DNA of 64,000 bases. It comes from a virus. Location of the stretch: positions 20,111 to 84,110 of IMG/VR virus record IMGVR_UViG_3300028844_006431. The stretch is one strand, 5' to 3'. Under the pieces are notes generated by a model that was given only the letters and a program-made list of their open reading frames with translations, was not told where the DNA came from and made no database searches. Positions 1-64,000 of this stretch are shown one piece after another; within the stretch, counting starts at the first letter, position 1; the number at the start of each line of letters is the position of its first letter. Made by a program: the position numbers and the translations under genes.

Positions 1-3000
1 CTTTAAAGAACACACCAAGATGAATGTTTATATTATTTAGTTTAGGCAATTCTCTGATGTTTAGTCCCGCCGCAGAAGAATGAGGTATAACTGACATTGT
101 AAATTCAAAACGATAAGTATATGTTTTTGCAACACCCGCAGACCATTTTGGTAGTGTCAAAACATTTTTACTTCTTACACCATGTAAATTCTTAAGTAAC
201 GGATTTTTCAAACGAAATTCATAATGAGGTGAAGAAGAAATTACCTCAAAGTAATCTGGATTTGTTGACTTATCAATTACATTTTCAAAATTTGTATCAC
301 TTACACAACGGAAAGGTTCCCATTCAATTTTGATTGGTTCTGGCTTTGCTATGTTTTGTGAAGATGGATTCATATTTTTTGCTTGTTTATCTAACGCACC
401 TTTTAAAGTATCTAATGTATTATTAGGTAACATTGCGGATGCTCTACCTACATCAATTTGTTCAAGAGAAGGTGCTGTGATTGGATTACCATCTTCATCA
501 ATCAAGCGCCAAGCATCAGCAAGCCATCTTACTGGATAGACATGCATTCCTTTTGGTAAATAACTTAAAAGAACCATTGAGAATCCAAATTCACTTGAAT
601 ACTTACGTTCTACTTTTGCAATTTCATTGTAGATTTTTCCTGTCCAATATTTTACTTTATCTTCTTTTGTATTTTTTTCATGCTGTGCTGTTTCAACAAT
701 TCCTGCATTGTCTAGATTGGCAAAAAGTCCGCTACCAATTTCAATAGGGAAAAAAGCAAGTTCCATCGCATCACTGATTTGTTCCGCTACTGCTTCCTTT
801 AACTTCAATGATTGTTCAATGACAGCCTCTCTTGCTCCGTAACCTTCATAAGGATTTGTAATACCAGGACGAATTTGACCATCAGGTGGCATCAAAGGAT
901 CTACTTGACTTTTTTCATTGATCGCCTTTATTCGTTCATCATGATTTTGTTGTTGAAGATATAATTGGTCAATATCTAATTTGATTCGATTTGCTTCCTC
1001 AGGATCAATTTTACGGATCTTCCCAAGATATTTTTGAACAGAAGAAAGTGAACTTGGTCTGAATCCTTTTTTTGGTGGTTTGGAATGGCCATTTGTATTT
1101 GTCAAATCAGCGGCAAGTTTATCATATCCTTCAATACCCTCTTCTCGGCAATACTTACCCCATACAGTTCCTTCAAATTCAATACTCAATAATAAAATGT
1201 TAAGAAGGTCGTCAATAATATCGATCAATTCAAGAAGCTTATCACGAATATCTCTTAAAACTCGAATCAATTGTTTCAACATTGTATCATTCGGAGTAAA
1301 CATATTCTCAAATGATTTCACTTTTTTCTGAAGTGCTTTAATTGTGGTTGTTGTTCCAATTAAATCTGAGAAATTTACACCAAACCAATTACCATAACCT
1401 CCTGGATTAAAGTTCATTAGATTTTCATCCATAATAAAACCATCACCTAAAAATTCAAAGGTTGAGGTTGATGATCCACCCCCTGCTGCGCTACCTTTGC
1501 GATAAAGATGAACATAATCTCCAGAAACAAAATGATCTCTGGACATAGGAGGTCTGCGATATGAAAATTCGTAAACATAATTTTGCTGAGAAAGAGCATT
1601 TGGTAAATTTACTTTATCATTTTTATAAATGTCCCAAATATCTTTCGTGAAAGCAGTTTTATAATAAGTTTCAAGATGATTGCGATATAAATGATTTTTA
1701 TTTTTGATAGGATAACTACGATGAAAATAAGACATATAAGTTGAATTCTCATCATCAGTGGGTGGAACCATACCTGTTGTATTCACCATCTTACTTTCAA
1801 AATTTTTCAATTGCTTTTGCTTTACAGCAACTGATTCATGAAGACCTTTAAAATGTTCATTGAAAATTACTAAAGCTTCTTCTTTGAAGGTTTTTTCCAT
1901 AATTTCAATATCTGAAATATATTCATCAATTTTCTTTTGTCTTTCTTCATTTGCCAAATTGGGTGGTGTGATTCGAAATATATCGGTTCTGCTTAGATAA
2001 TCATCTCTTATAGAACTTGACATATTTTTTAATTCTGCTCCTATGCTCATCAACTGTACATACTGAGGATGATCCTTAGTGAGAAAAATACCACTGGTGG
2101 CGTTCTCTACTTCAATCAGAGGGGCGTTTTCTGAAGTGTCTACTACTACCACATCACCTGTGACCGGATCAACGGTGGTGATAGATGTGAGACTTTTCGC
2201 TTTGAGATTCTTAACTTTCTCATATTGTTCACGAAATTGTTTTCTTTTTTCAATCAAAGTAAGAGTGTTATTTAATCGTGAATCTTTTGTCCAGGTGACA
2301 CCAAAACTTGGTACTGAAGAAGATGATTCGCTTGCTGTTTCCACAAGGTCACTATTATACTTATTCATAAACTCTTCAACAACATCTAAGCTTGGATCTG
2401 TTAAGTTTTCAAGAATTGATTCAGGATTTGAAAAATCAACACCTCTTGCGAATTCAGCAGCAGCATATTGTGAAGCATAGAAAGTGTGTTCAATTTTAAG
2501 TTGAGCTAAATTTTCTTTTTTCAAACGATACAGATTACTTTTACGAATAAGTTCATTTTCAATATCTTGAATAATTTCATTTACACGATCGGGATTATGT
2601 TTTACATCATCTATTGAAGCATCTAACGAATCAATTTCATCTTGAACATTCGCTTTCAATCTTTCAAAACGATCTTCAGGCATAAATTCGAGAGGATCGG
2701 CTTTGACCATAATAATATCAGTTAGTTCATCATCAATTGGTATTTGTTTTCTTGTATACGCATCCACCTTTTCATATCTTACTTTTGAAGGATTTGTTAC
2801 TTGAACTCCCTTCATTTGATAATTTGTAAGAATTTTTACTTTGCGTTGTTCATGTCGAAAGAAGAGAGAATCAAAATCTTCATGAAGCGCACCTAAACTT
2901 TCAATTTGAAATAAATTTGCTAAACTTGCTATTGAATCAATAAACTTACGAATATTTGGCATATTCGTATTTGAGTCTATACTGAAATATAAAAAGATTG

Positions 3001-3700
3001 CATCATATACACCAAGAGGTCTTGAAAGATTTTGAATTGACTTCTCAAAATCAATGTAATCGGTTTTCATTTCATCAAGAGAACTTTTAGCTCCTGGTAT
3101 CAATTGTTCGAGAAGTGAACGTCCTTTATTGTCATGATGAACTCTTGTATATTTTTCGATTTTATTTTGAAGTTTTTTACCGCTTTCAATGAGTCTTTCG
3201 TCTAGATCTTTTACATAAGGAAGTGCATAAGGAACATAAGGATCAGCAGAATCATAAAACTTTTTATAAACATTTTCTGCTTGCTCATCTAGTGATGTAG
3301 TTGGATAACCTTTATATGCTCGTTCTGTAAAATTTGGAGGAACAACTAATACATGCATACCTAAACGAAGATATGCATCAAGAGCATTATAAACCAGGTT
3401 GGAGAGATATGTCATTACCATCGACATAAAATTCGGCAGCAAAAACATAAAGTCATTAATCAAAGTCAAAGTAGTAATTGCAAAATCAAAATTGTTTACA
3501 ACTAAATTTCTTATGTTCTCTAGATATTCTTTTGAATCTTCAATAAATTCTTTATTACTGCCAGTAAGGCCTGCGGCTAAGTGGTTGATTTGACGCCACT
3601 CACCTTCACCTGTCGGATTTGCAAACTCATCGCTTTTCGATAATTGATTTCCAAATTCAGTAAGAGTCCTACCAATTGGATATCTTTGACCATCACTCAT
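1..3700 (-). CDS. Very large structural-region protein of unknown function (3' end beyond window)
   Basis: An open minus-strand frame runs from ATG at 3700 to the window edge; I checked the codons at both ends. At least 1233 residues are visible and the C terminus is missing. The N terminus reads MSDGQRYPIGRTLTEFGNQL. A hydrophobic stretch lies near residues 75-105, and long charged helical segments with coiled-coil character follow (about 190-450). The ATG overlaps the stop of the preceding 50-residue ORF (ATGA), so translation is probably coupled. It is the last visible gene of the baseplate block, so a virion or baseplate-associated role is inferred. I recognise no family. Confidence 0.85.
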   Translation of the reverse strand, partial: MSDGQRYPIGRTLTEFGNQLSKSDEFANPTGEGEWRQINHLAAGLTGSNKEFIEDSKEYLENIRNLVVNNFDFAITTLTLINDFMFLLPNFMSMVMTYLSNLVYNALDAYLRLGMHVLVVPPNFTERAYKGYPTTSLDEQAENVYKKFYDSADPYVPYALPYVKDLDERLIESGKKLQNKIEKYTRVHHDNKGRSLLEQLIPGAKSSLDEMKTDYIDFEKSIQNLSRPLGVYDAIFLYFSIDSNTNMPNIRKFIDSIASLANLFQIESLGALHEDFDSLFFRHEQRKVKILTNYQMKGVQVTNPSKVRYEKVDAYTRKQIPIDDELTDIIMVKADPLEFMPEDRFERLKANVQDEIDSLDASIDDVKHNPDRVNEIIQDIENELIRKSNLYRLKKENLAQLKIEHTFYASQYAAAEFARGVDFSNPESILENLTDPSLDVVEEFMNKYNSDLVETASESSSSVPSFGVTWTKDSRLNNTLTLIEKRKQFREQYEKVKNLKAKSLTSITTVDPVTGDVVVVDTSENAPLIEVENATSGIFLTKDHPQYVQLMSIGAELKNMSSSIRDDYLSRTDIFRITPPNLANEERQKKIDEYISDIEIMEKTFKEEALVIFNEHFKGLHESVAVKQKQLKNFESKMVNTTGMVPPTDDENSTYMSYFHRSYPIKNKNHLYRNHLETYYKTAFTKDIWDIYKNDKVNLPNALSQQNYVYEFSYRRPPMSRDHFVSGDYVHLYRKGSAAGGGSSTSTFEFLGDGFIMDENLMNFNPGGYGNWFGVNFSDLIGTTTTIKALQKKVKSFENMFTPNDTMLKQLIRVLRDIRDKLLELIDIIDDLLNILLLSIEFEGTVWGKYCREEGIEGYDKLAADLTNTNGHSKPPKKGFRPSSLSSVQKYLGKIRKIDPEEANRIKLDIDQLYLQQQNHDERIKAINEKSQVDPLMPPDGQIRPGITNPYEGYGAREAVIEQSLKLKEAVAEQISDAMELAFFPIEIGSGLFANLDNAGIVETAQHEKNTKEDKVKYWTGKIYNEIAKVERKYSSEFGFSMVLLSYLPKGMHVYPVRWLADAWRLIDEDGNPITAPSLEQIDVGRASAMLPNNTLDTLKGALDKQAKNMNPSSQNIAKPEPIKIEWEPFRCVSDTNFENVIDKSTNPDYFEVISSSPHYEFRLKNPLLKNLHGVRSKNVLTLPKWSAGVAKTYTYRFEFTMSVIPHSSAAGLNIRELPKLNNINIHLGVFFK

Positions 3701-3849
3701 TCACTTTTCTCTTTTCTTGGAGTTTTTTCATCAAGTTTATTAATGAAGTTAACACATAGAACAAGTGTTTCACGAAGTTCTTCAAGATGTTTTATTTGTT
3801 TTTGTATATTTTCTTTTTCTTTATGTCGATTCTGTGCATCTTCTGTCAT
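3697..3849 (-). CDS. Small 50-residue coiled-coil ORF
   Basis: ATG at 3849 and TGA at 3697-3699 give MTEDAQNRHKEKENIQKQIK followed by a second helical stretch ending RKEKSE. It overlaps the 3' end of the 722-residue gene by 29 bases, and its stop overlaps the next start as ATGA. The composition (Glu/Lys-rich, heptad-like Leu/Ile/Val) suggests one amphipathic helix or coiled coil. The double overlap supports a real, coupled gene. The function is unknown; small baseplate adaptors of this kind are common, which is inference only. Confidence 0.6.
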   Translation of the reverse strand: MTEDAQNRHKEKENIQKQIKHLEELRETLVLCVNFINKLDEKTPRKEKSE

Positions 3850-5989
3850 ATAATTGTGTACCTATAGTGTGGAATTTTTCGATATCTGTGACGTCTGGAA
3901 TACCTTTATATTCTTCAAGTCTTTTGTCTAAGTATTCTTCATAAGCAATTAAGTTGTATACACTTTGTCTTGTTTTGAATGCAATTCCTTCTTTATTCAA
4001 ATACCATAACATAAATTCAATGAGTTTATATGTTAGGTTCTTAGGAACACCCGATGATAAAGTTTGAAATTGAGTAGGATCAGCGCATAAAGCACTCCAC
4101 GTGGCTATATCATATCCCACATCACTTTCAAGTATGCTCTTGATATTACTATGAAGTCCAATTATTTGATTGATCTCACCTACAGTATTTACATCGCAGA
4201 AAGGATAGTCTCGATTCAAAGCATTGGCATAAGGAAGCGGCATTACAGGATTTTTTAAAGTTGCTGCTTTTGTTGCCGAGGTAATAAAGTTTTGTAACCA
4301 AGATAAATTACCAGCACTGGCATCGTCCGGATAACCATTTTCAATATATGAATTCCAAACATCAAAGTTTGTTGGGAAAACTATTTGGTCAAGATACGGT
4401 TCAATTTCCCACTCTTCTCTTTGGACTTCAACATCCGGTCTTGAAGTATGATGTTCTAACTTAGTGAGTAAACTGTATCCATCAGGATGTTGAATCTTAC
4501 CTTCATTTTGTTTTGATAACTGTTCAATAAAAACACCAGGGTTTGTTTCAAATGTTAAGCGAAATAAATTTGGAACAAAATACTTGTATTTTCTACCTAA
4601 CTTGTGGTCATAATATTTATTTTTAAAATGATAGTCCGATTCAACAACTTTATTTTCTAAAAATGGTTTTTCGTAATGAAATGTATTTGTAAAGGGATGA
4701 CAAGGATTACGGTCAAAATAAGGATATTCAAACTGATTATAAAAGTAAGACCACTCGCTGATTTGTCCAAAGTTCATCATAATTGGATAAGCTTTAGAAC
4801 TTTCTTGATTTACTTCAGCTACTTTTGATCCAACTTTTTTCAAAGTAAAACTACCTCTAGCATGATGGGGTTTTTCATAACCAAAAGCGGCTTTGAATAA
4901 AGTATCAAGAAATTTAAGAGGAGCGCATATTGCTGCCCAAAGTTTGTCAAATACGTTAGGATTTCCAACACCAGGAACTTTATCTGTTATACTACCAATC
5001 AAATTATCAAGAGATGAAAGAATGCCTGGTTTAAGATTTTGATACACATAGTCATATATACCTGACGAATTCCAACCACCTCTTGTATAGATTACAAAAT
5101 GCCATCTTATTTTTTGGCTAAAAGGTCTTCGTGTAATTGTTACGATCTTTTTTTCATTCATTTTACCATCATTATTAACTGCCTTTGCGCCAGAGGCAAA
5201 ATAAGGATTATAAAACTTTTTCAAAAAACTTGCATTTGAAATACTAGCAGGTGCTTGTACTGTTCCATGACCTTTATGATAATTATTTGGATCTGGTGTT
5301 TTATCATAATCGTTTTCATCACCACACCAACAATAACTTAACATACCAGTTGGCCAATAGTCTCCATTCCAATTTCCAAAAACCCTATCATTACGGGCCC
5401 ATTGTGTAACTTCAAACCTTACTTCAGTTTCATATTCATCTAGTTGGTCACCCCAGTTTCCTACCCAATCATATATGAATGTTTTGGCTTCTACTTGTGA
5501 ATAAAGTGATTTATTTTCAAATTTGCTTTTGGTATCGCCATGTTCCTGACTAATTTCTGAGTGAAAATGAAATAATACTTTTTCTTCAAATTCATCTTCT
5601 TCAGTTCCACCAACAGCTTTATCGTAATTTATTTCTTGACGATGACATATACCAGGATTACTATAAAGCTGCGAATCTAAAGCCTTTGTCAAATCATTAT
5701 GGCATTGTGATAGAGGATCATAACTGAAAGGTCCTATACCTAATCCTCGTCCTTTAAATTCTTCATGAGGAGTATATGGTTCTGTATATGTTCCACTCTT
5801 TAGACCAATATCAGGTGTTAGCCAATGACCAAGATAATTATAAAATTCCTTTGCTGGAACTTTCATCATATCATTGACTTGATCTGTATTGGCATTCCAG
5901 CCTTTTTTGATAATCACTTCAGGGCATACAACTGTTAATATACCAATATTATCTTGAACTATTTTTACTATCTTTTTAAAAAATGCCAT
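3821..5989 (-). CDS. Hypothetical structural-region protein, 722 aa
   Basis: The intact frame starts MAFFKKIVKIVQDN. It is rich in Trp, Tyr and Asn, with clustered motifs such as WNGDYWPTGMLSYCWCGDEND near residues 210-230, typical of beta-rich virion proteins. It has no signal peptide or clear membrane segment, and no catalytic motif I recognise. It starts two bases after the stop of the 541-residue gene and continues the minus-strand baseplate operon. A baseplate or fibre-attachment role is inferred from position only. Confidence 0.8.
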   Translation of the reverse strand: MAFFKKIVKIVQDNIGILTVVCPEVIIKKGWNANTDQVNDMMKVPAKEFYNYLGHWLTPDIGLKSGTYTEPYTPHEEFKGRGLGIGPFSYDPLSQCHNDLTKALDSQLYSNPGICHRQEINYDKAVGGTEEDEFEEKVLFHFHSEISQEHGDTKSKFENKSLYSQVEAKTFIYDWVGNWGDQLDEYETEVRFEVTQWARNDRVFGNWNGDYWPTGMLSYCWCGDENDYDKTPDPNNYHKGHGTVQAPASISNASFLKKFYNPYFASGAKAVNNDGKMNEKKIVTITRRPFSQKIRWHFVIYTRGGWNSSGIYDYVYQNLKPGILSSLDNLIGSITDKVPGVGNPNVFDKLWAAICAPLKFLDTLFKAAFGYEKPHHARGSFTLKKVGSKVAEVNQESSKAYPIMMNFGQISEWSYFYNQFEYPYFDRNPCHPFTNTFHYEKPFLENKVVESDYHFKNKYYDHKLGRKYKYFVPNLFRLTFETNPGVFIEQLSKQNEGKIQHPDGYSLLTKLEHHTSRPDVEVQREEWEIEPYLDQIVFPTNFDVWNSYIENGYPDDASAGNLSWLQNFITSATKAATLKNPVMPLPYANALNRDYPFCDVNTVGEINQIIGLHSNIKSILESDVGYDIATWSALCADPTQFQTLSSGVPKNLTYKLIEFMLWYLNKEGIAFKTRQSVYNLIAYEEYLDKRLEEYKGIPDVTDIEKFHTIGTQLYDRRCTEST

Positions 5990-5991
5990 AA

Positions 5992-7617
5992 TTAATCACC
6001 AATTTTATTAACAAGTAAACTATGATTACCGGGTTTGCTACCAACAACTGTGTTTGTTGTAATATTCGTTACTGTACTCGTAGGCCCTGAGCCTGTGGTT
6101 TGTCCGATACTACCTAATCCTGAACCAATATATTTCAATTGAAATGTTTTTGATACTATGTCACCACAGCCATTGAACAACTCAATTTTTACAGATGTAT
6201 CTATGTCGCTCGGAAGAATATTAAGTTGTTTCGGAACATCAGCTTCAAGTGCACTGTAAACATGATAATCTTGAACAGGATAATGTATATGATAATACTG
6301 TTCGGGAAATTGATGTATTATTCTTTCAACATAAACATTTAATTTTAAACCAGCATCTGTAAATTCATACTCATTATTTGCATTGGGCGCAGATGCCATG
6401 TCAAAAGACTGCGTAACTATGTCAGGAATTGTACATTCATCGTAAACTGTAAGACCATTAAAAGATCCTATAAAAACACCAAGTTCATGTTTTACTGGAG
6501 GAACATCTGTATTTGTAAAATAATCCAGTGGTGACTTTTTAGAACCTTGTCCTTTAAGAGTAGTTAAGTCACCAAATTCAATAAAGGTATTTGAATCTGG
6601 ATCAGTTGTAACCCACCATTTAGTATAATTATTTGCTCCATCACTTTGTAAGTTAGGAAGATATACGTCAAAACTTGCGCCCGAACTTGACGATAAATTT
6701 TTTGTTGTCGCATTCGCATAACACTCATGAAAAGAAACATTAGGAGTAAATGTGTCTTCTGTGAAAACATCAGCACTCATCGCATAAAAGTTAGCCCATC
6801 CTGTATTATTTGCTGTTCTCCATTCAGCATCATTTTCACCTTTATGCACAATTGTTTTTATGGGTGTTAATACTTCAGGGCGCCAATCATTTGTTCCGAT
6901 TGAAAATGAATAGTCAACAGTCTTACCAATTATATCCGCATCAGTAACTCCTTTGACTTTAATATTATGAGAACCGATACCAGAAATAGTCTCAAGAACA
7001 GGAAAACTATTTGCGTTTGCCCAAGCACCACCATCAACAGAAATCATCACATGACTTACATTTCCTTCTGAGCATTCTTCCAAAGGATATGCCATGATTT
7101 CAATACTTACAGGACCTGTTGAATGAAAATGTCCTGTCTTGTTACGAAGAGTGACTATTGGTCCAGGAGGAGGTGGCGGTGATGGTATCCAATATATTGA
7201 ACCACCATTAGTTCCGTCATGGGAATCCTTAACACTTACGCTAACACTATATTCATGTAGTCCATCACTTTGTTGTATATTTTGATCTTTACCTAAGTAC
7301 CAGATACCATTTGTTGTATAACCATTCCCTGTTGTACTTAGGTAATCATAGTCAAGACTAGACCAAGAACTACTCCAAACTACTGTGCCACTTCCGGTAG
7401 ATCCGGCAGGTCGTTCAGTAATCGTAACAGAGTTGCCCTTACCTCCGCCAGGATAACTAAATCCGTAACAATTGTTACCACCTGCGCCGCATGATTCAAA
7501 ACCAAGACCAAAATGTAATCGTATAAAACCCTTTTCATGATAAGCCTGTCCTAAACCAACACCGCTTCCACTCGAAGGTGGTTTTGATATTCCTTTTAAA
7601 TATTCGATAGTGGACAT
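5992..7617 (-). CDS. Putative Ig-like/beta-sandwich virion protein, 541 aa
   Basis: The start MSTIEYLKGISKPP is followed by a Gly-rich section (around residues 15-75), then a proline linker (IPSPPPPPGPIV near 145-156). After the linker comes a segment whose alternating pattern (VSIEIMAYPLEECSEGNVSH, VMISVDGGAWANANSF, HNIKVKGVTDAD) reads like an Ig or fibronectin-type beta sandwich of the kind found on virion surfaces. The C terminus is Gly/Ser/Thr-rich. It lies eight bases downstream of the 1170-residue gene in the same operon. A decoration or fibre role is inferred; no specific family is recognised. Confidence 0.75.
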   Translation of the reverse strand: MSTIEYLKGISKPPSSGSGVGLGQAYHEKGFIRLHFGLGFESCGAGGNNCYGFSYPGGGKGNSVTITERPAGSTGSGTVVWSSSWSSLDYDYLSTTGNGYTTNGIWYLGKDQNIQQSDGLHEYSVSVSVKDSHDGTNGGSIYWIPSPPPPPGPIVTLRNKTGHFHSTGPVSIEIMAYPLEECSEGNVSHVMISVDGGAWANANSFPVLETISGIGSHNIKVKGVTDADIIGKTVDYSFSIGTNDWRPEVLTPIKTIVHKGENDAEWRTANNTGWANFYAMSADVFTEDTFTPNVSFHECYANATTKNLSSSSGASFDVYLPNLQSDGANNYTKWWVTTDPDSNTFIEFGDLTTLKGQGSKKSPLDYFTNTDVPPVKHELGVFIGSFNGLTVYDECTIPDIVTQSFDMASAPNANNEYEFTDAGLKLNVYVERIIHQFPEQYYHIHYPVQDYHVYSALEADVPKQLNILPSDIDTSVKIELFNGCGDIVSKTFQLKYIGSGLGSIGQTTGSGPTSTVTNITTNTVVGSKPGNHSLLVNKIGD

Positions 7618-7625
7618 ATTTTCTC

Positions 7626-10600
7626 CTAATCTAACTCAATATATTCAAATTCAACATTTCTTAAGAAATACGCATCAAGTAATCTTGGAGGTGATGAGAG
7701 TGGCTTATCTAAGCTCAACACAAATGTTCCGTCATCTGTTTCAGTCACCGAAGCAGCATCGACAATATGATTACTATTCACACTTATATTTACTGGAGAA
7801 GAACCAATCTCATGCGTGAATTCAGTAGCATTCATCAAATAGTTAAATTCATAATAAGATGCTGATGTTCCTTTACCACCAAAAATCATTGTCCTTGGAT
7901 CCGATACAGTTGAGTATATAATACTATTCGCATTTACTGATCCATCCATGAATACATGCTTGAAGTATTTTGCCCAGTATTCAACAATAGGTCCGTTTGT
8001 TGCTGTTAGATATAAATCTGGATTTACATCATAAGAATGGAAAAATTTGTTTGCTTCTGAGAAACCATAAGAGCCATTTTTCAAAACTTTAAATCTTGAA
8101 GAATCAATTACTTCCTCAACACGAACTTGTAAACCACAATGACTATAATCATATTCATTGAGATGAGGGCTTTCAAAATGTGATACGCAATCACCAAAAG
8201 GATCATCATATGAATGATGAGGTTCTTCTTTTACTTTACGAATCGTTAGAACATCTCCAGGAGAATATCCATTTGAAATGGAATCATCATTCTCAAGAGT
8301 TTCAAGAACAATATAAGGATCTGTTCCATCTGTGAAAGTGACCTGTCCATTTTCTTTTTGATTTAGAATTTCTTCAATCGCTTCGAAGTGTTCTTCATAT
8401 ATAAGCTGACCTAAATCCTTTCCTTTGCTCTGTAGAAACGCTTGAAATAAATTATAGTCATAGGCTTCCATGAATTTTTCAACACCTTTTTTCACATTGA
8501 AAACTGGTTTAGCAGAGAGTCCTGTTGGTGCTTTTGTGAAATCATTTCGATTATGATGATATAAAATTGCTCTTGAGGGGTAATTTGCTAGAGCATTGGG
8601 TTCAATAGCAGGAGGAATATAGAAAGTTGGGCTATCTTCATTATAAGCATTTGTTGTTGTATTGTATAATCGGAATTGACCAACACCTTCAATATCAAAT
8701 CCATTCAAATACATAGCAGGTGAAGGTTCTTGAGATTCAATGTTAAATCCAATGCGATTGACCGTACCTTCAAATCTTTCACCGTAATTATAGTCTGGTG
8801 TAATTTGAATGGTTGTTTGACTATCTACCGAAGATACTTTATGATATATTTTAAATTCAGGTAACGCTCCTGAGATACCAACATTTGATGAACGAGAAAA
8901 CTTTTCAAAACGAGTGAGTGTTACTCCTTGTTGACCCGCATTGATCGCAACATTATCAGTTCGATAAACACCTTTCAACCGGTTTCCTTCAATTGCTTGA
9001 AAACGATATTTTACACCATTGATTTGAATTAAATCACCCACTTCATAAAAATCAGAAACAAATCGTCCTGAATCTAAGTTTGGAAATTCTATTTGTGAAA
9101 TATAATTATTGATTGTATCTGGATAAAGATTGACTGTATCAGTTCTTTCTTTGAGTAAGTCAAGCATACCAAATTTGAGAGGTCTAATACCGGCAATTCT
9201 ATAAGTAGCATCATAAGTAATTGTATACCCATCAATTAATGTTTGTTGTTCCGAAGGATGTACTACTTGGTCAGTTAAGATATATTCCATATCAGCAATT
9301 TGAACACGAATATCATTATGATATTTCTTTGTAAAATCTGTTCCTGAATAGTATATTGTATGTCCGCCCATCGTATAGAAAGTACCACCTACATATCTTG
9401 TGGGGAAAACAATTTCTATAATATTACCTACTTTAAGTTCATCTTCAAATCTTGTATTTGTTCCTGTAACAGGGTCTCTTTGATACATTACAGAACCGGA
9501 ATAAACAACATCACCTAAGCCAGTTCCTCTTGCGAGAAGATCGTAAGAACTTGCAGTATTACCTGTGAATGTAAAGGTATTACCTGAATCATCTTCTCCT
9601 TCACCTTCCCACTTTGTTGGATTATATTCAACATCAATGTGAAGTAAATCGTCTTCATCATCAGTTACAAGAGTAAATGTTGTATTTGAATCAATAATAA
9701 CAGTATCTCCAGGACCTGTATCATCTCCTGGTCCTGGAGTAAAGGTTGGTTTACCTGGGCCACCAATTGGATTACGAATTGTTCCTGTTCCTGGATCACC
9801 AGGAGAAACTTCAGTAAATCCCGTAAGAGCAAAACGATTTTGTATAATGACTCTTTCTCCATCTACAGGTGAACCATCCATCACCATACGAAGTCTCAAT
9901 GGCTTAGGTTGAATATCTTTTAGATAAGGGAATCCGTTATTTGGTGTGTTATATGGATATTGATTAGTTCCATAAGGTATAAGAATATTCAAGTCAGGTC
10001 GGTCTAAAGCACCTGTTGAAATGTCTGTAGATGATACACAATTCTCTGTATCAGGTATGTTTCTCAATAAACTACATTTCATGTATGGCAGCCAGGGTAG
10101 GTCAGGATCATTTCCACCATCACGATATTTAGGAATAAATGAAGTCAATGGTAGCTCAAGTTTATTTGATGCTGTAAATGCTACTGATGTGCCATTCACT
10201 ACAGCATAGGCTTCACCTTCCATGTTGATTGCTTGAACAAGAATACTTTGCGTTTCACGGCTTGGTGAATCAACATAATAGTTGAAAGCAAATTTAGCAA
10301 AGTTACCACCACCTTTGAGGTCTGTTGACTCAGCACCTGTTGACCAAAATTGCTTTCCTGCTCCTGCTATACCATTCCATGATGAAACATAAATGTCATT
10401 GATACGACTGGCAAATGTTCCGCTAGTTTGTTTATAACTATAGCTCGAAGCATTATTCATAATCCAAGTACCTATTGAATCACGATTTATATTACCACTA
10501 TAACCGGCATTCATTGGTGAGACTGAAAATACACCACCTGAAAAATTGTTAAAGAAAGAAGGTGCTACAATATCAGGATTGTCTGTAATTTTTTGACTAC

Positions 10601-11138
10601 CAATTGTAATTGCTGAAAAAGGATCTGATCCTACCGTTGAAGCAGAAGTAACACCTGCGGCAGGAAAAGCTTGCTGAATCATTTGTAAGGCATTATCACT
10701 ACTTTGATACCCACCAATAATTGCGTAAGATTGTGAACCCGTGTTCATATAAGAATCTTCAACTAGAACAAGTGCTACATTTTTTGATCCAGTTGGTTCA
10801 ATTTTATCTTGCCATGGCAAAGCACCTAACATATTGAAACGATAGATGTAACGATTGATTTCACCTTCTTCTGTGATATCGTGTTGAAGTCCTCTTAGAA
10901 ATGCTCTTTTCATTCCAAGGGCTGTACATACACGAAGAATTTCAGATACTTCCGTGAAATCATGACTTCTCATTTCTTCAATAAGAAAATTCGCATTATC
11001 AATGATTGTTTTTCTCATTTGCTGAATAGCAGGTGGTGCTTGAAGAAGTTGTTGCTTTAGAACTTTTTTCTTCTGAGCAAGACCTATATTACCTCCGCCT
11101 GCTCCTACGGCAGTGGGTGGTTGAGAAGCTGATGCCAT
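7626..11138 (-). CDS. Giant structural protein of the baseplate region, 1170 aa
   Basis: The start MASASQPPTAVGAGGGNIGL is followed by a helical N-terminal section (about residues 20-95), then a long beta-rich body. A Gly/Pro linker (GGPGKPTFTPGPGDDTGPGD, around residues 465-490) divides the body, which suggests at least two folded halves. The C-terminal part contains an acidic helical insert and ends in beta-rich sequence. There is no lysozyme, peptidase or collar motif. It sits between the gp5-like hub and the other unnamed structural genes, where T4-like phages encode wedge proteins. I cannot match it to gp6, gp7 or gp10 by motif. Confidence 0.8.
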   Translation of the reverse strand: MASASQPPTAVGAGGGNIGLAQKKKVLKQQLLQAPPAIQQMRKTIIDNANFLIEEMRSHDFTEVSEILRVCTALGMKRAFLRGLQHDITEEGEINRYIYRFNMLGALPWQDKIEPTGSKNVALVLVEDSYMNTGSQSYAIIGGYQSSDNALQMIQQAFPAAGVTSASTVGSDPFSAITIGSQKITDNPDIVAPSFFNNFSGGVFSVSPMNAGYSGNINRDSIGTWIMNNASSYSYKQTSGTFASRINDIYVSSWNGIAGAGKQFWSTGAESTDLKGGGNFAKFAFNYYVDSPSRETQSILVQAINMEGEAYAVVNGTSVAFTASNKLELPLTSFIPKYRDGGNDPDLPWLPYMKCSLLRNIPDTENCVSSTDISTGALDRPDLNILIPYGTNQYPYNTPNNGFPYLKDIQPKPLRLRMVMDGSPVDGERVIIQNRFALTGFTEVSPGDPGTGTIRNPIGGPGKPTFTPGPGDDTGPGDTVIIDSNTTFTLVTDDEDDLLHIDVEYNPTKWEGEGEDDSGNTFTFTGNTASSYDLLARGTGLGDVVYSGSVMYQRDPVTGTNTRFEDELKVGNIIEIVFPTRYVGGTFYTMGGHTIYYSGTDFTKKYHNDIRVQIADMEYILTDQVVHPSEQQTLIDGYTITYDATYRIAGIRPLKFGMLDLLKERTDTVNLYPDTINNYISQIEFPNLDSGRFVSDFYEVGDLIQINGVKYRFQAIEGNRLKGVYRTDNVAINAGQQGVTLTRFEKFSRSSNVGISGALPEFKIYHKVSSVDSQTTIQITPDYNYGERFEGTVNRIGFNIESQEPSPAMYLNGFDIEGVGQFRLYNTTTNAYNEDSPTFYIPPAIEPNALANYPSRAILYHHNRNDFTKAPTGLSAKPVFNVKKGVEKFMEAYDYNLFQAFLQSKGKDLGQLIYEEHFEAIEEILNQKENGQVTFTDGTDPYIVLETLENDDSISNGYSPGDVLTIRKVKEEPHHSYDDPFGDCVSHFESPHLNEYDYSHCGLQVRVEEVIDSSRFKVLKNGSYGFSEANKFFHSYDVNPDLYLTATNGPIVEYWAKYFKHVFMDGSVNANSIIYSTVSDPRTMIFGGKGTSASYYEFNYLMNATEFTHEIGSSPVNISVNSNHIVDAASVTETDDGTFVLSLDKPLSSPPRLLDAYFLRNVEFEYIELD

Positions 11139-11150
11139 AATAAATTCCTA

Positions 11151-11618
11151 TTAGATAAATGGTCCGGGGTAAGGTATGAATAAAGTCTTCGGATCAGAAA
11201 CTGTAATTACAATCGATGTTGCTTGTAAATGAATAGCATTTGCGAGTTCAATTGAAAATGGAACCGAATTCAAATTGAATTTACGAGCAGCCGCTACTAC
11301 TGAAGGAAGCATAACAAGACCAGGAGAAACAGCATTTACTTGAAACACTGTATATAATCCCATCAATCCTTGCCAAACAGCCATTGAAAATTTTAAAGCA
11401 AAGATTTCAGGAATTAGATTTGGTGTACGAAAACATTCGATCATTTGACCGTAAGGAAATCCCCAGCATACGAAAGATCCAAAAGCTGCATTATTTCCTG
11501 TAGATAGATAATTTGTAATATTATTTACAACTCGTACACCAATGATAGATGGATCAGGTGTGGGTGTTGCAAAAGCTGAAATAAATTCAGGATACATCAC
11601 TGCGGGGGCTAAAGCCAT
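11151..11618 (-). CDS. Hypothetical protein following the gp5-like hub, 155 aa
   Basis: MALAPAVMYPEFISAFATPT begins a markedly nonpolar protein rich in Ala, Val, Phe and Pro. Long hydrophobic stretches (for example FALKFSMAVWQGLMGLYTVF near residues 73-92) are not typical transmembrane helices. It is encoded one base after the stop of the gp5-like gene and 12 bases before the 1170-residue gene. T4 encodes a small tail-tip PAAR protein (gp5.4) with gp5, but this sequence is larger and lacks an obvious PAAR pattern. A hub-tip or needle-associated role is inference. Confidence 0.7.
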   Translation of the reverse strand: MALAPAVMYPEFISAFATPTPDPSIIGVRVVNNITNYLSTGNNAAFGSFVCWGFPYGQMIECFRTPNLIPEIFALKFSMAVWQGLMGLYTVFQVNAVSPGLVMLPSVVAAARKFNLNSVPFSIELANAIHLQATSIVITVSDPKTLFIPYPGPFI

Positions 11619-11619
11619 A

Positions 11620-13701
11620 TCAAAATACCATTGTTTTTAAACATAAAGATTGAGCAACCCAAGTTGCTAACATAGGATTTGTAATTAAGTCTACGGGCGT
11701 TGTTGGTCCCATTGCTGTAAGATGAGTGTGTGACCAAAAGGCTTTGAGAAAAGAAGGACCTTTCAAAGCAGGCTCACAAGCAGCATGAGAACCCAAACGA
11801 ACTGCTCCACCAATTGAAGCAATTGAAGTATCAACACCTGAAGTCATTCTTGTTGCTGTACCAGAAAAAGCATGTAATTCTGTTTCTGAATAAATGACTG
11901 TTGCTGCTACTGAGTGTGTAAGCACAGCAGCATTCGCATGAACCATAAAGTTGACAGCAGCATTATTAATAATGTTTGATGCTGTTGAAGTTTGAACAAT
12001 CAATCCTCCAGTTTCTTCAATCATACCCATCGGTGTTGTTCTTGTGCGAACACTGTTTAAGAATTTAGCTTCTGAAACAATGTCACCAAAATAGGATTGC
12101 CAATAAATATATCCTGTTTTTGTCTGACCAACAATACTTCCTGGATGTGTTGGGTGAACTTCAATCATAGGTGATGGTTGCTGTTGAGCAATCGAAGCGA
12201 TTGAAGTAGGTAGAGCAGATGTAACTGTGAGTGATGCTGTATCAAAAACCCATCCTTTACCTCTTGCTGAAATTCTTGTATCACCATCCATTGCGTTCAT
12301 TTCAATGTGACCATGTGATGCTGTTACCTCAACCGCATTTGGAAAAGGTATGTAGAAAGGTAACATTGTAAAGGTATTCTCAGCATGAATCGCAACTGTA
12401 TGACCAGCACTCACATGTATGTTATCACCAGCACCCCAAGTTGAATTCATTTTTGAATTGAATCGTATCGATCCAGCAGTCATATCATATAGACCACCCG
12501 CATCAATGCGATAATTATTTTCAATTTCGTTTATTTGGTCACCAGAATTGATTTGAAATAAGGATGGTGTGACTTGAAGAATACGATTCAATGCTTCATG
12601 CTTGAGAGAATTTGTAACAAAAGTTGTTTCACCTGTTGGAACTTTGATTGTAAAATTACCCTCTTCTACAGTTAAATTATAATTCGCAGAACCTGCTACT
12701 CTTACTTCGTAGTCTTCTCCACCAAAATTTCCAGCATTGACTAAGAGAGCAGCACCTTTACGATATGTTTCATACTTTGATCCTTTAGTATATTCAAAAC
12801 TATCTGCTTCAACAATATCATATTTCTCATTCATTGTTTGAGAAACTAATTTACCATCAGGATGTATTTCACGAAAGGTTCCTGAGCGATGATATTCATG
12901 AATTCTTTCCGCCTTTGGTGTATCATCATACTCAATGATATGACCAGACTCTGTTTCTTGTACATGATTAAATGGATATACAGCATTATAAGGAGATGTT
13001 GGTTGATTGTAACTTACTCCTTTGCGAGATGTTTGAATATTTCTTGTTTCATTTAGATACTTTGAAAGCATCGGTTCTTTCATCGCCTTATTTGTTTCAG
13101 CGATTGTTGAAACAGAAGCACTTTCTTCATCTAAAAAAATATTACGATCTTGAACACCTCTCGCAAGTTTAGGAACAGTTGAATATTCTTGGCTCTCTGT
13201 TCTTGGATATCTTTCAACATAATCATCTTCTTCAATTTCAGCACCTAGACGGTCTTTATCCTTACGAATATTGACCGGAGGTGAGGGAAAGCCTCGATTT
13301 TCAAGATGATGTTCTTCACGAACATCTTTGAATCCGTAAGCAAACCAATCAGGAGCATCTTCTGGATTCAGCTTATCTGGTGTGTGAGCATAACCACCAA
13401 TTGAACCAATCACTAAAGGTTGTTGAGCTTCTTCTCCATCAATGAAAAATCCTACAACCCAAGAACCCTCAACAATACCTGTTGGACTTTGACCCACATC
13501 TGTTTGTGCTGCTGATGTCACTGGCTGCATCACCATTGCCCATGGCAAATCTTCAGTTGGTATTTCAAAACGATTTGGTGTGTGATGTCCAAAACAACGA
13601 ACACGAACACGACCTAAAAAATTTGGATCCATTCGATCTTCAACAACACCAAAGAACCAAACTAAATTTTGTCCAAAGTTTAATTTATTCAGGTCAAACA
13701 T
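11620..13701 (-). CDS. 5: Baseplate central spike, gp5-like, without the lysozyme domain
   Basis: Residues 1-130 carry the T4 gp5 OB-fold signature: WFFGVVEDRMDP, LGRVRVRCFGHH, IPTEDLPWAMVMQPVTSAA and later VEGSWVVGFFIDGEEAQQPLV. The family forms the trimeric membrane-piercing spike that docks on gp27. In T4 a lysozyme domain follows the OB fold; here the sequence passes through a charged linker (about 135-300) directly into short beta repeats (about 300-600) like the gp5/VgrG beta helix. The C terminus has His/Cys residues and an HTHL motif. The ATG shares one base with the stop of the gp27-like gene, so translation is coupled. Confidence 0.9.
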   Translation of the reverse strand: MFDLNKLNFGQNLVWFFGVVEDRMDPNFLGRVRVRCFGHHTPNRFEIPTEDLPWAMVMQPVTSAAQTDVGQSPTGIVEGSWVVGFFIDGEEAQQPLVIGSIGGYAHTPDKLNPEDAPDWFAYGFKDVREEHHLENRGFPSPPVNIRKDKDRLGAEIEEDDYVERYPRTESQEYSTVPKLARGVQDRNIFLDEESASVSTIAETNKAMKEPMLSKYLNETRNIQTSRKGVSYNQPTSPYNAVYPFNHVQETESGHIIEYDDTPKAERIHEYHRSGTFREIHPDGKLVSQTMNEKYDIVEADSFEYTKGSKYETYRKGAALLVNAGNFGGEDYEVRVAGSANYNLTVEEGNFTIKVPTGETTFVTNSLKHEALNRILQVTPSLFQINSGDQINEIENNYRIDAGGLYDMTAGSIRFNSKMNSTWGAGDNIHVSAGHTVAIHAENTFTMLPFYIPFPNAVEVTASHGHIEMNAMDGDTRISARGKGWVFDTASLTVTSALPTSIASIAQQQPSPMIEVHPTHPGSIVGQTKTGYIYWQSYFGDIVSEAKFLNSVRTRTTPMGMIEETGGLIVQTSTASNIINNAAVNFMVHANAAVLTHSVAATVIYSETELHAFSGTATRMTSGVDTSIASIGGAVRLGSHAACEPALKGPSFLKAFWSHTHLTAMGPTTPVDLITNPMLATWVAQSLCLKTMVF

Positions 13702-15296
13702 TATACATTTTTATTTGTAGAGTTAATGAGTTGAACTTCAAGTTTTCTTAGTCTTGTTGCTAAGTTATAATCGTTTATAATCTCAGATGAAAGAATTGAA
13801 GTTCTTACAATATCTTGCTCTCGTTCTAAATCTAAATCTTTTGAGTTGACTTTGATTCCAATTTCATTTGATTTCTTTTTATCAGCAATATCAAATCGAT
13901 AATTTGTTGAAATCGAATCAGTGACCATTTCAACGAGAATACGATATTTACTATCTAGACTTACATTATGATGAATTCTTGTTACCATGTATTTACCCGA
14001 CAAATATAAATCACCTTCGGTATCCTGATGACGAGGAACATGAAAATGAACAAGGTCACCTACAGAAAGTCTACCTGAGCTATCACCAGCTAATTCAACT
14101 TGAACAACTAAAGCATCTAATTGAGCTTGCATGCTCATTCGTCTTTGATACATTTCTTTGCGATGGTCTGAATAATCTTGAGATTCAGGATCGCCCGAAT
14201 GAAACATTACAAGTTCATTGATTGTTGCTGGTGCTTCATTTTTAGGATCATGTAGAACATCACTATTTCGAGTTGTCAGTAAATAACCATCGTTGTTTAT
14301 ATGATGTTGTTTTGACGCCTCATCTTGATAATAATAAGATTTTGTTTCAAACTTTCTTTTCTCTATATCAACATATGAAACTTCAGAAGAATACATTCCT
14401 CTTGACATGTTTTGTAAAACATCAAATCTTTTAACTACTTTATAATCATAAACAATATTCCAAGAAAATTCAAATTCTTGACTTTTATCTTGAGAATCTT
14501 TTGGTATATAATATATTTTTTTTACATAATCATCATTTTTTGGTTTATTCTTAAAGATATCTTCGAGGCTTACAAATCGAAAACGATTAATATCTTGAAA
14601 GAAAAAGAATAAAGAACCAGAAGGTGAAAGATTTCTTTTACATAATTTATTGATTACACGAAATGGTGAAAGACTTGGCGCAATATATTTCTCAATGTAA
14701 GGTGTTGTAGTTTCAACTGAATAATAATTATTATTCACATCTTTATTTTTTGATAAGTATCCACCACTATCAGTTGTTTTTACAGTTTGTTCATTGACTA
14801 AACCTAATTTTTTCTCACACAAATAAGCAACTACATGAGACAATTTACTTTTTGGAAAAGACATCGAAATCTTTTGTTTTTGATTTCGAAGAGCAACCTC
14901 TGAAATTAGATGTAAAGTATACATCTTTGTTTCTTCATTGATTTTTTCAATATTACTAATACTCGTTACACGAAACTTTAGTTCAATTGCAATTGCTGTA
15001 TTCATTGAACGAAAAACAACATATAAAGTTTCTTCACCAATAAAAGGAAAATCAGTAAGTAAATTATTACCATCAATCAGTGTAATTGTACCCGATAAAC
15101 AATTTGAATATAAATCCTCATAGATACTAAAATTTTCAAAAATAAAATCAAGAGAAATCTTTTTCTGTAAAAAAGGCGCTGTTTCATCGCCTGAAAAGAT
15201 CTTTGGTGTTTCAATAGTAAGAGCAATTAATTCGTAATCACCTATTTGATCTGGAAATAAATCACTTTTTAAAGTTTTATTAAAAACTCTTCTCAT
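13701..15296 (-). CDS. 27: Baseplate hub protein, gp27-like
   Basis: The 531-residue protein has an N-terminal barrel-like section (GDYELIALTIETPKIFSGDE; FIFENFSIYEDLYSNCLSGT; IDGNNLLTDFPFIGEETLYV) characteristic of T4-like gp27 and related VgrG/gpD hubs. The gp27 trimer forms the hub linking the spike to the tail tube. The length is larger than T4 gp27 (about 390 aa). The C-terminal part (SVGDLVHFHVPRHQDTEGDL) fits the second barrel. It overlaps gp53 (ATGA at 15293-15296) and the gp5-like gene (one base), matching the hub partnership with gp5. Confidence 0.85.
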   Translation of the reverse strand: MRRVFNKTLKSDLFPDQIGDYELIALTIETPKIFSGDETAPFLQKKISLDFIFENFSIYEDLYSNCLSGTITLIDGNNLLTDFPFIGEETLYVVFRSMNTAIAIELKFRVTSISNIEKINEETKMYTLHLISEVALRNQKQKISMSFPKSKLSHVVAYLCEKKLGLVNEQTVKTTDSGGYLSKNKDVNNNYYSVETTTPYIEKYIAPSLSPFRVINKLCKRNLSPSGSLFFFFQDINRFRFVSLEDIFKNKPKNDDYVKKIYYIPKDSQDKSQEFEFSWNIVYDYKVVKRFDVLQNMSRGMYSSEVSYVDIEKRKFETKSYYYQDEASKQHHINNDGYLLTTRNSDVLHDPKNEAPATINELVMFHSGDPESQDYSDHRKEMYQRRMSMQAQLDALVVQVELAGDSSGRLSVGDLVHFHVPRHQDTEGDLYLSGKYMVTRIHHNVSLDSKYRILVEMVTDSISTNYRFDIADKKKSNEIGIKVNSKDLDLEREQDIVRTSILSSEIINDYNLATRLRKLEVQLINSTNKNV

Positions 15297-15955
15297 AACT
15301 CAAACATTGATGATAGTTCAGAATATATACGAAATGCTACTTTTGAAGAAAATACTTTTATATTTTTCTTTTCTTCATTTTCACGAATAGCTTTTTGATA
15401 TGCAGTTTCTCTTGTGGGTTTTTGTCTTTCAATTAATTGACCTTTATGTACTTGCGATGCTCTTCTTGTAACAGAAAATCCTAAATTAGTTCGCTCATTA
15501 ACTGTCTGCTCACCATCTGTTTGTTTGAGAATCATGAAATTATGTGTTCTCCGTTTATATGCTAAGTTCAGTATTTCCCAACTCCTTTCGCTCACTTCAT
15601 GACCAAATTCAGAATAATAATGAGCATATGTTTGATTTGAATTTTCAAGTGAACCATATTTTTGAATCAATTGAGTCTCAACAATATCATTTGAGATCGG
15701 CCATTCATCATATATGCTGTATATCTTATTCAGTAATAAAATCATCCAAACATAATCGTATGTTCCATAAAGTTCATAAGATACTTCTTCTGGTCTTTTA
15801 TCATTTTCAATTAGATAATCAAGAATAGTTAAATTATCTTTATACTTTTCAATATATTCAAAAAATTTTATACGAACAGAAATATCAATCATTGAATATT
15901 TTTTATCGTTGGCATAAAATGTATCAAATCTTGGAAAGTCTGAAAAAAACTTCAT
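15293..15955 (-). CDS. 53: Baseplate wedge protein, gp53-like
   Basis: The 220-residue protein opens MKFFSDFPRFDTFYANDKKY and contains RPEEVSYELYGTYDYVWMIL and NKIYSIYDEWPIS. These correspond to the conserved gp53 signature (RPEELANAIYGNPQLYW...DPYYGW in T4). Gp53 joins wedges around the hub to complete the hexagonal baseplate. The length is close to T4 gp53 (196 aa). The C-terminal basic, Glu-rich tail is extra. It lies between a tube-cap gene and gp27, the expected neighbourhood. Confidence 0.85.
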   Translation of the reverse strand: MKFFSDFPRFDTFYANDKKYSMIDISVRIKFFEYIEKYKDNLTILDYLIENDKRPEEVSYELYGTYDYVWMILLLNKIYSIYDEWPISNDIVETQLIQKYGSLENSNQTYAHYYSEFGHEVSERSWEILNLAYKRRTHNFMILKQTDGEQTVNERTNLGFSVTRRASQVHKGQLIERQKPTRETAYQKAIRENEEKKNIKVFSSKVAFRIYSELSSMFEL

Positions 15956-15963
15956 GTAAAACC

Positions 15964-17091
15964 TTAGTTTAGAATATGAACATCATCTACATGATCACGA
16001 TTATAAATTACATTTTCTTGAAGTGTTAAGTTTAATGTAGTCGATGTGTAATATTTTTTACCATCTGATTCAAGAAATGAAATTTCATTAAGTCCACTAT
16101 TTTCTTGATTGTTATTGTGCGAAACATCCACTCTTGTAACTACAGCAGGTAAGAACTTAAATTTCATAAACTCTTTTCCGTCAACAAAAATTTGCATTTG
16201 AACTTTGTTTGGATAAGTAAAATGATTATTGAAATTTATTGTTTTTTCAAGTTGATCATTGTTTACAATACCTGGTAAAGAATTTTTTAGAAATGCTTTT
16301 TCAATATCACTCAATGTGATCGCATCTTGTTCTGTTTTGGGTACAAGATTCCAAGACGGATAAAAGACACGATAATACATATAGTTTTCACCAGAAAATA
16401 ATGTAGTCAAATTTGGATTATAAGCAATACCTAAATTATATGGAAAAACTTTGACAGTTGAATCTTCTGTATTTAATAAACGATTCAAACCCCAAGCTTC
16501 TGCTAATGTTTGAAATTTAATTTCTTCATCAGACCAACCTAGTGATATTGCTTCTTTTAAACCATTTGGTGTTACACCAAATTCTCGAGCATTTTCAAAT
16601 AATACATTGTTAACAATACCCAAACGTTCAGGAACTGTTCTTGATGTTAGGTCTTCGTAAAATAATCTTCCTGGTAAAGGCATTATAATGGATGGATAAA
16701 CAATCTCTGTGAACGCCTGAGTTGTTTTTAGATCCTTAAAATTTGATTTATGTCGATAAAAACTGAAGTAAATATAATTCTGTTTATAAGGAACTGTTCC
16801 CAAATCATAAGGATATTTTAACAATTTATATTCTGATTTAGGCTCAGGTTTTCCTAATGACTTAGCATTTTGTGTATATTTCTGAAGTAATGCTTGAACC
16901 GTTTCACTCTGTTCATATTGAATTTGTCCAATAGGACTTATATTATTAGGTCTTTGATAACCAGTTGGTTCAGAAATATGTTGTGGTAATTCAGCACCGT
17001 AACTTTTTGCCAAAGCAACAAGTTGTTTTGAGATTTTATCTTGTTCAATGAGTAACTTTTGTTGGTCTGGAGGTGTAGCTGTTAATCCCAT
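15964..17091 (-). CDS. Baseplate-tail tube cap/initiator protein (gp54/gp48 type)
   Basis: The 375-residue protein starts MGLTATPPDQQKLLIEQDKI. Features of the tube-initiator group are the IVYPSIIMPLPGRLFYEDLT segment (around 128-148) and a C-terminal beta section (KVQMQIFVDGKEFMKFKFLP; TTLNLTLQENVIYNRD) like the C-terminal half of T4 gp48/gp54. These proteins cap the hub and start tube polymerisation. Its start overlaps the stop of the preceding gp48-like gene by one base. Whether it is the gp54 or gp48 equivalent is uncertain; context suggests gp54. Confidence 0.65.
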   Translation of the reverse strand: MGLTATPPDQQKLLIEQDKISKQLVALAKSYGAELPQHISEPTGYQRPNNISPIGQIQYEQSETVQALLQKYTQNAKSLGKPEPKSEYKLLKYPYDLGTVPYKQNYIYFSFYRHKSNFKDLKTTQAFTEIVYPSIIMPLPGRLFYEDLTSRTVPERLGIVNNVLFENAREFGVTPNGLKEAISLGWSDEEIKFQTLAEAWGLNRLLNTEDSTVKVFPYNLGIAYNPNLTTLFSGENYMYYRVFYPSWNLVPKTEQDAITLSDIEKAFLKNSLPGIVNNDQLEKTINFNNHFTYPNKVQMQIFVDGKEFMKFKFLPAVVTRVDVSHNNNQENSGLNEISFLESDGKKYYTSTTLNLTLQENVIYNRDHVDDVHILN

Positions 17092-18554
17092 TACACACTC
17101 TCATATTTAACAACATGTGTTGAATTGAATTGTTTTTGTTCTCTTACCATCCAAGTTACATCATAAGAAGTGAAAAAATATTCATTATCTCCTGAAATTT
17201 GATCAGTGTGTTTGACAAAAGTATCCGCATCAGCACCACCCAAAATTGTAGAAAAACTATCTGTCATAAAAGGAAATGGAAAGTTTACAAGATGAGTAAC
17301 TTCAGACATTTCTTTACCAACTTTTTCACAGACAGTAAATATAAATTCATGAGGAGCACGATAAGTTGAACTGTATAATTTATGATCGTATTCTTTTTTC
17401 TTTGTTACATCAGACTGTTCTTGTAGAGTTTCATCTGGTCTAGTTTCATCTACAAAAGCTGCAACTTCCTCTAAAGCATATTTAAATTCATCAACAACCG
17501 ATACATCTGATAACTGAGGTAATGATGCTTTTTGAAGTTTTTTGAGAATAAGTTCAAGTACAGTTGCATCTTCATAGGTTTTTGGACGAAAGGTCCATCT
17601 TAAGATCAATTCTCTTGTAGGACCACCAATACCTTGAAACATGTTTGTGAAGTTTGGTGCTCGAGCAAAACCAGCACCTGCTCTCAATGCCTGAAAACTT
17701 TGATCTTCTGTTTTTTGAATTTGTTGTTCTAACCAAGTCGCCGGTAATTTTCCTAAGTTATCATAAAAACTTGACATACTTTCTCCCATCACACGACCTA
17801 TTTGATTCATCGTTCCTTCAAGCCCCAAGATTTTAGTCAGATTTGCATTCTCTGTTTTCAATGCTTCAGCAACAGAACCTAATTCTTCAGGACTATAAAG
17901 TAAAGAATGATTCTCTTGTAACAAACCATTAGGAACTGGTAAATAAATAATCATGTAAGGATTACGATTCTTTTCTTTTATGTTGATCGCAAAAGCTTCA
18001 ATCCTCATGAAAAATTTTTGAAATTCTTCTGGGTTCGCAGGATAACTAAGTATTAAAGTTTGTTTTGGATCTTCAATTATATTCTTTGAACCTCTTTTCA
18101 TGGTGCCAGTTGGGGCAACTGACAATGTTCCAGAATCATTCGAAGTTCCTTGAGGTTGTCCATTAATTGCATCATATGTTTGTGGTCTTGCTGTTCCTCG
18201 AGGATTGACAACTTTATATTCAGTATCTGGACGATCATAGGGCCCTAAACCCTCTGCTGAAAAACCTGAACCACCTTTTAACTTCTGTTCAGCTTCTTTT
18301 ATTTCATTGCGTGTGTTTTTTTCTTGAAGATATTTTTTCAAATCTTCTTGAAAAACATCTATTTTTTTTGATTCAATTTGTGGTGGTGCTTCTTCTGGAA
18401 GTTTAACTGTAGGGTTTTTACTAGTATTTGGTTGATCACCAGACCCTGAAAATCGATCCCCAACAGAACTATTATCTGATTCTAATGTATTTTTTTTAAA
18501 TAATTCTTGAATTTGTTGAGCAGTGGTTACTCTTCTAGGACCGTTATAAGCCAT
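17091..18554 (-). CDS. 48: Baseplate tail-tube cap protein, gp48-like
   Basis: The 487-residue protein has a low-complexity, charged N-terminal third (residues 1-160) and a conserved C-terminal part. The segment RELILRWTFRPKTYEDATVL matches the position and pattern of T4 gp48 (KVFTWDLTPRSTEDLMAIIN), and YFFTSYDVTWMVREQ near the end is a tube-fold strand pattern. It is the first gene of the minus-strand block. Only 10 bases separate its ATG from the divergent gp4-like ATG, so its promoter must lie inside the neighbouring coding region. Confidence 0.7.
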   Translation of the reverse strand: MAYNGPRRVTTAQQIQELFKKNTLESDNSSVGDRFSGSGDQPNTSKNPTVKLPEEAPPQIESKKIDVFQEDLKKYLQEKNTRNEIKEAEQKLKGGSGFSAEGLGPYDRPDTEYKVVNPRGTARPQTYDAINGQPQGTSNDSGTLSVAPTGTMKRGSKNIIEDPKQTLILSYPANPEEFQKFFMRIEAFAINIKEKNRNPYMIIYLPVPNGLLQENHSLLYSPEELGSVAEALKTENANLTKILGLEGTMNQIGRVMGESMSSFYDNLGKLPATWLEQQIQKTEDQSFQALRAGAGFARAPNFTNMFQGIGGPTRELILRWTFRPKTYEDATVLELILKKLQKASLPQLSDVSVVDEFKYALEEVAAFVDETRPDETLQEQSDVTKKKEYDHKLYSSTYRAPHEFIFTVCEKVGKEMSEVTHLVNFPFPFMTDSFSTILGGADADTFVKHTDQISGDNEYFFTSYDVTWMVREQKQFNSTHVVKYESV

Positions 18555-18564
18555 ATATAAAACT

Positions 18565-18999
18565 ATGAGAAAAACTAAATTTCGTCAGGGAAAGTTCTTC
18601 CCTAAAAATGTTGAGAGGTACAAAGGAAACTCGACTGCAGTTATTTATCGTAGCAGTTGGGAGAAACGAGTGATGCACTTTTTTGACACTTCATCCAATG
18701 TTCAATGGTGGAACAGTGAAGGTCTAATTGTTCCCTATTTGAATCCGATTGACAAGAAAGTCCACAGTTATTTTCCTGATTTTGTCTACATGAGCAAATC
18801 AGGACAAGCCTACATGATTGAAATCAAACCATATCGTGAAACTCTTCCACCTTCGAAACGCCTGAGAAATCATAAAGCTGCCGTGATTACCTATATTATC
18901 AATCAGTCAAAATGGAAGCAAGCTCAAGAGTTTTGTAAGAAGCAAGGCTGGCAGTTTGTTGTCTGGACGGAGAATGAACTCAAGAAGATGGGAATTTAG
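18565..18999 (+). CDS. 4: Head completion nuclease-like protein, gp4 family
   Basis: The 144-residue protein (T4 gp4 is about 150) carries the family signature: FFPKNVERYKGNSTAVIYRS, SWEKRVMHFFD, VPYLNPIDKKVHSYFPDF and MIEIKPY. The PDF (71-73) and E-I-K (86-88) residues form a PD-(D/E)xK-like, TnsA-type nuclease core. Gp4 is needed for head completion and the DNA-protected head-tail joint. It is transcribed away from the baseplate block and starts 10 bases from the gp48-like ATG. Confidence 0.85.
   Translation: MRKTKFRQGKFFPKNVERYKGNSTAVIYRSSWEKRVMHFFDTSSNVQWWNSEGLIVPYLNPIDKKVHSYFPDFVYMSKSGQAYMIEIKPYRETLPPSKRLRNHKAAVITYIINQSKWKQAQEFCKKQGWQFVVWTENELKKMGI
18642..18649 (-). promoter_or_regulatory. 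Candidate T4-type late promoter box (GATAAATA) for the baseplate operon
   Basis: The minus strand reads GATAAATA, one mismatch from the T4 late consensus TATAAATA and identical to the box upstream of the 27092 gene. It lies about 90 bases upstream of the gp48-like start, inside the divergent gp4-like coding sequence, where a promoter must lie given the 10-base gap. T4 late promoters have only this -10-type element. Short motif, so moderate support. Confidence 0.45.
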
Positions 19000-19035
19000 T
19001 GAAGAAACGTTTTTAATATATTAACAATTTTCCAC

Positions 19036-19064
19036 TTGACAACGTAACTACGTTGTGTTACAAT
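19036..19064 (+). promoter_or_regulatory. Consensus sigma70-type promoter for the SF2 helicase gene
   Basis: TTGACA at 19036-19041 and TACAAT at 19059-19064 are separated by exactly 17 bases. The -35 is perfect and the -10 has one mismatch. It lies about 40 bases upstream of the ATG at 19107. It resembles a host RNA polymerase promoter rather than a late box, implying early or independent expression of the helicase. Confidence 0.85.
19039..19056. promoter_or_regulatory. 18-bp perfect inverted repeat overlapping the promoter (operator candidate)
   Basis: ACAACGTA-AC-TACGTTGT has two perfect 8-base arms with a 2-base centre. It starts within the -35 hexamer and fills most of the spacer, the classic position for a repressor or activator of helix-turn-helix type. 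No regulator gene lies next to it. Confidence 0.75.
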
Positions 19065-19106
19065 GCAATCTGACGTGTTCTTTCCCATCAACCACGCAGG
19101 AGTGAA

Positions 19107-20972
19107 ATGAAAATATATCATATTGATAACTACCTTTCTGAACTGGACTCAAATCTCTTCTTTCGTCATAAAAAATATACTTCTCTGATTAACTCACCCA
19201 CTGGCACTGGCAAGACAGAAACAATCTTTGACCGAGCAAGAACTCAAGAGAAAGTGATTGTTGCTTTTCCTTACACTTCTCAGGTCATTCAACAGGCAAA
19301 GAAGAACCCTGGCTTTCAGTGCTTGTATGATGATGCTCAATACTCAACTGAGAAGACTCAGAGAATTATTTGTACCTATGACAAGCTTGTCACCTTAATT
19401 AATCATGACGTCAATCTGAATGAATATGAACTTCATCTAGATGAATGCCACAATCTCTATGTTGCTGCTGACTATCGAGATCGAGTCATGTACTATATTG
19501 CGTCCTCCATACGCCAGAGGGCTTACCAGCAGGTCTTTTGTTACTCTAGCACATATGACTCGAAGTATCTCAGTAACTATCTGGTGATAGACCAGCACTT
19601 TCGTATTCAGAAGAATCTTCCTGTTCGGGATGATGTTACTTGTGTTCACCTTAACAATCAGAAAATCACGCTCAATGAATCACTCTATGACTATATTCAG
19701 AAAAATGTCTCAGTCGATGAAAAAATTCTCATCTATCGCAATAACAAAAGTGAAAACACCGCCTTGGCTGATCTTCTGGAAGATGCGGGTATATCGACAA
19801 CGCTTGTGGATAGTGATTGCAAAAATGAGCAGGAGACAATTGAGCTTCTGGAGAACGAAATGCTTTCAAAGCAAACAAAGGTCCTCATTACCACATCAAT
19901 GTTGACAGAAGGAATCAATCTGCTGAACAATAACATCACTCAGATTCATTACATTGATAAGAGTAAGAGTGCTGCTACCATTCGTCAATTCGCAAGTCGG
20001 GCGAGGAACTCTACTCATAAAACTTTCGTCTGGTACAAGAAGGATGAGACACTTCATGTGAAGAAGGATATCTTTGAAGAGTGGATTGATTTCATTGAAA
20101 CATCTGGTCGGTTGGAGAAAAACTACAACAGTCTTGTAGCTGACACGCCAGATCATCTGAAACATAAACATATCAATCACTTGCTTCGTGGTTCTTCCAT
20201 GTATGACCGAACCTGGAGACAGAAAGGTTTTCGTAATGTCAGTGGTGAGATCAAGATTGATTACACCAGAATTGCGAATTATTTTTACGAGTTAGATGTG
20301 ACTAATCAAAGTCACAACTCATATATTCTGGGTGAAGAACTGGAGAAGTATGATTTTGATGTGTATTATATCAATTACGATACATCTAATATTGATCAAT
20401 CTGATATTGATTCCTCAAAAGAAAAGTCCAGAACTGTTCGTGCGATTCGTAAAGCGGAACGTCTTGAAATTCTTGAGGGTTATCGAGATGACCAGATTGA
20501 TGTGAGAAAGCGATTGAATGTTTTGCTGAGAAAAAAAGGCAAGACAGCCAATGAAAATCGTGAAATCAAGATTGCGAAAGAATGGATTGCACTGAAGAAG
20601 AGTAATGTGGCGGAAGATGATATCATTCAAATCATTCGTAAAAATAACACAAACAAAGCCAAGTTTCGTTTGTCATTAAAAGAACAGCAGAAGAATGATC
20701 TACTCTACAGTGAACTTTCATCACTCATTCATTTGAATCAAAGATATGATGTAACTGAGAGAAGTAATCTACTTGTAATTGCTGAGAAAAACATTCGAGA
20801 CAAACATTCAATTGAACTAAATATAAGGAAAACAAAAAACAATGAGATTCATGGTAAGATTAGTAAAGGTATTTTTAATACCTTGTTTAATACAGAGTCT
20901 CATGTCTACAGCGGCAAGCATTCAATCTCAGTCACAAACTTTGATCCGCTGTTCTTTAAAACTACTAACTGA
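19107..20972 (+). CDS. SF2 DEXH-box helicase/translocase-like protein, 621 aa
   Basis: Walker A is SPTGTGKT at residues 30-37, the DEXH box DECH is near 112-115, a motif III-like YSSTYDSK follows, then motif V (TSMLTEGIN) and motif VI (QFASRARN, near 294-301). Together these define a superfamily 2 helicase core (about 1-330). The C-terminal 290 residues are charged, Lys/Glu/Arg-rich and unrecognised, and may bind DNA or a partner. It is not the usual T4 UvsW architecture by motif (DEGH in UvsW). A strong GGAG ribosome site precedes ATG 19107. It has its own promoter, unlike its neighbours, suggesting an independently regulated accessory gene. Confidence 0.8.
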   Translation: MKIYHIDNYLSELDSNLFFRHKKYTSLINSPTGTGKTETIFDRARTQEKVIVAFPYTSQVIQQAKKNPGFQCLYDDAQYSTEKTQRIICTYDKLVTLINHDVNLNEYELHLDECHNLYVAADYRDRVMYYIASSIRQRAYQQVFCYSSTYDSKYLSNYLVIDQHFRIQKNLPVRDDVTCVHLNNQKITLNESLYDYIQKNVSVDEKILIYRNNKSENTALADLLEDAGISTTLVDSDCKNEQETIELLENEMLSKQTKVLITTSMLTEGINLLNNNITQIHYIDKSKSAATIRQFASRARNSTHKTFVWYKKDETLHVKKDIFEEWIDFIETSGRLEKNYNSLVADTPDHLKHKHINHLLRGSSMYDRTWRQKGFRNVSGEIKIDYTRIANYFYELDVTNQSHNSYILGEELEKYDFDVYYINYDTSNIDQSDIDSSKEKSRTVRAIRKAERLEILEGYRDDQIDVRKRLNVLLRKKGKTANENREIKIAKEWIALKKSNVAEDDIIQIIRKNNTNKAKFRLSLKEQQKNDLLYSELSSLIHLNQRYDVTERSNLLVIAEKNIRDKHSIELNIRKTKNNEIHGKISKGIFNTLFNTESHVYSGKHSISVTNFDPLFFKTTN

Positions 20973-20982
20973 ACAATGAAAG

Positions 20983-21516
20983 ATGACTTTAGAAGAAGCA
21001 TTTGAATATCATCACGAAGAAAATTTACCTTACTGTTTCAATCTTTTTCAACCTTACAGTAAAAAATTCTACGAGTTTTTTGCTGAAGCAAAAGAAAGGA
21101 AATTCACACATGAAGATGATCGAGAACTTTTTGAAGAAACAGATTTAGGTGAATTCGATACCTTTGAAGGTGCCTGGGTGCCTCTTGACTTACCTATTCT
21201 TTGTGAATCAAAGTCAGAGTATCAAGGTAAGAAAGTTGAACTGAACAAGCCAAAGCGAGGTGGTGACAAGAAATTCTATGTCTACACTCGCAATCCGCAA
21301 ACAGGGAAGGTTATCAAAGTTTCTTTTGGCGCTGAAGGTGGTGGTGGAAGTTTGAAAGTTAAGTTTAATGACCCAAAGGCAAGAAAAAACTTTGCTAGCC
21401 GTCATGATTGTGCGAATAAGAAAGATAAAACCAAGGCATCCTTTTGGAGTTGCAGGTTGCCTCGGTACGCTGCAAAACTTGGTATGAGTGTGAACAATCC
21501 AGGAGGCTATTGGTAA
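20983..21516 (+). CDS. Conserved phage protein with C-terminal KRGG-RHDC-PRYAK-type domain, 177 aa
   Basis: The N-terminal half is acidic. The C-terminal half (about 85-177) reads KPKRGGDKKFYVYTRNPQTG, KVIKVSFGAEGG, DPKARKNFASRHDCANKKDK and ASFWSCRLPRYAAKLGM. I recognise this basic domain with conserved His and two Cys as widespread in T4-like phages, of unknown function. It starts 10 bases after the helicase stop and its own end carries the AGGAGG site for the next ORF. Confidence 0.75.
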   Translation: MTLEEAFEYHHEENLPYCFNLFQPYSKKFYEFFAEAKERKFTHEDDRELFEETDLGEFDTFEGAWVPLDLPILCESKSEYQGKKVELNKPKRGGDKKFYVYTRNPQTGKVIKVSFGAEGGGGSLKVKFNDPKARKNFASRHDCANKKDKTKASFWSCRLPRYAAKLGMSVNNPGGYW

Positions 21517-21776
21517 ATGAACACTTTGTTCAGAATGGAAACATTCGAACAATTGAAAATGATCCAAGCCATTTCATTTGGCATCAAGATGAATTTGACC
21601 GCATCATCTCTTTAATTTCAGGCGACAAATGGTTTCTACAAATGGAACATCAGTTGCCTGAAAAAATAGAGAAAAACAAAAACATGTATATACAAAAAGA
21701 AGTCTGGCATCGTGTGTTCTGTACAAATACGAATGCTGAGAATCATCTAATCATTTCAATACAAGACATTCAATGA
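21510..21776 (+). CDS. Small conserved protein, possibly cupin-like, 88 aa
   Basis: The frame after the previous gene reads VNEHFVQNGNIRTIENDPSH and then GDKWFLQMEHQLPEKIEKNK and EVWHRVFCTN. Short beta-strand spacing and the late histidine (VWHRVF) resemble a minimal cupin barrel, a weak inference. The start is uncertain: a TTG at 21510 follows AGGAGG (21501-21506) closely, while an upstream in-frame ATG at 21444 would overlap the previous gene by 73 bases. Its TGA overlaps the next ATG (ATGA at 21773). Confidence 0.55.
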   Translation: MVNEHFVQNGNIRTIENDPSHFIWHQDEFDRIISLISGDKWFLQMEHQLPEKIEKNKNMYIQKEVWHRVFCTNTNAENHLIISIQDIQ

Positions 21777-22852
21777 AATCTTTTAAAGAATTACACGAAG
21801 AATATCTCGAGGAAAAAAAATATCCTAAACTGAAACAACGCAAAGATGTTAGTTCAAAAACTAAAAGCGGTAAAGATAAGTCAACACCTGAAAAAAATTA
21901 TCATGGTTTGAGCAAAGGTACCGCACAGGAAAGAGAGGATCATTGGAAGAAGCAGAGAGAAAAACATCATAGTGACTCTTCAGCTTACACACCCGCACCT
22001 GGTGATAAAAACGCCAAGACAAAGCCTTCCAAATATACAAAGGCCTATCATAAAAAATATGGTGACCCTTCAAAGGAAAAGAAGAAGGTCAGCGAAGATG
22101 TTGAAGGAGTGAACATACCATCCGAAACTTCAAAAGAAATTGAAAGACTTTCTAAATCATATAATGTAGAAGTATCTGAAATTGTAAAGCTTTATCGTAA
22201 ACTTTACGAAAGATATCGAATTATGATGAGAACTGGTAACAACGCAAGTGTTCCGAATGAAAAAGAAGCAAAGATTCTACAGGGTTCAACAATGTCGGCT
22301 ATGAAGAAAGCTTTAGAGAAAAAAGATGATGATGTAAATTCTGAAATAAAAAGAAGAAGAATGGGTGGTCAAGAACGACCTGTTCGAGAACCTCAGGATG
22401 ACCGTTTCGCTGAAATGAAAAGACGTTCACAAATGGAGTCAACTGAAAGTTCAATTAAAGAACGTGTTTTAAATGAATATTATGAAACTGTTTTTGAGGT
22501 AAATCCTGTTGAATTATATGGTGAATATTTGGAAGAAGGAAAAGCCGATACAGGATTAGCCGCTAAAGCCAAAAAAAGTGGCATATCTTTAAGTACGTTA
22601 AGAACTGTATATAATCGAGGGATGGCAGCATGGCGTGGTTCACATCGACCTGGAACTACACCTCAACAATCGGCGAATGCTAGGGTAAATTCCTATATTG
22701 CAAAAGGTAAAACTTGGCACACTGCCGATGCAGACTTACATGGCGGAAAAAAGAAAGATAATAAAACCAAGAAAAAGGGATCATCCACAAAACAATCAAC
22801 TAAACCACGTACTAAAACCGGAAGAGGTGGAAGGACTAAATTACATCCATGA
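21773..22852 (+). CDS. Lysine-rich tagged protein with a phage DUF5824-like C-terminal domain, 359 aa
   Basis: The N terminus MKSFKELHEEYLEE matches a T4-type capsid-targeting peptide, with an LEE cleavage-like site at residues 12-14. The middle is highly charged and Lys-rich. Residues about 262-325 (ADTGLAAKAKKSGISLSTLR; YNRGMAAWRGSHRPGTTPQQ; ANARVNSYIAKGKTWHTADA) match a domain common in phage proteins (I believe DUF5824), of unknown function. The C terminus is a basic tail. Coupled by ATGA overlaps on both sides. A DNA-condensing internal head protein is a reasonable inference. Confidence 0.75.
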   Translation: MKSFKELHEEYLEEKKYPKLKQRKDVSSKTKSGKDKSTPEKNYHGLSKGTAQEREDHWKKQREKHHSDSSAYTPAPGDKNAKTKPSKYTKAYHKKYGDPSKEKKKVSEDVEGVNIPSETSKEIERLSKSYNVEVSEIVKLYRKLYERYRIMMRTGNNASVPNEKEAKILQGSTMSAMKKALEKKDDDVNSEIKRRRMGGQERPVREPQDDRFAEMKRRSQMESTESSIKERVLNEYYETVFEVNPVELYGEYLEEGKADTGLAAKAKKSGISLSTLRTVYNRGMAAWRGSHRPGTTPQQSANARVNSYIAKGKTWHTADADLHGGKKKDNKTKKKGSSTKQSTKPRTKTGRGGRTKLHP

Positions 22853-23355
22853 AAACAAAATGTTGTGTGCCAACTGTAATACACCATATAAAACCACGTT
22901 ATATTGGTGGTACAGATGAGCCTGAAAATTTGATAGAACTAACATACAAAGAACATGCCACAGCACATTTTTTATTGTGGCTACAATACCATGATGAAAG
23001 AGATTGGTTAGCATGGCGAGGCTGCGAAGGACTTATCGGTAAAGAACAAATACATAAAGAGATATGTTCAATCGCTGGTAAGAAAAGTTACGCTGAAGGA
23101 AAAGGAATACACGATAAGACAAAAAAATCTGAATGGGCTAGAATGGGCGCAGCCGCAGCATATGCAAAACACAAAGAAAAGATAGATGCCCAGCTGAGAG
23201 AGAATGCCCGTAGAGGAGCAGAACTTGGACTTGGTGGGCATGAAGCAGGTAAATGGATTTGGATAACTAACGGACAAGAGAGTAAGAAAGTTTTGAAAGC
23301 AGAACAACTACCAGACGGATGGCGCAGAGGTCGTCATAGTCGAAAGGCAGCATGA
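22849..23355 (+). CDS. HNH-family endonuclease, probable homing type, 168 aa
   Basis: Residues 10-45 read VIHHIKPRYIGGTDEPENLI-ELTYKEHATAHFLLW. This is an HNH core with paired His (HHIKP), GG, Asn and downstream His residues (EHATAHF). The C-terminal GKWIWITNGQESKKVLKAEQ-LPDGWRRGR is the short DNA-binding tail often seen on phage HNH homing endonucleases. Its middle is helical and basic. ATGA overlaps join it to both neighbours (22849-22852 and 23352-23355), unusually tight for a mobile gene. Confidence 0.85.
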   Translation: MKTKCCVPTVIHHIKPRYIGGTDEPENLIELTYKEHATAHFLLWLQYHDERDWLAWRGCEGLIGKEQIHKEICSIAGKKSYAEGKGIHDKTKKSEWARMGAAAAYAKHKEKIDAQLRENARRGAELGLGGHEAGKWIWITNGQESKKVLKAEQLPDGWRRGRHSRKAA

Positions 23356-24563
23356 AAGCATTTAAACAATTCGTTATTGAAGAACAACTTTTAACTGAAG
23401 GTGGTAATTCACCTTTTATTAATCGTGAAACAGGACAAGTTCTAGGTCGTGCTGAACGTATGAACATGGCATCTGTAAATCGTAAACAGATTCAGGAGAA
23501 GTTGCTGACCATGCTTCAGGAACTTAACGTTAAATTCGGTAAAATGTTTGGCAAACCCTTATGGCCGTCTTGGTCAATTGTTGCGTCTGGTGAAGCTTTT
23601 AACGGTTCCAGTGAGCAATTTTTTGACAGCTCGATCTCTGATGCGGACTTCAAGAAATATAAGAAAACTGTTGGTGATATGGACCTGACAATCCCTCATG
23701 GTAATCTTGGACCTTTGTTTGACTTACTTGCTACTCTCGAAAATAAAAAGCTTGCTGGAGGAACTTTTATCTACAAGGGACAGAATAAAAAGAAACAGCA
23801 GGGACATCAAATCAATTCAATCTTTCAATTACAAAATCCAAAACTCAATCTTCAAATTGATTTTGAAGGTGTGAACTACGAGAAAGATAAACCAGACGCC
23901 TTTGGTAAGTTTTCACATAGTTCAAACTGGGAAGATATGAAAGCAGGTCTGAAAGGTCTGGGTCATAAACTTTTACTGATGAACATGGCAAGAGCCTTAT
24001 CCGCAATGCATAATGTAGTTGTGCTGACACCTTCCTCAACTGCTGAAAACCCTAAAGTTTCGGAAGCAGAAACAGAAAAGTTTCCCACGAACTTAGCATT
24101 CTCTGTTGATAGTGGCGCTCGTTTTAAATACGAGCCAGTGATGAAAGGTGAAACGCAATTAGAGATCAATGGTAAAAAGGCTTACAAGAAACTTCCGACA
24201 AAGAATAGTAAATACACAACAAATCTAAAAGAAATTTTTTATATGATGTTTTCAAAGAAACCATCAGAAACGGATCTGATTAAGTTTCGAAGTTTTGTAG
24301 GTATTCTTTCATTGCTCAAAGAAAAGAAAATAAAAAAACAAGTAATTATAGACATCTTTGAAAACCTTCTTACAAAAAGTATGTTCTGTAAACATTGTCA
24401 GGGAACAGAAGTAAATAATCCAGATGGTGATCGAAATACAAAAATGATCATTGTCAATAAAATGGTATCAGAATTTTCGTATCTCAAGCCGATTCTGGAC
24501 AAAGCTCAACCGATGATTGAAAAGTATTATCAAAACTATAAAGAAGTAAAGGTAGATTCATGA
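23352..24563 (+). CDS. Pol-beta-type nucleotidyltransferase-like protein with capsid-targeting-like N terminus, 403 aa
   Basis: The N terminus MKAFKQFVIEEQLLTEGG has the targeting motif and IEE/LTE sites (residues 9-16). A nucleotidyltransferase pattern follows: FNGSSEQF (83-90) as the G-S loop, GDMDLTI with D109 and D111 as metal ligands, and LQIDFEG (168-173) as the third acidic strand. C-terminal CKHC is a possible metal site. The family transfers nucleotides to nucleic acids, proteins or small molecules; the substrate is unknown. It lies directly before an RNA ligase fusion, suggesting shared RNA or nucleotide chemistry. The motif-based call is moderate. Confidence 0.6.
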   Translation: MKAFKQFVIEEQLLTEGGNSPFINRETGQVLGRAERMNMASVNRKQIQEKLLTMLQELNVKFGKMFGKPLWPSWSIVASGEAFNGSSEQFFDSSISDADFKKYKKTVGDMDLTIPHGNLGPLFDLLATLENKKLAGGTFIYKGQNKKKQQGHQINSIFQLQNPKLNLQIDFEGVNYEKDKPDAFGKFSHSSNWEDMKAGLKGLGHKLLLMNMARALSAMHNVVVLTPSSTAENPKVSEAETEKFPTNLAFSVDSGARFKYEPVMKGETQLEINGKKAYKKLPTKNSKYTTNLKEIFYMMFSKKPSETDLIKFRSFVGILSLLKEKKIKKQVIIDIFENLLTKSMFCKHCQGTEVNNPDGDRNTKMIIVNKMVSEFSYLKPILDKAQPMIEKYYQNYKEVKVDS

Positions 24564-26173
24564 TGACTTTTCGCACTTTCGTAGTCAGAAAAAATTACAT
24601 AACAGAAGCCGCCTCAGGTAGACTTGATACAAGTATTGTAAATGCGGACAAAGCTTTCAAGAAGAAAGTTGAGTTCTTCTTTGTCTTAGATAAAACAGGT
24701 AATACACTCAATCCTAGAGAATATACGATTGAAGAAAAGTTTGATGGTGTCAAGTTGAATCTTTTTCGCAATAATCAAGATTTTGATCCAAAAGATTTTT
24801 CAAAGAATTGGATTGTTTCTTATAAGAACAATATTATGCATCCTGATGAATTCAAATCAGTTTCTGCTAAAAAATCAAAAGAGCAGGGAATTGGTATCAC
24901 TCAGTATCGTTTAGTGTTTGATCACTTAAGAAAGCATCATCGTCACACAAAAAGTATACCAAAGAACACTGAATTCTTTATTGAATACATGATGAAGAAA
25001 CCGACTCTCACTCGAGAGTATGAAACAAATCATTCGATGGTTCTGATTGGTTATGCTCATAATATGAAAATTGATAAGCAATCTGATTTTCGTATCTACA
25101 CTAAAGAAACTACTTTAGAGAATAAAGAAAATGCTCACTATGCGGAGATGCTTGGAATTGAAAGCGGTGCGGTAGTTTTCGAAGGATCAATTGATTCTTA
25201 TAATGACCTACATTCAGGTGCTAAGAATAAATCTTTGAAATCAGCTATTTCAAAGAATAAAAAGTTTCTACAGAAATTATATAAGGACCGTAATTGGGAT
25301 GAACTTTATACTCTGGTCAAAGAAATATTTCTTGAAGTGAAAAGTGTCTATGGTGGTAGTAAGACAGAAGGTGTTGTAATCAAAGATCATTTGACAAAAA
25401 AGACATTCAAATTCTTACAAGATGACCAACATGATAAAGATGTTCGAGCAAATGTCAAATCAAATTATAAAATGAACGATGAAGAAGAAAATAATTATTA
25501 TACAAAACTTCGTGAAATTGCTACTGAAATTTTGAATGACCTTGACCTTTCACAATCTTTCAGTGAAGTGATGAAAGAAATTTCAGCTAAAGTACATCGA
25601 TATAAACTACCTACCAAAATTCACACAAAGAAAAATATACATCAAGTTCGTGAAGACTTACATTTGACTACGAAGATGAAGTTTGAAAAACTGAAAGAAG
25701 GTTGGGCTGGTGTTGTAGGCAAGTTCCGAATTGTTACAAATGAACATGTCAAGATGATTGAATCCGCTTTTGACAAAGGTTATAAAGGTGTGACTGTAAT
25801 GATCGTTGCGGGTTCAAGAGATCCTGGATTAGCAAATGCGAGTAAAGAAATTCTTCAAGAAATCTTCAAAGGAAAGCCAATTGAATTTGTGATCGCAAAA
25901 ACAGGTAACATTGTTTCTCTTGAAAGAAAAACTCGTAATCCAATTGTAGCCTATATATGTGGACCAGATCGTGAATTAGATTATGAAAATCAACTCAAGT
26001 CAGCAAACAGTGATGCGATTGTTGATACTTACGATGGTGGTAAACGAGGAGAAGTTTCTGCGACTCAAGCAGAAGAAGCATTGAACAGTAATAACTATGG
26101 CAAGTTAGCCAAAATTGTACACGAAATTGCACTTAAACAAATTGATAAATGGTCTAAGTTTATAAAGAAATAG
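24560..26173 (+). CDS. RNA ligase fused to NMNAT-like nucleotidylyltransferase domain, 537 aa
   Basis: Covalent nucleotidyltransferase motifs are I, EEKFDGVKLNL with nucleophile K60; III/IIIa, FFIEYM (139-144); IV, TEGVVIK (269-275); and V, KTFKF (281-285). They define a DNA/RNA ligase core, closest in layout to T4 Rnl2-type RNA ligases. Residues about 385-515 look like a HIGH-type nucleotidylyltransferase: GKFRIVTNEHVKMIESAF (variant T-x-E-H for HxGH), GPDRE (468-472) and EVSATQAEEAL (the ISxTxxR-type motif, without the Arg). The N terminus MMTFRTFVVRKNYITEA has a targeting-like motif with an ITE site. ATGATGA couples it to the previous gene. Confidence 0.75.
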   Translation: MMTFRTFVVRKNYITEAASGRLDTSIVNADKAFKKKVEFFFVLDKTGNTLNPREYTIEEKFDGVKLNLFRNNQDFDPKDFSKNWIVSYKNNIMHPDEFKSVSAKKSKEQGIGITQYRLVFDHLRKHHRHTKSIPKNTEFFIEYMMKKPTLTREYETNHSMVLIGYAHNMKIDKQSDFRIYTKETTLENKENAHYAEMLGIESGAVVFEGSIDSYNDLHSGAKNKSLKSAISKNKKFLQKLYKDRNWDELYTLVKEIFLEVKSVYGGSKTEGVVIKDHLTKKTFKFLQDDQHDKDVRANVKSNYKMNDEEENNYYTKLREIATEILNDLDLSQSFSEVMKEISAKVHRYKLPTKIHTKKNIHQVREDLHLTTKMKFEKLKEGWAGVVGKFRIVTNEHVKMIESAFDKGYKGVTVMIVAGSRDPGLANASKEILQEIFKGKPIEFVIAKTGNIVSLERKTRNPIVAYICGPDRELDYENQLKSANSDAIVDTYDGGKRGEVSATQAEEALNSNNYGKLAKIVHEIALKQIDKWSKFIKK

Positions 26174-26178
26174 GTACT

Positions 26179-26778
26179 ATGAATGTGTTGATTGAAATTT
26201 ATGGAACACCAAAAGAAATTGTTGTTGGAGAAATCAATGAAGAACAATATGAATTCTGGAAAGAAAGAGAACATGACCTTTTGTATGGATCTGAAGGTGA
26301 ATTTCTTTCTTTCCAAGAATATTGTTTAGGAAAATATAATGAATATCAAGTCTATGAAGATTATGATTTTATTCTTGATGATTGGTCAGATGTAAATGAT
26401 GTTTATACGAATATAGGATTTTTTCAAGATGAAAACCTTAATGAAATTGAAGTCAAGTTTACACAGGTTGACTCTGAAAATTCTTTGACTATATCATATA
26501 CAGAACCTAAAATTGAAACATTCGTTGAAATTGATGAACCTGATGTTGGTTCTTTTCATTTCATAGGACAAGAAATTTATGAAAAACAATTATGTTTTTC
26601 TGCTACTGTAAATGAAGAAGATTTGAATGAAAGTATAGTCAAAGAACTATCTTTTCAGCAAGATATCATTTATGATCAAAAAATAATCACAGAGGTTTCT
26701 TTTCGAAATGTAAGTTTATTTAATAAAGCTAAAATAAATTCATCAGTGATTGAACAAAAATTCTATTTGAAACCTTAA
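26179..26778 (+). CDS. Hypothetical acidic protein, 199 aa
   Basis: MNVLIEIYGTPKEIVVGEIN starts a strongly acidic protein with alternating strands and an early EEQYEFWKERE segment seen in small phage hypotheticals. It has no signal peptide or membrane helix. It is the last gene of the plus-strand run starting at 18565, beginning five bases after the RNA ligase stop. Its 3' end overlaps by four bases the convergent gene at 26775. The function is unknown. Confidence 0.7.
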   Translation: MNVLIEIYGTPKEIVVGEINEEQYEFWKEREHDLLYGSEGEFLSFQEYCLGKYNEYQVYEDYDFILDDWSDVNDVYTNIGFFQDENLNEIEVKFTQVDSENSLTISYTEPKIETFVEIDEPDVGSFHFIGQEIYEKQLCFSATVNEEDLNESIVKELSFQQDIIYDQKIITEVSFRNVSLFNKAKINSSVIEQKFYLKP

Positions 26779-27092
26779 TTTGACTCAGATATCAAGCGGT
26801 CGTAATCGACTTTAATTTCATAAGTGTAGTCCTCATAGAAATGAAATTTGATCAAATCATCTTCAAGCCGCTCTAAATATAAGAGTTGAAATTTGTTTAG
26901 AAAAACTTTTTTTGAATCAACTTCACATGTAAAAAAATACTCAGAAAATTCTGATGTGTCGATAGATTCATAGCCAGGAATTTTCAAAGATGTAGTTTTA
27001 TTGTAATGAACTGTAATGTTTTGACCTTCATATTCAATAACATTTGCATTTGAAAAATTAAATAAGAAATTATCAGCTTCGACTAAAATCAT
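26775..27092 (-). CDS. Hypothetical protein on the opposite strand, 105 aa
   Basis: MILVEADNFLFNFSNANVIE is preceded on the minus strand by an AAGGAGAA ribosome site. The protein alternates hydrophobic and charged residues, suggesting a small beta fold. It is the only minus-strand gene between 18565 and 58050 and overlaps the convergent 199-residue gene by four bases at its 3' end. A GATAAATA late-promoter-like box lies 37 bases upstream. The function is unknown. Confidence 0.75.
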   Translation of the reverse strand: MILVEADNFLFNFSNANVIEYEGQNITVHYNKTTSLKIPGYESIDTSEFSEYFFTCEVDSKKVFLNKFQLLYLERLEDDLIKFHFYEDYTYEIKVDYDRLISESN

Positions 27093-27106
27093 GATTCTCC
27101 TTACGA

Positions 27107-27114
27107 TATAAATA
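27107..27114 (+). promoter_or_regulatory. T4-type late promoter box TATAAATA upstream of the tail-fibre operon
   Basis: An exact match to the T4 late promoter consensus TATAAATA, 45 bases upstream of the first tail-collar gene. T4 late genes are read by polymerase with sigma gp55 from this single element. The position ahead of a structural operon supports the call. Confidence 0.75.
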
Positions 27115-27128
27115 ATATAAGATTAAGT

Positions 27129-27136
27129 TATTTATC
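27129..27136 (-). promoter_or_regulatory. Late-promoter-like box GATAAATA driving the 27092 gene
   Basis: The minus strand reads GATAAATA 37 bases upstream of the ATG at 27092. With the plus-strand TATAAATA at 27107 it forms a crossed divergent pair in the 66-base gap. The same sequence occurs upstream of the baseplate block. Confidence 0.55.
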
Positions 27137-27158
27137 ACAAAATTATAAAGGTTTATTA

Positions 27159-28439
27159 ATGGCTAGAGTAGATTCAATTCAAAAACCTACAACTCTTTTG
27201 ACTTTGAAAAAATCAAAGTCAGTAGCAAACGAAACTGCTGGAACATTAGCCGGTGAAATCATGCTGATTACAGATGATTTAGGTACTGTTCAGGGTGACA
27301 TTCGCATTTCTTCAGGTAGATACTATCATACTCTTCCTTTTGTTCAAGTAGGCTCAATTATTTATTACGCAGGAGAACACGTTCCTGATGGTTATCTTAT
27401 TTGCGATGGTTCACTTGTTTCACAAAGATTATATCCAGAACTATTTGATAAAATACAAAATTTTTGGTGGAAACGACCATTCAAACATGATAATCAACAA
27501 GATGCTACAGAAGTTTATTATGTAGGTTCAGGTGGAACTCGTCCAACGGGATCGTTAGAAACTTGGTTTTGGAGCAATTGGAAGATTAAATTTCTTCAAG
27601 AAGACCATCCTTCAGGTCCTCAATTTAATACATATGGCAAAATCTTTCAAGAAAGAGATGACCAATTTGAACCTTATTATCAAAAAATTCAGTATCCTTC
27701 ATGGACTAGATCTTGGATTTCCAGTGAAATATCATCTCAGGGTAATTTTTTATTTAATGGCGGTACAAATTTTAACGCAGAATTTAATGCTGCGTACGGT
27801 CGTCTTCCTGATCCAGCAATAGATATAGTTCGTGATCCTGTTTTTGCTTTACCCAACTTTACAAGTTTATATACGGCTGAAGCAACAGAAAGAGAAAAAT
27901 TACAAGGTTACTTTGTTCGTAATTTGAATGAAAATTATACAGAGTCGCATCCAGATTATTATAAAACTGAATATGATGAAAGAGGATTGTGGAATTGGTC
28001 TTATCATGATGGTTCAAATTATAGAAGTTCTGGACCAGTTGAATTTCATAAAATTATGAGAAGTTATAGTTCTCTTCAAGAAAATGAAGTTCGACGACAT
28101 CGACATCGACTTGAAGATGTTGGTGAAGGCCCGGGAAGGTCAGGTAAATCAGGCGCTCATGCTCATGATTATCATGGTTCTGTGAATTCTACCAATGGAG
28201 ATCCTTTAGGTAGAGCGGTTGCCGGAGTCGCCGGTAGAGAAGACCAATTCGGTAGAAGGGCAACAACAGTTGAAACTTTTGATTCTGGATGGCATAACCA
28301 TTTTGGTTATGTAGGGTTTGGACATTCTGTAGACCATGAGGAGCATGAAACTTATGTTGTCAATAAAAAAGATGAAACTCTGAATTCTATTGAAACAAGA
28401 CCATGGTCTTATTCAGTACAATTTTGTATAAAATACTAA
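27159..28439 (+). CDS. Tail-collar-domain fibre protein 1, 426 aa
   Basis: Residues about 65-100 (VGSIIYYAGEHVPDGYLICD-GSLVSQRLYPELFDKI) are a phage tail collar domain, as in T4 gp12 and related adhesins. An upstream GDIRISSGRYYHTLP section is shared with the next two genes. The C-terminal part is His-rich (RRHRHRL, AHAHDYHG, HNHFG), like the HxH metal-binding tips of T4 short and long fibres. It ends SVQFCIKY, parallel to its paralogues. It is the first gene after the late promoter. A receptor-binding or collar role in the virion is likely. Confidence 0.85.
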   Translation: MARVDSIQKPTTLLTLKKSKSVANETAGTLAGEIMLITDDLGTVQGDIRISSGRYYHTLPFVQVGSIIYYAGEHVPDGYLICDGSLVSQRLYPELFDKIQNFWWKRPFKHDNQQDATEVYYVGSGGTRPTGSLETWFWSNWKIKFLQEDHPSGPQFNTYGKIFQERDDQFEPYYQKIQYPSWTRSWISSEISSQGNFLFNGGTNFNAEFNAAYGRLPDPAIDIVRDPVFALPNFTSLYTAEATEREKLQGYFVRNLNENYTESHPDYYKTEYDERGLWNWSYHDGSNYRSSGPVEFHKIMRSYSSLQENEVRRHRHRLEDVGEGPGRSGKSGAHAHDYHGSVNSTNGDPLGRAVAGVAGREDQFGRRATTVETFDSGWHNHFGYVGFGHSVDHEEHETYVVNKKDETLNSIETRPWSYSVQFCIKY

Positions 28440-28453
28440 AGGTATAATTAACA

Positions 28454-30496
28454 ATGGCGTTACAATCAATTAAATCAGGAGCCTTCAAATTTTCAAAAAC
28501 AATTGAAAATCTTGATAAAGTTTCAACAGCAGGTTCAATTATTATTTCTGTAGATGATGATACAAATTTGACAGGTGATATTCGTGTTCATGATGGTGTA
28601 ACACCAGGAGGAATTTCTGCTCCTCCACCAGGAACAGTTTCTTATATTATTACTGAAAGAAAATTAATTGAAGAAGTATTTATAGCAAATGTTCATTCTG
28701 ATTTTATAACAACAGCGCCTGGAGGAATTGGCAACGCTATTTCATTTTCAGCAAATTATCCAGCTTCTGGTAATTTAGATACTGGTCCTTATCGTTTTTT
28801 TGGTATTCAAATAGAAACAGAACGTAAAGACATACCTTTGGATGCTATTGATGCTTTGAGTGATAAATTCTTTTTATTCCCAACACTAAGAGGAACGGGT
28901 GAGACAAAATTTGATATTACACATTTATTAAGAGATTCATCTACGGGATTTCAGTATCCTTATACAAGTGAATTAATGTCATCAAGTGCTAGTAATCCTA
29001 ATCGTAAAATCGAAAGAACTGGTTTAGTGATTCCCGATGATACTGAATTAAGCCGTTTTATGTATTCATTTGATGCTGATGCAAATACAATCACAATTTC
29101 TGCAGATGATTTTATTTTTCCTTTAAAGACAGGGGATAAAATAAAATTACAATATGTAGATGGTGATACAGGATTTCAAGATCCTGATGGTTGGTTTTAT
29201 TGTGATGGTAGAAGAGTGAAAAAAGAATTTTATTCTGCTTTGTTTCGTGAGATTGGTGATATATGGAATATATCACCAAGTGATAGAGATATCTTTGATC
29301 CAGGTTTTTATATAAATCGTGCTACTTTTCCATTTCAAGATATTCGTGAATATTTTTCACAAGGATTTGAAAAAAGATTTGATGTAAATTATTCAAACGG
29401 AAGAGTTCGTGTATTTAAAGCACCTTCGGGATTACCAAATGATATAGTTGAAGTTCCAACATCAGATTATACATTAGGGACAGCCGGAGATGGTCAGACT
29501 TATATTCGTTTTCCTGATGATAAAATACCGCAATCTGGAGAAAGAATTTTAGTTGTTGGAACTCCAGATAGTGATGAATTTCAAATACCAGATTTTCGTG
29601 GGTTTTATTTGCGGGCTTGGAATTCAAAAAGATTCATTGATACAAAAGGTGTAACTCATTACACGCCTCCTGGAATTCTATCAAAAAAACATTATGCTGT
29701 TCAAAAACACTCCCACTTTATAGGACTTGCCACTGGTGGTAAACACAAACATAAATATATACCTTGGGAATTTGGTGGAAATTCACCATTTGCAAAAGCA
29801 GTTTGGGGTGATTGGCCAACAAATATGCCAACTGGTGAAAACTCATGGCTGAGTTCGTATACTCATCACAGCCCAAGTTTAATTGGAACAGGGGAAGATT
29901 TTTATGGAAAATGGCAACATGATGCAACTGAAGCTGAAGTAGGAAGTAATATTGATATAAAACGAAGAACTAAGTTATGGCAAGTTGGAGTAGGAAATTA
30001 TTCAAAAGTAGAACCTGATAAAGCGCATAGAGGTTATAGTAATGCATCAGGATATCAAGATTGGTCTCTAGATGGTTCTTGGAATTATTCAAAAGATCAT
30101 GTTTCGTACGTTCTTGGTTCAGGGCCTTGTAATATGGTTGATTTTGGTCCTTCAAGAATTGAAAACACGACTTTTAATTATCGTCATAAACATTTTATAA
30201 AATTTTCAAAAACAATTATTGACCCAGGTGATATTCGTGGAAGAAGTTCAGCCGCTCTTGGATATGAAGGTCCAGGTTCAGGCATTTTCACTAATGGGCA
30301 TACATACCTAGGAACATCTCGAACTGGATGGCAAACTGAACATAACAATCAACCGGTATATGGTTACGAAAGCTATAACAGTGGTACTGGTGTATCAAAA
30401 GCTCAAGGTGGATATCGAGTTGAAGGTAGAGATACTACAAGTTTACATGAAGTTGATATCACAAATATAAAATTACCAACTTTTATAAAGTACTAA
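28454..30496 (+). CDS. Tail-collar-domain fibre protein 2, 680 aa
   Basis: MALQSIKSGAFKFSKTIENL leads into a TGDIRVHDGVTPGG motif and a long insert, then a tail collar element (DPDGWFYCDGRRVKKEFYSA-LFREIGDIW) near residues 240-275. FQIPDFRGFYLRAWN near 375-390 is the usual second collar signature. His-rich sections (KHSHF, KHKHKYI, YRHKHFIKF) suit metal-stabilised fibre tips. It ends TFIKY. Paralogue of the adjacent genes and one base from the third. Likely an alternative or complementary adhesin. Confidence 0.85.
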   Translation: MALQSIKSGAFKFSKTIENLDKVSTAGSIIISVDDDTNLTGDIRVHDGVTPGGISAPPPGTVSYIITERKLIEEVFIANVHSDFITTAPGGIGNAISFSANYPASGNLDTGPYRFFGIQIETERKDIPLDAIDALSDKFFLFPTLRGTGETKFDITHLLRDSSTGFQYPYTSELMSSSASNPNRKIERTGLVIPDDTELSRFMYSFDADANTITISADDFIFPLKTGDKIKLQYVDGDTGFQDPDGWFYCDGRRVKKEFYSALFREIGDIWNISPSDRDIFDPGFYINRATFPFQDIREYFSQGFEKRFDVNYSNGRVRVFKAPSGLPNDIVEVPTSDYTLGTAGDGQTYIRFPDDKIPQSGERILVVGTPDSDEFQIPDFRGFYLRAWNSKRFIDTKGVTHYTPPGILSKKHYAVQKHSHFIGLATGGKHKHKYIPWEFGGNSPFAKAVWGDWPTNMPTGENSWLSSYTHHSPSLIGTGEDFYGKWQHDATEAEVGSNIDIKRRTKLWQVGVGNYSKVEPDKAHRGYSNASGYQDWSLDGSWNYSKDHVSYVLGSGPCNMVDFGPSRIENTTFNYRHKHFIKFSKTIIDPGDIRGRSSAALGYEGPGSGIFTNGHTYLGTSRTGWQTEHNNQPVYGYESYNSGTGVSKAQGGYRVEGRDTTSLHEVDITNIKLPTFIKY

Positions 30497-30497
30497 A

Positions 30498-32975
30498 ATG
30501 TCTAGAAAAAATTATTTTTCAAATCGCATATCAATCAATCAAATTAAAGATGATTTAGGTATTATAGGTGATCCAAGCAGGGCTGCTTTAGAAAAACCTG
30601 GTATTCAAAGACTGAATAATTCAGCGATTCGTATAGTAAACAAGAGAGAATTTTCAGCATTTCGAGATTCTTTTATAACAACTGAAACTGCTTTTGATAC
30701 TTTCAACCAAAAAAAGACAACATCTTCAACTAAAACTTTGCACTATCGTGATCCAGTTTCAAACGCTCACGCACCAGAACCTTATAGTTGTTTTGATGGT
30801 CCTGACAAACCAACAAAAGGGCAAATTGTAGTTATTGAAAATCCTTATTATAAAGGTCAACTTGATGGTGATATACGAATTACAGATGGAGGTAAAAGTT
30901 TTTCCGGTGTAACATTCCCACCAACTGGAACTTTGGGATATTTTGCTTATGATGATAAAACACCAGACGGTTGGCTTGAATGTAATGGACAACCTGTTTT
31001 GTATCGTAAGAGATTAGGTCAAGGATATGTTGATACTGAATATACAAGATTATATGAAATTTTATATTCTTGGGGAATATTCACTGATTATACAGATATT
31101 ACACCAGATGCTACCTACGGTAAAGTTTTTCGAGCACCAAACTTAACAGGTTTCTTTGTTCGTGGTCTCAATGTAACAAGCACAGGCCTTGAAGATAATA
31201 GCAGTCTTCAAAGAAAACCTTTTGACCGAACAATCAACATTGATGTAGTTGATCATGAGCATACTGGATACAATCCTTATAATCGTCCTGAAAAAATTAC
31301 AAAAGTTTGGTTTCGAAGACCAAATTATACTCCACATCGTTCAGGTGAGTTGGGTCAGTGGGAAGATACATCAAGCCCGCCTCCAGATCCGGGTAGAGGT
31401 TACAGAAATCAAAATGGTTACAGACATCATAGGCGAGATGTTCATACCGCAAGATATGACAGTAATTCAGGTAATAAAATAGCTTATCAAGGTGATGGCG
31501 CTCAAGGAAGATACTGGTATCCAACACCTTCAACAGGATATGAAGTTTATTTCTTTGGCCGAGGTGGTGGAAAATTTTCTCTTTATGGAGAAACAAATCC
31601 ATATAGTTATGGTTGGGGCTATGATAAGTTATATTGGGATGATTATATGCTTGTTAATTATAAGTACTATAGAGGCGCTCCTAAAGGTTTGTGGATGTGG
31701 CATCACGATATTTGGCATCGCCATTCTAACTCAAATAGTCCATGGACTCATGGCTACATGAAAGTTTTTTATGCCAATGAAAAAAGCGCACATCCTTACG
31801 AAGGCGAAGGGGACGCAACTAAGGGACGCATCGATTACCAAACTTATGTTGAAGATTGGTCTCATGGAAATGATAATGGTACTTATCATCATGGAAATGC
31901 TGAAATGATGTGGGATGATTTATATGATTATAGTAACTTTGTTATAAATCTTGAGGTGGATAATCAAAACGCTGCTCAAACCACTGGCTGGTATAAAAAA
32001 TCATTTTCAAATGTTGGCCAATATTGTGACCATGCGCCTGATTATTTAATAGAAAACAAGCAAACGGTGTATCAACAAAATGTAGTTCTTCGTCAAAATA
32101 CTGGAAGACGATATGGAATATGGTGTGGTAAATATGCTAATCAATCATATTATTATAATTGGCAACGAGGTAGCGATTGGCACGATGAAGGTGTGACAGT
32201 TGGTGATGGTGCTGATAGTACTGGTAGATCGAATAGTCATATTTATTATCCAAATGCAAGTGTAGTTCGTAGAAAACATGAAAATGAACCCCCAACTGGG
32301 CCATATGGTACAGCTACAAGTTATAATGATAGCCAAGATGAATCAAAAAATAATTTTCGAAGAAATCCATGGATTTGGGGTTTTGACCGCCATTATCATA
32401 ATAATATTATGACATATTATCGTAGTACTTGGTTTCCAGATCCTGATCCAGCCTTAGGGTATTCTGGTTGGCAGTTTCCACAACATTCTGACCATACACG
32501 ATGTAATATTGATAAATTGACTTTAAGAAATGAGATTGGATGGAGGGCACTGAACAAAGATCGTTATGTTTATGATTCAAGCCGAGATGAAATTGATTAT
32601 TTTTATTGGTCAAATGAAGGTGGTGTTGTTTGGAAAGAAAGAGGTAGTAACAGTAGAAATGATGATTTAAAATCGATATATATGCAGGCTGGTCATAGTG
32701 GTATTACACGTCGAAGGTATATGGCAAAAAATGATACATACACTCCGCATAACGATCACTGGTGGGTATCTTTTTGTTACATAACAAAACCTTCTGTTGA
32801 TAGTTCTGGTAATGTTGAGGAGGCTCTACTAAATACAGGTGATAATGGAGCAAAAACTTCTTTAGCCGGAGATCACAATCATCTTGCTTTTGGTCATGAA
32901 GATAGTGTATTTTACCAAGGTCAAGAAGAAACAAGACCGCATAATGTGGCATTGAGAATGTTTATTAAGTATTGA
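30498..32975 (+). CDS. Tail-collar-domain fibre protein 3, 825 aa
   Basis: A GDIRITDGGKSFSG motif (residues about 118-131) and collar element (PTGTLGYFAYDDKTPDGWLE-CNGQPVLYRKRLG) near 137-170 are followed by VFRAPNLTGFFVRGLN. The long distal part is extremely rich in Tyr, Trp, His, Asn and Gly, as in receptor-binding tips. It ends DHNHLAFGHED and ALRMFIKY, the C-terminal pattern shared with the two upstream paralogues. Tail-adhesin role inferred. Confidence 0.85.
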   Translation: MSRKNYFSNRISINQIKDDLGIIGDPSRAALEKPGIQRLNNSAIRIVNKREFSAFRDSFITTETAFDTFNQKKTTSSTKTLHYRDPVSNAHAPEPYSCFDGPDKPTKGQIVVIENPYYKGQLDGDIRITDGGKSFSGVTFPPTGTLGYFAYDDKTPDGWLECNGQPVLYRKRLGQGYVDTEYTRLYEILYSWGIFTDYTDITPDATYGKVFRAPNLTGFFVRGLNVTSTGLEDNSSLQRKPFDRTINIDVVDHEHTGYNPYNRPEKITKVWFRRPNYTPHRSGELGQWEDTSSPPPDPGRGYRNQNGYRHHRRDVHTARYDSNSGNKIAYQGDGAQGRYWYPTPSTGYEVYFFGRGGGKFSLYGETNPYSYGWGYDKLYWDDYMLVNYKYYRGAPKGLWMWHHDIWHRHSNSNSPWTHGYMKVFYANEKSAHPYEGEGDATKGRIDYQTYVEDWSHGNDNGTYHHGNAEMMWDDLYDYSNFVINLEVDNQNAAQTTGWYKKSFSNVGQYCDHAPDYLIENKQTVYQQNVVLRQNTGRRYGIWCGKYANQSYYYNWQRGSDWHDEGVTVGDGADSTGRSNSHIYYPNASVVRRKHENEPPTGPYGTATSYNDSQDESKNNFRRNPWIWGFDRHYHNNIMTYYRSTWFPDPDPALGYSGWQFPQHSDHTRCNIDKLTLRNEIGWRALNKDRYVYDSSRDEIDYFYWSNEGGVVWKERGSNSRNDDLKSIYMQAGHSGITRRRYMAKNDTYTPHNDHWWVSFCYITKPSVDSSGNVEEALLNTGDNGAKTSLAGDHNHLAFGHEDSVFYQGQEETRPHNVALRMFIKY

Positions 32976-32985
32976 AAGGATTTTT

Positions 32986-33579
32986 ATGGCGAATTTAAAA
33001 AAATATAAAGATGTATGTGTAGTTGATGAAGATAATATTTTTGTTTCAATAGCAAGAGCATATTTAGATCCCAAAGATCCAACTCGTTATTTGGTTGGTG
33101 ACTCAAGTTTAGATGTTGAACCTCCTCTTGTTGATAAGCTTCAAAAACATCTTGCTAAATGGGATAACGAAGAAAAACGTTGGAAATATATATTGCGACA
33201 TGAATATGAAACGAATCCAGAAGCAGAAGAAAAATTTGAAGAACCTCCTCAAGCACCAATTGAAGGTTTTACTGAAGAGTCTGCTGAAACAGAAGCAATG
33301 GATATTTTATATTTTATTCGAGAAAATCGATTGAAAGATACAGATCCTTTTGTTCTTGTAGCCTATGAAAAGGGGACTGAAGTACCTAAATATATTCAAG
33401 AATATCGTCAAAAGCTAAGAGATATACCAAATAAAATTCGTGAAGGTAAATTTGAAAAGCCTGTTCTTTCTGATGTTTATAAAACAACTTCAGAAAATGT
33501 GAGAAGAACAAAAGCAACTGATTTGATTGTATTCAATCATTGGCCGAAAACTCCAGACAAAATTACACATGGACTCTAA
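32986..33579 (+). CDS. Tail-fibre-associated small protein, possible assembly chaperone, 197 aa
   Basis: MANLKKYKDVCVVDEDNIFV opens a protein whose C-terminal part includes VPKYIQEYRQKLRDIPNKIR. This resembles the YRQxLRDI motif of phage tail-fibre assembly and DUF4376-type proteins, commonly encoded right after fibres. An AAAGGA ribosome site precedes the ATG. Its N terminus resembles that of the next gene (KKYCVIDEKNKFV), so the two may be diverged duplicates. The role is inferred from motif and position. Confidence 0.6.
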   Translation: MANLKKYKDVCVVDEDNIFVSIARAYLDPKDPTRYLVGDSSLDVEPPLVDKLQKHLAKWDNEEKRWKYILRHEYETNPEAEEKFEEPPQAPIEGFTEESAETEAMDILYFIRENRLKDTDPFVLVAYEKGTEVPKYIQEYRQKLRDIPNKIREGKFEKPVLSDVYKTTSENVRRTKATDLIVFNHWPKTPDKITHGL

Positions 33580-34345
33580 TAAAAAATATTGTGTCATTGA
33601 TGAAAAAAATAAATTTGTAAAAGTTCTTGAAACAGACAGTGCTAATTATAACACAGTGTATGCTGTTCCACCATTTCTTCGAGCAAATGGGGAAGCTTTT
33701 TGGAAAAATCCAGGTTGGTCTATTAAAGTAAATCGTTCTGATCAAAAAAATCGTATTGCTCTATCTGAAGAAAAAGAAACAGCAATAAGAAATATCACAG
33801 AAATGACTGTGAAGAATAGAAAAATGAGCTATGTTGATTTTCTTATTGAACGACTTGAAAAAAGAATGGAACAGTATGATGAAATGGTGATTTTTTATTA
33901 TGAAAAAAGAAAATTACCAGAACAATTTACAGGTTATAAAAAGAAACTTCAAGATGCATTGAATAGAGTAAAAGAAAATTATCTAAATTTTGAATTTTAT
34001 TTTTTATATAAAGGTGACCAAAATCAGTCATTTTCTGAAACAGAAGAAAAAGAAACTATAAAAGTAATGATGGAGAATATTATTACTTCAAATGAAGAAG
34101 AATCAACTGATAGTGGTTTAACAGTACCACCAGGTGCTTTAGATAATATTCCTGAAGAATTAGAAATAAAATATACATTTGATTTGATTACGCAAAAGTT
34201 ATTTACTGATTATACATTTGACTTAAAGAGAATGTTTCCTGATTTACTTGAAGAAGAGTTAAATTATCCCCTTGAGCTAAATTATTTTGTAGATACCGTT
34301 TCAGATATTATAAAAGAAGAAGAAGCTGCTGCACTAAATCAATGA
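33569..34345 (+). CDS. Paralogous fibre-associated protein, 258 aa
   Basis: I place the start at ATG 33569 (MDSNKKYCVIDEKNKFVKVL), inside the end of the previous gene, because this gives an N terminus parallel to the upstream protein. An in-frame start at 33527 would add only shadow sequence. GYKKKLQDALNRVKENY (about 128-145) parallels the YRQKLRDI helix of its neighbour. The C terminus is strongly acidic. The function is unknown; fibre assembly or capping is inferred. Confidence 0.6.
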   Translation: MDSNKKYCVIDEKNKFVKVLETDSANYNTVYAVPPFLRANGEAFWKNPGWSIKVNRSDQKNRIALSEEKETAIRNITEMTVKNRKMSYVDFLIERLEKRMEQYDEMVIFYYEKRKLPEQFTGYKKKLQDALNRVKENYLNFEFYFLYKGDQNQSFSETEEKETIKVMMENIITSNEEESTDSGLTVPPGALDNIPEELEIKYTFDLITQKLFTDYTFDLKRMFPDLLEEELNYPLELNYFVDTVSDIIKEEEAAALNQ

Positions 34346-34500
34346 AAGAAGTACCAGAATCACTCAAGCTTGAGTTCACTATGGCAATTCGAGAATTACA
34401 AGATGAAATTAAAAAACAACAAGAACGAAAAATGATTCAACAGGCAATTGAAGAATCTTTTTCAGAAGATAAAAAATGGAAGAAGTTCCAGACGAATTAG
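34342..34500 (+). CDS. Small 52-residue helical ORF
   Basis: The ATG overlaps the preceding stop (ATGA). The product is MKEVPESLKLEFTMAIRELQ, then charged helical residues (DEIKKQQERKMIQQAIEES), ending KKFQTN. It looks like one long amphipathic helix. It overlaps the next small ORF by 25 bases. Tight coupling supports expression; the function is unknown. Confidence 0.55.
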   Translation: MKEVPESLKLEFTMAIRELQDEIKKQQERKMIQQAIEESFSEDKKWKKFQTN

Positions 34501-34583
34501 ATTCAGGGGACTTAGATTTTCTTTTCCGCCTCGTTGTTGAGGCTCGTAAAAATAAAGATCGGCACAAGAAAAAAAATACTTGA
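34476..34583 (+). CDS. Small 35-residue ORF overlapping the hsp20 promoter
   Basis: ATG 34476 gives MEEVPDELDSGDLDFLFRLV, then a basic tail RHKKKNT. The opening EVPDEL echoes the EVPESL of the overlapping 52-residue ORF. The TGA lies inside the TTGACA of the hsp20 promoter. Short, so existence is plausible rather than proven. Confidence 0.4.
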   Translation: MEEVPDELDSGDLDFLFRLVVEARKNKDRHKKKNT

Positions 34584-34608
34584 CAATTTACTCGAAGTAT
34601 GCTATATA
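34580..34608 (+). promoter_or_regulatory. Sigma70-type promoter for hsp20
   Basis: TTGACA at 34580-34585 and TATATA at 34603-34608 are 17 bases apart. The start point would fall near 34615, leaving a leader of about 80 bases before the hsp20 ATG. The -35 overlaps the stop codon of a small ORF. This marks a transcription unit independent of the late fibre genes. Confidence 0.8.
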
Positions 34609-34611
34609 TTA

Positions 34612-34638
34612 ATGCAGTGTGAATGGTTCGCACTGCAT
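34612..34638 (+). promoter_or_regulatory. 12-bp inverted repeat at the hsp20 transcription start
   Basis: ATGCAGTG pairs with CACTGCAT, extended by T-G and GAA/TTC around a TGG loop, giving a 12-pair hairpin with one wobble. It covers the predicted start point, so it could be a DNA operator or a 5' stem stabilising the leader. No U-run follows, so it is not an intrinsic terminator. Confidence 0.6.
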
Positions 34639-34675
34639 CAGCAATTGCTCGATTGAGGATTGCGTCTGACTAACC

Positions 34676-34694
34676 TTGCTTATTTAGGAGGCAA
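34676..34694 (+). promoter_or_regulatory. Weak hairpin covering the hsp20 ribosome site (possible RNA thermometer)
   Basis: TTGCTT at 34676-34681 can pair with AGGCAA-type bases at 34689-34694 (four Watson-Crick pairs, one U-G, one U-A), enclosing most of the AGGAGG site. Small heat-shock genes often carry weak, wobble-containing stems over their ribosome sites. Short and unproven. Confidence 0.3.
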
Positions 34695-34695
34695 T

Positions 34696-35187
34696 ATGTT
34701 TATTACAAATATATCTACCAATGAATTTGACCGTTTTCTACGTCATTCAATTAATGTATTTGACCACTTAGATGAAGTGTTTCGAGAATCTCGTTTCTCG
34801 AGCAACGTGACTTCAACGTTTCCCCCTCACAATATTCGCCAAAAAGATAATTCGTATCTGATTGAAATGGCTGTTGCTGGTTTCTCAAAAGATGAAATCA
34901 CAATCACAAAAGAAAAAGATTATTTACATGTGGAAGGAAAGAAAGCTGAAGATGAAAAGAACGATGAGTATCTAACTTATCGTGGCATCGCTTCACGTTC
35001 TTTTAAAAAGTCTTTTGTGTTAGGCAAAAACATGAAAGTCTTGGCTGCTGATGTGAAGGATGGATTGTTGTTTATTGGTCTTGAGAAGGAAGTTCCTGAA
35101 AAAGATAAACCTGAGACAATTGAAATCGGATCAGATGAAAATATATTGTCAAATATTGTTTCGAGTGTCAAGAAATTGGCCGCATAA
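34696..35187 (+). CDS. hsp20: Hsp20-family small heat-shock protein, 163 aa
   Basis: The start is ATG 34696, preceded by AGGAGG at ideal spacing. An alpha-crystallin domain spans about residues 40-140: PPHNIRQKDNSYLIEMAVAG, FSKDEITITKEKDYLHVEGK, YRGIASRSFKKSFVLGKNM and AADVKDGLLFIGLEKE. Small heat-shock proteins hold unfolding proteins in soluble oligomers. Phage-encoded Hsp20 is a hallmark of T4-like marine phages, where scaffold or baseplate folding has been suggested. It has its own promoter and a downstream terminator, so it is monocistronic. Confidence 0.92.
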   Translation: MFITNISTNEFDRFLRHSINVFDHLDEVFRESRFSSNVTSTFPPHNIRQKDNSYLIEMAVAGFSKDEITITKEKDYLHVEGKKAEDEKNDEYLTYRGIASRSFKKSFVLGKNMKVLAADVKDGLLFIGLEKEVPEKDKPETIEIGSDENILSNIVSSVKKLAA

Positions 35188-35197
35188 TATGAAGGAC

Positions 35198-35224
35198 GAG
35201 GTGACCAACAGGTCACCTCATTTT
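35198..35224 (+). terminator. Intrinsic terminator after hsp20
   Basis: GAGGTGACC (35198-35206) and GGTCACCTC (35211-35219) form a perfect 9-bp stem with an AACA loop, followed by ATTTT. It lies 11 bases after the hsp20 stop. The U-tract is short, but the GC-rich stem is unambiguous. Confidence 0.85.
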
Positions 35225-35225
35225 A

Positions 35226-35240
35226 AACACACACACCACA
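35226..35240 (+). repeat. CA-rich leader repeat copy 1
   Basis: AACACACACACCACA directly precedes the GGAG ribosome site of the 35249 gene. An identical 15-base copy occurs at 35560-35574 before the next gene. CA-rich leaders can aid ribosome loading by remaining unstructured. Confidence 0.7.
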
Positions 35241-35248
35241 GGAGAAAT

Positions 35249-35556
35249 ATGTCTTACTTCGATCTACATACCACCTTTCGGTCCACCCGCTACCAAGAAA
35301 TGCAAACTTATTTTAAGAATGAATATAAGCTTGACCACGAATGGGCTTTTAACAATTGGCTTGAATCAAAAACTGAAGCCAAAAAAAAAGTTTTTTCGCA
35401 TATTGCTGCGATCTTTGGAGTCTTGCTTTTCCTACGGAGCAACAGCTAAAAGAAAAATATTTAAGTCAGGCGACTGACCTTGTGGATCTTGAACATCGTT
35501 TAGAAAACTGGGATCGACGAAGTAGTCGCCAGAATAATTCAGGCGTAACATATTAA
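35249..35556 (+). CDS. Conserved T4-like phage protein, apparently made by -1 frameshifting
   Basis: ATG 35249 follows GGAGAAAT. The zero frame reads MSYFDLHTTFRSTRYQEMQT up to KTEAKKK, then runs out after 66 residues at 35449. The -1 frame from the A9 run onward continues FFAYCCDLWSLAFPTEQQLK, EKYLSQATDLVDLEHRLENW, and stops at 35556, giving about 101 residues. The -1 continuation looks like natural protein, unlike the zero-frame tail. Either the A9 run (35381-35389) promotes frameshifting or transcriptional slippage, or it hides an indel. The function is unknown. Confidence 0.65.
35381..35389 (+). promoter_or_regulatory. A9 slippery run (candidate -1 frameshift site)
   Basis: In the zero frame the run is GCC AAA AAA AAA GTT TTT TCG. 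Tandem AAA codons allow -1 re-pairing, and runs of nine A also cause polymerase slippage. It is followed by six T. The open -1 frame starts here. Confidence 0.5.
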
Positions 35557-35559
35557 TAT

Positions 35560-35574
35560 AACACACACACCACA
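35560..35574 (+). repeat. CA-rich leader repeat copy 2
   Basis: AACACACACACCACA is identical to the copy at 35226-35240 and lies just before the AAAGGT ribosome site of the 35585 gene. Two consecutive genes thus share the same 5' leader element. Confidence 0.7.
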
Positions 35575-35584
35575 AAAGGTAATT

Positions 35585-35863
35585 ATGGCTGATGGTAAAA
35601 ATCCATATCAAATTCGTCAAGAACTTCTGAATCAAGCACAATCGTTTGTTGAGAATGCGTATCAAATGCAACAATCTGTCATTGAACGAAATTTTCAACT
35701 TGCTGAAATGATGATGAAAACAAATGAAGCAGCAGGAGTGTCCTTGTTCAAAGCAACAACAGATAACTTAGAGAAATACTGTAAAGGTTATCCTGGTGTT
35801 GATGCTGTTGTTGAAGCAGCACGTGAGATGCAAAATTTTGTGGATAATAAATCAAAACAGTGA
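35585..35863 (+). CDS. Conserved small T4-like phage protein, 92 aa
   Basis: MADGKNPYQIRQELLNQAQS begins an entirely helical protein with many Gln, Glu and Met residues and no membrane segment. The MAD-x-KNPYQIR opening is, to my recollection, a recurring feature of hypothetical proteins in marine T4-like phages. It ends 5 bases before the hairpin that overlaps the next ribosome site. The function is unknown. Confidence 0.75.
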   Translation: MADGKNPYQIRQELLNQAQSFVENAYQMQQSVIERNFQLAEMMMKTNEAAGVSLFKATTDNLEKYCKGYPGVDAVVEAAREMQNFVDNKSKQ

Positions 35864-35868
35864 TTTAT

Positions 35869-35914
35869 TTGCTCCTAAATATTAAGGTCAATAATCTTCA
35901 GTATTTAGGAGCAA
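35869..35914 (+). promoter_or_regulatory. 13-bp perfect hairpin sequestering the RuvC-like gene's ribosome site
   Basis: TTGCTCCTAAATA (35869-35881) is the exact reverse complement of TATTTAGGAGCAA (35902-35914), with a 20-base loop. The right arm contains the AGGAG ribosome site and ends one base before the ATG at 35916. In mRNA the stem would block initiation unless opened, so translation is probably regulated. The left arm also contains a CTAAATA box that could serve as a variant late promoter. Confidence 0.8.
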
Positions 35915-35915
35915 C

Positions 35916-36494
35916 ATGTTACACATTGGCGTTGATTTTTCCATCACAAGTCCTTGCGTTTGTTTTTGGAATACAAACAAAGAACATCTCTTTGAAAACT
36001 GTGACTTCTTTTTTCTAAAATCTCACAGCAAACAAAACGATTACCCATCAAATATTTCATTCGCAGATTCTTCATTTTCGAAAGACAACTCAATTCGTTT
36101 TTCTGAAAATGCTCAGGTTCTTAGGACTGAAATTAAAAAAAGACTTGACTCTTCACGCCATTATGCTATAATGATGGAAGGCTATTCAATGGGAGCAAAG
36201 GGTAGACTTTTTGACATCGGTGAAGCCACAGGAATTTTCAAGTATTTTCTTTCGCAAGAAAAAATTAACCCAATTATAATAGCACCTTCAGTGATTAAAA
36301 AGATTGCTACAGGAAAAGGTAATGCGAATAAACATCAAATGCTTGAAAAATTTTTAGAAATAAATAATAGTTTACTCGAATCACAATGGGTAAAAAATCT
36401 TATTACGGAAAAGCGTTTACAATCTCCGTTGACCGATATTGTAGACGCTTTTTTTATTGCTAACTCATTCACGGTTTCATATGATCAAGGCTAA
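35916..36494 (+). CDS. RuvC-like RNase H-fold nuclease (Holliday junction resolvase type), 192 aa
   Basis: MLHIGVDFSITSPCVCFWN supplies the first acidic residue (D7) on strand 1 of an RNase H fold. IMMEGYSMGAKGRLFDIGE (about 84-103) supplies the conserved Glu, and PLTDIVDAFFIANSF (about 169-183) the C-terminal acidic pair. This is the RuvC/crossover-junction nuclease layout found in several phages in place of T4 gp49. It would resolve branched DNA before packaging. Its ribosome site lies in a strong hairpin. It overlaps thyX by 14 bases. Confidence 0.7.
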   Translation: MLHIGVDFSITSPCVCFWNTNKEHLFENCDFFFLKSHSKQNDYPSNISFADSSFSKDNSIRFSENAQVLRTEIKKRLDSSRHYAIMMEGYSMGAKGRLFDIGEATGIFKYFLSQEKINPIIIAPSVIKKIATGKGNANKHQMLEKFLEINNSLLESQWVKNLITEKRLQSPLTDIVDAFFIANSFTVSYDQG

Positions 36495-37395
36495 TATAGT
36501 TCAAGATAGTAGTCTTCCTACAGGAGAAAGATTATTGACATACAATCTCCGATATGGTAGACTTATTCATAGTGAACTTTTGCGGCATCGAGCAGCATCC
36601 CATTCAGTCAAAAGTTCAAGAGCAATTCCCACCAAGAAATATCGCAAAGAAGTTGAAAGCGATCCTTACATTCCAGTCAAATTTGGAACAAATCAGAAAG
36701 GTATGCAAGCTGGTAAACAAACAGCAGCCAGTGTAGCCTATGGTACTAAAATCTGGAAACTTTCAGCTAAGTTTGCTTGTATGGCACATTCACTCATGGA
36801 GTATGTGAATGTTCACAAAGAAGTTGCGAATCGTATTTTAGAACCTTATGTATGGGTTGAAGAAACATTGACAGTTGAATTTGACGCACTTCAACAAATT
36901 GCAGAGCTTCGTATTCATGATGATGCTCAAGAAGATATTCGTGCGATTGTTGAAGAAATGATTTATGAGGCAGAACAACATAAAGAGAGCAGTGTGATTC
37001 TTGAAGAAAATCAATGGCATGTGCCATATGTTATTCGTCAAGTGAATGGTAATATGATTTATAAAGATAATGATGGTAAAAACCTTACACTGGATGAAGC
37101 AATCATTTGTTCAGCTGCAAGGTGTGCGAGAAGTTCTTATGCAAATCATGATAATTCAACAACTACATATGATAATGATACAAAACTTGCTGATCGATTG
37201 ATTGGTTCTGAACCAATGCACTTGTCACCCTTTGAGCATCAAGCAAGAGCATTTATCAGTCAACAAGAACGTTATGAATTTGGCTCAAATTTTCGTCATT
37301 TCTTTCAACAACGAAAGGCAATTGAGAGACAATATGCATCTACAAATCAAACCTCTGAAACCTTTGAAGAAGAAAACCTTCAGAAAGCTAGTTGA
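36481..37395 (+). CDS. thyX: Flavin-dependent thymidylate synthase ThyX, 304 aa
   Basis: The start is placed at ATG 36481 (MIKANIVQDSSLPTGERLLT); the frame is open slightly upstream but that is overlap with the previous gene. RHRAASHSVKSSRAI (about 34-48) is the ThyX signature RHR-x7-8-SxR. A second conserved block near the C terminus (SPFEHQARAF; FRHFFQQRKAIE) completes the active site. ThyX makes dTMP from dUMP using FAD, NADPH and methylene-folate. It is about 60-80 residues longer than many ThyX proteins because of a helical insert. It supports nucleotide supply with the nrd genes. Confidence 0.92.
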   Translation: MIKANIVQDSSLPTGERLLTYNLRYGRLIHSELLRHRAASHSVKSSRAIPTKKYRKEVESDPYIPVKFGTNQKGMQAGKQTAASVAYGTKIWKLSAKFACMAHSLMEYVNVHKEVANRILEPYVWVEETLTVEFDALQQIAELRIHDDAQEDIRAIVEEMIYEAEQHKESSVILEENQWHVPYVIRQVNGNMIYKDNDGKNLTLDEAIICSAARCARSSYANHDNSTTTYDNDTKLADRLIGSEPMHLSPFEHQARAFISQQERYEFGSNFRHFFQQRKAIERQYASTNQTSETFEEENLQKAS

Positions 37396-38668
37396 AGAGA
37401 ACTGGAGAAGTCCGAACAAAGCAATTCTTCAGCATATCGAAGATACAGCAGATCGAAAAGGCTATCCAAACATACCGAATTGGCTTGACTTCACTCAGGG
37501 AAAGAATGAAGTCGAAGTCTATTCGACATTGATGAATTATATTCTAACAAAACAACTTCCTCTACCAAGTTCAAGAGGAACGGAAGAGGAAGCTCAAAAG
37601 GCTTTTCACAAATATAAGTATAAAACATTTTCACCTTTTGTTCATTCGAATGATATTGATCGAGAACTCACACATCGCTTGACTGAAAGTTTGAAATATA
37701 AACATGACTATTGTGATGAGTATACATTAGGTTATTTTCCTCAATATACTCGAGCAAATCCTATTTCAAACTATTTTGCTGAAGGCGAGAGATTGTTATG
37801 TGAAGTGATCAATAAAGAATCACCAACTTTTCTCTGGACAGAAGAGCATGGTGTTTCTCGTTTGATGGACACAATGAGAAGAATCGGTGTGAAAAAATTG
37901 AATGAAGCAGCCTTCAAAAGTTTCTTTGCTCATGCGGGTCAAATTGCTGCTCAATTTAATGTGAACACGGCAAAGAACATTTATAACACCGCAAAGGGAG
38001 ACGTCATCTTTGACATCTCTTGTGGATGGGGTGATCGATTGACAGGCTTCTATCTCTCAGAGAAAAGCACATATTATGGCACTGATCCAAATCTAAATAT
38101 GTTTGAGATTTATAAAGAGATGTGTCACACATATGAAAAATGGTTAGGTTGTGAAAGTATCCTTTATAAGGAAGGAAAAGATTATTTTGAAATTCATGGT
38201 AAGAAACATGTTCGTATCTACAATCTTCCCGCTGAAGATGTGAACTACGATGAAATACCAGATATTGATTTGACATTTTCATCTCCGCCATATTTTAATA
38301 AAGAACTTTACGGCAAGAATTCAAAGGCGCAAAAGAATCAATCATGGAGCAGATATGTCACAGAGGATGCCTGGCTCACAGATTTTCTTTATAAGATTAT
38401 GGATGAACTCATACCTAAATCAAGAACAACAATGATCAATATCACTGATGTAGGTATTGATAAGAACCGAGTAAACATTTGTGATCCAATGGTAGAACGA
38501 TACAAAGATTCTTTTGTTGGTATCGCAGGATTTCAACTTTCAAAAAACATGAATGTCAAAGAAGAGAAAGATTTATTCCGAAAAGATACAATTTATACAG
38601 AACCTATCTGGACATTCGGTGAACCTTTAGTTGAAAAAAATCGTGCTAAACTTTTAGACTTATTTTGA
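37334..38668 (+). CDS. DNA methyltransferase-like protein with SPPY motif, 444 aa
   Basis: The likely start is ATG 37334 (MHLQIKPLKPLKKKTFRKLV), overlapping the thyX 3' end; sequence upstream in this frame is thyX shadow. AdoMet motif I is FDISCGWGDR near residue 226, followed by YYGTDPN, and the catalytic motif FSSPPYFNKE lies near residue 314. S-P-P-Y is typical of amino-methyltransferases acting on N4-cytosine or N6-adenine. The first 200 residues are an unusual helical extension, possibly target recognition. No restriction partner is adjacent. Genome self-protection or regulation is inferred. Confidence 0.75.
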   Translation: MHLQIKPLKPLKKKTFRKLVEENWRSPNKAILQHIEDTADRKGYPNIPNWLDFTQGKNEVEVYSTLMNYILTKQLPLPSSRGTEEEAQKAFHKYKYKTFSPFVHSNDIDRELTHRLTESLKYKHDYCDEYTLGYFPQYTRANPISNYFAEGERLLCEVINKESPTFLWTEEHGVSRLMDTMRRIGVKKLNEAAFKSFFAHAGQIAAQFNVNTAKNIYNTAKGDVIFDISCGWGDRLTGFYLSEKSTYYGTDPNLNMFEIYKEMCHTYEKWLGCESILYKEGKDYFEIHGKKHVRIYNLPAEDVNYDEIPDIDLTFSSPPYFNKELYGKNSKAQKNQSWSRYVTEDAWLTDFLYKIMDELIPKSRTTMINITDVGIDKNRVNICDPMVERYKDSFVGIAGFQLSKNMNVKEEKDLFRKDTIYTEPIWTFGEPLVEKNRAKLLDLF

Positions 38669-38674
38669 GGAATT

Positions 38675-38959
38675 ATGGCATTACACCGCATCACTGCTAT
38701 CTTTGATAAAGATAAAGTATTTGAAAAGATGATCAATTTAGATTATCTAATTTCAATTGAACCTTATGCTGAAAAGAATAGTTGTTACTTAAAGTTTGTA
38801 ACAACAACAGAAGACTTTAGTTTTGTTTATAATAACATGGAAGACATGAAAAAAGATTATGACAAAATTCACGAAAGCATGTCAGACCAATTTAACTCAA
38901 CACAAACAGTAATTGACGGATGTGTAGATATTCAAACATCTCAACTACTTACGGGGTAA
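38675..38959 (+). CDS. Hypothetical protein, 94 aa
   Basis: MALHRITAIFDKDKVFEKMI is preceded by TGAGGAATT, a usable ribosome site. The protein looks like a small alpha/beta fold (LDYLISIEPYAEKNSCYLKF, then TTTEDFSFVYNNMEDMKK). It has no signal peptide or known motif. It lies six bases after the methyltransferase and one base before the flavin reductase gene, in the same operon. Unknown function. Confidence 0.65.
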   Translation: MALHRITAIFDKDKVFEKMINLDYLISIEPYAEKNSCYLKFVTTTEDFSFVYNNMEDMKKDYDKIHESMSDQFNSTQTVIDGCVDIQTSQLLTG

Positions 38960-38960
38960 T

Positions 38961-40415
38961 ATGAGAGAAGTAGACGTAGTAATCTTTGGCGCAGGTTCTG
39001 CTGGTATGTCAGTATATCGTGCCGTCAAGAAAGCAAACAAATCATGTATTCTAATTGAAAATCATCTTTACGGAACTACATGTGCGAGGGTGGGTTGTAT
39101 GCCTTCGAAATTGCTGATTGCTGCCGCTCATGCTGCTCATGAAGTAAAGAAAGCTCATCAGTTTGGAATTCATACAGACTTAAACTCTCTTGAAATAAAT
39201 CGTTCTCAAGTGATGAGAAGAATACGACAAGAAAGAGATCGTTTTGTTGGCTTTGTTCTTGAAGATATTCATGATTTTCCTAAAGAAGATATGGTGCTAG
39301 GTGATTATCATTTCATCAATGAAAACACAATTGAAAGTGAGATAGGTAGACAAATTCAAGCAAAAAGATTTGTCATTGCTACTGGTCAAAAACCATTTAT
39401 TCTACCTGTTTTCTCAAATATACCTGATCGAATTCTTGATACAGAAGATTTCTTTAACTTTAAAATTCTACCCAAGAGTGTTGCTGTAATTGGAACAGGA
39501 GCGATTGGTCTTGAAATCGGACAATCACTGACAAGATTGGGTGTAAAAACAACAATCTTGGGAATTGACCGTTTAATTGGTACACTTACAGATCCTGAGC
39601 TACTCAATATTGCGAATGATATATTCAAAGGTGAATGTCGAATCTTTAACGAAGCGAACATTCTTTCAGCAAATCTTGTAAATAAGCCCGATGATGAATA
39701 CGAAAAAGTTGTTGAACTTCATTGGGAAGAAAATGATATTCTACATACAGAACATTTTGAATATATTCTCTCAGCAACTGGTACAGTACCAAATCTCGCA
39801 TCACTCAATTTAGAAGCTACACCTTTAAAGTTTGAGAAGAAAAGACCAGTCTACAATCGTCAAACATTGCAATGCGAGAATCTAGATGGTTCTTCTTCAA
39901 ATTTCTTTATTGCTGGAGACATTACGGGTGAAAGAATGATTCTACATGAGGCAATCTGGGAAGGACAGTTTGTTGGTAAAAATGTAGTGGAATCAATGAG
40001 GGATGGTTATATTGATTCTGCTCCGAATCTAGTGATGTCAAGAGAAATTAAAACAGCATTGGGTGTAATCTTCACTGATCCTCAAATATGTATGGTAGGC
40101 AAAACCTATTCAGAACTTACTGATGAACATGCAATTGGTAGAGTTGATTATACAAGACAAGGTCGTTCAAGAATTGAACTGAAGAATTATGGCGCACTTC
40201 ACATCTATGGGAATCAAGAAACTCGCCAGATTGTTGGTTGTGAAATGTGTGGTCCTGCTGCTGAACATATTGGGCATCTGATTGCCTGGGCGATTGAAAT
40301 GGGCTTGACAGTTGAGCAAGCCTTAGAAATGCCTTTTTATCATCCTGTGAAAGAAGAAGGTGTTCGTACTGCTTTACGTGATTTACAAAAAGAATTCAAT
40401 GAACGACAAATCTGA
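38961..40415 (+). CDS. Class I flavoprotein disulfide reductase (dihydrolipoamide dehydrogenase/glutathione reductase family), 484 aa
   Basis: Complete: FAD-binding GAGSAG (10-15), redox disulfide TTCARVGCMPSK with C41 and C46, NAD(P)-binding GTGAIGLEIG (about 178-187), FIAGD (about 316-320), and a C-terminal HPVKEEG catalytic His-Glu (near 460-465) from the dimer partner. All key residues are present, so it should be active. The family reduces dihydrolipoyl groups, glutathione, trypanothione or Hg(II); the substrate is not readable. A C-x4-C spacing fits the family. In a phage this is unusual; it could keep glutaredoxin reduced for the Grx-NrdB enzyme encoded downstream, which is inference. 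Confidence 0.88.
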   Translation: MREVDVVIFGAGSAGMSVYRAVKKANKSCILIENHLYGTTCARVGCMPSKLLIAAAHAAHEVKKAHQFGIHTDLNSLEINRSQVMRRIRQERDRFVGFVLEDIHDFPKEDMVLGDYHFINENTIESEIGRQIQAKRFVIATGQKPFILPVFSNIPDRILDTEDFFNFKILPKSVAVIGTGAIGLEIGQSLTRLGVKTTILGIDRLIGTLTDPELLNIANDIFKGECRIFNEANILSANLVNKPDDEYEKVVELHWEENDILHTEHFEYILSATGTVPNLASLNLEATPLKFEKKRPVYNRQTLQCENLDGSSSNFFIAGDITGERMILHEAIWEGQFVGKNVVESMRDGYIDSAPNLVMSREIKTALGVIFTDPQICMVGKTYSELTDEHAIGRVDYTRQGRSRIELKNYGALHIYGNQETRQIVGCEMCGPAAEHIGHLIAWAIEMGLTVEQALEMPFYHPVKEEGVRTALRDLQKEFNERQI

Positions 40416-40731
40416 AGAATATACTGATTACAATTCAGAAGTTGTTGATAAGATTGTTGAAAATGATCCGCAACTCAGTAAGATTGTTACACCTGTTGAT
40501 GATTGGACTTACTGGGCCAAGTGGATTGGCAATTTCTTTCTAATTGTAGGGACACTTCTCACGAATCTAGAAATATATCCTTTCAACTATATTTTCACAC
40601 TGATTGGTTTAAGTCTATGGGCAATTGTTGCTGCTCAATGGAATGACCGGTCACTTGTTGTACTCAATGTTTTTTTACTGGGAACAGTTTGTATGACTTT
40701 AGCTAATCACGTAAAACAATTCTTTTTGTGA
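40399..40731 (+). CDS. Small membrane protein with three predicted helices, 110 aa
   Basis: The start is placed at ATG 40399 (MNDKSEEYTDYNSEVVDKIV), overlapping the reductase gene by 17 bases. After an acidic N terminus come WIGNFFLIVGTLLTNLEIY, FNYIFTLIGLSLWAIVAAQW and LVVLNVFLLGTVCMTLAN, three membrane segments. The acidic N terminus would probably face the cytoplasm. No family recognised; small membrane proteins like this occur in marine T4-like phages. It is followed by a GTGA/TGA-coupled oxygenase gene. Confidence 0.75.
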   Translation: MNDKSEEYTDYNSEVVDKIVENDPQLSKIVTPVDDWTYWAKWIGNFFLIVGTLLTNLEIYPFNYIFTLIGLSLWAIVAAQWNDRSLVVLNVFLLGTVCMTLANHVKQFFL

Positions 40732-41384
40732 ACAGATACATGGTATATTCAGACATCAAAATTGTAGCAGAGCGGGTTCAAACCGAGAACATTGAATTTT
40801 ATCAAATTGAAAATTTCCTCACCAAATATGAATGTGACAATTTGATTGAGATTATGAAACCGAAATTGACACCTTCAAAAATAGTTCAAAATTCGAATTC
40901 AAATGGATATCCAGATATAGTTAGCTCAGAGACACGAAGTAGTTCAACTTGTTATTTTTCAGACAAAAATGAATTACTTGTTTCAGTTGTTGAATCGAAA
41001 ATGTCTCTAGTATCCGGAAATGATCCAAAGAAAAGTGAATCTCTACAAGGTCAACATTATACTGTAGGGCAAGAATTCAAGAGACATTTAGATACCTTTC
41101 CTTCAGGTGATGAGAACAATGCTCATCTGAGCAGAGGTGGTCAAAGAACTTGGACCTTCATGGTTTATTTGAATGATGTCGAATCTGGAGGTGAAACAGT
41201 ATTTGATATGATTCCTCTGACTTTCATACCAAAAGCAGGAAAAGCAATTTTCTGGAATAACTTGACAATTGATTCAAAAGGTGATAAGATCGTTAACATC
41301 TATGCTTCGCACTGCGGCCTCCCTGTGGTCAGCGGTGAAAAATATATCCTCACTAAATGGTTTCGTGAATCTTATTTCAAATAA
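40728..41384 (+). CDS. 2OG-Fe(II) oxygenase, prolyl 4-hydroxylase-like, 218 aa
   Basis: FKRHLDTF provides the HxD iron ligands (about residues 119-121), GGQRTWTFMVYLND and GGETVF the core strands, and ASHCGLPVVSGEKYILTKWF the distal His (about 194) and the Lys/Arg that binds 2-oxoglutarate. The family hydroxylates proline or other residues using O2 and 2-oxoglutarate and is frequent in marine T4-like phages. The start is GTG 40728 (overlapping the membrane gene) or ATG 40740. The target is unknown; a virion protein is possible. Confidence 0.88.
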   Translation: MNRYMVYSDIKIVAERVQTENIEFYQIENFLTKYECDNLIEIMKPKLTPSKIVQNSNSNGYPDIVSSETRSSSTCYFSDKNELLVSVVESKMSLVSGNDPKKSESLQGQHYTVGQEFKRHLDTFPSGDENNAHLSRGGQRTWTFMVYLNDVESGGETVFDMIPLTFIPKAGKAIFWNNLTIDSKGDKIVNIYASHCGLPVVSGEKYILTKWFRESYFK

Positions 41385-41396
41385 TCAAGGATTATA

Positions 41397-43907
41397 ATGT
41401 TTTACACAAACGTTGCTCTCATAGGCAATAATATGCATATGAGGTATATTGAAAACGGTGTGAGAAAACAAGGTAAATTTCGTTTCAGTCCCGAACTTTT
41501 CATCTCGCACCCGAACGGTGATTATGTCGATCTCAAAGGTAAACCCTATAAAAGCAAAACAGTCAAAAGTGTTTACGATGCTCGACAATATGTCAAAGAT
41601 TATTCTGTTGATGGTAACACAATCTGCGGCAATCCTAAACCTGAATTTGAATTCATTGATAAGTTCTTCAAAGAAGATGTTTCATTCGATCAAGAATTGA
41701 TCAACATTGTCTATCTTGATATTGAAGTTTTCACTGATGGTACCTTTCCTGATCCATCAGAATCAAAGTTTCCCATCAATGCGATTTCACTTCGAACAAG
41801 AGGCGTCACCTATGCCTTTGGTCTCACCTATGAAGGTTGTGGTGATTTTGTAAATGACCGTGATGATATTATTGTTCAGCTATATGATAACGAAGAAACT
41901 CTTCTCTCAAAGTTTATTCAACTCTGGACTGAGCTTGAGATCGATGTCATCTCTGGCTGGAACTCAACTACTTTTGACTTACCTTACATCTGTGGAAGAA
42001 TTGAGAAAGTCTTAGGTGAAGACAGTATACGAAAACTCTCACCTTTTAACAATGTCTATGCTGGCACAAAACAAAACAGTTTCGGTCAGCGTGAGTTGTT
42101 CTATGTGATCAAAGGTATCTCTCAGTTAGATTATCTTGCTCTCTATAAAAAGTTCACCTTTGTCAATCGTGAAAGCTACAAGCTTGATTTCATTGCTGAA
42201 GTTGAGTTAGGTGACCATAAAGAAGATATCTCTGAGTTTGATAATCTGTTTGACTTGTATGAGAAAGACTTTCAACTGTTCATGGACTATAACATCAAAG
42301 ATACTGAACTTGTTGAACGGCTTGATGATCGATTGAAGTTTATGGATATCGCATTGACTCTTGCCTATTTTTCAAAGGTCAACTATGAAGATATCTTCAG
42401 TCCGATGCGATACTGGGAAAACATCATTCAGAACTATTTGTATAGTGAAAAGATTGTTGTGCCTTATGAAAAGACTGTCAGTGAGAAAACAGCCAAGTTT
42501 GAAGGTGCTTATGTCAAGTCACCGATCACAGGTAAGCATGAGTTTATGGTATCCTTTGACTTCACTTCTCTGTATCCTTATATCATTCGCACATTCAATA
42601 TCTCACCCGAGACAATTGAATATCAGAAGCCAATGACCATTGAGGATATTCTGAATCAGCAGAAAGATTTGTCTGAAGACTATCGTAAAGATGTTGCTGT
42701 TGCCGCAAACGGCGTTCGCTTCTCAAGGAATCGAACAGGTTTCATTCCGACTCTTGTCAAGAGAATGCTTGACCTGAGAGTTGATTCAAAAAAGGCAATG
42801 ATTTCAACGAGACAAGAAATTGAAAGACTGAAAGAAACAGGTGAAAAGTCTCGCATTTCTGAACTCGAAAAGAAGGCTGTTGCTCTCTATAATATGCAGC
42901 TTGTTGCGAAAGTTGCCGCAAACTCCTTCTATGGTATTTGTGGTCTGAAATACTTCCGTTTCTATGACATTCGTCTAGCTGAAGCCGTCACCTATTCAGG
43001 TCAGGCAGTCAATCGTTTTGTTGAAAACTATTTGAACAATTATCTAAATGAAACATTCAAGACAGACAACCTTGACTATGCTGCCTATATGGATACCGAT
43101 TCAATCTATTTTCGACTTGATGAGATTGTGAACAAGGTAATGCCAAACAAAAGTCGAGCAGAACAAAACAAGTTTGTTCAGAAAGTTGGCTACACAAAAC
43201 TCTCTGAAAAGATTGACGAAGCTGTCGACAAGTTCAATAAATATCTGAACGTTCATGAAGAAGTTCTGAACATGAAGATTGAAGCAGTTGGTAGTGGTGT
43301 GTTCATCGCAAAGAAAAAATATGTGATGTCAATTGTTCACATGGAAGGTGTTGACTATGCTACACCAAAGATCAAGATGACCGGCGTCGAAGCAGTCAAA
43401 TCATCAACACCCGCACCCGCAAGAGAAGCATTGACTGATTGTGCTAAGATTGTAGTTCAAGGCACAGAAGAAGAACTCATTGATTATGTTGCTGAATTTT
43501 CAAAGAAATGGTATTCACTCTCACCTGAAGAGATTGCCTTACCTACATCAATCAAAGGTATTCGCAAGTATCATCGTGGTGAAAATCAATATAAACTTGG
43601 ATGTCCGATTCATGTAAGAGCAGGCATCAATTATAATTATTGGCTGAAAAGCCACAAACTGGAGAACTATTATTCTGATATCAAAGATGGCGCAAAAGTT
43701 AAGTATGTCTTTCTAAAAGACCAAAACTACACGAAAGAGAATGTGATTGCCTTTCCAAATCGTCTACCAAAAGAACTTGACCTACATGATAAAGTTGATT
43801 TTGATGCGATGTGGGAAAGAGCATTTATCTCACCTCTCAAGATTATGTTAGAGCCAATCAAATGGCACTATGAAAAAAGAGTAAATCTTATGTCACTTTT
43901 TAGCTGA
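41397..43907 (+). CDS. 43: Family B DNA polymerase, T4 gp43-like, 836 aa
   Basis: The exonuclease site begins with VYLDIE (D108, E110), with FDLPYICGRIE as Exo II context. Polymerase motif A is FDFTSLYPYI near residue 390, motif B KVAANSFYGICG near 505, and motif C YMDTDS near 563. KKKYVMSIV follows as the KxY-type element. The length is slightly under T4 gp43 (898 aa). It is the replicative enzyme, with proofreading. It heads the polymerase-uvsX-helicase run typical of marine T4-like phages. The weak TAATCAAGGATT leader gives a ribosome site. Confidence 0.95.
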   Translation: MFYTNVALIGNNMHMRYIENGVRKQGKFRFSPELFISHPNGDYVDLKGKPYKSKTVKSVYDARQYVKDYSVDGNTICGNPKPEFEFIDKFFKEDVSFDQELINIVYLDIEVFTDGTFPDPSESKFPINAISLRTRGVTYAFGLTYEGCGDFVNDRDDIIVQLYDNEETLLSKFIQLWTELEIDVISGWNSTTFDLPYICGRIEKVLGEDSIRKLSPFNNVYAGTKQNSFGQRELFYVIKGISQLDYLALYKKFTFVNRESYKLDFIAEVELGDHKEDISEFDNLFDLYEKDFQLFMDYNIKDTELVERLDDRLKFMDIALTLAYFSKVNYEDIFSPMRYWENIIQNYLYSEKIVVPYEKTVSEKTAKFEGAYVKSPITGKHEFMVSFDFTSLYPYIIRTFNISPETIEYQKPMTIEDILNQQKDLSEDYRKDVAVAANGVRFSRNRTGFIPTLVKRMLDLRVDSKKAMISTRQEIERLKETGEKSRISELEKKAVALYNMQLVAKVAANSFYGICGLKYFRFYDIRLAEAVTYSGQAVNRFVENYLNNYLNETFKTDNLDYAAYMDTDSIYFRLDEIVNKVMPNKSRAEQNKFVQKVGYTKLSEKIDEAVDKFNKYLNVHEEVLNMKIEAVGSGVFIAKKKYVMSIVHMEGVDYATPKIKMTGVEAVKSSTPAPAREALTDCAKIVVQGTEEELIDYVAEFSKKWYSLSPEEIALPTSIKGIRKYHRGENQYKLGCPIHVRAGINYNYWLKSHKLENYYSDIKDGAKVKYVFLKDQNYTKENVIAFPNRLPKELDLHDKVDFDAMWERAFISPLKIMLEPIKWHYEKRVNLMSLFS

Positions 43908-43914
43908 GGTTATT

Positions 43915-45012
43915 ATGTCAAAATTTTTCAAGAATTACGGTAAGATGATGGGAAATGAACTTGCGAGTATCGTAGGTGAAAAGGGAATGATTGGTGATTG
44001 TGAAGAGTTTCTTGATACAGGTTCTTATATGCTGAATGCAATCATGTCAGCAGATATCTTCAAAGGTATTCCGAAGAACAAAACGGTTGCGATTGCGTCT
44101 GATTCAGGTATCGGTAAGTCCTTCTTTTGTGTTTCGATTGCGAAAGAGTTTCAGAAAAATCATCCAGATGGCTATGTTGTCTACTATGAAACAGAGAATG
44201 CTTTCACAACAAAAATGTTTGAAGAAAGAGGTGTGGATACAAATCGTTTACTCTATGTGCCAATCGGTGTTGTTGAACAGTTTCGTCATGAAGCAACCAA
44301 GTTCGTCAAAGAATACAATGCGTTACCTGAAGAAGAACAAGTTCCTTTCATCATGATTCTTGATTCAATAGGTAATCTTTCAACTGAAAAAGAATATGAA
44401 GATGCCATTTCAGGTGCGAACAAAACAGATATGACAAAAGGCAGATTAGTCAAGTCAGCACTGAGAACATTGAAGATGGAGTTGTCAAAAGCAAACGCAC
44501 CTCTCATCATGACAAATCATGTCTACTCCGAAATCGGCAGCATGTATCCTCAAGAAGTGATGACAGGTGGTAAAGGTCCGTTATTCCTATCCGATGTTGT
44601 TCTCTTCTTATCAAAACGAAAAGACAAAGATGGTACTGTTCAAGTCGGTAACTTCATTACAGCCAGAGCCAGAAAGTCTCGGTTCACTCGAGAAAACTCT
44701 GTTGTTGAAATCTATCTAAACTTTAAAACAGGAATCAACAAGTATCATGGCTTGGTTCCATTTGCGATCAAAGCTGGTGTGTTTCAAAAAGTAGGCGCAA
44801 GATACACTGTGCCCGATGGTCGTAAGTTATACGAAAAACAAATCATGGCAGATCCTGGAGAATTCTTCACTCAAGAAGTTCTTGAGAAGATCAATGCAGT
44901 CATTCATGAAGAATTTTCTTATGGTGAATTTGATCCTGAACTTGAGAAAGATATCTATGAAGAACCTTTAGATGATTTGCATGAAGACCTTGTGGAGACA
45001 GAAAATGAATGA
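43915..45012 (+). CDS. uvsX: RecA-like recombinase UvsX, 365 aa
   Basis: Walker A is ASDSGIGKSFF (about residues 60-70), Walker B FIMILDSIGNLS, then a TNHVYSEIGSMY L2-type region and GGKGPLFLSDVVL. The N terminus (GDCEEFLDTGSYMLNAIMSA) is the usual UvsX opening. Length is near T4 UvsX (about 390). It performs strand exchange for recombination-dependent replication. It starts seven bases after the polymerase gene and overlaps the next ORF. Confidence 0.93.
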   Translation: MSKFFKNYGKMMGNELASIVGEKGMIGDCEEFLDTGSYMLNAIMSADIFKGIPKNKTVAIASDSGIGKSFFCVSIAKEFQKNHPDGYVVYYETENAFTTKMFEERGVDTNRLLYVPIGVVEQFRHEATKFVKEYNALPEEEQVPFIMILDSIGNLSTEKEYEDAISGANKTDMTKGRLVKSALRTLKMELSKANAPLIMTNHVYSEIGSMYPQEVMTGGKGPLFLSDVVLFLSKRKDKDGTVQVGNFITARARKSRFTRENSVVEIYLNFKTGINKYHGLVPFAIKAGVFQKVGARYTVPDGRKLYEKQIMADPGEFFTQEVLEKINAVIHEEFSYGEFDPELEKDIYEEPLDDLHEDLVETENE

Positions 45013-45430
45013 AAATCTAACGATTGATCCAGAGTTGCTTCGCAAAGAAGCAACTGTAGATGTAGACAAACTTGCTTATCAAGTTGTTCGTGATAATGAA
45101 GACAAGCGACTGAATGTTCATATTGGCAATGGCTATTTCAAAAATTTCTTTTTCAAAATCAATCATTTACGCTTGACTTATTTGACAGATGATGGTATGA
45201 TCAAGCCTGTAAGCTCATATGATGAAGTTGAAGAGAAAGATGTGACTCTTGATTTTGAATATGACCTAACATTTGTTCCGCCTGATTATGTAAATCAAGA
45301 TGATGATCAAGAAGAATTTGAACATGTTGTTCGAAATATTGTTATCGACGTATTGATGAATCGCCAAGAACTCTACACAATGGAGAATAATGAACACCAA
45401 ACTAATTCTGAATCAACTGATCAAGAATAA
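45005..45430 (+). CDS. Conserved hypothetical protein between uvsX and the helicase, 141 aa
   Basis: The start is placed at ATG 45005 (MNENLTIDPELLRKEATVDV), overlapping uvsX by eight bases. Residues 35-100 look like a beta-rich domain (RLNVHIGNGYFKNFFFKINH). The C terminus is acidic and overlaps the helicase gene by 41 bases. A protein of this size and acidity occupies the same slot in marine T4-like phages, by recollection. It could be a loader or mediator; that is inference. Confidence 0.65.
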   Translation: MNENLTIDPELLRKEATVDVDKLAYQVVRDNEDKRLNVHIGNGYFKNFFFKINHLRLTYLTDDGMIKPVSSYDEVEEKDVTLDFEYDLTFVPPDYVNQDDDQEEFEHVVRNIVIDVLMNRQELYTMENNEHQTNSESTDQE

Positions 45431-46742
45431 AAGTTATGTAAACAAGACGTTACCTTTTATCAAGAAAGAATACTTTGAAGATCCTCTGGATAAAGCAATT
45501 TTCAATTATATCAACACCTTCATTACAGAATACAATACTCTACCTTCTGATGATGTAATTGAATATTATGCTGGTCGTGATAACTCGCTTCGTGATGATG
45601 AACTCGAAGCGATGTCTGCGTTATGGAAAGAGGTCATGGATGTTGATACCGACAACATGACTGTTGATTGGCTCGTTGATATCACTGAAGAATGGTGTAA
45701 AGATCGAGCAATCTTTCTTGCTGTGAGTGAATCCATTTCAATCATCACAGATGAAAAGACAAAGAAAAGTAAAAATGAAATACCTGACCTACTCAAGGAA
45801 GCCCTCTCAGTATCCTTTGACACAAATGTAGGTCATGACTTTGTTCAAGATGCTTCTCTACGATATGATTATTACCACCGAAAAGAAGCTAAGATACCCT
45901 TTGACATTGAACTTCTGAACAAAATCACAAAAGGCGGCTTTACTCATGGCACATTGAATCTATTTCTTGGTGGTACAAACTCAGGTAAGACTTTGTTTAT
46001 GTGTCACTTAGCCGCCTCTTATCTTCAGCAAGGTTACAATGTTCTCTATATCACTCTTGAGATTGCTGAAGAATTGATTGCTCAAAGAATTGACGCCAAT
46101 CTAATGAACATGAAGATGGCAGATGTTTCAGGACTTACAAAGGATTCCTTTTTATCAAAGATTGACCGCATTCGTCAAAAGACAATTGGTGAACTTAAAA
46201 TCAAACAGTATCCTCCTGCTTCTGTGAACATCAATCATTTCCGAGCATTGCTGAATGAATTGAGTTTGAAAAAGAATTTTACACCTGACGTCATCATTGT
46301 TGACTATCTAGGTATTTGTTTGTCTGCTCGAGTCAAGTCTGCTGAGAATTCATATAATTATTACAAGTCAGTAGCAGAAGAAATTCGTGGTCTTGCAGTT
46401 GAGCGACAAATACCAATCATCAGCAATCATCAGTTCAATCGTTCAGGTCAATACAACACGGATGTTGACCTTGAAAACATTTCAGAATCTCATGGTATTT
46501 CAATGACAGCCGATTTCATGGCAGCAATTATTGTGACTGAAGAGTTTCTTGAGCAAAAGAAGGTAATGATTAAACAATTGAAGAGTCGCTATAATGATCC
46601 AAGCTATTATTCAAAGTTCATGATTGGTATGGATCGTGAAAAAATGCGCCTATATAATTTAGAAGAAGATGAAATTGTTCAGACAACTACTACAAGAAGT
46701 GATGTAGTTTCAAAACCTGTTTCAAAAATTGATTTCTCATAG
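45390..46742 (+). CDS. 41: Replicative DnaB-type helicase, T4 gp41-like, 450 aa
   Basis: An N-terminal helical domain (about 1-150) precedes a RecA-type core: Walker A LFLGGTNSGKT (about 191-201), TLEIAEELIAQRIDAN, Walker B DVIIVDYLGI, and SNHQFNRSG with SHGISMTADFMAAI, a DnaB/gp41 H4-like region. Length is close to T4 gp41 (475). It is the 5'-3' hexameric fork helicase that acts with the gp61-type primase at 51842. It overlaps the previous gene strongly, so co-translation is likely. Confidence 0.93.
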   Translation: MNTKLILNQLIKNKSYVNKTLPFIKKEYFEDPLDKAIFNYINTFITEYNTLPSDDVIEYYAGRDNSLRDDELEAMSALWKEVMDVDTDNMTVDWLVDITEEWCKDRAIFLAVSESISIITDEKTKKSKNEIPDLLKEALSVSFDTNVGHDFVQDASLRYDYYHRKEAKIPFDIELLNKITKGGFTHGTLNLFLGGTNSGKTLFMCHLAASYLQQGYNVLYITLEIAEELIAQRIDANLMNMKMADVSGLTKDSFLSKIDRIRQKTIGELKIKQYPPASVNINHFRALLNELSLKKNFTPDVIIVDYLGICLSARVKSAENSYNYYKSVAEEIRGLAVERQIPIISNHQFNRSGQYNTDVDLENISESHGISMTADFMAAIIVTEEFLEQKKVMIKQLKSRYNDPSYYSKFMIGMDREKMRLYNLEEDEIVQTTTTRSDVVSKPVSKIDFS

Positions 46743-46750
46743 GAGAATAT

Positions 46751-47332
46751 ATGTATTTTGTTGGACAACCAAAATTTAATTATGACCCTAAAAATCATGT
46801 AAAACGAGGTCAGAATTGGGATGATGCTACAAGTATGAATGAAGATTTAATTTCATACTGGAATGATACTGTACCAGAGGATGCTCTTGTATTTGTTCTT
46901 GGTGAATTTCAAGATTCAAAAAATCCAAACATGCCCGGTTATTCGTACAAGGATTTAGTCTCTCGTTTGAATGGAAGGCTCTGTCATGTCTATCATCGAA
47001 AAGATGCCGAGCGAGAACATTCTGAGTATACTGAGCTTTGTGTTCTTGACACAATGATTCAATATGACCGTAAAACAATTCATATAACTAATTTTTTAGA
47101 ACATATAAATAGAATAGAGTCAAATCTTGTAATTACCTCTTGTGGAAGATATCTCTTGAAAGAGAATAACAAGAGCATTCATTTTAGTATGCATGGCTCA
47201 ACAATTTTTCAAAATAATATCATCAATCCCATTTATAATGTAAATCTTGATGAATGGGATTATAAACCGGTCAGTATTTCTGAAATACTTTCCCGATACA
47301 GCCTTTATCTAAAGCACAATGAAGAGTTATAA
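46751..47332 (+). CDS. Metallophosphoesterase-like protein with lost catalytic residues, 193 aa
   Basis: The layout follows small phage calcineurin-type phosphoesterases: SMNEDLISYWNDTVPEDALVF, the LGEF strand, LNGRLCHVYHR, a C-terminal HGS, and the closing YNVNLDEWDYKPVSISEIL characteristic of the family. However, the metal-binding motifs are altered: the usual SDTHFGH is VGQPKFNY, GD is GE, GNHD is YHRKD, and HGH is HGS. It is therefore probably an inactive structural derivative. A GGAG ribosome site precedes ATG 46751. Confidence 0.6.
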   Translation: MYFVGQPKFNYDPKNHVKRGQNWDDATSMNEDLISYWNDTVPEDALVFVLGEFQDSKNPNMPGYSYKDLVSRLNGRLCHVYHRKDAEREHSEYTELCVLDTMIQYDRKTIHITNFLEHINRIESNLVITSCGRYLLKENNKSIHFSMHGSTIFQNNIINPIYNVNLDEWDYKPVSISEILSRYSLYLKHNEEL

Positions 47333-47936
47333 CCAATTTTTAATAGATCATTTTCTTTCTGAAAAAAAGAAAGAAAAGAAAGAAGATGATTTCGATCTTG
47401 AATCTCTTTTCGATGATGAGGAGGAAAATGAAGAAGAAGAGGACACTGAAAGTTCTTCTGAAGATTCTGATAAGGATATGGATTCAGAGGAAACTGAGGA
47501 GGATTCTTCGAGTGATAATGACACTGAAACTGATTCTATGGATACGGAAAACGATTCAGAAGGAGAAGGAGAAGAGTTAGAACCAGATGAAGATGACGAA
47601 AAGAAAAAAGATGATGATAAGCTTGACCCTGATGATGAAAAACAGGTAACTCGTTCGAAAGATGATATTGAAAAAAAGGCAATTAAAAATGTCACTAAAG
47701 ACACTGAAAACAATGACACGGATCAAGAAACAGATCCTGAAGATGTAGAAGATAAGATTGACGATGAGATTGAATATCTAGAGAAGGATAAAGAACGATC
47801 CGATAAACTTTCCTACAAAGATAAGAAAGAAGAAGAGGATCGTCAATCAAAAGAGAAAAAAGACAAGGAAGGAAATAAAACAAAAGTTGTCATCAATCCT
47901 AATATTACAGAACATATAAATCATTGGATAAGGTAA
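47319..47936 (+). CDS. Extremely acidic tagged protein, 205 aa
   Basis: The N terminus MKSYNQFLIDHFLSEKKK has the targeting-like motif and an LSE site (13-15). The rest is low-complexity Asp, Glu, Ser, Thr and Lys, with long acidic blocks from about residue 24 to 110 and mixed charge later. Such a protein is likely disordered. Packaged acidic proteins or a scaffold-like counter-ion role are possible. It overlaps the previous gene by 14 bases. The Ser-rich reading on the opposite strand is an artefact of this composition. Confidence 0.7.
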   Translation: MKSYNQFLIDHFLSEKKKEKKEDDFDLESLFDDEEENEEEEDTESSSEDSDKDMDSEETEEDSSSDNDTETDSMDTENDSEGEGEELEPDEDDEKKKDDDKLDPDDEKQVTRSKDDIEKKAIKNVTKDTENNDTDQETDPEDVEDKIDDEIEYLEKDKERSDKLSYKDKKEEEDRQSKEKKDKEGNKTKVVINPNITEHINHWIR

Positions 47937-47942
47937 AAGAAA

Positions 47943-49163
47943 ATGCCATCATCAAACGATAGAAAAATTTCACAATTACCACTTCTCACTGAGATCAAAG
48001 AGGATACAACCTTTCTTGTTGTAAGTGACGTAGGCACAACGCCTAAAAATGAAAGAATGTTTGCTAAAACTTTTTTCCAACAGATTCCCTCTTCTATATC
48101 AGTCGGTCAAGAACTTGATGGTAGAGATGTAACATTTAATTCCACTCTCAACGCAACAAATCGTTTTCATTTCGACAGCATAACAGGTGATGTTTCAATT
48201 GGACATAATCTGAATGTAGCAAACAACGTGTCGATTGAAAATGATCTGTACTGCTCGGGGAATGTATATTTCGATTCATTCACACCAAATTTTGCAAATC
48301 TTGAAATTGACGGAGATTTCTTGTGTGGTGGGCAAATAGGTGTTGGTAATACACTTACTGTATTGGGTGAAACAAATCTTCAACAACATGTTCATATTTG
48401 GAATGATGTTCATATTGACCAAGATTTATATGTGACAGAACTTTCAAGTCTTGATAAAATAAAGAATAATTATTTCGAAGGTTTACACGCAAATATTGTT
48501 CAAGCAAATATCACAACTCTTCAAGCTACACATCTTGAATCTTCAACAGCCAGTTTAAACAAATTACATGTAGAAACTTCTTATACTTCGAATGGTTCGA
48601 TTCAAATTCAAGGCAATTTGTGGGCACAAATCGGAACCTTTAGTGGTGTAAACATTACTCAAGATGCTACAGTAAATCGTGTGCTGTATACTAAAGACAT
48701 TGTATCCTCAACATTTGTTGATACACCATATGTTCATACTCAAAATGTAAAATCAATTCATGTTGAAACATATACTCTTGCTGCTACGAATCAACTCACA
48801 TCTCCTGTTGGTAACTTCACAAACCTTTTATCACAAAGTGTAACTTCATCAGCAGTTTCTACGGATGTAATCACTACAGAACACATCAAATCAAATACAA
48901 CAGACTTTGGTTATTTTTCAACTAAAGAATTTGATGCAAATAATATTACAGCAAATACGGTCACAACTGACCTTTCAGTTGCAGATTTGATGCAGACAAA
49001 AATTTATACAACTCGTCCTGATGGAAATTTATACCCTGAAGGAACTATGATTCTTTTCCATGATTCAAATGCAGATAATTTAACGCTTGAAGTTCTTTAT
49101 CGAAATACTAGCGGAACAAAACAATGGAAAACAGTCTATCTAGGAAATGTAGTTCCGATATAA
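47943..49163 (+). CDS. Tail-fibre-like beta-repeat virion protein, 406 aa
   Basis: The N terminus NDRKISQLPLLTEIKEDTTF and FLVVSDVGTTPKNERMFAKT is typical of phage fibre attachment sections. The body has repeats of about 15-20 residues with ID/IGxxLxV strand patterns (GDVSIGHNLNVANNVSIEND; LYCSGNVYFDS; IGVGNTLTVLGETNLQ), as in triple beta-helical fibres. It lies among replication genes rather than with the other fibres. A TATAAATC sequence (about 47912-47919) could be a degenerate late promoter. Confidence 0.75.
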   Translation: MPSSNDRKISQLPLLTEIKEDTTFLVVSDVGTTPKNERMFAKTFFQQIPSSISVGQELDGRDVTFNSTLNATNRFHFDSITGDVSIGHNLNVANNVSIENDLYCSGNVYFDSFTPNFANLEIDGDFLCGGQIGVGNTLTVLGETNLQQHVHIWNDVHIDQDLYVTELSSLDKIKNNYFEGLHANIVQANITTLQATHLESSTASLNKLHVETSYTSNGSIQIQGNLWAQIGTFSGVNITQDATVNRVLYTKDIVSSTFVDTPYVHTQNVKSIHVETYTLAATNQLTSPVGNFTNLLSQSVTSSAVSTDVITTEHIKSNTTDFGYFSTKEFDANNITANTVTTDLSVADLMQTKIYTTRPDGNLYPEGTMILFHDSNADNLTLEVLYRNTSGTKQWKTVYLGNVVPI

Positions 49164-49174
49164 CATGAAAATAT

Positions 49175-49567
49175 ATGCTTATAATAACTGAGGAAAATTT
49201 TTATCAGTTTGCGCTTTTTAGTTTAAAATCAAAATATTTATCAGAAGCAGAATTTAAGTCATTACTTAAACATATAACTTATATAAAAAGACTGCTAAAA
49301 AAATATAAAGATAATCCTAAAAATATCAACATAAATTTACTGATAAATCATTTTATCATTATATTCAATGAATTTGAAATGGAAATGGCAAACGTATTGT
49401 TGTTTTATCAAATTAATGAATTGTATTATCCTCAGTTAAAAACAGCTTTGGTAGTTTTGAATAAACTTAAAAATGATGAAACATTTGAATTTAATTATAA
49501 AAAAATTGAAGTTATAAAAATACAAAAAGATTTTGCTTTAGAACAAATTTTAAGAAAGATTATATAA
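49175..49567 (+). CDS. Conserved phage hypothetical protein, 130 aa
   Basis: MLIITEENFYQFALFSLKSK leads into INLLINHFIIIFNEFEMEMA-NVLLFYQI, a helical pattern I recall from small T4-like phage proteins of unknown role. The sequence is Lys/Ile/Asn-rich and has no signal peptide. It follows the fibre-like gene by 11 bases and abuts the next gene. Unknown function. Confidence 0.65.
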   Translation: MLIITEENFYQFALFSLKSKYLSEAEFKSLLKHITYIKRLLKKYKDNPKNININLLINHFIIIFNEFEMEMANVLLFYQINELYYPQLKTALVVLNKLKNDETFEFNYKKIEVIKIQKDFALEQILRKII

Positions 49568-50671
49568 ATGTCCTTTTCAAAATACAGTTTTCGAAATTTA
49601 CTTGACGAATTCACAAAAGTAGAAGAAGACAGTGATGGAGCGCCTTTAACTACAACGAGTGTTGGTTTACCTCAAACAGGTGATGATGCCTTTATTGGTA
49701 AAACTTATTCGAATCTTGAAGGTGCTACAAAAGGATATGCTTATGACCATTCTTCAAAGAAAAAGAAGAAATGGAAATTAGGTAAATCATTTATGGATCA
49801 TATACTGAAGAGAGGTAGTATTGCTGAAGAAGCTGAATCACCAATTGATTTTGCTCTTGAGATCAATGCGAAAAAATTAGGAGAACTTTTCGGTGAATCT
49901 GTATATGATTTTGGTTCAAAAAAGTATACTGTAAAATATTATCGTAAAGGTGAACAGTATGCTTTTGGTAAAATGTTCTTTGTAGGAAGTGAATCATTCG
50001 CAATGAGATTCAATAAAATCAAAGGGTCAAAAAACGAGGTAGACAGTATCTCCTTTTGGAGTAATTACTCTACAGAAATCATCAACGATGACCTGAATTT
50101 TAGCACAACGCCTGATTCTGATGTGGTCACAGAAGGTCTCAGTCTTGACAAGTGCTTTTTAATTGCGAAGCAGATTTATAAAAATCAAAAACCCAAACTT
50201 CTGAAAATCGAAAATATCAAAATCGAAAAGAAAGGAAAACCAGCAAACAAAGAATTTGAGAAAGAACTCAGCGCAAAAGGAAAAAGTGCAATTAGTTTTG
50301 CGGAATTACTTGACTTTGCCCAGGAAAACGGGTATAATGTAACTGAGCCCTCTGACGGTTCTCTGAACATCAACCTCGTAGTTCCGATGAAGATGGTCAA
50401 GAAAGAGCATGTGATTCCTCATGAAGTCGAATATCGCAAATCAATGGAGACTGATAAGTTTGTTGTTGATGGTAAGCTTCGATTGACATCTGTCAACATT
50501 CAAAACTTTGTCTCAAACACTCAATATGCGGAGGAGCTTCTTGAATTTTTCAGAAGTTTATTTAAAGACAATCTAATCAACAAGTTATCCTTTGAAGCAA
50601 TTGTGTTTGCTTCAAAGATTCGAGAAAGTAAACATCCAAATTGGTTGAAAATTTTAGTCCCGAAAGCCTAG
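49568..50671 (+). CDS. Tagged protein of unknown function, 367 aa
   Basis: The N terminus MSFSKYSFRNLLDEFTKVEE has a targeting-like pattern with an LDE site (12-14). Residues 70-80 are a Lys cluster (SSKKKKKWKLGKSF), the rest is mixed alpha/beta with a conserved-looking C terminus (FVSNTQYAEELLEFFRSLFK). No motif recognised. It starts one base after the previous stop, and is followed by the Nudix gene three bases later. A packaged protein is plausible. Confidence 0.7.
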   Translation: MSFSKYSFRNLLDEFTKVEEDSDGAPLTTTSVGLPQTGDDAFIGKTYSNLEGATKGYAYDHSSKKKKKWKLGKSFMDHILKRGSIAEEAESPIDFALEINAKKLGELFGESVYDFGSKKYTVKYYRKGEQYAFGKMFFVGSESFAMRFNKIKGSKNEVDSISFWSNYSTEIINDDLNFSTTPDSDVVTEGLSLDKCFLIAKQIYKNQKPKLLKIENIKIEKKGKPANKEFEKELSAKGKSAISFAELLDFAQENGYNVTEPSDGSLNINLVVPMKMVKKEHVIPHEVEYRKSMETDKFVVDGKLRLTSVNIQNFVSNTQYAEELLEFFRSLFKDNLINKLSFEAIVFASKIRESKHPNWLKILVPKA

Positions 50672-50674
50672 ATT

Positions 50675-51109
50675 ATGAAAAAAGTTAGTGCTGGTGTAGT
50701 GATTACGAATGGAAAAGTTGTTCTTGGTGTCAAATCTTATAAGTGGGATTTACCAAAAGGAGAGATTGAGCCAGGAGAAAAACCAATTGATGCTGCGGTC
50801 CGAGAAGTTGAAGAAGAAACAGGACTCAAGCTGAACAAAAAAGACCTAACAGAATTAGGATTTTTTGACTATACAAGAAACAAAGATTTATGGCTTTATT
50901 TGTATGTTCCTAAAGAATTACCAGACACTTCAAAGATGAAGTGTTCAACATACTTCAAAGATGAAGATGGTAATCAAACATTAGAAGTTGAGGGATATCG
51001 TTATATTAACTTTCGTTACTTAGAGCGGTTTTATTATCGTTCAATCGTAAAGGTTTTAAGGCAAGTTGAAGAACTTCCAGTTTTTACTCATTACTTTCAC
51101 GGAGACTAA
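50675..51109 (+). CDS. Nudix hydrolase, 144 aa
   Basis: A complete Nudix box spans residues 29-50: G29 with EIEPGE, then REVEEETG (43-50), matching Gx5Ex7REVxEExG. The N-terminal strand reads VSAGVVITNGKVVLGVKSYK. Nudix enzymes hydrolyse nucleoside diphosphates linked to other groups, such as oxidised dNTPs, ADP-ribose, NADH or capped RNA. The substrate is unknown. In this genome with NAD-related candidates, an ADP-ribose or NAD role is worth considering, as inference. Confidence 0.9.
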   Translation: MKKVSAGVVITNGKVVLGVKSYKWDLPKGEIEPGEKPIDAAVREVEEETGLKLNKKDLTELGFFDYTRNKDLWLYLYVPKELPDTSKMKCSTYFKDEDGNQTLEVEGYRYINFRYLERFYYRSIVKVLRQVEELPVFTHYFHGD

Positions 51110-51110
51110 G

Positions 51111-51491
51111 ATGAATCATTTTACTGCTTTATTGAATGTTCTCGAAGCTGTTGACTTTGATAAAAAAATGTCAAAAGCTTTTTTTGAAAACTATCTTCAC
51201 GAATACTTATCACTTTCACATACTCAAAAAGATCCTATTTCTGAGCAAGATTTTGACACGATGAAAGAAGTAGCAATTGCTTGTGGACTCCAACCTCAAG
51301 AGTTTGAATCAATTGTTAACGAAGCAGATGGAGATGAAAAGGATGATGAAAAAGAAGATAAATATGACAGACAGATAAACAATGTGGTTGAGCATCCACC
51401 GGGAGTATACGCATTCAATCATTTCTTGAATAAGTGGTACTCAGATCCAGACACCGAGCCAACCATTACAACACCAGGATATGCCCATTAA
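51111..51491 (+). CDS. Hypothetical protein, 126 aa
   Basis: ATG 51111 follows GGAGACTAAG, a good ribosome site; an upstream in-frame start would overlap the Nudix gene. MNHFTALLNVLEAVDFDKKM begins a helical domain to about residue 75. An acidic linker (DGDEKDDEKEDKYDR) and a C-terminal PGVYAFNHFLNKWYSDPD follow. It overlaps the next gene by 11 bases. Unknown function; it sits in the helicase-primase neighbourhood. Confidence 0.65.
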   Translation: MNHFTALLNVLEAVDFDKKMSKAFFENYLHEYLSLSHTQKDPISEQDFDTMKEVAIACGLQPQEFESIVNEADGDEKDDEKEDKYDRQINNVVEHPPGVYAFNHFLNKWYSDPDTEPTITTPGYAH

Positions 51492-51864
51492 GAAGAAAAT
51501 GGAATCAAAAGCTTTTCGGCAAATCAATGAAGATATTGCGAAACTAATCAATTCAAAACCTAAAGCGATTGTTTGCAAGAAGCCGAGAAAACTACCTGTA
51601 TTTGAAAGAGTAAATGATGATGTACCTTATCTAACTGAAGAGAAGTTAGAAGAAGCATACATGTCGAAAAATTTGTCACTCAAGACAAAGAAACTATTAG
51701 AATGGCTTGTTGTTCGTGAAAATGTTGAAATCGCAGAAAATTATTTTCAGAGCAACCGTGCTAAGTTCGAAGAAATTTCCTTCCTCCTTGAAACTGAAAA
51801 AGTTAACTTTACAACATTCATCAGGAAATTATTAGAAAAACATGAACAAGCGATCTCTAACTGA
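51481..51864 (+). CDS. Hypothetical basic protein upstream of the primase, 127 aa
   Basis: MPIKKKMESKAFRQINEDIA opens a Lys-rich helical protein with LTEEKLEEAYMSKNLSLKTK and a long C-terminal helix. The second in-frame ATG (51499) could be the true start. It overlaps both neighbours (11 and 23 bases). Not recognised. Position next to the primase suggests a replication accessory role, which is inference. Confidence 0.6.
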   Translation: MPIKKKMESKAFRQINEDIAKLINSKPKAIVCKKPRKLPVFERVNDDVPYLTEEKLEEAYMSKNLSLKTKKLLEWLVVRENVEIAENYFQSNRAKFEEISFLLETEKVNFTTFIRKLLEKHEQAISN

Positions 51865-52876
51865 GAACAAATCAATTCAAAAAGAGTTCATCTTTCGTCT
51901 ATCTAACTCACTTCGAAATTTTAAATGGAAAGCAAACGGAGCAAACTTCTCCTGTCCTGTTTGTGGTGATAGCCAAAGAAATGAAACAAAAGCCCGAGGT
52001 TATCTTTTTGAAAAAGAAAATCTCTATCAATATTTTTGTCACAATTGTTCTTTCAGTGCTAAATTCTCTTTCTTCTTAAAAACTATAAATCCTGTTTTAC
52101 ATACAGAATATCTAAAAGAACTATTTTTAGATTCTCGTCGAGAAGAAAAGATTATGAAGCCGCACAATCTTAAAGCAAAACCCATACCTTCTGATAACGT
52201 CAGTGCTTCAAAAATTGTTGATGCTCTTTCGATTGAGCAATTATCAAATTCACATGAAGCAAAGGCCTATGTTCTTCGTCGACAGATACCAGAGAAGTAT
52301 CATAAGAAATTATTTTATGTAGAAAACTTTGGTAACTGGGTTCGTCAGTATTATGATCCAAATTATGCTGGTGGTAACGATGAAAGAATCATTATACCTT
52401 TTTATAATGGTAGAAAAAAGCTTGTAGCCTTTCAAGGCAGAGCATTGTCAGGTAACACAAAACTTCGTTACATTACAATCAAGCTCAACGAAAAAGCTCC
52501 AAAGATTTTCAATTATGATCAAATTGACACTTCAAGAAAAATCTATATTGTTGAAGGTCCGATTGATGCGATGTTTCTACCAAATGCAATTGCAATTGCC
52601 GGTTCAGATGTTTCAAAAACTTTAGATAAACTTAACTTTGATTTTGTTTTTGTTGCTGACCGTGAACCTCGCAATCCTGAAATCATCAAAAAAATTGCGA
52701 ACATGATTGACCGCAAATATAAAGTTGCTCTGCTTCCTGATTCGATGCCGGGAAAAGATATAAATGAATATATACTAAATGGGTATACAGCATCTCAAAT
52801 TGTTTCAATGATTGATCGATTTACCTTTGAAGGACTTCAAGCAACCTTTCAACTCAAAATGTGGCAGAAGATATGA
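51842..52876 (+). CDS. 61: DNA primase, T4 gp61-like, 344 aa
   Basis: A zinc site is formed by CPVC (C38, C41) and CHNC (C66, C69). A TOPRIM domain follows with YIVEGPIDAMFLPNAIAIAG near residue 235 and FVFVADREPR as the DxD-type motif. PDSMPGKDINEYILNG resembles the C-terminal primase element. The length equals T4 gp61 (342). It makes RNA primers with the gp41-type helicase. The C-terminal residues overlap the next gene as ATGA. Confidence 0.93.
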   Translation: MNKRSLTENKSIQKEFIFRLSNSLRNFKWKANGANFSCPVCGDSQRNETKARGYLFEKENLYQYFCHNCSFSAKFSFFLKTINPVLHTEYLKELFLDSRREEKIMKPHNLKAKPIPSDNVSASKIVDALSIEQLSNSHEAKAYVLRRQIPEKYHKKLFYVENFGNWVRQYYDPNYAGGNDERIIIPFYNGRKKLVAFQGRALSGNTKLRYITIKLNEKAPKIFNYDQIDTSRKIYIVEGPIDAMFLPNAIAIAGSDVSKTLDKLNFDFVFVADREPRNPEIIKKIANMIDRKYKVALLPDSMPGKDINEYILNGYTASQIVSMIDRFTFEGLQATFQLKMWQKI

Positions 52877-53301
52877 CACCAATGGACATCGCTAAAATTT
52901 ATTTCATTGATGAGAAGATTGAAGAGATTCGATCTCACACAACTGAATATAATTCAAGAAATTATGATGACGACCTGAAAGAATACTATGATGAATTTGT
53001 TGAACCTTTGGCAGAGTATTATGACTGTTCTTATTCATCATCTTATGAGTATCTAAAGGCATTGGTTCATTACTCTTTGGATCATTCACCCTCACATAAA
53101 ATTGCTGAAAAGTTTATTTCAATTCTTCACAATACTCGTTCTTTATTTGAAGACTTTGGTATTCTAACTATTCAAGAAAATCAGCATCTTATGAAACATT
53201 TTCTCTTCACACAAATTGAAGACTTCAATGAGGATACAGATAAATGGTCTCCCAATGATCAACGCATTCGTTTTGATGTTCGAACAGTGAAATCGAATTG
53301 A
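52873..53301 (+). CDS. Hypothetical acidic protein, 142 aa
   Basis: The start is set at ATG 52873 (MTPMDIAKIYFIDEKIEEIR) because it overlaps the primase stop as ATGA; GTG 52861 would add four residues. The protein is helical, Tyr and Ser rich (EYYDCSYSSSYEYLKALVHY), with no known motif. It ends the replication run; a CTAAATA box and the 53363 gene follow after about 60 bases. Unknown function. Confidence 0.65.
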   Translation: MTPMDIAKIYFIDEKIEEIRSHTTEYNSRNYDDDLKEYYDEFVEPLAEYYDCSYSSSYEYLKALVHYSLDHSPSHKIAEKFISILHNTRSLFEDFGILTIQENQHLMKHFLFTQIEDFNEDTDKWSPNDQRIRFDVRTVKSN

Positions 53302-53362
53302 GTATGAAGACCAAAAATTGCTAAATAGAGATACGCTTTCAAAACATTTTATTGGATAAATT

Positions 53363-53587
53363 ATGGCTTTTCCCGGAATCAGTTCTTTCAAATCAACATA
53401 TTCGGATACGAAAAAAATTGAAATTATGACAACTGCAGAAAGCATTCTTATACAGGATGTAGATCTTCTGGAAGATTTTTCAGGTATGATTTTGATCAAA
53501 AACGCAACAGGCAAAAAACTGATGTGTATCACACGGGAATCCATCATTGGAGTCCGCTTTCTTAATGACACTACAAGTATGGTATAA
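53363..53587 (+). CDS. Small paralogous protein A, 74 aa
   Basis: MAFPGISSFKSTYSDTKKIE contains SFKSTYSD followed by KIEIMTTAESILIQDVDLLE and LIKNATGKKLMCITRESIIG. The next gene has the same order of elements. The strand pattern vaguely resembles an LSm/Hfq-like small barrel, an unsupported guess. A CTAAATA box lies 42 bases upstream. Unknown function. Confidence 0.6.
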   Translation: MAFPGISSFKSTYSDTKKIEIMTTAESILIQDVDLLEDFSGMILIKNATGKKLMCITRESIIGVRFLNDTTSMV

Positions 53588-53588
53588 A

Positions 53589-53810
53589 ATGGCAGTTGCA
53601 AGTTATAATAGTTTTAAAAGTCAATTTAGTTCTGAATTGAGTTCAAATCCAAAAATTGAAATCATGACTATGGATGGTGGTCATATTATTCAAGATCATA
53701 CTTTACAAGTTGAAAATAAAACTGACCATTTATTGATTTGGAATGTAAACAAAACAAAGAAGATTATGGTTTTGTATGAAGACCATATCGTTGGTTACAA
53801 ATTGAGATAA
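53589..53810 (+). CDS. Small paralogous protein B, 73 aa
   Basis: The start is ATG 53589, one base after the previous stop. MAVASYNSFKSQFSSELSSN, KIEIMTMDGGHIIQDHTLQV and TKKIMVLYEDHIVGYKLR align with the upstream 74-residue protein (shared SFKS, KIEIMT, IIQD/LIQD, I-x-G). This is a tandem duplication. Virion or regulatory roles cannot be distinguished from sequence. Confidence 0.6.
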   Translation: MAVASYNSFKSQFSSELSSNPKIEIMTMDGGHIIQDHTLQVENKTDHLLIWNVNKTKKIMVLYEDHIVGYKLR

Positions 53811-53837
53811 ATCCCTAAAATTCAAACACTTTTTCTA

Positions 53838-53853
53838 AAATGATCAATCATTT
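53838..53853. promoter_or_regulatory. 16-bp inverted repeat upstream of nrdA
   Basis: AAATGAT-CA-ATCATTT has perfect 7-base arms and a 2-base centre, the same arm-spacer-arm layout as the 19039 operator but different sequence. It lies about 50 bases before the nrdA ATG. No good sigma70 hexamers were found beside it, so the regulatory role is uncertain. Confidence 0.35.
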
Positions 53854-53901
53854 CGATGCATTTCTACACTCTTTTTTTCACAATTTAGCCGGAGTCCTTT
53901 C

Positions 53902-55698
53902 ATGAGTGCCCAGATTTTGACAATGCCTCAAACGGAGAATCGATATCATGATTTAGAAATACATGAAGAAAGAAATGAACTTTTTTCTGAGATGGCTGTA
54001 AAGATGCTCAGTCAATTTTATTGTAATGATAATGAAACTCCACAACAGGCTTTTGCCAGAACAGCACTTTGTTTTTCAGCAGGTGACTTAGAATTAGCAC
54101 AGCGGCTATATGATGCGGTTTCAAAAGGTTGGTTCATGTTTGCCTCACCGGTTCTTTCCAACTCCGTCCTTCCTGGAGTTTCACCAAAGGCAATGCCAAT
54201 CTCTTGTTTCCTTCTTGACATACAAGACAACTTAGAATCAATCATTGACCACTCAACAGAAGTTCGGTGGCTATCTATCAAAGGAGGAGGAGTCGGAGCT
54301 AACTGGTCCAAAGTCCGATCTGTCTCAAATAAAGCACCAGGACCCATGCCATTTCTACACACGATTGATGCCGACATGATTGCCTATCGTCAAGGTAAAA
54401 CCCGTAAAGGTTCACTGTGCGCTTTCTTGGACATCTCACACCCTGATATTATGGAATTCATTCACATGAGAGTTCCGACAGGAGATGTGAATCGTAAAAA
54501 TCTCAATCTTCATCATTCAATCAACATTCCTGATGAATTCATGAGAGCAGTTGAACGAGATGAAATGTGGGACTTGATTGATCCAAATGATGAAACAGTT
54601 CGTGATACCATTCGTGCTCGAGAGTTATGGGAAACATTGCTTGAGATTCGTTTCCGCACTGGTGAGCCATGCATTCATTTCATCACAGAGTCCAATCGTC
54701 AGCTACCTCAAGCACTGAAGGATCAAGGTCTGAGAATCAACAGTTCAAATCTCTGTCAAGAAATCACTCTTCCCACAAATGAAGAGCGAACAGCCGTGTG
54801 TTGTTTGTCTTCATTGAATCTTGACAAGTTTGATGAATGGAAATATTCAACACTTGTTGAAGATATGATCACCATGCTTGATAATGTTCTTCAATTCTTT
54901 ATTGACCACGCACCGAACGAATTGTCAAAAGCAAAGTATTCTGCGACAAGAGAAAGGTCACTTGGTCTTGGAGCGATGGGCTTTCATTCATGGCTTCAAA
55001 AGAACAACATTGCTTGGGAGAGTGAAGAAGCACGTCTTGAGAATGAAAAATTGTTCAGTCATATTGACAGTCGAGCAAAAGAGCAGACAATACGATTGGG
55101 TCATGAAAAGGGAGAGTATCTGGATGGAATTGGCACAGGAAGACGCAATGCTCATCTGACCGCCATCGCACCAAATGCTAACTCTGGAATGCTCTTAGGT
55201 GTCTCACCATCAATCGAACCATACAACGCCAATACTTTCACACAACGTTCAAGAATTGGCTCATATTTAATCAAAAATCCATATCTCGCAAAAGTTCTCG
55301 AAGCTCATGGCAAGAACAATGATGCGACTTGGTCAAACATCATGTTGAATCGTGGTTCAGTTCAACATCTCAAGTTTCTCACAGAACATGAGAAAAATGT
55401 CTACAAGACCGCAATGGAAATTGACCAGACAACAGTAGTTCAACATGCTGCGGATCGGCAGAAATATATCGAACAGGGTCAATCAGTGAATCTATTCTTT
55501 CCCGCAAAACAAGATAAAGCTGAAATGAGCAAAGTTCATTATCTTGCCTGGAAGAATAAGTTGAAAACTCTTTATTATCTGCGAACAGAAGCAGAGCATC
55601 GAGTTGAGAATGTTTCAGAAAAAGTGGAGCGGGATGCTCTACGAGATTACATGGATAAACCAAAAGAAGAAGAGGAGTGTTTAAATTGTCAAGGCTGA
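53902..55698 (+). CDS. nrdA: Class I ribonucleotide reductase large subunit, 598 aa
   Basis: Catalytic elements are SNLCQEI near residue 280 (N-x-C-x-E), PISCFLLD with an early redox Cys, CCLSSLNLDKFD, and a C-terminal CLNC pair that shuttles electrons. NrdA-type RSRIGSYLIK and SPSIEPYNANTFTQRS are also present. It lacks the N-terminal ATP cone found in E. coli NrdA, so it is shorter and may be insensitive to dATP inhibition, which is inference. It reduces NDPs together with the NrdB half encoded at 56132. The C terminus overlaps the GNAT gene by 22 bases. Confidence 0.93.
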   Translation: MSAQILTMPQTENRYHDLEIHEERNELFSEMAVKMLSQFYCNDNETPQQAFARTALCFSAGDLELAQRLYDAVSKGWFMFASPVLSNSVLPGVSPKAMPISCFLLDIQDNLESIIDHSTEVRWLSIKGGGVGANWSKVRSVSNKAPGPMPFLHTIDADMIAYRQGKTRKGSLCAFLDISHPDIMEFIHMRVPTGDVNRKNLNLHHSINIPDEFMRAVERDEMWDLIDPNDETVRDTIRARELWETLLEIRFRTGEPCIHFITESNRQLPQALKDQGLRINSSNLCQEITLPTNEERTAVCCLSSLNLDKFDEWKYSTLVEDMITMLDNVLQFFIDHAPNELSKAKYSATRERSLGLGAMGFHSWLQKNNIAWESEEARLENEKLFSHIDSRAKEQTIRLGHEKGEYLDGIGTGRRNAHLTAIAPNANSGMLLGVSPSIEPYNANTFTQRSRIGSYLIKNPYLAKVLEAHGKNNDATWSNIMLNRGSVQHLKFLTEHEKNVYKTAMEIDQTTVVQHAADRQKYIEQGQSVNLFFPAKQDKAEMSKVHYLAWKNKLKTLYYLRTEAEHRVENVSEKVERDALRDYMDKPKEEEECLNCQG

Positions 55699-56072
55699 TT
55701 GATATCTCTCAATATCATAATCAAGGAAGTGTCGAAGGTTACGTTGTAGATACGAAACGAGAACAACTAGGAAATTTTTTCACCTCAAATGGTATATCAA
55801 AAGAAGTTGCGAACAAGTATCTACACAAGTTTCGTAATATTGCTATTCTTAAGAATATGCAAGTGAGTCAAAAAGGAAAGGGTATCGGAAGAAAACTTTT
55901 TGATCAATTCATCGATCAAGCATATGACGAAGGTGCAGAGGCAATTTTTCTGGTTGCTGATGTGAGTGAGAAAAATGACTTCGATCTGATTCAATGGTAT
56001 GAGAGGTATGGCTTTGAGAAAATCGCAAAAACTTCAAACTCAGACTATCTCATGCTCCTTCATGAAGAGTAG
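55677..56072 (+). CDS. GNAT-family acetyltransferase, 131 aa
   Basis: The acetyl-CoA loop QVSQKGKGIGRKLFDQF (about residues 62-78) fits the Q/RxxGxG/A motif, followed by AEAIFLVADVSEKNDFDLIQ and WYERYGFEKI as motif B. The start is GTG 55677 (encoded MFKLSRLIDIS) overlapping nrdA. The domain is complete. The substrate is unknown: protein, small metabolite or aminoacyl group. Location between the two RNR genes is unusual. Confidence 0.85.
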   Translation: MFKLSRLIDISQYHNQGSVEGYVVDTKREQLGNFFTSNGISKEVANKYLHKFRNIAILKNMQVSQKGKGIGRKLFDQFIDQAYDEGAEAIFLVADVSEKNDFDLIQWYERYGFEKIAKTSNSDYLMLLHEE

Positions 56073-56131
56073 TCTGGGTAGTCTCAGAATCGTCACCAGC
56101 GGTATTTTATCAGAAAGGTATAGACAAACAT

Positions 56132-57352
56132 ATGGAAGTAAAAATTTACAGCAAAACAGGTTGTAGCTATTGCGTGAAAGCAAAAGAATTTTTCAAGAAT
56201 CATCGCATCGACTTTGTAGAAATTCTGCTTGATGATTATCAAGAACGCATGGACTTTTATCAGAGAGTTTCAAATGGTGTTCAAGTGACTTCCGTGCCAC
56301 AGATTTTTATTGATGACAAGCACATCGGAGGATACACTAACCTGATCTCTCAGGAAGATTTGATTCTGAAAAAAAAGTTCGGTGGGCTAGAGGTCTCATC
56401 CGTGACTTACAAGCCCTTTCGATATGAGTGGGCTGTAGAGATGGCTCAGAATCATGAAAAGATTCATTGGATTCCAGAGGAGGTTTCTCTTGAAGATGAT
56501 GTTCATGATTGGAAATCAAAGAAACTCTCACAAGGTGAGAAAGATTTCATTCGTAGTGTATTGACATTGTTTGTTCAAAGTGATGTCAATGTAGGTGAAA
56601 ACTATATCAATTACTATCTAAAGATTTTTAAGAACAATGAAGTTCGCAAAATGCTGGCAAGCTTTGCTGCGAGAGAATTCATTCATCAGGAAGCCTATGC
56701 GTTGTTCAATGATACAATTGGATTTCCTGAAAGTGATTACAGCGCCTTCTTAGATATCGAACAAATGAGAGACAAGCATGACTTCATGCTTGACATTGAT
56801 ATTCATTCGAAAGAAGGAATTGGTTTATCAATTGCAAAGTCCGTCATCAACGAAGGTCTTGTATTGTTCAGTTCATTTGCCATGTTGTTGAATTTTCAAC
56901 GATTTGGTAAACTCAAAGGTTTTGGCAAAATCAACGAATGGTCTATTCGTGACGAAAATCTTCATGCTCATGGAATGGCAAAACTCTTTCGAACTTATTG
57001 TAATGAAAATCCACGAATTGTCAATGATGATTTCAAGAAAAAGATTTACAGTATGGTTCGCACCGCTGTGAAATTAGAGGATATCTTCATTGAAAGAGCC
57101 TTTGGCTTTTCTGAAATGGAAGGTTTGACACAAGAAGAAATGAAGATGTATATTCGTTACATGGCAGATCGACGTTTGATTCAGTTAGGAATGAAAGGTA
57201 ATTATAAGGTCAAAGAAAATCCATTATCTTGGCTTGACTTTATTCTCAACGCACCAGACCATACCAACTTTTTTGAGAATCGAGTTACAGAATATAGTGT
57301 TGGTGGTCTGACAGGCAAGTTCAATTATGACTTTATCGAAGAGGTCGCATGA
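56132..57352 (+). CDS. nrdB: Glutaredoxin fused to RNR small subunit NrdB, 406 aa
   Basis: Residues 1-80 are a glutaredoxin with C11-S-Y-C14 and the TSVPQIFIDDKHIGGYTN cis-Pro region. Residues about 85-406 are NrdB: REFIHQEAY provides E182, H185 and the tyrosyl-radical Y189, INEGLVLFSSF another Glu, and RDENLHAHGM the second Glu-His pair. The C terminus YSVGGLTGKFNYDF fits the NrdA-docking tail region. The fusion would deliver electrons in cis, keeping the phage RNR independent of host thioredoxin or glutaredoxin. The 14-base gap between AAAGG and ATG is long for a ribosome site. Confidence 0.93.
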   Translation: MEVKIYSKTGCSYCVKAKEFFKNHRIDFVEILLDDYQERMDFYQRVSNGVQVTSVPQIFIDDKHIGGYTNLISQEDLILKKKFGGLEVSSVTYKPFRYEWAVEMAQNHEKIHWIPEEVSLEDDVHDWKSKKLSQGEKDFIRSVLTLFVQSDVNVGENYINYYLKIFKNNEVRKMLASFAAREFIHQEAYALFNDTIGFPESDYSAFLDIEQMRDKHDFMLDIDIHSKEGIGLSIAKSVINEGLVLFSSFAMLLNFQRFGKLKGFGKINEWSIRDENLHAHGMAKLFRTYCNENPRIVNDDFKKKIYSMVRTAVKLEDIFIERAFGFSEMEGLTQEEMKMYIRYMADRRLIQLGMKGNYKVKENPLSWLDFILNAPDHTNFFENRVTEYSVGGLTGKFNYDFIEEVA

Positions 57353-58050
57353 CACATTTCTTAGTTAAGCTTGATCGAAAGGTCAAGCTAGTATTTCTAC
57401 TTTACTTTTTCTTTGCGGGCTTTTGGACATTAAACGGATTTGATAAATTCTTCAATGGAGAATTTCGGCATGATACAAATCCAAATGTAGCAAAGTTTGC
57501 TATTCTTGATGCGGAAACAGGTGAGTTAGAATATCGAATTCACAAGTATCGAGTACATGGACTTTTTGGCGTGAATCGTGATGAAGCATTTCGAGAATAC
57601 TTTTCTCAGTTAGGTTTATCCTATGAGGTCTCTCAGTATGCTCTCTACACAATTAGCTATATTGAAATTGTTCTTGGGTTGGTCTTTCTTTATATTTTCT
57701 TGAGGTCAATTCTCGGAATCAAGAACGAATATTCAAAACGAACTTTGTATGGTACAAGAACTCTTCATCGTTTGGCATTCAAAGTTTCAACTCTACTGTT
57801 CACAGCATTTGTCATGTTTGACAATCTCACTGGTGATAGATTTGAGAACCTGGAGCATTCGATTTTCTTCTTGTTGTTGCTCTTTACATACTATCTGTTT
57901 TTACAAGCAGAAAAGATTGAGAAGGTTGAATATGACCAGCTGATCAAGGGTTGGGAGGGTGAGAAGAATCGCCGTTCAAATTCTGTTCAATATGCTGGTG
58001 TTGATCGACGTGCCGCAAGAAAATTAGATCATGCCAAAGAACTTCATTGA
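57349..58050 (+). CDS. DoxX-like membrane protein, 233 aa
   Basis: ATGA-coupled to nrdB. LVFLLYFFFAGFWTLNGFDK (about 13-32) resembles the first helix of DoxX-type proteins (G-x-NKF). Three further membrane segments lie near 100-122 (ALYTISYIEIVLGLVFLYIF), 145-165 and 170-185. The C-terminal tail (about 185-233) is charged and cytoplasmic. A large extramembrane loop (about 35-95) is unusual. DoxX-family proteins have been linked to sulfur or redox metabolism; the link to RNR is positional inference. Confidence 0.7.
   Translation: MTHFLVKLDRKVKLVFLLYFFFAGFWTLNGFDKFFNGEFRHDTNPNVAKFAILDAETGELEYRIHKYRVHGLFGVNRDEAFREYFSQLGLSYEVSQYALYTISYIEIVLGLVFLYIFLRSILGIKNEYSKRTLYGTRTLHRLAFKVSTLLFTAFVMFDNLTGDRFENLEHSIFFLLLLFTYYLFLQAEKIEKVEYDQLIKGWEGEKNRRSNSVQYAGVDRRAARKLDHAKELH
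57368..57389 (+). promoter_or_regulatory. GNRA-tetraloop hairpin inside the start of the DoxX-like gene
   Basis: AGCTTGATC-GAAA-GGTCAAGCT folds into a 9-pair stem (one U-G) with a GAAA loop, 19 bases after the ATG. No U-run follows. Its position could affect translation initiation or mRNA stability. Coding constraint could also produce it by chance. Confidence 0.45.
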
Positions 58051-58055
58051 TTACG

Positions 58056-58340
58056 TCAGCCTCTCGGAATCCCACCATAAAAACGCTTGTGACCAGTCGG
58101 AAAAGGAGGTCGGATTGGTTCACGATAAATTGTTTTTGGAAAAATCGGTTCTGTACAACAATTCGTATAGGCATTCTTCAGTATACGATTAATACGAGGT
58201 GATCCTTTCGGAGATGGTTGCTGTTGAGCTTTCAACGAAAACGCAATCATCTCCTCAATTCTTTTCTGTTCTGTTCTTCTGTCAGCATCACTCATACCCA
58301 TCAATACAAACGCACTGAGAATAATAATAAGTTTTTTCAT
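58056..58340 (-). CDS. Small exported protein, 94 aa
   Basis: The start is ATG 58340 (MKKLIIILSAFVLMGMSDAD), overlapping the stop of the upstream 39-residue gene as ATGA. The N terminus is a typical signal peptide with likely cleavage after SDA or similar; no lipobox Cys. The mature part contains a Cys pair (YTNCCTEP) and is Pro/Arg-rich. Last gene of the accessory operon, converging on the DoxX-like gene with five bases between stops. Unknown function. Confidence 0.7.
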   Translation of the reverse strand: MKKLIIILSAFVLMGMSDADRRTEQKRIEEMIAFSLKAQQQPSPKGSPRINRILKNAYTNCCTEPIFPKTIYREPIRPPFPTGHKRFYGGIPRG

Positions 58341-58456
58341 TTTGATTCTTTGTGTTGAATCCATCTTTTATCTTTTTCAACAATTTCTTTGAGTATAAAC
58401 AGAATTACTCCTGTTCCAATAAAATGCATAATTATAAGTGCTATGGTTTCAACCAT
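58337..58456 (-). CDS. Single-helix membrane microprotein, 39 aa
   Basis: ATG 58456 follows AGGAGATACG. MVETIALIIMHFIGTGVILF, continuing ILKEIVEKDKRW, is a single membrane helix with a charged C terminus. It is coupled by ATGA to the secreted 94-residue gene. Together they resemble a two-gene lysis or exclusion pair in layout, though no spanin lipobox is present in the second. Confidence 0.6.
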   Translation of the reverse strand: MVETIALIIMHFIGTGVILFILKEIVEKDKRWIQHKESK

Positions 58457-58464
58457 CGTATCTC

Positions 58465-58692
58465 CTAGTAGTGTCCGTGGTCACGAATAAATTCATATTC
58501 TAAATCAATTTGAATATCTTCAAGAGTGATGTCAAGGCTTGTGAGAGCATCCTTTGCTTCACGAATCGCCTTACCTAAATCTGCTCTGTCTTTTCCATTC
58601 GACATTTTCTCATAAATTTCAATCGCAAGCTTAAATGTTTCAGGTGCTGACTTTATTTCCGCGAGAATTTCTGTGATTTCTTTTTTGTCCAT
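58465..58692 (-). CDS. Hypothetical helical protein, 75 aa
   Basis: MDKKEITEILAEIKSAPETF starts a soluble acidic helical protein ending FIRDHGHY. It overlaps the preceding 48-residue ORF by 40 bases. No signal peptide or membrane helix, unlike most of its neighbours. Unknown function. Confidence 0.65.
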   Translation of the reverse strand: MDKKEITEILAEIKSAPETFKLAIEIYEKMSNGKDRADLGKAIREAKDALTSLDITLEDIQIDLEYEFIRDHGHY

Positions 58693-58799
58693 TGGGTGCT
58701 TTCTTGAATTGCACGTTTTGCCCAGATAGGCAAATCTTTGAATTTATAAGATGTCATACCAATTTGTTCCTCAGGGTCAATCTCATTTGAACTAATCAT
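58653..58799 (-). CDS. Small hypothetical protein, 48 aa
   Basis: ATG 58799 follows AGGAGTAAAA, an excellent ribosome site. The product is MISSNEIDPEEQIGMTSYKF, then KDLPIWAKRAIQESTQWTKK and a basic end. Soluble, with a helical centre. Overlaps the next gene in another frame. The strong ribosome site argues for expression. Unknown function. Confidence 0.55.
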   Translation of the reverse strand: MISSNEIDPEEQIGMTSYKFKDLPIWAKRAIQESTQWTKKKSQKFSRK

Positions 58800-58807
58800 T
58801 TTTACTC

Positions 58808-59182
58808 CTATTTTAGATTGAATTCGTTTCGTTTAAAACTACCATAATTACCATACATTTCAACTTTACCATCTTCATTAAAAATCTTTGAGACATCATC
58901 CTCACGGAACTCTTGTATGATTGTGTTACCAATTGGCACCTGTACATACAAGCCCTTTTCATCCCAGAAATAATAGTATGAGGCAGAGCCATTCTCTGCC
59001 TTACCGCTAGTGATTTTACCATCACGCACAATCCATGTCTGAACAATTGTACCATAATCTGAAACATAAGATACTTTAAGGTTTGAACCAACCAAATTAT
59101 CAACTGAGCGTGAAAACTTATTTCTTGCTTCTTCTGTGCAACCAACTAAAAATAATAAACTAATCAATAAAAATTTTTTCAT
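58808..59182 (-). CDS. Phage-encoded lipoprotein, 124 aa
   Basis: MKKFLLISLLFLVGCTEEAR has a signal peptide ending in lipobox LVGC, so C15 would be lipidated. The mature domain (about 20-124) is beta-rich (LKVSYVSDYGTIVQTWIVRD; VEMYGNYGSFKRNEFNLK). Its start is ATGA-coupled to the 37-residue gene. The +2 Thr suggests outer-membrane sorting in a diderm host. A superinfection-exclusion or receptor-blocking role is possible, as for T5 Llp, but is inference only. Confidence 0.75.
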   Translation of the reverse strand: MKKFLLISLLFLVGCTEEARNKFSRSVDNLVGSNLKVSYVSDYGTIVQTWIVRDGKITSGKAENGSASYYYFWDEKGLYVQVPIGNTIIQEFREDDVSKIFNEDGKVEMYGNYGSFKRNEFNLK

Positions 59183-59292
59183 TGTCTACCTAAAAATATT
59201 TGATGTTCTGGCGCATAATAAAAAAACCACATTGAACCATAAAAACAAAAATATAAAAATAAAAACAAAACGAAATACATCCATTGTTGCAT
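59179..59292 (-). CDS. Aromatic-rich membrane microprotein, 37 aa
   Basis: ATG 59292 to TGA 59179: MQQWMYFVLFLFLYFCFYGS, then MWFFYYAPEHQIFLGRQ. One strongly hydrophobic helix rich in Phe and Tyr. Two bases after the preceding gene, and its stop overlaps the lipoprotein ATG. The tight junctions support a real gene. Unknown function. Confidence 0.55.
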   Translation of the reverse strand: MQQWMYFVLFLFLYFCFYGSMWFFYYAPEHQIFLGRQ

Positions 59293-59294
59293 TA

Positions 59295-59615
59295 TTAAAT
59301 CCAAATGGTAGATTTCTTTTCACTTACCATTTTCTCACACATCTGAGATACATAAGTGAACTCTTGATTGACTGGCATGTTTGCCGAACTTTGATCATAC
59401 CAAAAATTTCTGAATTGATCAAAGCTAAATTTTTTCTGATAAAACGAACCAACACACTCAATCATGTTGACCATTCGAATTTTTGAATCAAAATCAATTA
59501 CTTTATCTGGATTGTATAACAATTCAAAGAAGGCACTCCTCTCTTCAGTTGACCAACCAGCATAGGCTACTGAAGCAAACAGCAACATCATTGTTGCTGC
59601 CATAAATTTTTTCAT
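59295..59615 (-). CDS. Small secreted protein, 106 aa
   Basis: MKKFMAATMMLLFASVAYAG is a signal peptide with a clear A-x-A cleavage site (AYA before GWSTE). The mature helical domain has two Cys (IECVGSF and SQMCEKM) that could form a periplasmic disulfide. GGAGAAAA precedes the ATG, which overlaps the stop of the 52-residue gene. A periplasmic effector is inferred; no family recognised. Confidence 0.75.
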   Translation of the reverse strand: MKKFMAATMMLLFASVAYAGWSTEERSAFFELLYNPDKVIDFDSKIRMVNMIECVGSFYQKKFSFDQFRNFWYDQSSANMPVNQEFTYVSQMCEKMVSEKKSTIWI

Positions 59616-59770
59616 AGATTTTCTCCGTTTACTTTAAATCCTAATGGATGCGAGGCATCCATAAAGAAAAGTAGATATAAAAAAAATCCCACAGCATAAG
59701 CCAATGAAGTGAATATAAAAATTCTACCAAGCCAATAATAAACTTTCTTGAGTGAATTGTTTTCTTCCAT
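59612..59770 (-). CDS. Single-helix membrane microprotein, 52 aa
   Basis: ATG 59770: MEENNSLKKVYYWLGRIFIF, continuing TSLAYAVGFFLYLLFFMD, then a short polar tail ending KVNGENL. One membrane helix with positive residues on the N-terminal side. The stop overlaps the next ATG as ATGA. No gene lies in the 73 bases between it and the lipoprotein stop upstream. Unknown function. Confidence 0.6.
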   Translation of the reverse strand: MEENNSLKKVYYWLGRIFIFTSLAYAVGFFLYLLFFMDASHPLGFKVNGENL

Positions 59771-59843
59771 TACATTGAAGTGCTGAAGAAGTTATAAAAA
59801 TAAAAAAACAAAGCCGACAATTCAATTACCCACATATAAACCT

Positions 59844-60449
59844 TTATTTAACATAAATTGTATATTCAATTGGCTTCATCTCGTAAATTTTTGTATTATC
59901 TTTGATGTAGCCATACAAATCAGTTTTATAAACTAATGTAATATCTGAAGTATTATCTGGGTTTACATTGGCTTTCTCTAAAAACATATCACTCTTATTT
60001 ACAGTGTAGGCAAAAAAGCCTGTTGAAGTTGAAGTGAAGTTATCTAGAGAAGGTGTAACCCCTGTTTGATTCATGGTATAATCAGTTGAACCCATTACAT
60101 AAAATGTCAATGAAGGCATTGCGCCAAGTGCCCAGTTGACTGCGGTGACATTGGCAGATGCTTCATCAAACATCGCAATTTTGAAATCATCGTCAGTTGC
60201 TGGTTCGGTTGTGGTTGTCCCGCCAGAACTTGAACTGTCTGATGTTGACGACGTGTTCGTTGTGTTTGTGACTTCCGTCGTGGTTGTTGTGGTGATATTC
60301 GTGTAGTTATCAATCTTCTCTACAATCTCCGTGTAAGAATGATTGTCACGAATTTCTGTTGTTTCTTTCTCAGTTTCCTTTTCAGGCATCATGTCTCGAC
60401 ATCCAATCAAGGCAACCGTTGCCAATCCTAAAACCATAAGTTTAAACAT
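59844..60449 (-). CDS. Lipoprotein with coiled-coil stalk and Thr/Ser-rich linker, 201 aa
   Basis: MFKLMVLGLATVALIGCRDM contains a lipobox (LIGC, C17). A charged stalk (about 22-55) follows, then a Thr/Ser linker (NITTTTTTEVTNTTNTSSTS, about 51-80), then a C-terminal beta-like domain (about 85-201, FKIAMFDEASANVTAVNWAL; IKDNTKIYEMKPIEYTIYVK). This anchor-stalk-linker-domain layout suits a surface or periplasmic protein. It lies three bases downstream of a tagged virion-type protein. Unknown function. Confidence 0.75.
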   Translation of the reverse strand: MFKLMVLGLATVALIGCRDMMPEKETEKETTEIRDNHSYTEIVEKIDNYTNITTTTTTEVTNTTNTSSTSDSSSSGGTTTTEPATDDDFKIAMFDEASANVTAVNWALGAMPSLTFYVMGSTDYTMNQTGVTPSLDNFTSTSTGFFAYTVNKSDMFLEKANVNPDNTSDITLVYKTDLYGYIKDNTKIYEMKPIEYTIYVK

Positions 60450-60452
60450 ATG

Positions 60453-62339
60453 TTATCCTTCTTTGAGTGTTTTTTTCCAGCTATTTGTGTGATTCTGTCC
60501 CTCCCAATCAAGACCTCCAATGTACTTCAATAAAATCTTCTTGATCTTATCTCGACTTGGTCCCTCTTCAATAGCATTATCTTTTTGTAAAACCTTCACT
60601 ACTTTTTCACCAATCTCAAACTGAATTCTTTCATAAGATGCTTTGATTGGATAAGCTTGAGAATAGGGTGAGGGATTACCCACATCAGGTGTTGCTTCTC
60701 CGTACAGCCTTTCAAGACAATAAGCCAAATTCTTTTCGTCATTTTCTTGACTCAAATTTCTCTTGAGCATCCTGAGTACATGGGCATAAGGATGCCACTC
60801 CATGATCACCTTTTCGATTAGACCGTGATATTTTTTATCAAGCCGTTCATCCTCAATATAAACATATGTGGCGTCTGCGATTTTTGTTTTGATTGAAATC
60901 AAGACTTCTTTGTCTTGAAAACTTCTCTTAATAATATCTGCCCAAGACTGTTGAAGTTCTTTCGGTATGTCATGGTCAAATGATTCAAAGAAAGGATTGT
61001 TTTCAGCTTTGTCATCGAAGACATCCATATGACGAGCATCTTTTGTAAAAGCTTTTATAAAAACTTTCGCATTTGGTTTGAAATCAATAAGTGCCTTAAT
61101 CAGATCAGGTTTCTTCGCAACAATCTCTACCATTGTTTCGTTTCCGATCTTCAATCCTGTCTTGTGTAATTCTTGACGAATAACTTTTGGTGGCTTACGA
61201 ACGGCATTTACCATTGCTGCGAGAATTTCTTTTTGACTTACATCCACAAGATACTTCGCATTCTTAAAGGTATCCATCAGAATATCTCGTTGTATAACCG
61301 GCGGTAACTTTACTTTCATAGGATGTTTGCTCAAAAGATTTCCTGAATCACCCTTATAATTTGTCAGTAATACATCTTTGACGGCATCTCCTTTTACGCC
61401 AAGCTCTGCAAGCATGTGTTCAGTTACCTTGTCGCCACCAAGTTTGTTGATTTTACCTGTTGTGATTAACTTCTTTGCTTTACCTGACTCTGCCATTTCT
61501 TGTTTCAGCGGTCCGAAATTATAGTCTTTGTTCGGTATGGCATCAAGTGTTTTCCATCCGTAACGTGATTTACCCGTGAAGAACACACACTGAGTTCTTT
61601 CCGCAGGATGAATGATACCTTTGTTATCTGGATCACAAACTGAATCATAGAAGAATTTCTTACCAGCACCTCTTGTCCAAAGTAATGCCCAGAGAGTAGC
61701 CTTTGGTTCATATTTCTTGAATGTTTCATAAGATGCATTTCGTCCAGCAAGTGCTTCAACATTATTCCAATTCGATTCAGCATAAACAAATGAAATTACT
61801 CTTGTAATATTCCATAACATGCCCGCATAAGATTTCTCTCGAGCACCCTTTTGTGCTTGAGCAATTGCTGAAGAAATGATTCTTGGAAAGATTTTAGCAT
61901 CTTTGTTTGACCATTTCTTTTTCATCTGAATCAACACATCATGTGTCAAATCTTTGATATCTCGTTGATACTTAGCACCATCATAATCATCAGTCAAATT
62001 GAGATGTTTGCCTTTAGGCAATCGTTGAATGAGTCCAATCCAAGGCATGTCACCCGCAAAAGGCACATCAAATTCTTTTGCATCATCATCTGTTTCTTCA
62101 TAAGCATAAACAATCGGATAAGTATAAATGCCGTTTGGTGTGTTATATTTTGATTTCGTATTCAAACCAATCTGAACAGTTTCATCTGCTGTATCTGTAA
62201 AAGCATTTGCATTCTTGACAAAAGAAATGAACATGTCTCCTCGCTTACGATAAGGAGATAACTTCTTGACTGGATTCTCTTTTGGATTTTTCTCTGGATT
62301 TCTTCTTGCTTCAACAAGAAATTGATTGAATGATTTCAT
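60453..62339 (-). CDS. Large protein with capsid-targeting-like N terminus, 628 aa
   Basis: The N terminus MKSFNQFLVEARRNPEKN is close to T4 internal-protein targeting peptides (MKTYQEFI-A-E), with an LVE site (8-10). Residues 30-115 (SPYRKRGDMFISFVKNANAF; GLNTKSKYNTPNGIYTYPIV; PWIGLIQRL) form a conserved-looking section that I have seen in other phage proteins of unknown role. The rest is helical and Lys-rich. ATGA overlap with the upstream gene. Packaging into the head is inferred. Confidence 0.75.
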   Translation of the reverse strand: MKSFNQFLVEARRNPEKNPKENPVKKLSPYRKRGDMFISFVKNANAFTDTADETVQIGLNTKSKYNTPNGIYTYPIVYAYEETDDDAKEFDVPFAGDMPWIGLIQRLPKGKHLNLTDDYDGAKYQRDIKDLTHDVLIQMKKKWSNKDAKIFPRIISSAIAQAQKGAREKSYAGMLWNITRVISFVYAESNWNNVEALAGRNASYETFKKYEPKATLWALLWTRGAGKKFFYDSVCDPDNKGIIHPAERTQCVFFTGKSRYGWKTLDAIPNKDYNFGPLKQEMAESGKAKKLITTGKINKLGGDKVTEHMLAELGVKGDAVKDVLLTNYKGDSGNLLSKHPMKVKLPPVIQRDILMDTFKNAKYLVDVSQKEILAAMVNAVRKPPKVIRQELHKTGLKIGNETMVEIVAKKPDLIKALIDFKPNAKVFIKAFTKDARHMDVFDDKAENNPFFESFDHDIPKELQQSWADIIKRSFQDKEVLISIKTKIADATYVYIEDERLDKKYHGLIEKVIMEWHPYAHVLRMLKRNLSQENDEKNLAYCLERLYGEATPDVGNPSPYSQAYPIKASYERIQFEIGEKVVKVLQKDNAIEEGPSRDKIKKILLKYIGGLDWEGQNHTNSWKKTLKEG

Positions 62340-63442
62340 CCTTCTTTCTTTTGAATTTCTTTTAGATAATCTTTCAACACACTCTTACTCGCATCGAGTG
62401 TAGCATAACGCAAAACTTTAGTTGGAAAGTTGAATTGCTTACGATAGGCGTCAACATCTTCTCCCTTATTTAAAGCACTCGTAGCAATAAACGCATAAAC
62501 AATTTCAAAATTACCAACTACAATCTCATCGTAAGTGTCTTGTTTTGTTTTTGTTCGCATTCTTTTTGCTTGAACTTTAGGCCAAGATAAAATATATTCA
62601 GTGAAAGCCTTTTTCCATTCAGGCTTGCTAGCGATAATTCTTTCTGCTCCGATTACATACTTTCGTATATATTGTTGTTTGACTGAGCCAGGTATGTCAT
62701 ATGGACGAAGAGTTTCCCAGCGTTGTTCACCTTTAGTCTTAGGAGCAACTCGTTTATCTTCATATTCTTTTTTCAAAGTTTCAATCATATCTCTTTTCAT
62801 ATCAACTAATTCTTGTGTCATGTTTTCATAATTTTTGATGAGCGCCATGAACTTAGCATTACTTTCTTTATTCCAATTTCGTATACCGCTACGAAAAACG
62901 GTAGCTGGCCGAAGACCACCATTTGTTGTGATATCTAACAAACGTTTACCCTGTTTATCAACTTTACTCCATAAATCTTTTTGTAGACCAGCAACTGCTT
63001 GACCTTTGACAACCGCAATAATTCCACCATTACTGTCAGACCAGATTCCTGATGTCATATCACCATACGGATCAACTGTATAAGCTGAGATTTGTTTTGT
63101 TCTTTTTTTCTGAATCTTTACAAGATTTTTAAGACCTTGAGAACCTGTTGAGTGACAGGCGAGTAATTGTATCTCTCCCGAAACTCTCTCAATAAATCTT
63201 GAGTTGAGTGGTAACTGAAAGGATCGATCTGTTTGTTTTTGAAAAACATATTGATTTCGTTCTTTCTTAAACCCCTCAGACCTTATATCGTCTTCATCAT
63301 CTTCATCATAACTTTTACTTTCTTTACCATACATATCTGAAGTCATGAGTAAGTCAGCATCATAGAAGAGATGGTCAAACAATGACCTTTGCCATTGAAC
63401 TTGTTCAGATAAGAATTCTGTAAATTCAGTGTATGTTTTCAT
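62336..63442 (-). CDS. Tagged phage protein, possible enzyme domain, 368 aa
   Basis: The start is set at ATG 63442, which overlaps the upstream TGA (ATGA) and gives MKTYTEFTEFLSEQVQW, a targeting-like peptide with an LSE site (11-13). An upstream in-frame start would add five residues. Residues about 88-155 read QLLACHSTGSQGLKNLVKIQ-KKRTKQISAYT followed by GIWSDSNGGIIAVVKGQA. This block recurs in phage proteins and vaguely suggests a His-STS ADP-ribosyltransferase layout, a low-confidence idea. The rest is helical. Confidence 0.7.
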   Translation of the reverse strand: MKTYTEFTEFLSEQVQWQRSLFDHLFYDADLLMTSDMYGKESKSYDEDDEDDIRSEGFKKERNQYVFQKQTDRSFQLPLNSRFIERVSGEIQLLACHSTGSQGLKNLVKIQKKRTKQISAYTVDPYGDMTSGIWSDSNGGIIAVVKGQAVAGLQKDLWSKVDKQGKRLLDITTNGGLRPATVFRSGIRNWNKESNAKFMALIKNYENMTQELVDMKRDMIETLKKEYEDKRVAPKTKGEQRWETLRPYDIPGSVKQQYIRKYVIGAERIIASKPEWKKAFTEYILSWPKVQAKRMRTKTKQDTYDEIVVGNFEIVYAFIATSALNKGEDVDAYRKQFNFPTKVLRYATLDASKSVLKDYLKEIQKKEG

Positions 63443-64000
63443 GGTGCGAAACCCCACTCTGCTAAACTGTCACCTGAGGTGAAGATTTGACTTGCCTTAA
63501 CTTTCTTTGAGAGTATTCTATATTTATTTCTTAGATGATCTTTACCATGTTCTTTTGCATAGTTTCTCACAATTGTCACCCAATCACCAGGATTGATCTC
63601 TGAAATGTTTTCTACCTTCTTGTCACTCTTCTTCACCTTCTCTTCTTCATTCCCCAACCATTCATAATACTTTTTCTTACCCATTTTATGAAATTCAGAT
63701 TCAAATGCGGGATAGGGCTTGGCTCTCTTCAACCATAGTGCCTGAGCTTTCTGGAGGTCTGCCAGCAGGTCTTCTTTGGTCTGTTGATATGGAACAGCAC
63801 GATAGATGGTAATCAATTTATTTGGCTTATTTCGGTATCCGTTGACAATCAGAGCAGCATCTTTCTCATTCTGAGCATACTCATGCCAGCGGTCATAGTA
63901 GTCTTTAGGATATACTTCATTGTGTGTCATGTCATGAAGAGGTGCTCCTTCTTTGCCAGCAGATTGATGCTCACCTTTGTAGTCTTCTGAAATGTTTTTC
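63439..64000 (-). CDS. ADP-ribosyltransferase-like domain protein (5' end beyond window)
   Basis: The minus-strand frame is open to the right edge, so the N terminus is missing; an internal ATG at 63930 is probably not the start. The visible part begins KNISEDYKGEHQSAGKEGAP, then LHDMTHNEVYPKDYYDRWHE. LITIYRAVP (conserved Arg), INPGDWVTIVRNYAKEHGKD, YRILSKKVKASQIFTSGDSL and AEWGF (Glu) follow. This matches a domain common in phage virion and MuF-type proteins that I read as an R-S-E-like ADP-ribosyltransferase fold. The STS position is VT rather than STS. Head gene for two coupled tagged proteins. Confidence 0.65.
   Translation of the reverse strand, partial: KNISEDYKGEHQSAGKEGAPLHDMTHNEVYPKDYYDRWHEYAQNEKDAALIVNGYRNKPNKLITIYRAVPYQQTKEDLLADLQKAQALWLKRAKPYPAFESEFHKMGKKKYYEWLGNEEEKVKKSDKKVENISEINPGDWVTIVRNYAKEHGKDHLRNKYRILSKKVKASQIFTSGDSLAEWGFAP

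What the first reader, a model, noticed from the sequence alone, without database searches (positions are those of the whole stretch)
24560..26173. RNA ligase fused to an NMNAT-like nucleotidylyltransferase domain, with a packaging-type tag
K60-F-D-G, FFIEYM, TEGVVIK and KTFKF make a ligase core; the C-terminal GKFRIVTNEH, GPDRE and EVSATQ order matches HxGH-type adenylyl/cytidylyltransferases, though the HxGH is a T-x-E-H variant. The combination could join RNA repair to NAD or nucleotide chemistry, for example tRNA repair plus NAD restoration against host defences that cut tRNA or consume NAD. The packaging tag would place it in the cell at the moment of infection.
Basis: partly seen in the sequence, partly recalled or inferred. 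Interest (0 to 1): 0.8.

Follow-up and report, generated by a model that had tools for sequence, protein, structure and literature searches.

The report
Capsid-tagged phage RNA-repair enzyme pair
A T4-like virus of bacteria carries a gene that fuses an RNA-ligase-type enzyme to a nucleotide-transferring domain; it travels with a second nucleotide-adding enzyme, and both carry the short N-terminal label that T4-like phages use to load proteins into the virus head, so the phage may inject ready-made RNA-repair enzymes at the moment of infection.

Summary

The overlapping upstream gene (23352-24563) is a polymerase-beta-type nucleotidyltransferase. Cultured phages that have one have the other (Campylobacter CP220 group, Vibrio phages; split form in Xanthomonas phage X1), and some phages fuse all three activities.

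The packaging tag is real as sequence. Both proteins begin with 16 residues ending at a T4 prohead-protease site (L/I-x-E), where untagged relatives begin. In the partner, 26 of 26 tagged relatives read x-x-E|GGN and 23 untagged ones start M-GGN.

NAD restoration is not supported: NadV is absent from most carriers, and this clade's HxGH motifs lost Pro, Gly and the ISTxxR arginine. Most likely: a virion-delivered RNA end-repair module. Activity, RNA substrate and packaging are untested.

The parts
24560..26173 (+). Ligase-HxGH fusion gene, 537 aa (phrog_27149)
24560..24607 (+). N-terminal tag, residues 1-16, ending at predicted prohead-protease site ITE|A
   Evidence: Absent in CP220 and Vibrio relatives, which begin right after it; [LIV]xE|[AGS] in most tagged relatives; disordered in model
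24623..25459 (+). Ligase (covalent nucleotidyltransferase) domain, residues 22-300; adenylation lysine K60
   Evidence: Motifs I, III, IV, V invariant; PF09414 in 8 of 44 members; Foldseek to viral RNA ligases
25460..25699 (+). All-helical region, residues 301-380, in the place where DNA ligases have an OB fold
   Evidence: Secondary structure of the model
25700..26170 (+). HxGH nucleotidylyltransferase domain, residues 381-537 (TNEH, GPDRE, VSAT)
   Evidence: occurs as a separate gene in L025 and Xanthomonas phage X1
23352..24563 (+). Partner gene, polymerase-beta-type nucleotidyltransferase, 403 aa (phrog_19290), overlapping the ligase gene by ATGA
23352..23399 (+). N-terminal tag of the partner, residues 1-16, ending at LTE|GGN
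   Evidence: 26 of 26 tagged relatives have a hydrophobic-x-E before GGN, 23 untagged start M-GGN; residues 1-17 disordered
23400..23408 (+). Invariant Gly-Gly-Asn (17-19), predicted mature N-terminus of the partner
   Evidence: Invariant in the 42-row alignment
21773..22852 (+). Possibly linked gene: DUF5824 domain with an MKSFKELHEEYLEE start; in pelagiphage HTVC008M DUF5824 is fused to an HxGH cytidyltransferase
   Evidence: PF19141 E 5.3e-22
22849..23355 (+). HNH homing-endonuclease-like gene lying between the DUF5824 gene and the pair; probably an insertion, not part of the system
   Evidence: phrog_655 homing endonuclease E 6e-14

Best explanation
A two-gene nucleic-acid end-repair module, most likely for RNA such as host tRNA cut by defence nucleases, that this phage carries inside its capsid. 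Proposed steps: (1) both proteins are drawn into the prohead by their N-terminal tags and the prohead protease cuts after E16, leaving mature proteins that begin GGN and AASG (sequence evidence strong, packaging inferred). (2) They enter the host with the DNA (inferred). (3) The polymerase-beta-type enzyme adds back nucleotides lost at a break (inferred from fold class and pairing). (4) The ligase self-adenylates on K60, activates a 5'-phosphate and seals it to a 3'-OH (family chemistry, inferred). (5) The fused HxGH domain moves AMP between ATP and a 5'-phosphate; ATP + R-5'P <-> App-R + PPi is the same chemistry as the App-RNA step of ligation, so it may load or clear adenylylated ends rather than make NAD (hypothesis).
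For: Ligase motifs invariant, PF09414 matches, viral RNA ligases as structural matches, helical region instead of OB fold. HxGH fold. Same cultured phages carry both genes, order NTase-ligase recurs in IMG/VR, 15 of 20 carrier records match both profiles, single-ORF fusion in L061 and split genes in X1. Tags with L/I-x-E sites, matching the T4 rule; prohead protease family in 17 of 20 carrier records. A P-loop kinase is fused in L043. Precedent: RlaP NTases beside phage RNA ligases.
Against: No activity, RNA substrate or virion presence has been shown. PF09414 matches stay below the curated cut-off where scores were printed. The ligase-only profile finds no ligase in PDB. Some lineages lack both tags (L032, L037, L041, L044, Va1, pv27, X1), so packaging is not universal. 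No prohead protease on this 84-kb fragment. The genes lie 66 kb apart in CP220.
Confidence: 0.5

Rival explanations
1. Packaged or intracellular DNA gap repair: the polymerase-beta-type enzyme fills gaps and the ligase seals nicks in phage DNA.
For: Foldseek's best matches for the partner are DNA polymerases beta, mu and PolX.
Against: Those matches are weak (E 6.5e-3). Pfam matches are to RNA_ligase, not DNA ligase; the region after motif V is helical, no OB fold; CP220 has a separate gp30-type DNA ligase.
Confidence: 0.15
2. Injected modifier: one or both enzymes attach nucleotides to a host protein or RNA to take over the host, like T4 Alt, and the ligase fold serves as a nucleotidyl carrier.
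For: T4 Alt and internal proteins are delivered in the same way; polymerase-beta NTases occur among protein-modifying effectors.
Against: All ligase motifs IV and V are kept, which a mere AMP carrier need not keep; kinase fusion in L043 suits end repair.
Confidence: 0.15
3. One reading: tRNA repair plus NAD restoration by an NMN adenylyltransferase domain.
For: Family profile matches NMNAT 9x6f at 8.9e-8, NCBIfam NMNAT models up to 1.3e-13 in members.
Against: NadV missing in 16 of 20 carrier records; PPAT matches nearly as strong; Pro, Gly and Arg signature positions lost in this clade.
Confidence: 0.12
4. The HxGH domain of this clade is catalytically dead and only binds a nucleotide or RNA end.
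For: I391, E395 and E505 replace the usual Pro, Gly and Arg.
Against: Final His 43/43 and Ser500 43/43 invariant; omega 0.15 to 0.23. Compatible with end repair by the rest.
Confidence: 0.25

Closest known systems
phrog_27149: Campylobacter phage CP220 gp026, Vibrio phage Va1_166
   Same: Same family and architecture; gp026 already carries a note of a nucleotidylyl transferase domain
   Different: Those ligases lack the N-terminal tag; no ligase domain or function had been assigned in the records seen
RlaP NTases with phage RNA ligases (PMC7824862)
   Same: A polymerase-beta-superfamily NTase working beside an RNA ligase
   Different: This NTase is not RlaP (PF10127 absent, profile comparison negative); RlaP has a GSxLYGT...SDxD pattern and no GGN start
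T4 internal proteins and Alt (capsid-targeting sequence)
   Same: 10-20-residue N-terminal propeptide ending in L/I-x-E (PMC9026906, PMC5694885)
   Different: Those block restriction or ADP-ribosylate host proteins; no packaged ligase/NTase pair was found in the papers searched
NMNAT (NadM, NadR) and phosphopantetheine adenylyltransferase
   Same: Rossmann HxGH fold, GxF, TxxH, ISAT-type motif
   Different: Fused to a ligase; Pro, Gly and Arg signature positions lost in this clade; substrate unknown
T4 Rnl2-type RNA ligases
   Same: Motifs I-V, no OB fold; structural matches among viral Rnl2 proteins
   Different: Sequence similarity is very low; HxGH domain and NTase partner are extra

Membership tests
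Covalent nucleotidyltransferase (ligase) superfamily | KxDG lysine and motifs III, IV, V | tested here: met
   K60, D62, G63 41/41; E142 42/42; E270-G271 43/43; K284 43/43
RNA ligase, Rnl2-like (PF09414) | Match to the family model above its cut-off | tested here: inconclusive
   8 of 44 members match, best 2.2e-5; scores printed (22.8 bits) are below the cut-off of 27; the window protein does not match
RNA ligase versus DNA ligase | No OB fold after motif V (DNA ligases have one) | tested here: met
   Residues 293-380 are helical in the model
RNA ligase | Joins RNA ends with ATP | not testable with these tools
   Needs purified protein
HxGH nucleotidylyltransferase superfamily | Rossmann fold of the superfamily | tested here: met
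   Foldseek PPAT/NMNAT, target TM up to 0.78; profile E 8.9e-8
HxGH nucleotidylyltransferase superfamily | [HT]xGH motif | tested here: inconclusive
   TNEH: final His invariant 43/43, Gly replaced by Glu in 3 members of this clade
HxGH nucleotidylyltransferase superfamily | ISTxxR motif arginine | tested here: not met
   Glu505 in the window clade; Arg in 23 of 43 members
NMN adenylyltransferase | Makes NAD+ from NMN | not testable with these tools
   Members match NMNAT models, window protein does not
Phage NAD salvage pathway | NadV supplying NMN in the same phage | tested here: not met
   Absent in 16 of 20 carrier records, five of them complete genomes of the closest named groups; window record is a fragment
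RlaP (PF10127) | Match to the RlaP model or profile | tested here: not met
   No Pfam hit, hhalign prob 0.1 against three RlaP proteins; RlaP found as a separate gene in 4 of 20 records
Polymerase-beta nucleotidyltransferase superfamily (partner) | GS, DxD and third acidic residue, and the fold | tested here: met
   G85-S86, D109-D111, D170 invariant; Foldseek polymerase beta E 6.5e-3, prob 0.98, so fold support is moderate
T4-type packaged internal proteins | 10-20-residue N-terminal propeptide ending in L/I-x-E | tested here: met
   ITE|A and LTE|G at residue 16
T4-type packaged internal proteins | Prohead protease of the gp21 family in the same phage | tested here: inconclusive
   17 of 20 carrier records; not on this 84-kb fragment
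T4-type packaged internal proteins | Presence in purified virions | not testable with these tools
   Published virion list of IBB_35 is in a supplement that could not be opened

The most novel reading that the evidence does not exclude
A virion-borne nucleic-acid end-repair machine in which an HxGH domain shares the ligase's App-RNA chemistry (adenylylating 5'-phosphates or rescuing abortive App-RNA), and in which the partner NTase is matured, perhaps switched on, by prohead-protease exposure of an invariant N-terminal Gly-Gly-Asn.
Probability: 0.15. Interest if true: 0.88.

Novelty: new variant of a known kind. Interest (0 to 1): 0.64.

Why it matters
Phage RNA repair is usually thought of as made after infection begins, when tRNA cleavage may already have stopped translation. 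A repair pair loaded in the capsid would act before any phage protein is made, and could let a phage survive defences that cut tRNA at once. The analysis proposes functions for two unassigned phage families (phrog_27149, phrog_19290), including proteins of studied Campylobacter phages, and makes clean predictions: GGN-starting peptides in virions and joining of cut RNA. It also raises two questions of its own: why an adenylyltransferase domain is fused to a ligase, and why the mature N-terminus of the partner is invariant.

Tried and rejected
RlaP as the identity of the partner: no Pfam hit, hhalign prob 0.1. Cellular relatives: none found in genome contigs with either profile; each scan used a single peptide pattern, so absence is weakly supported. 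NTase and ligase profiles are unrelated to each other. DUF6267 of cyanophages and pelagiphages, which lies just upstream of an HxGH gene and shows KWDGAP, QGD, EGYV and VKLV, looked like a ligase by eye, but hhalign against this family gave prob 0.3 and PDB nothing: left as an unproven lead. A ligase-only profile against PDB gave chance matches only. NAD salvage through NadV rejected as the general role. Virion papers on CP220 and IBB_35: the passages read name neither protein; IBB_35 has 25 unassigned virion proteins listed only in a supplement.

Full report
WHAT IS THERE. The window is part of an 84-kb fragment of a T4-like myovirus (baseplate hub, tail-tube cap, UvsX-like recombinase, family B DNA polymerase, ribonucleotide reductase). 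The protein belongs to phrog_27149, unknown function (E 2.5e-58). Alone it hits nothing significant in Pfam or PDB, so the case rests on its relatives.

RELATIVES. tblastn finds it in 21 phage records, 15 of Campylobacter phages (CP220 group) and 6 of Vibrio phages, at about 30-32% identity over 80-88%. IMG/VR gives 26 loci in the alignment-based search and more next to the partner gene. None was found in the species-genome collection, though that scan rested on one peptide pattern.

DOMAINS. In 44 aligned members K60, D62 and G63 are 41/41, E142 42/42, E270-G271 43/43, K284 43/43. Eight members match PF09414 RNA_ligase (best 2.2e-5, below or near cut-off) and 21 match CTP_transf_like. The family profile hits NMNAT 9x6f (8.9e-8) and phosphopantetheine adenylyltransferases; NCBIfam NMNAT models reach 1.3e-13 in members. 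AlphaFold2 gave pLDDT 87.6 with residues 1-24 disordered. Foldseek places the C-terminal part on PPAT and NMNAT folds (target TM up to 0.78), and in the viral library also finds RNA ligases. Residues 293-380 are helical, so there is no OB fold as in DNA ligases. The domain border is seen in nature: contig L025 and Xanthomonas phage X1 have ligase and HxGH as two genes.

HOW INTACT IS THE HxGH DOMAIN. The final His and the Ser of the ISxT motif are invariant (43/43). In the window clade the usual Pro, the Gly of HxGH and the Arg of ISTxxR are replaced (I391, E395, E505); 23 of 43 members keep the Arg. Selection is purifying (omega 0.15 against L001; 0.23 against L012, where synonymous sites are near saturation). 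Activity is uncertain, but the domain is maintained.

THE PARTNER. The upstream gene 23352-24563 overlaps by ATGA and encodes 403 aa (phrog_19290) with FNGS, GDMD and QIDFE, the pattern of polymerase-beta nucleotidyltransferases. Its model is confident (pLDDT 90); Foldseek's best matches are polymerases beta and mu but weak (E 6.5e-3, prob 0.98). It is found in the same cultured phages as the ligase (15 Campylobacter and 6 Vibrio records). In IMG/VR loci the order NTase then ligase recurs. Of 20 carrier records searched with both profiles, 15 match both (one of these only by a 36-residue fragment at a contig end; X1 and L072 only by the HxGH part of the ligase profile). One 183-kb contig (G002) has the ligase without this NTase and instead has an RlaP NTase. 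In L061 and four sister loci one 1085-aa ORF holds the NTase, a ligase-like part (read by eye) and an HxGH part (FAD_syn model, 6e-4). L043 adds an N-terminal P-loop kinase.

THE TAG. T4 prohead protease gp21 cuts after L/I-x-E (PMC9026906), and T4 internal proteins carry 10-20-residue capsid-targeting propeptides (PMC5694885). The window ligase begins MMTFRTFVVRKNYITE|AASG and the NTase MKAFKQFVIEEQLLTE|GGN. CP220 and Vibrio ligases start where the tag ends. For the NTase, 49 members with a readable N-terminus divide into 26 with a tag and 23 that start M-GGN; in all 26 tagged ones GGN is preceded by a hydrophobic-x-E, and most untagged starts have a Shine-Dalgarno-like sequence upstream. GGN is invariant. 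Many members are closely related, so 26 is not 26 independent events. Tags are on the ligase alone (L030, L035, L024, L019, L026, L020), on the NTase alone (CP220, L052 group, L061) or on both (window, L001, L043, L027, L046, L025); some lineages have none (L032, L037, L041, L044, Va1, pv27, X1). Such alternation is what one would expect if the two enter the head as a complex; that is inference. The prohead protease family is found in 17 of 20 carrier records, not on this fragment.

FUNCTION. Pairing of a polymerase-beta NTase with an RNA ligase has a precedent in RlaP, thought to restore lost nucleotides before ligation (PMC7824862), but this NTase is not RlaP. The HxGH reaction, ATP + R-5'-phosphate to App-R + PPi, is chemically the same as making App-RNA; I propose it serves the ligase rather than NAD. 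NadV is missing in most carriers, which speaks against NAD salvage. Packaging would put repair in place before phage gene expression, as T4 internal proteins block restriction at once (PMC12373910). Shown here: domain identities, pairing, tag and site. Inferred: packaging, activity, RNA substrate, complex formation.

NOVELTY. Searches of the open-access library found no description of a ligase-HxGH fusion or of a capsid-packaged RNA-repair pair; subscription papers are not held, so this is weak evidence. The nucleotidylyl transferase domain of CP220 gp026 was already noted in its record. I rate it a new variant of phage nucleic-acid repair.

Noticed in passing
window 60453-62339 (-): A third protein with a clear capsid-targeting-type start, MKSFNQFLVE|ARRN (628 aa), and no Pfam match.
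   Followed up: partly
L088 2365-6558 (Pelagibacter phage HTVC008M) and L087, L169-L173: In Kyanoviridae, DUF6267 (present in 469 phage records) lies upstream of an HxGH cytidyltransferase gene, in HTVC008M with a P-loop kinase between and DUF5824 fused to the HxGH protein. DUF6267 shows ligase-like KWDGAP, QGD, EGYV, VKLV, but profile comparison did not confirm a ligase.
   Followed up: partly
window 21773-22852 (+): DUF5824 protein beside the pair, with a tag-like start MKSFKELHEEYLEE but no L/I-x-E|A/G/S site in the first 30 residues.
   Followed up: partly
window 22849-23355 (+): HNH homing-endonuclease-like gene that overlaps both neighbours by four bases; also at the same place in L001.
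   Followed up: no
window 38961-40415 (+): PHROG names it ribonucleotide reductase large subunit, but its start MREVDVVIFGAGSAGMSVYRAVKKA reads like an FAD/NAD(P)-dependent oxidoreductase; the family label looks doubtful.
   Followed up: no
window 27159-32975 (+): Three successive large proteins with CDG-type repeats that look like tail-collar or fibre proteins; the corresponding proteins in the 91%-identical relative L001 are strongly diverged.
   Followed up: no
L043 7652-9619: P-loop kinase fused in front of the ligase-HxGH protein, giving a kinase-ligase-HxGH polypeptide.
   Followed up: partly
L076 1483-2917 (Campylobacter phage IBB_35): The ligase-HxGH gene is annotated as two ORFs here while sister phages have one; sequencing error or real split is open.
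   Followed up: no

What the first reader, a model, noticed from the sequence alone, without database searches (positions are those of the whole stretch)
60453..64000. ADP-ribosyltransferase-like gene coupled to two tagged proteins
The right-edge protein shows YRAVP...GDWVT...LSKKV...EWGF, a domain I read as ADP-ribosyltransferase-like, joined by ATGA to two proteins with capsid-targeting-like N termini. T4 packages Alt, an ADP-ribosyltransferase; an unrelated tagged effector operon could be the equivalent here.
Basis: partly seen in the sequence, partly recalled or inferred. Interest (0 to 1): 0.75.

Follow-up and report, generated by a model that had tools for sequence, protein, structure and literature searches.

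The report
Capsid-tagged ADP-ribosyltransferase-like phage effector operon
A T4-like virus of bacteria encodes a predicted protein-modifying enzyme coupled to two proteins that carry an address tag for loading into the virus head, and relatives of the enzyme carry the same tag, so these proteins are probably packed in the virus particle and injected into the host, which is a known strategy carried out here by protein families not yet described.

Summary
Three minus-strand genes are joined by ATGA overlaps. The second and third products carry T4-type capsid-targeting leaders, beyond chance. The first gene runs off the end of the 84,110-base record, so its own N terminus cannot be read; relatives were used instead. 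Its 185-residue domain belongs to a large, unnamed phage family: no Pfam or NCBIfam match, PHROG label 'ParB C-terminal domain', at least 499 loci in viral contigs. AlphaFold models (pLDDT 93.4 and 92.3) and structural comparison support an ADP-ribosyltransferase-like (ART) fold (49 of 50 listed rows, best Z 6.2), with R, T/S and E on the expected strands in 58, 56 and 56 of 58 rows. No Foldseek match reached E 0.001. In relatives a short leader ending in [L/I/V/F/M]-x-[E/N] directly precedes the domain (31 of 32); several lie beside the gp23 capsid or gp21 protease gene. The third protein belongs to another unnamed tagged family. Best reading: a head-packaged, injected ART effector, unrelated by sequence to T4 Alt. 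Catalysis, packaging and target are untested.

The parts
63439..63999 (-). ART-like gene, 5' end cut by the end of the record (186 codons open); domain covers nearly all of it: R66 in strand 61-69, T141 in strand 139-141, E180 in strand 180-183 (185-residue numbering)
63439..63442 (-). ATGA overlap: stop of ART-like gene with start of second gene
62336..63442 (-). second gene, 368 aa, leader MKTYTEFTEFLSE|QVQ; relatives only in three viral contigs
62336..62339 (-). ATGA overlap: stop of second gene with start of third gene
60453..62339 (-). third gene, 628 aa, leader MKSFNQFLVE|ARRNP; member of a wide phage family with motif NTPxGIYxYP
59844..60449 (-). fourth gene, 201 aa, lipoprotein-like N terminus (MFKLMVLGLATVALIGC), 3 nt after the third gene; also present after the partner genes in L007 and L009

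Best explanation
The locus is part of a capsid-loaded effector set of a T4-like phage. Proteins carry a T4-type capsid-targeting leader of about 10 residues that brings them into the prohead core, where a gp21-type protease would cut after L/I-x-E. The mature proteins would then be injected with the DNA. The first gene's domain is an ART-fold enzyme of the R-[S/T]-E type that most likely uses NAD+ to ADP-ribosylate a host macromolecule early in infection. The two coupled proteins are co-delivered effectors of other, unnamed families. Shown: operon structure, leaders, their recurrence on the same domain in distant phages, predicted fold, conserved active-site-like residues, and linkage of some relatives to head genes. 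Inferred: late expression, packaging, cleavage, injection, catalysis and target. The leader of this particular ART-like gene is inferred from relatives.
For: Models with pLDDT 93.4 (185 aa) and 92.3 (130 aa, hairpin-free relative). In the second look with the hairpin-free model, 49 of the 50 listed rows are ART-fold entries (the exception is Tic22, 4e6z; the ART label of CNFy, TreTu/TreX, Tse6, RES and IcmQ is recalled), best Z 6.2, rmsd 3.0 over 72 residues, 402 chains aligned. With the window's own domain, the rows that are not confined to the helical hairpin (6yhk, 6yhl, 8tfz, 7kw8, 4y1w) are all ART-fold entries. R66 58/58, T/S141 56/58, E180 56/58. Leaders: 4 of 915 start codons against 0.03 by permutation; 31 of 32 short-leader relatives have [LIVFM]x[EN], 29 with E, permuted mean 14.2, maximum 22. 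T4 IPIII and IPI leaders match the same pattern. The gp21 L/I-x-E rule and CTS residues 4, 7, 8 and 10 are from passages of PMC9026906. Gp23 (PF07068) is over cut-off in 11 of 22 records with a short-leader domain and in 0 of 38 others. The domain gene is the next same-strand ORF after the gp23 ORF in L013 and L104, and about 1.6 kb before the gp21 ORF in L106 and L108. In L108 a tagged GNAT (PF13508, E 3.8e-9) with the same 11-residue leader precedes the tagged domain.
Against: No Foldseek PDB match at E 0.001 or better for either model; Z 6.2 is below the level the tool treats as safe. The closest structures are Tpt1/KptA, which use NAD+ for RNA clean-up, not protein modification. Two tagged relatives (L065, L070) have A instead of T/S at position 141, and two chromosomal ones (L037, L038) have Q instead of E. 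No gp21 or gp23 was found in the window's own record, although the record is partial. Many relatives sit in long proteins without a leader. In VH7D the gene lies between regA and the DNA polymerase gene, not among head genes. T4 late-promoter octamers were found upstream (300 nt) of only 3 of 25 genes checked. Relatives are phylogenetically linked, so the Fisher p of 2e-6 is too optimistic.
Confidence: 0.6

Rival explanations
1. The domain has the ART fold and is packaged, but it is not a macromolecule ADP-ribosyltransferase: it hydrolyses or phosphorolyses NAD+ or cleans RNA 2'-phosphates like Tpt1/KptA, for example to counter host NAD-based or tRNA-cleaving defence.
For: Tpt1/KptA entries are the best structural rows (rows 1-15); the domain has conserved H10 and H150 outside the R/T/E set.
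Against: Active-site pattern is R-[S/T]-E, whereas PMC9503650 (section 27 read) names the H-H-h clade as the one primarily in RNA repair; no RNA-repair neighbours seen in the operon.
Confidence: 0.2
2. The leaders are not capsid-targeting sequences; these are ordinary cytoplasmic proteins with short amphipathic N-terminal helices, made after infection.
For: VH7D gp301 lies among replication genes; no gp21 found in the window's record; no virion proteomics seen for any member.
Against: Close match to the T4 IPIII leader at the mapped residues; leaders recur on unrelated domains (ART-like, GNAT, the NTPxGIY family, a domain near DUF6934); short-leader versions go with gp23.
Confidence: 0.17
3. 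The domain is an inactive ART-like module with a structural or binding role in the prohead core.
For: Two tagged members lack the T/S; T4 IPIII has a role in head assembly (passage in PMC9026906).
Against: R is kept in all 58 rows of A2 and E in all but two chromosomal rows; polar residues typical of enzymes are among the most conserved positions.
Confidence: 0.1
4. The PHROG label is right and the domain is the C-terminal part of ParB, working in DNA segregation or binding.
For: phrog_2579 match, E 3.8e-27; a GRHR-motif region (ParB-like by recall, not confirmed by Pfam) precedes the domain in L007 and L008.
Against: I saw no such GRHR region in most relatives (read by eye); the matched profile region is 338-466 of 472 only; the fold resembles ARTs. 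The label probably spread from fusions.
Confidence: 0.04

Closest known systems
T4 Alt (head-packaged, injected mono-ADP-ribosyltransferase)
   Same: T4-like phage; ART fold of R-S-E type; short N-terminal propeptide removed by a prohead protease (T4 facts from PMC9026906 and PMC5512222 passages)
   Different: No profile similarity found to Alt (single-sequence test); domain is 130-185 aa against 682 aa; leader is of IPIII type; operon with other tagged proteins
T4 internal proteins IPI, IPII, IPIII with capsid-targeting sequence
   Same: Leader MK[ST][YF]xxF[IL]xE directly before the mature part
   Different: Cargo is an ART-like enzyme and other folds; packaging not shown
ARTs of phage polyvalent proteins (N4-like, Tox-ART-HYD2; ART-PolyVal)
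   Same: Same predicted use: packaged effectors; this domain also occurs inside very long phage proteins, and two relatives also carry a YHGT region read as ART-PolyVal by recall (L100, L110)
   Different: Active site R-[S/T]-E, not H-Y-D; no Pfam match
Tpt1/KptA RNA 2'-phosphotransferase
   Same: Best structural rows (Z up to 6.2)
   Different: Catalytic residues differ (H-H-h clade by PMC9503650); no sequence similarity found
Head-packaged ARTs surveyed in PMC9503650
   Same: General strategy already published: ARTs enriched in myoviruses and near head genes
   Different: The sections read (13, 27) name Alt/VIP2, Mod, N4-like, PART, ORF28 and p0068-like families; a term search of the main text found no 'ParB' and no 'capsid targeting'; figures and supplements not seen, so this domain may be listed there

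Membership tests
ART superfamily, R-S-E clade | ART fold | tested here: met
   Predicted only: models pLDDT 92-93; 49 of 50 listed rows ART-fold, best Z 6.2; Foldseek E not significant
ART superfamily, R-S-E clade | R in strand 1, S/T in strand 2, E in the last core strand | tested here: met
   58, 56 and 56 of 58 rows; strands 61-69, 139-141, 180-183
ART superfamily, R-S-E clade | NAD+-dependent reaction | not testable with these tools
   none
T4 Alt/VIP2 family | sequence homology to Alt | tested here: inconclusive
   hhalign of A2 with T4 Alt: E 0.77; PF03496 found nothing in the record, but that search rang in no control either
Polyvalent-protein ARTs (H-Y-[EDQ]) | H in strand 1, Y in strand 2, E/D/Q in strand 5 | tested here: not met
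   R in 58 of 58 rows in strand 1; T/S in 56 of 58 in strand 2
T4-type capsid-targeted internal proteins | 10-20 residue leader with L/I-x-E | tested here: met
   Second and third genes and relatives of the first; first gene itself cut off
T4-type capsid-targeted internal proteins | gp21-type prohead protease in the same phage | tested here: inconclusive
   Not found in the partial own record; over cut-off in 5 of 12 and 4 of 49 ART-bearing records
T4-type capsid-targeted internal proteins | presence in virion and cleavage | not testable with these tools
   none
ParB (PHROG label) | ParB N-terminal and DNA-binding regions | tested here: inconclusive
   Only profile positions 338-466 of 472 matched; no ParB Pfam match in any of 14 domain rows or in the L007 N part

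The most novel reading that the evidence does not exclude
The T4-type capsid-targeting leader works as a general plug-in address: phages of this group have put it in front of many unrelated mobile domains (this ART-like family, GNAT, the NTPxGIY family, a DUF6934-like domain, YHGT proteins), giving a swappable, head-delivered effector set comparable in logic to polymorphic toxins, with the present domain as a new ART family used across T4-like and other phages.
Probability: 0.45. Interest if true: 0.75.

Novelty: new variant of a known kind. Interest (0 to 1): 0.6.

Why it matters
Head-packaged ARTs are known from T4 Alt and were predicted to be common. Here a domain found in at least 499 viral loci, without a Pfam or NCBIfam model and labelled 'ParB C-terminal domain' in PHROGs, is a strong ART candidate and in T4-like phages sits directly behind a capsid-targeting leader. 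If right, it names the likely function of a large unknown phage family, and the leader can serve to find other injected effectors in phage genomes. A simple test (virion proteomics plus NAD labelling) would decide it.

Tried and rejected
Seeds from the 628-aa and 368-aa proteins found few or no relatives; a motif pattern was needed for the third gene. Pfam, NCBIfam and PDB sequence searches with the domain gave only chance matches. Homology of the two partner proteins to the ART-like domain: not found. T4 late-promoter octamer upstream of the genes: 3 of 25, not used. Near-identical contigs that would extend the 5' end of the first gene: only the L007, L008 and L009 contigs matched. Literature on 'ParB C-terminal domain' in phages: 0 papers; capsid targeting sequence with effector: 2 vaccine papers, listing only; other searches searches gave general T4 and ART papers (listings; passages or sections of four of them read: PMC5512222, PMC9026906, PMC5694885, PMC9503650, and passages of PMC7824862).

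Rows dropped before counts: A2 leaves out near-duplicates and L107 (split domain). The leader count leaves out open-ended and long ORFs and L001, L027-L029, L034-L039, keeps several near-identical rows, and its pattern can use the conserved E of the domain's own start. The patterns were set after the leaders had been seen. The gp23 table leaves out the window's own record and near-duplicate contigs.

Full report
What is there. The window ends where its record ends: it is G000:C1:20111-84110 of a virus record of 84,110 bases. Three genes on the minus strand are joined by two ATGA overlaps: an ART-like gene cut at its 5' end (63439-63999), a 368-aa gene (62336-63442) and a 628-aa gene (60453-62339), followed after 3 nt by a 201-aa lipoprotein-like gene. 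The phage is T4-like: PHROG matches include DNA polymerase, UvsX, DnaB-like helicase, primase, ribonucleotide reductase, baseplate hub with lysozyme, baseplate wedge and tail tube cap.

Leaders. T4 IPIII and IPI, read from NC_000866, start MKTYQEFIAEA and MKTFKEF. PMC9026906 (passages) says that the first ten residues of IPIII suffice for incorporation, that residues 4 and 7 matter for targeting and 8 and 10 for processing, and that gp21 cuts after L/I-x-E. In the record a pattern that fits both T4 leaders occurs at 4 of 915 start codons (window 23352, 47319, 62339, 63442), permuted mean 0.03, maximum 1. The 628-aa leader MKSFNQFLVE|A resembles the IPIII leader position by position.

The domain family. 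Scans found 16 relatives in the first viral scan, at least 499 with an alignment query, of which 80 were kept, 156 phage records and 11 loci in cellular genomes. Solo versions carry short leaders: MKSFNQFLKE, MKTYTEFLSE (Vibrio phage VH7D gp301), MKTFKQFITE, MKTFKQYFLE and others; long versions lie in large phage proteins. Of 32 short-leader ORFs examined, 31 have [LIVFM]x[EN] and 29 [LIVFM]xE (permuted mean 14.2, maximum 22 for the first). In L009 a tagged domain near DUF6934 (26.1 bits, cut-off 27) is fused in front of it; in L007 that domain is a separate tagged gene upstream.

Fold. AF2 on the window's domain with 57 relatives: pLDDT 93.4, pTM 0.80. A helical hairpin (about 70-130) filled the structural list; the rows not confined to it were CNFy, Tpt1 and Vis. 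A hairpin-free relative (L030) gave pLDDT 92.3, pTM 0.85, and in the second look 49 of 50 listed rows are ART-fold entries, best Z 6.2 (some labels by recall). Foldseek itself gave no significant PDB match; in BFVD 15 viral models matched at E 0.001 or better, among them a large polyvalent protein associated domain protein. R66, T/S141 and E180 lie on the strands where R-S-E ARTs have them.

Context in relatives. Gp23 matches at E 0.001 in 6 of 12 records and is over cut-off in 5 of 49; S77 protease is over cut-off in 5 of 12 and 4 of 49. Without the window's own record, gp23 is found in 11 of 22 short-leader records and 0 of 38 others (Fisher p 2e-6, relatedness not controlled, records are fragments). 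In L013 and L104 the domain gene is the next same-strand ORF after the gp23 ORF; in L106 and L108 it lies about 1.6 kb before the gp21 ORF; in L108 a GNAT with the same 11-residue leader precedes it; in L104 a second leader-bearing protein with YIYHGTG follows.

Partners. The 368-aa protein has relatives only in three contigs. The 628-aa protein shares a motif with proteins in viral contigs, 111 stretches by pattern; of 71 complete ORFs, 57 have a leader of the same kind (permuted mean 17.9, maximum 26). The 44 members scanned gave no convincing Pfam or PHROG match.

Reading. The most likely function is an injected, head-packaged ART effector delivered with other effectors. That head-packaged ARTs are common was already proposed (PMC9503650, sections 13 and 27 read; PMC5512222, passages), and T4 Alt is the proven case. 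New here, as far as the sources searched show, are the domain family's ART reading, its direct capsid-targeting leader and the tagged partner families. Nothing here shows packaging, activity or target.

Noticed in passing
window 61845-62294 (-); L121-L215: Third gene belongs to a wide phage family with motif NTPxGIYxYP and leaders ending in xE|[AK]R[RK]NP; no Pfam or PHROG family. Some loci carry two copies (L121, L123, L200).
   Followed up: partly
L104:3631-4389: Leader-bearing protein with YIYHGTG right after the tagged ART-like gene and gp23; could be a second, H-Y type ART (by recall), no Pfam match.
   Followed up: no
L108:2471-2974: GNAT (PF13508) with the same 11-residue leader as the adjacent ART-like gene.
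   Followed up: partly
L007:7683-7716: Tagged ORF ends ATGTGAGTG, where the ART-containing frame is open and could start at GTG; separate coupled start or a frameshift that would give a tagged fusion is unresolved.
   Followed up: no
window 21773-22852, 23352-24563, 47319-47936: Further proteins with leader-like N termini (MKSFKELHEEYLEE with DUF5824, MKAFKQFVIEE, MKSYNQFLIDHFLSE), candidate internal head proteins.
   Followed up: no
window 56132-57352: Apparent fusion of a glutaredoxin-like N terminus with a ribonucleotide reductase small-subunit-like protein (by reading of the sequence).
   Followed up: no
window 22849-23355: Homing-endonuclease-like gene (phrog_655, E 6.1e-14) between two proteins with leader-like N termini.
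   Followed up: no
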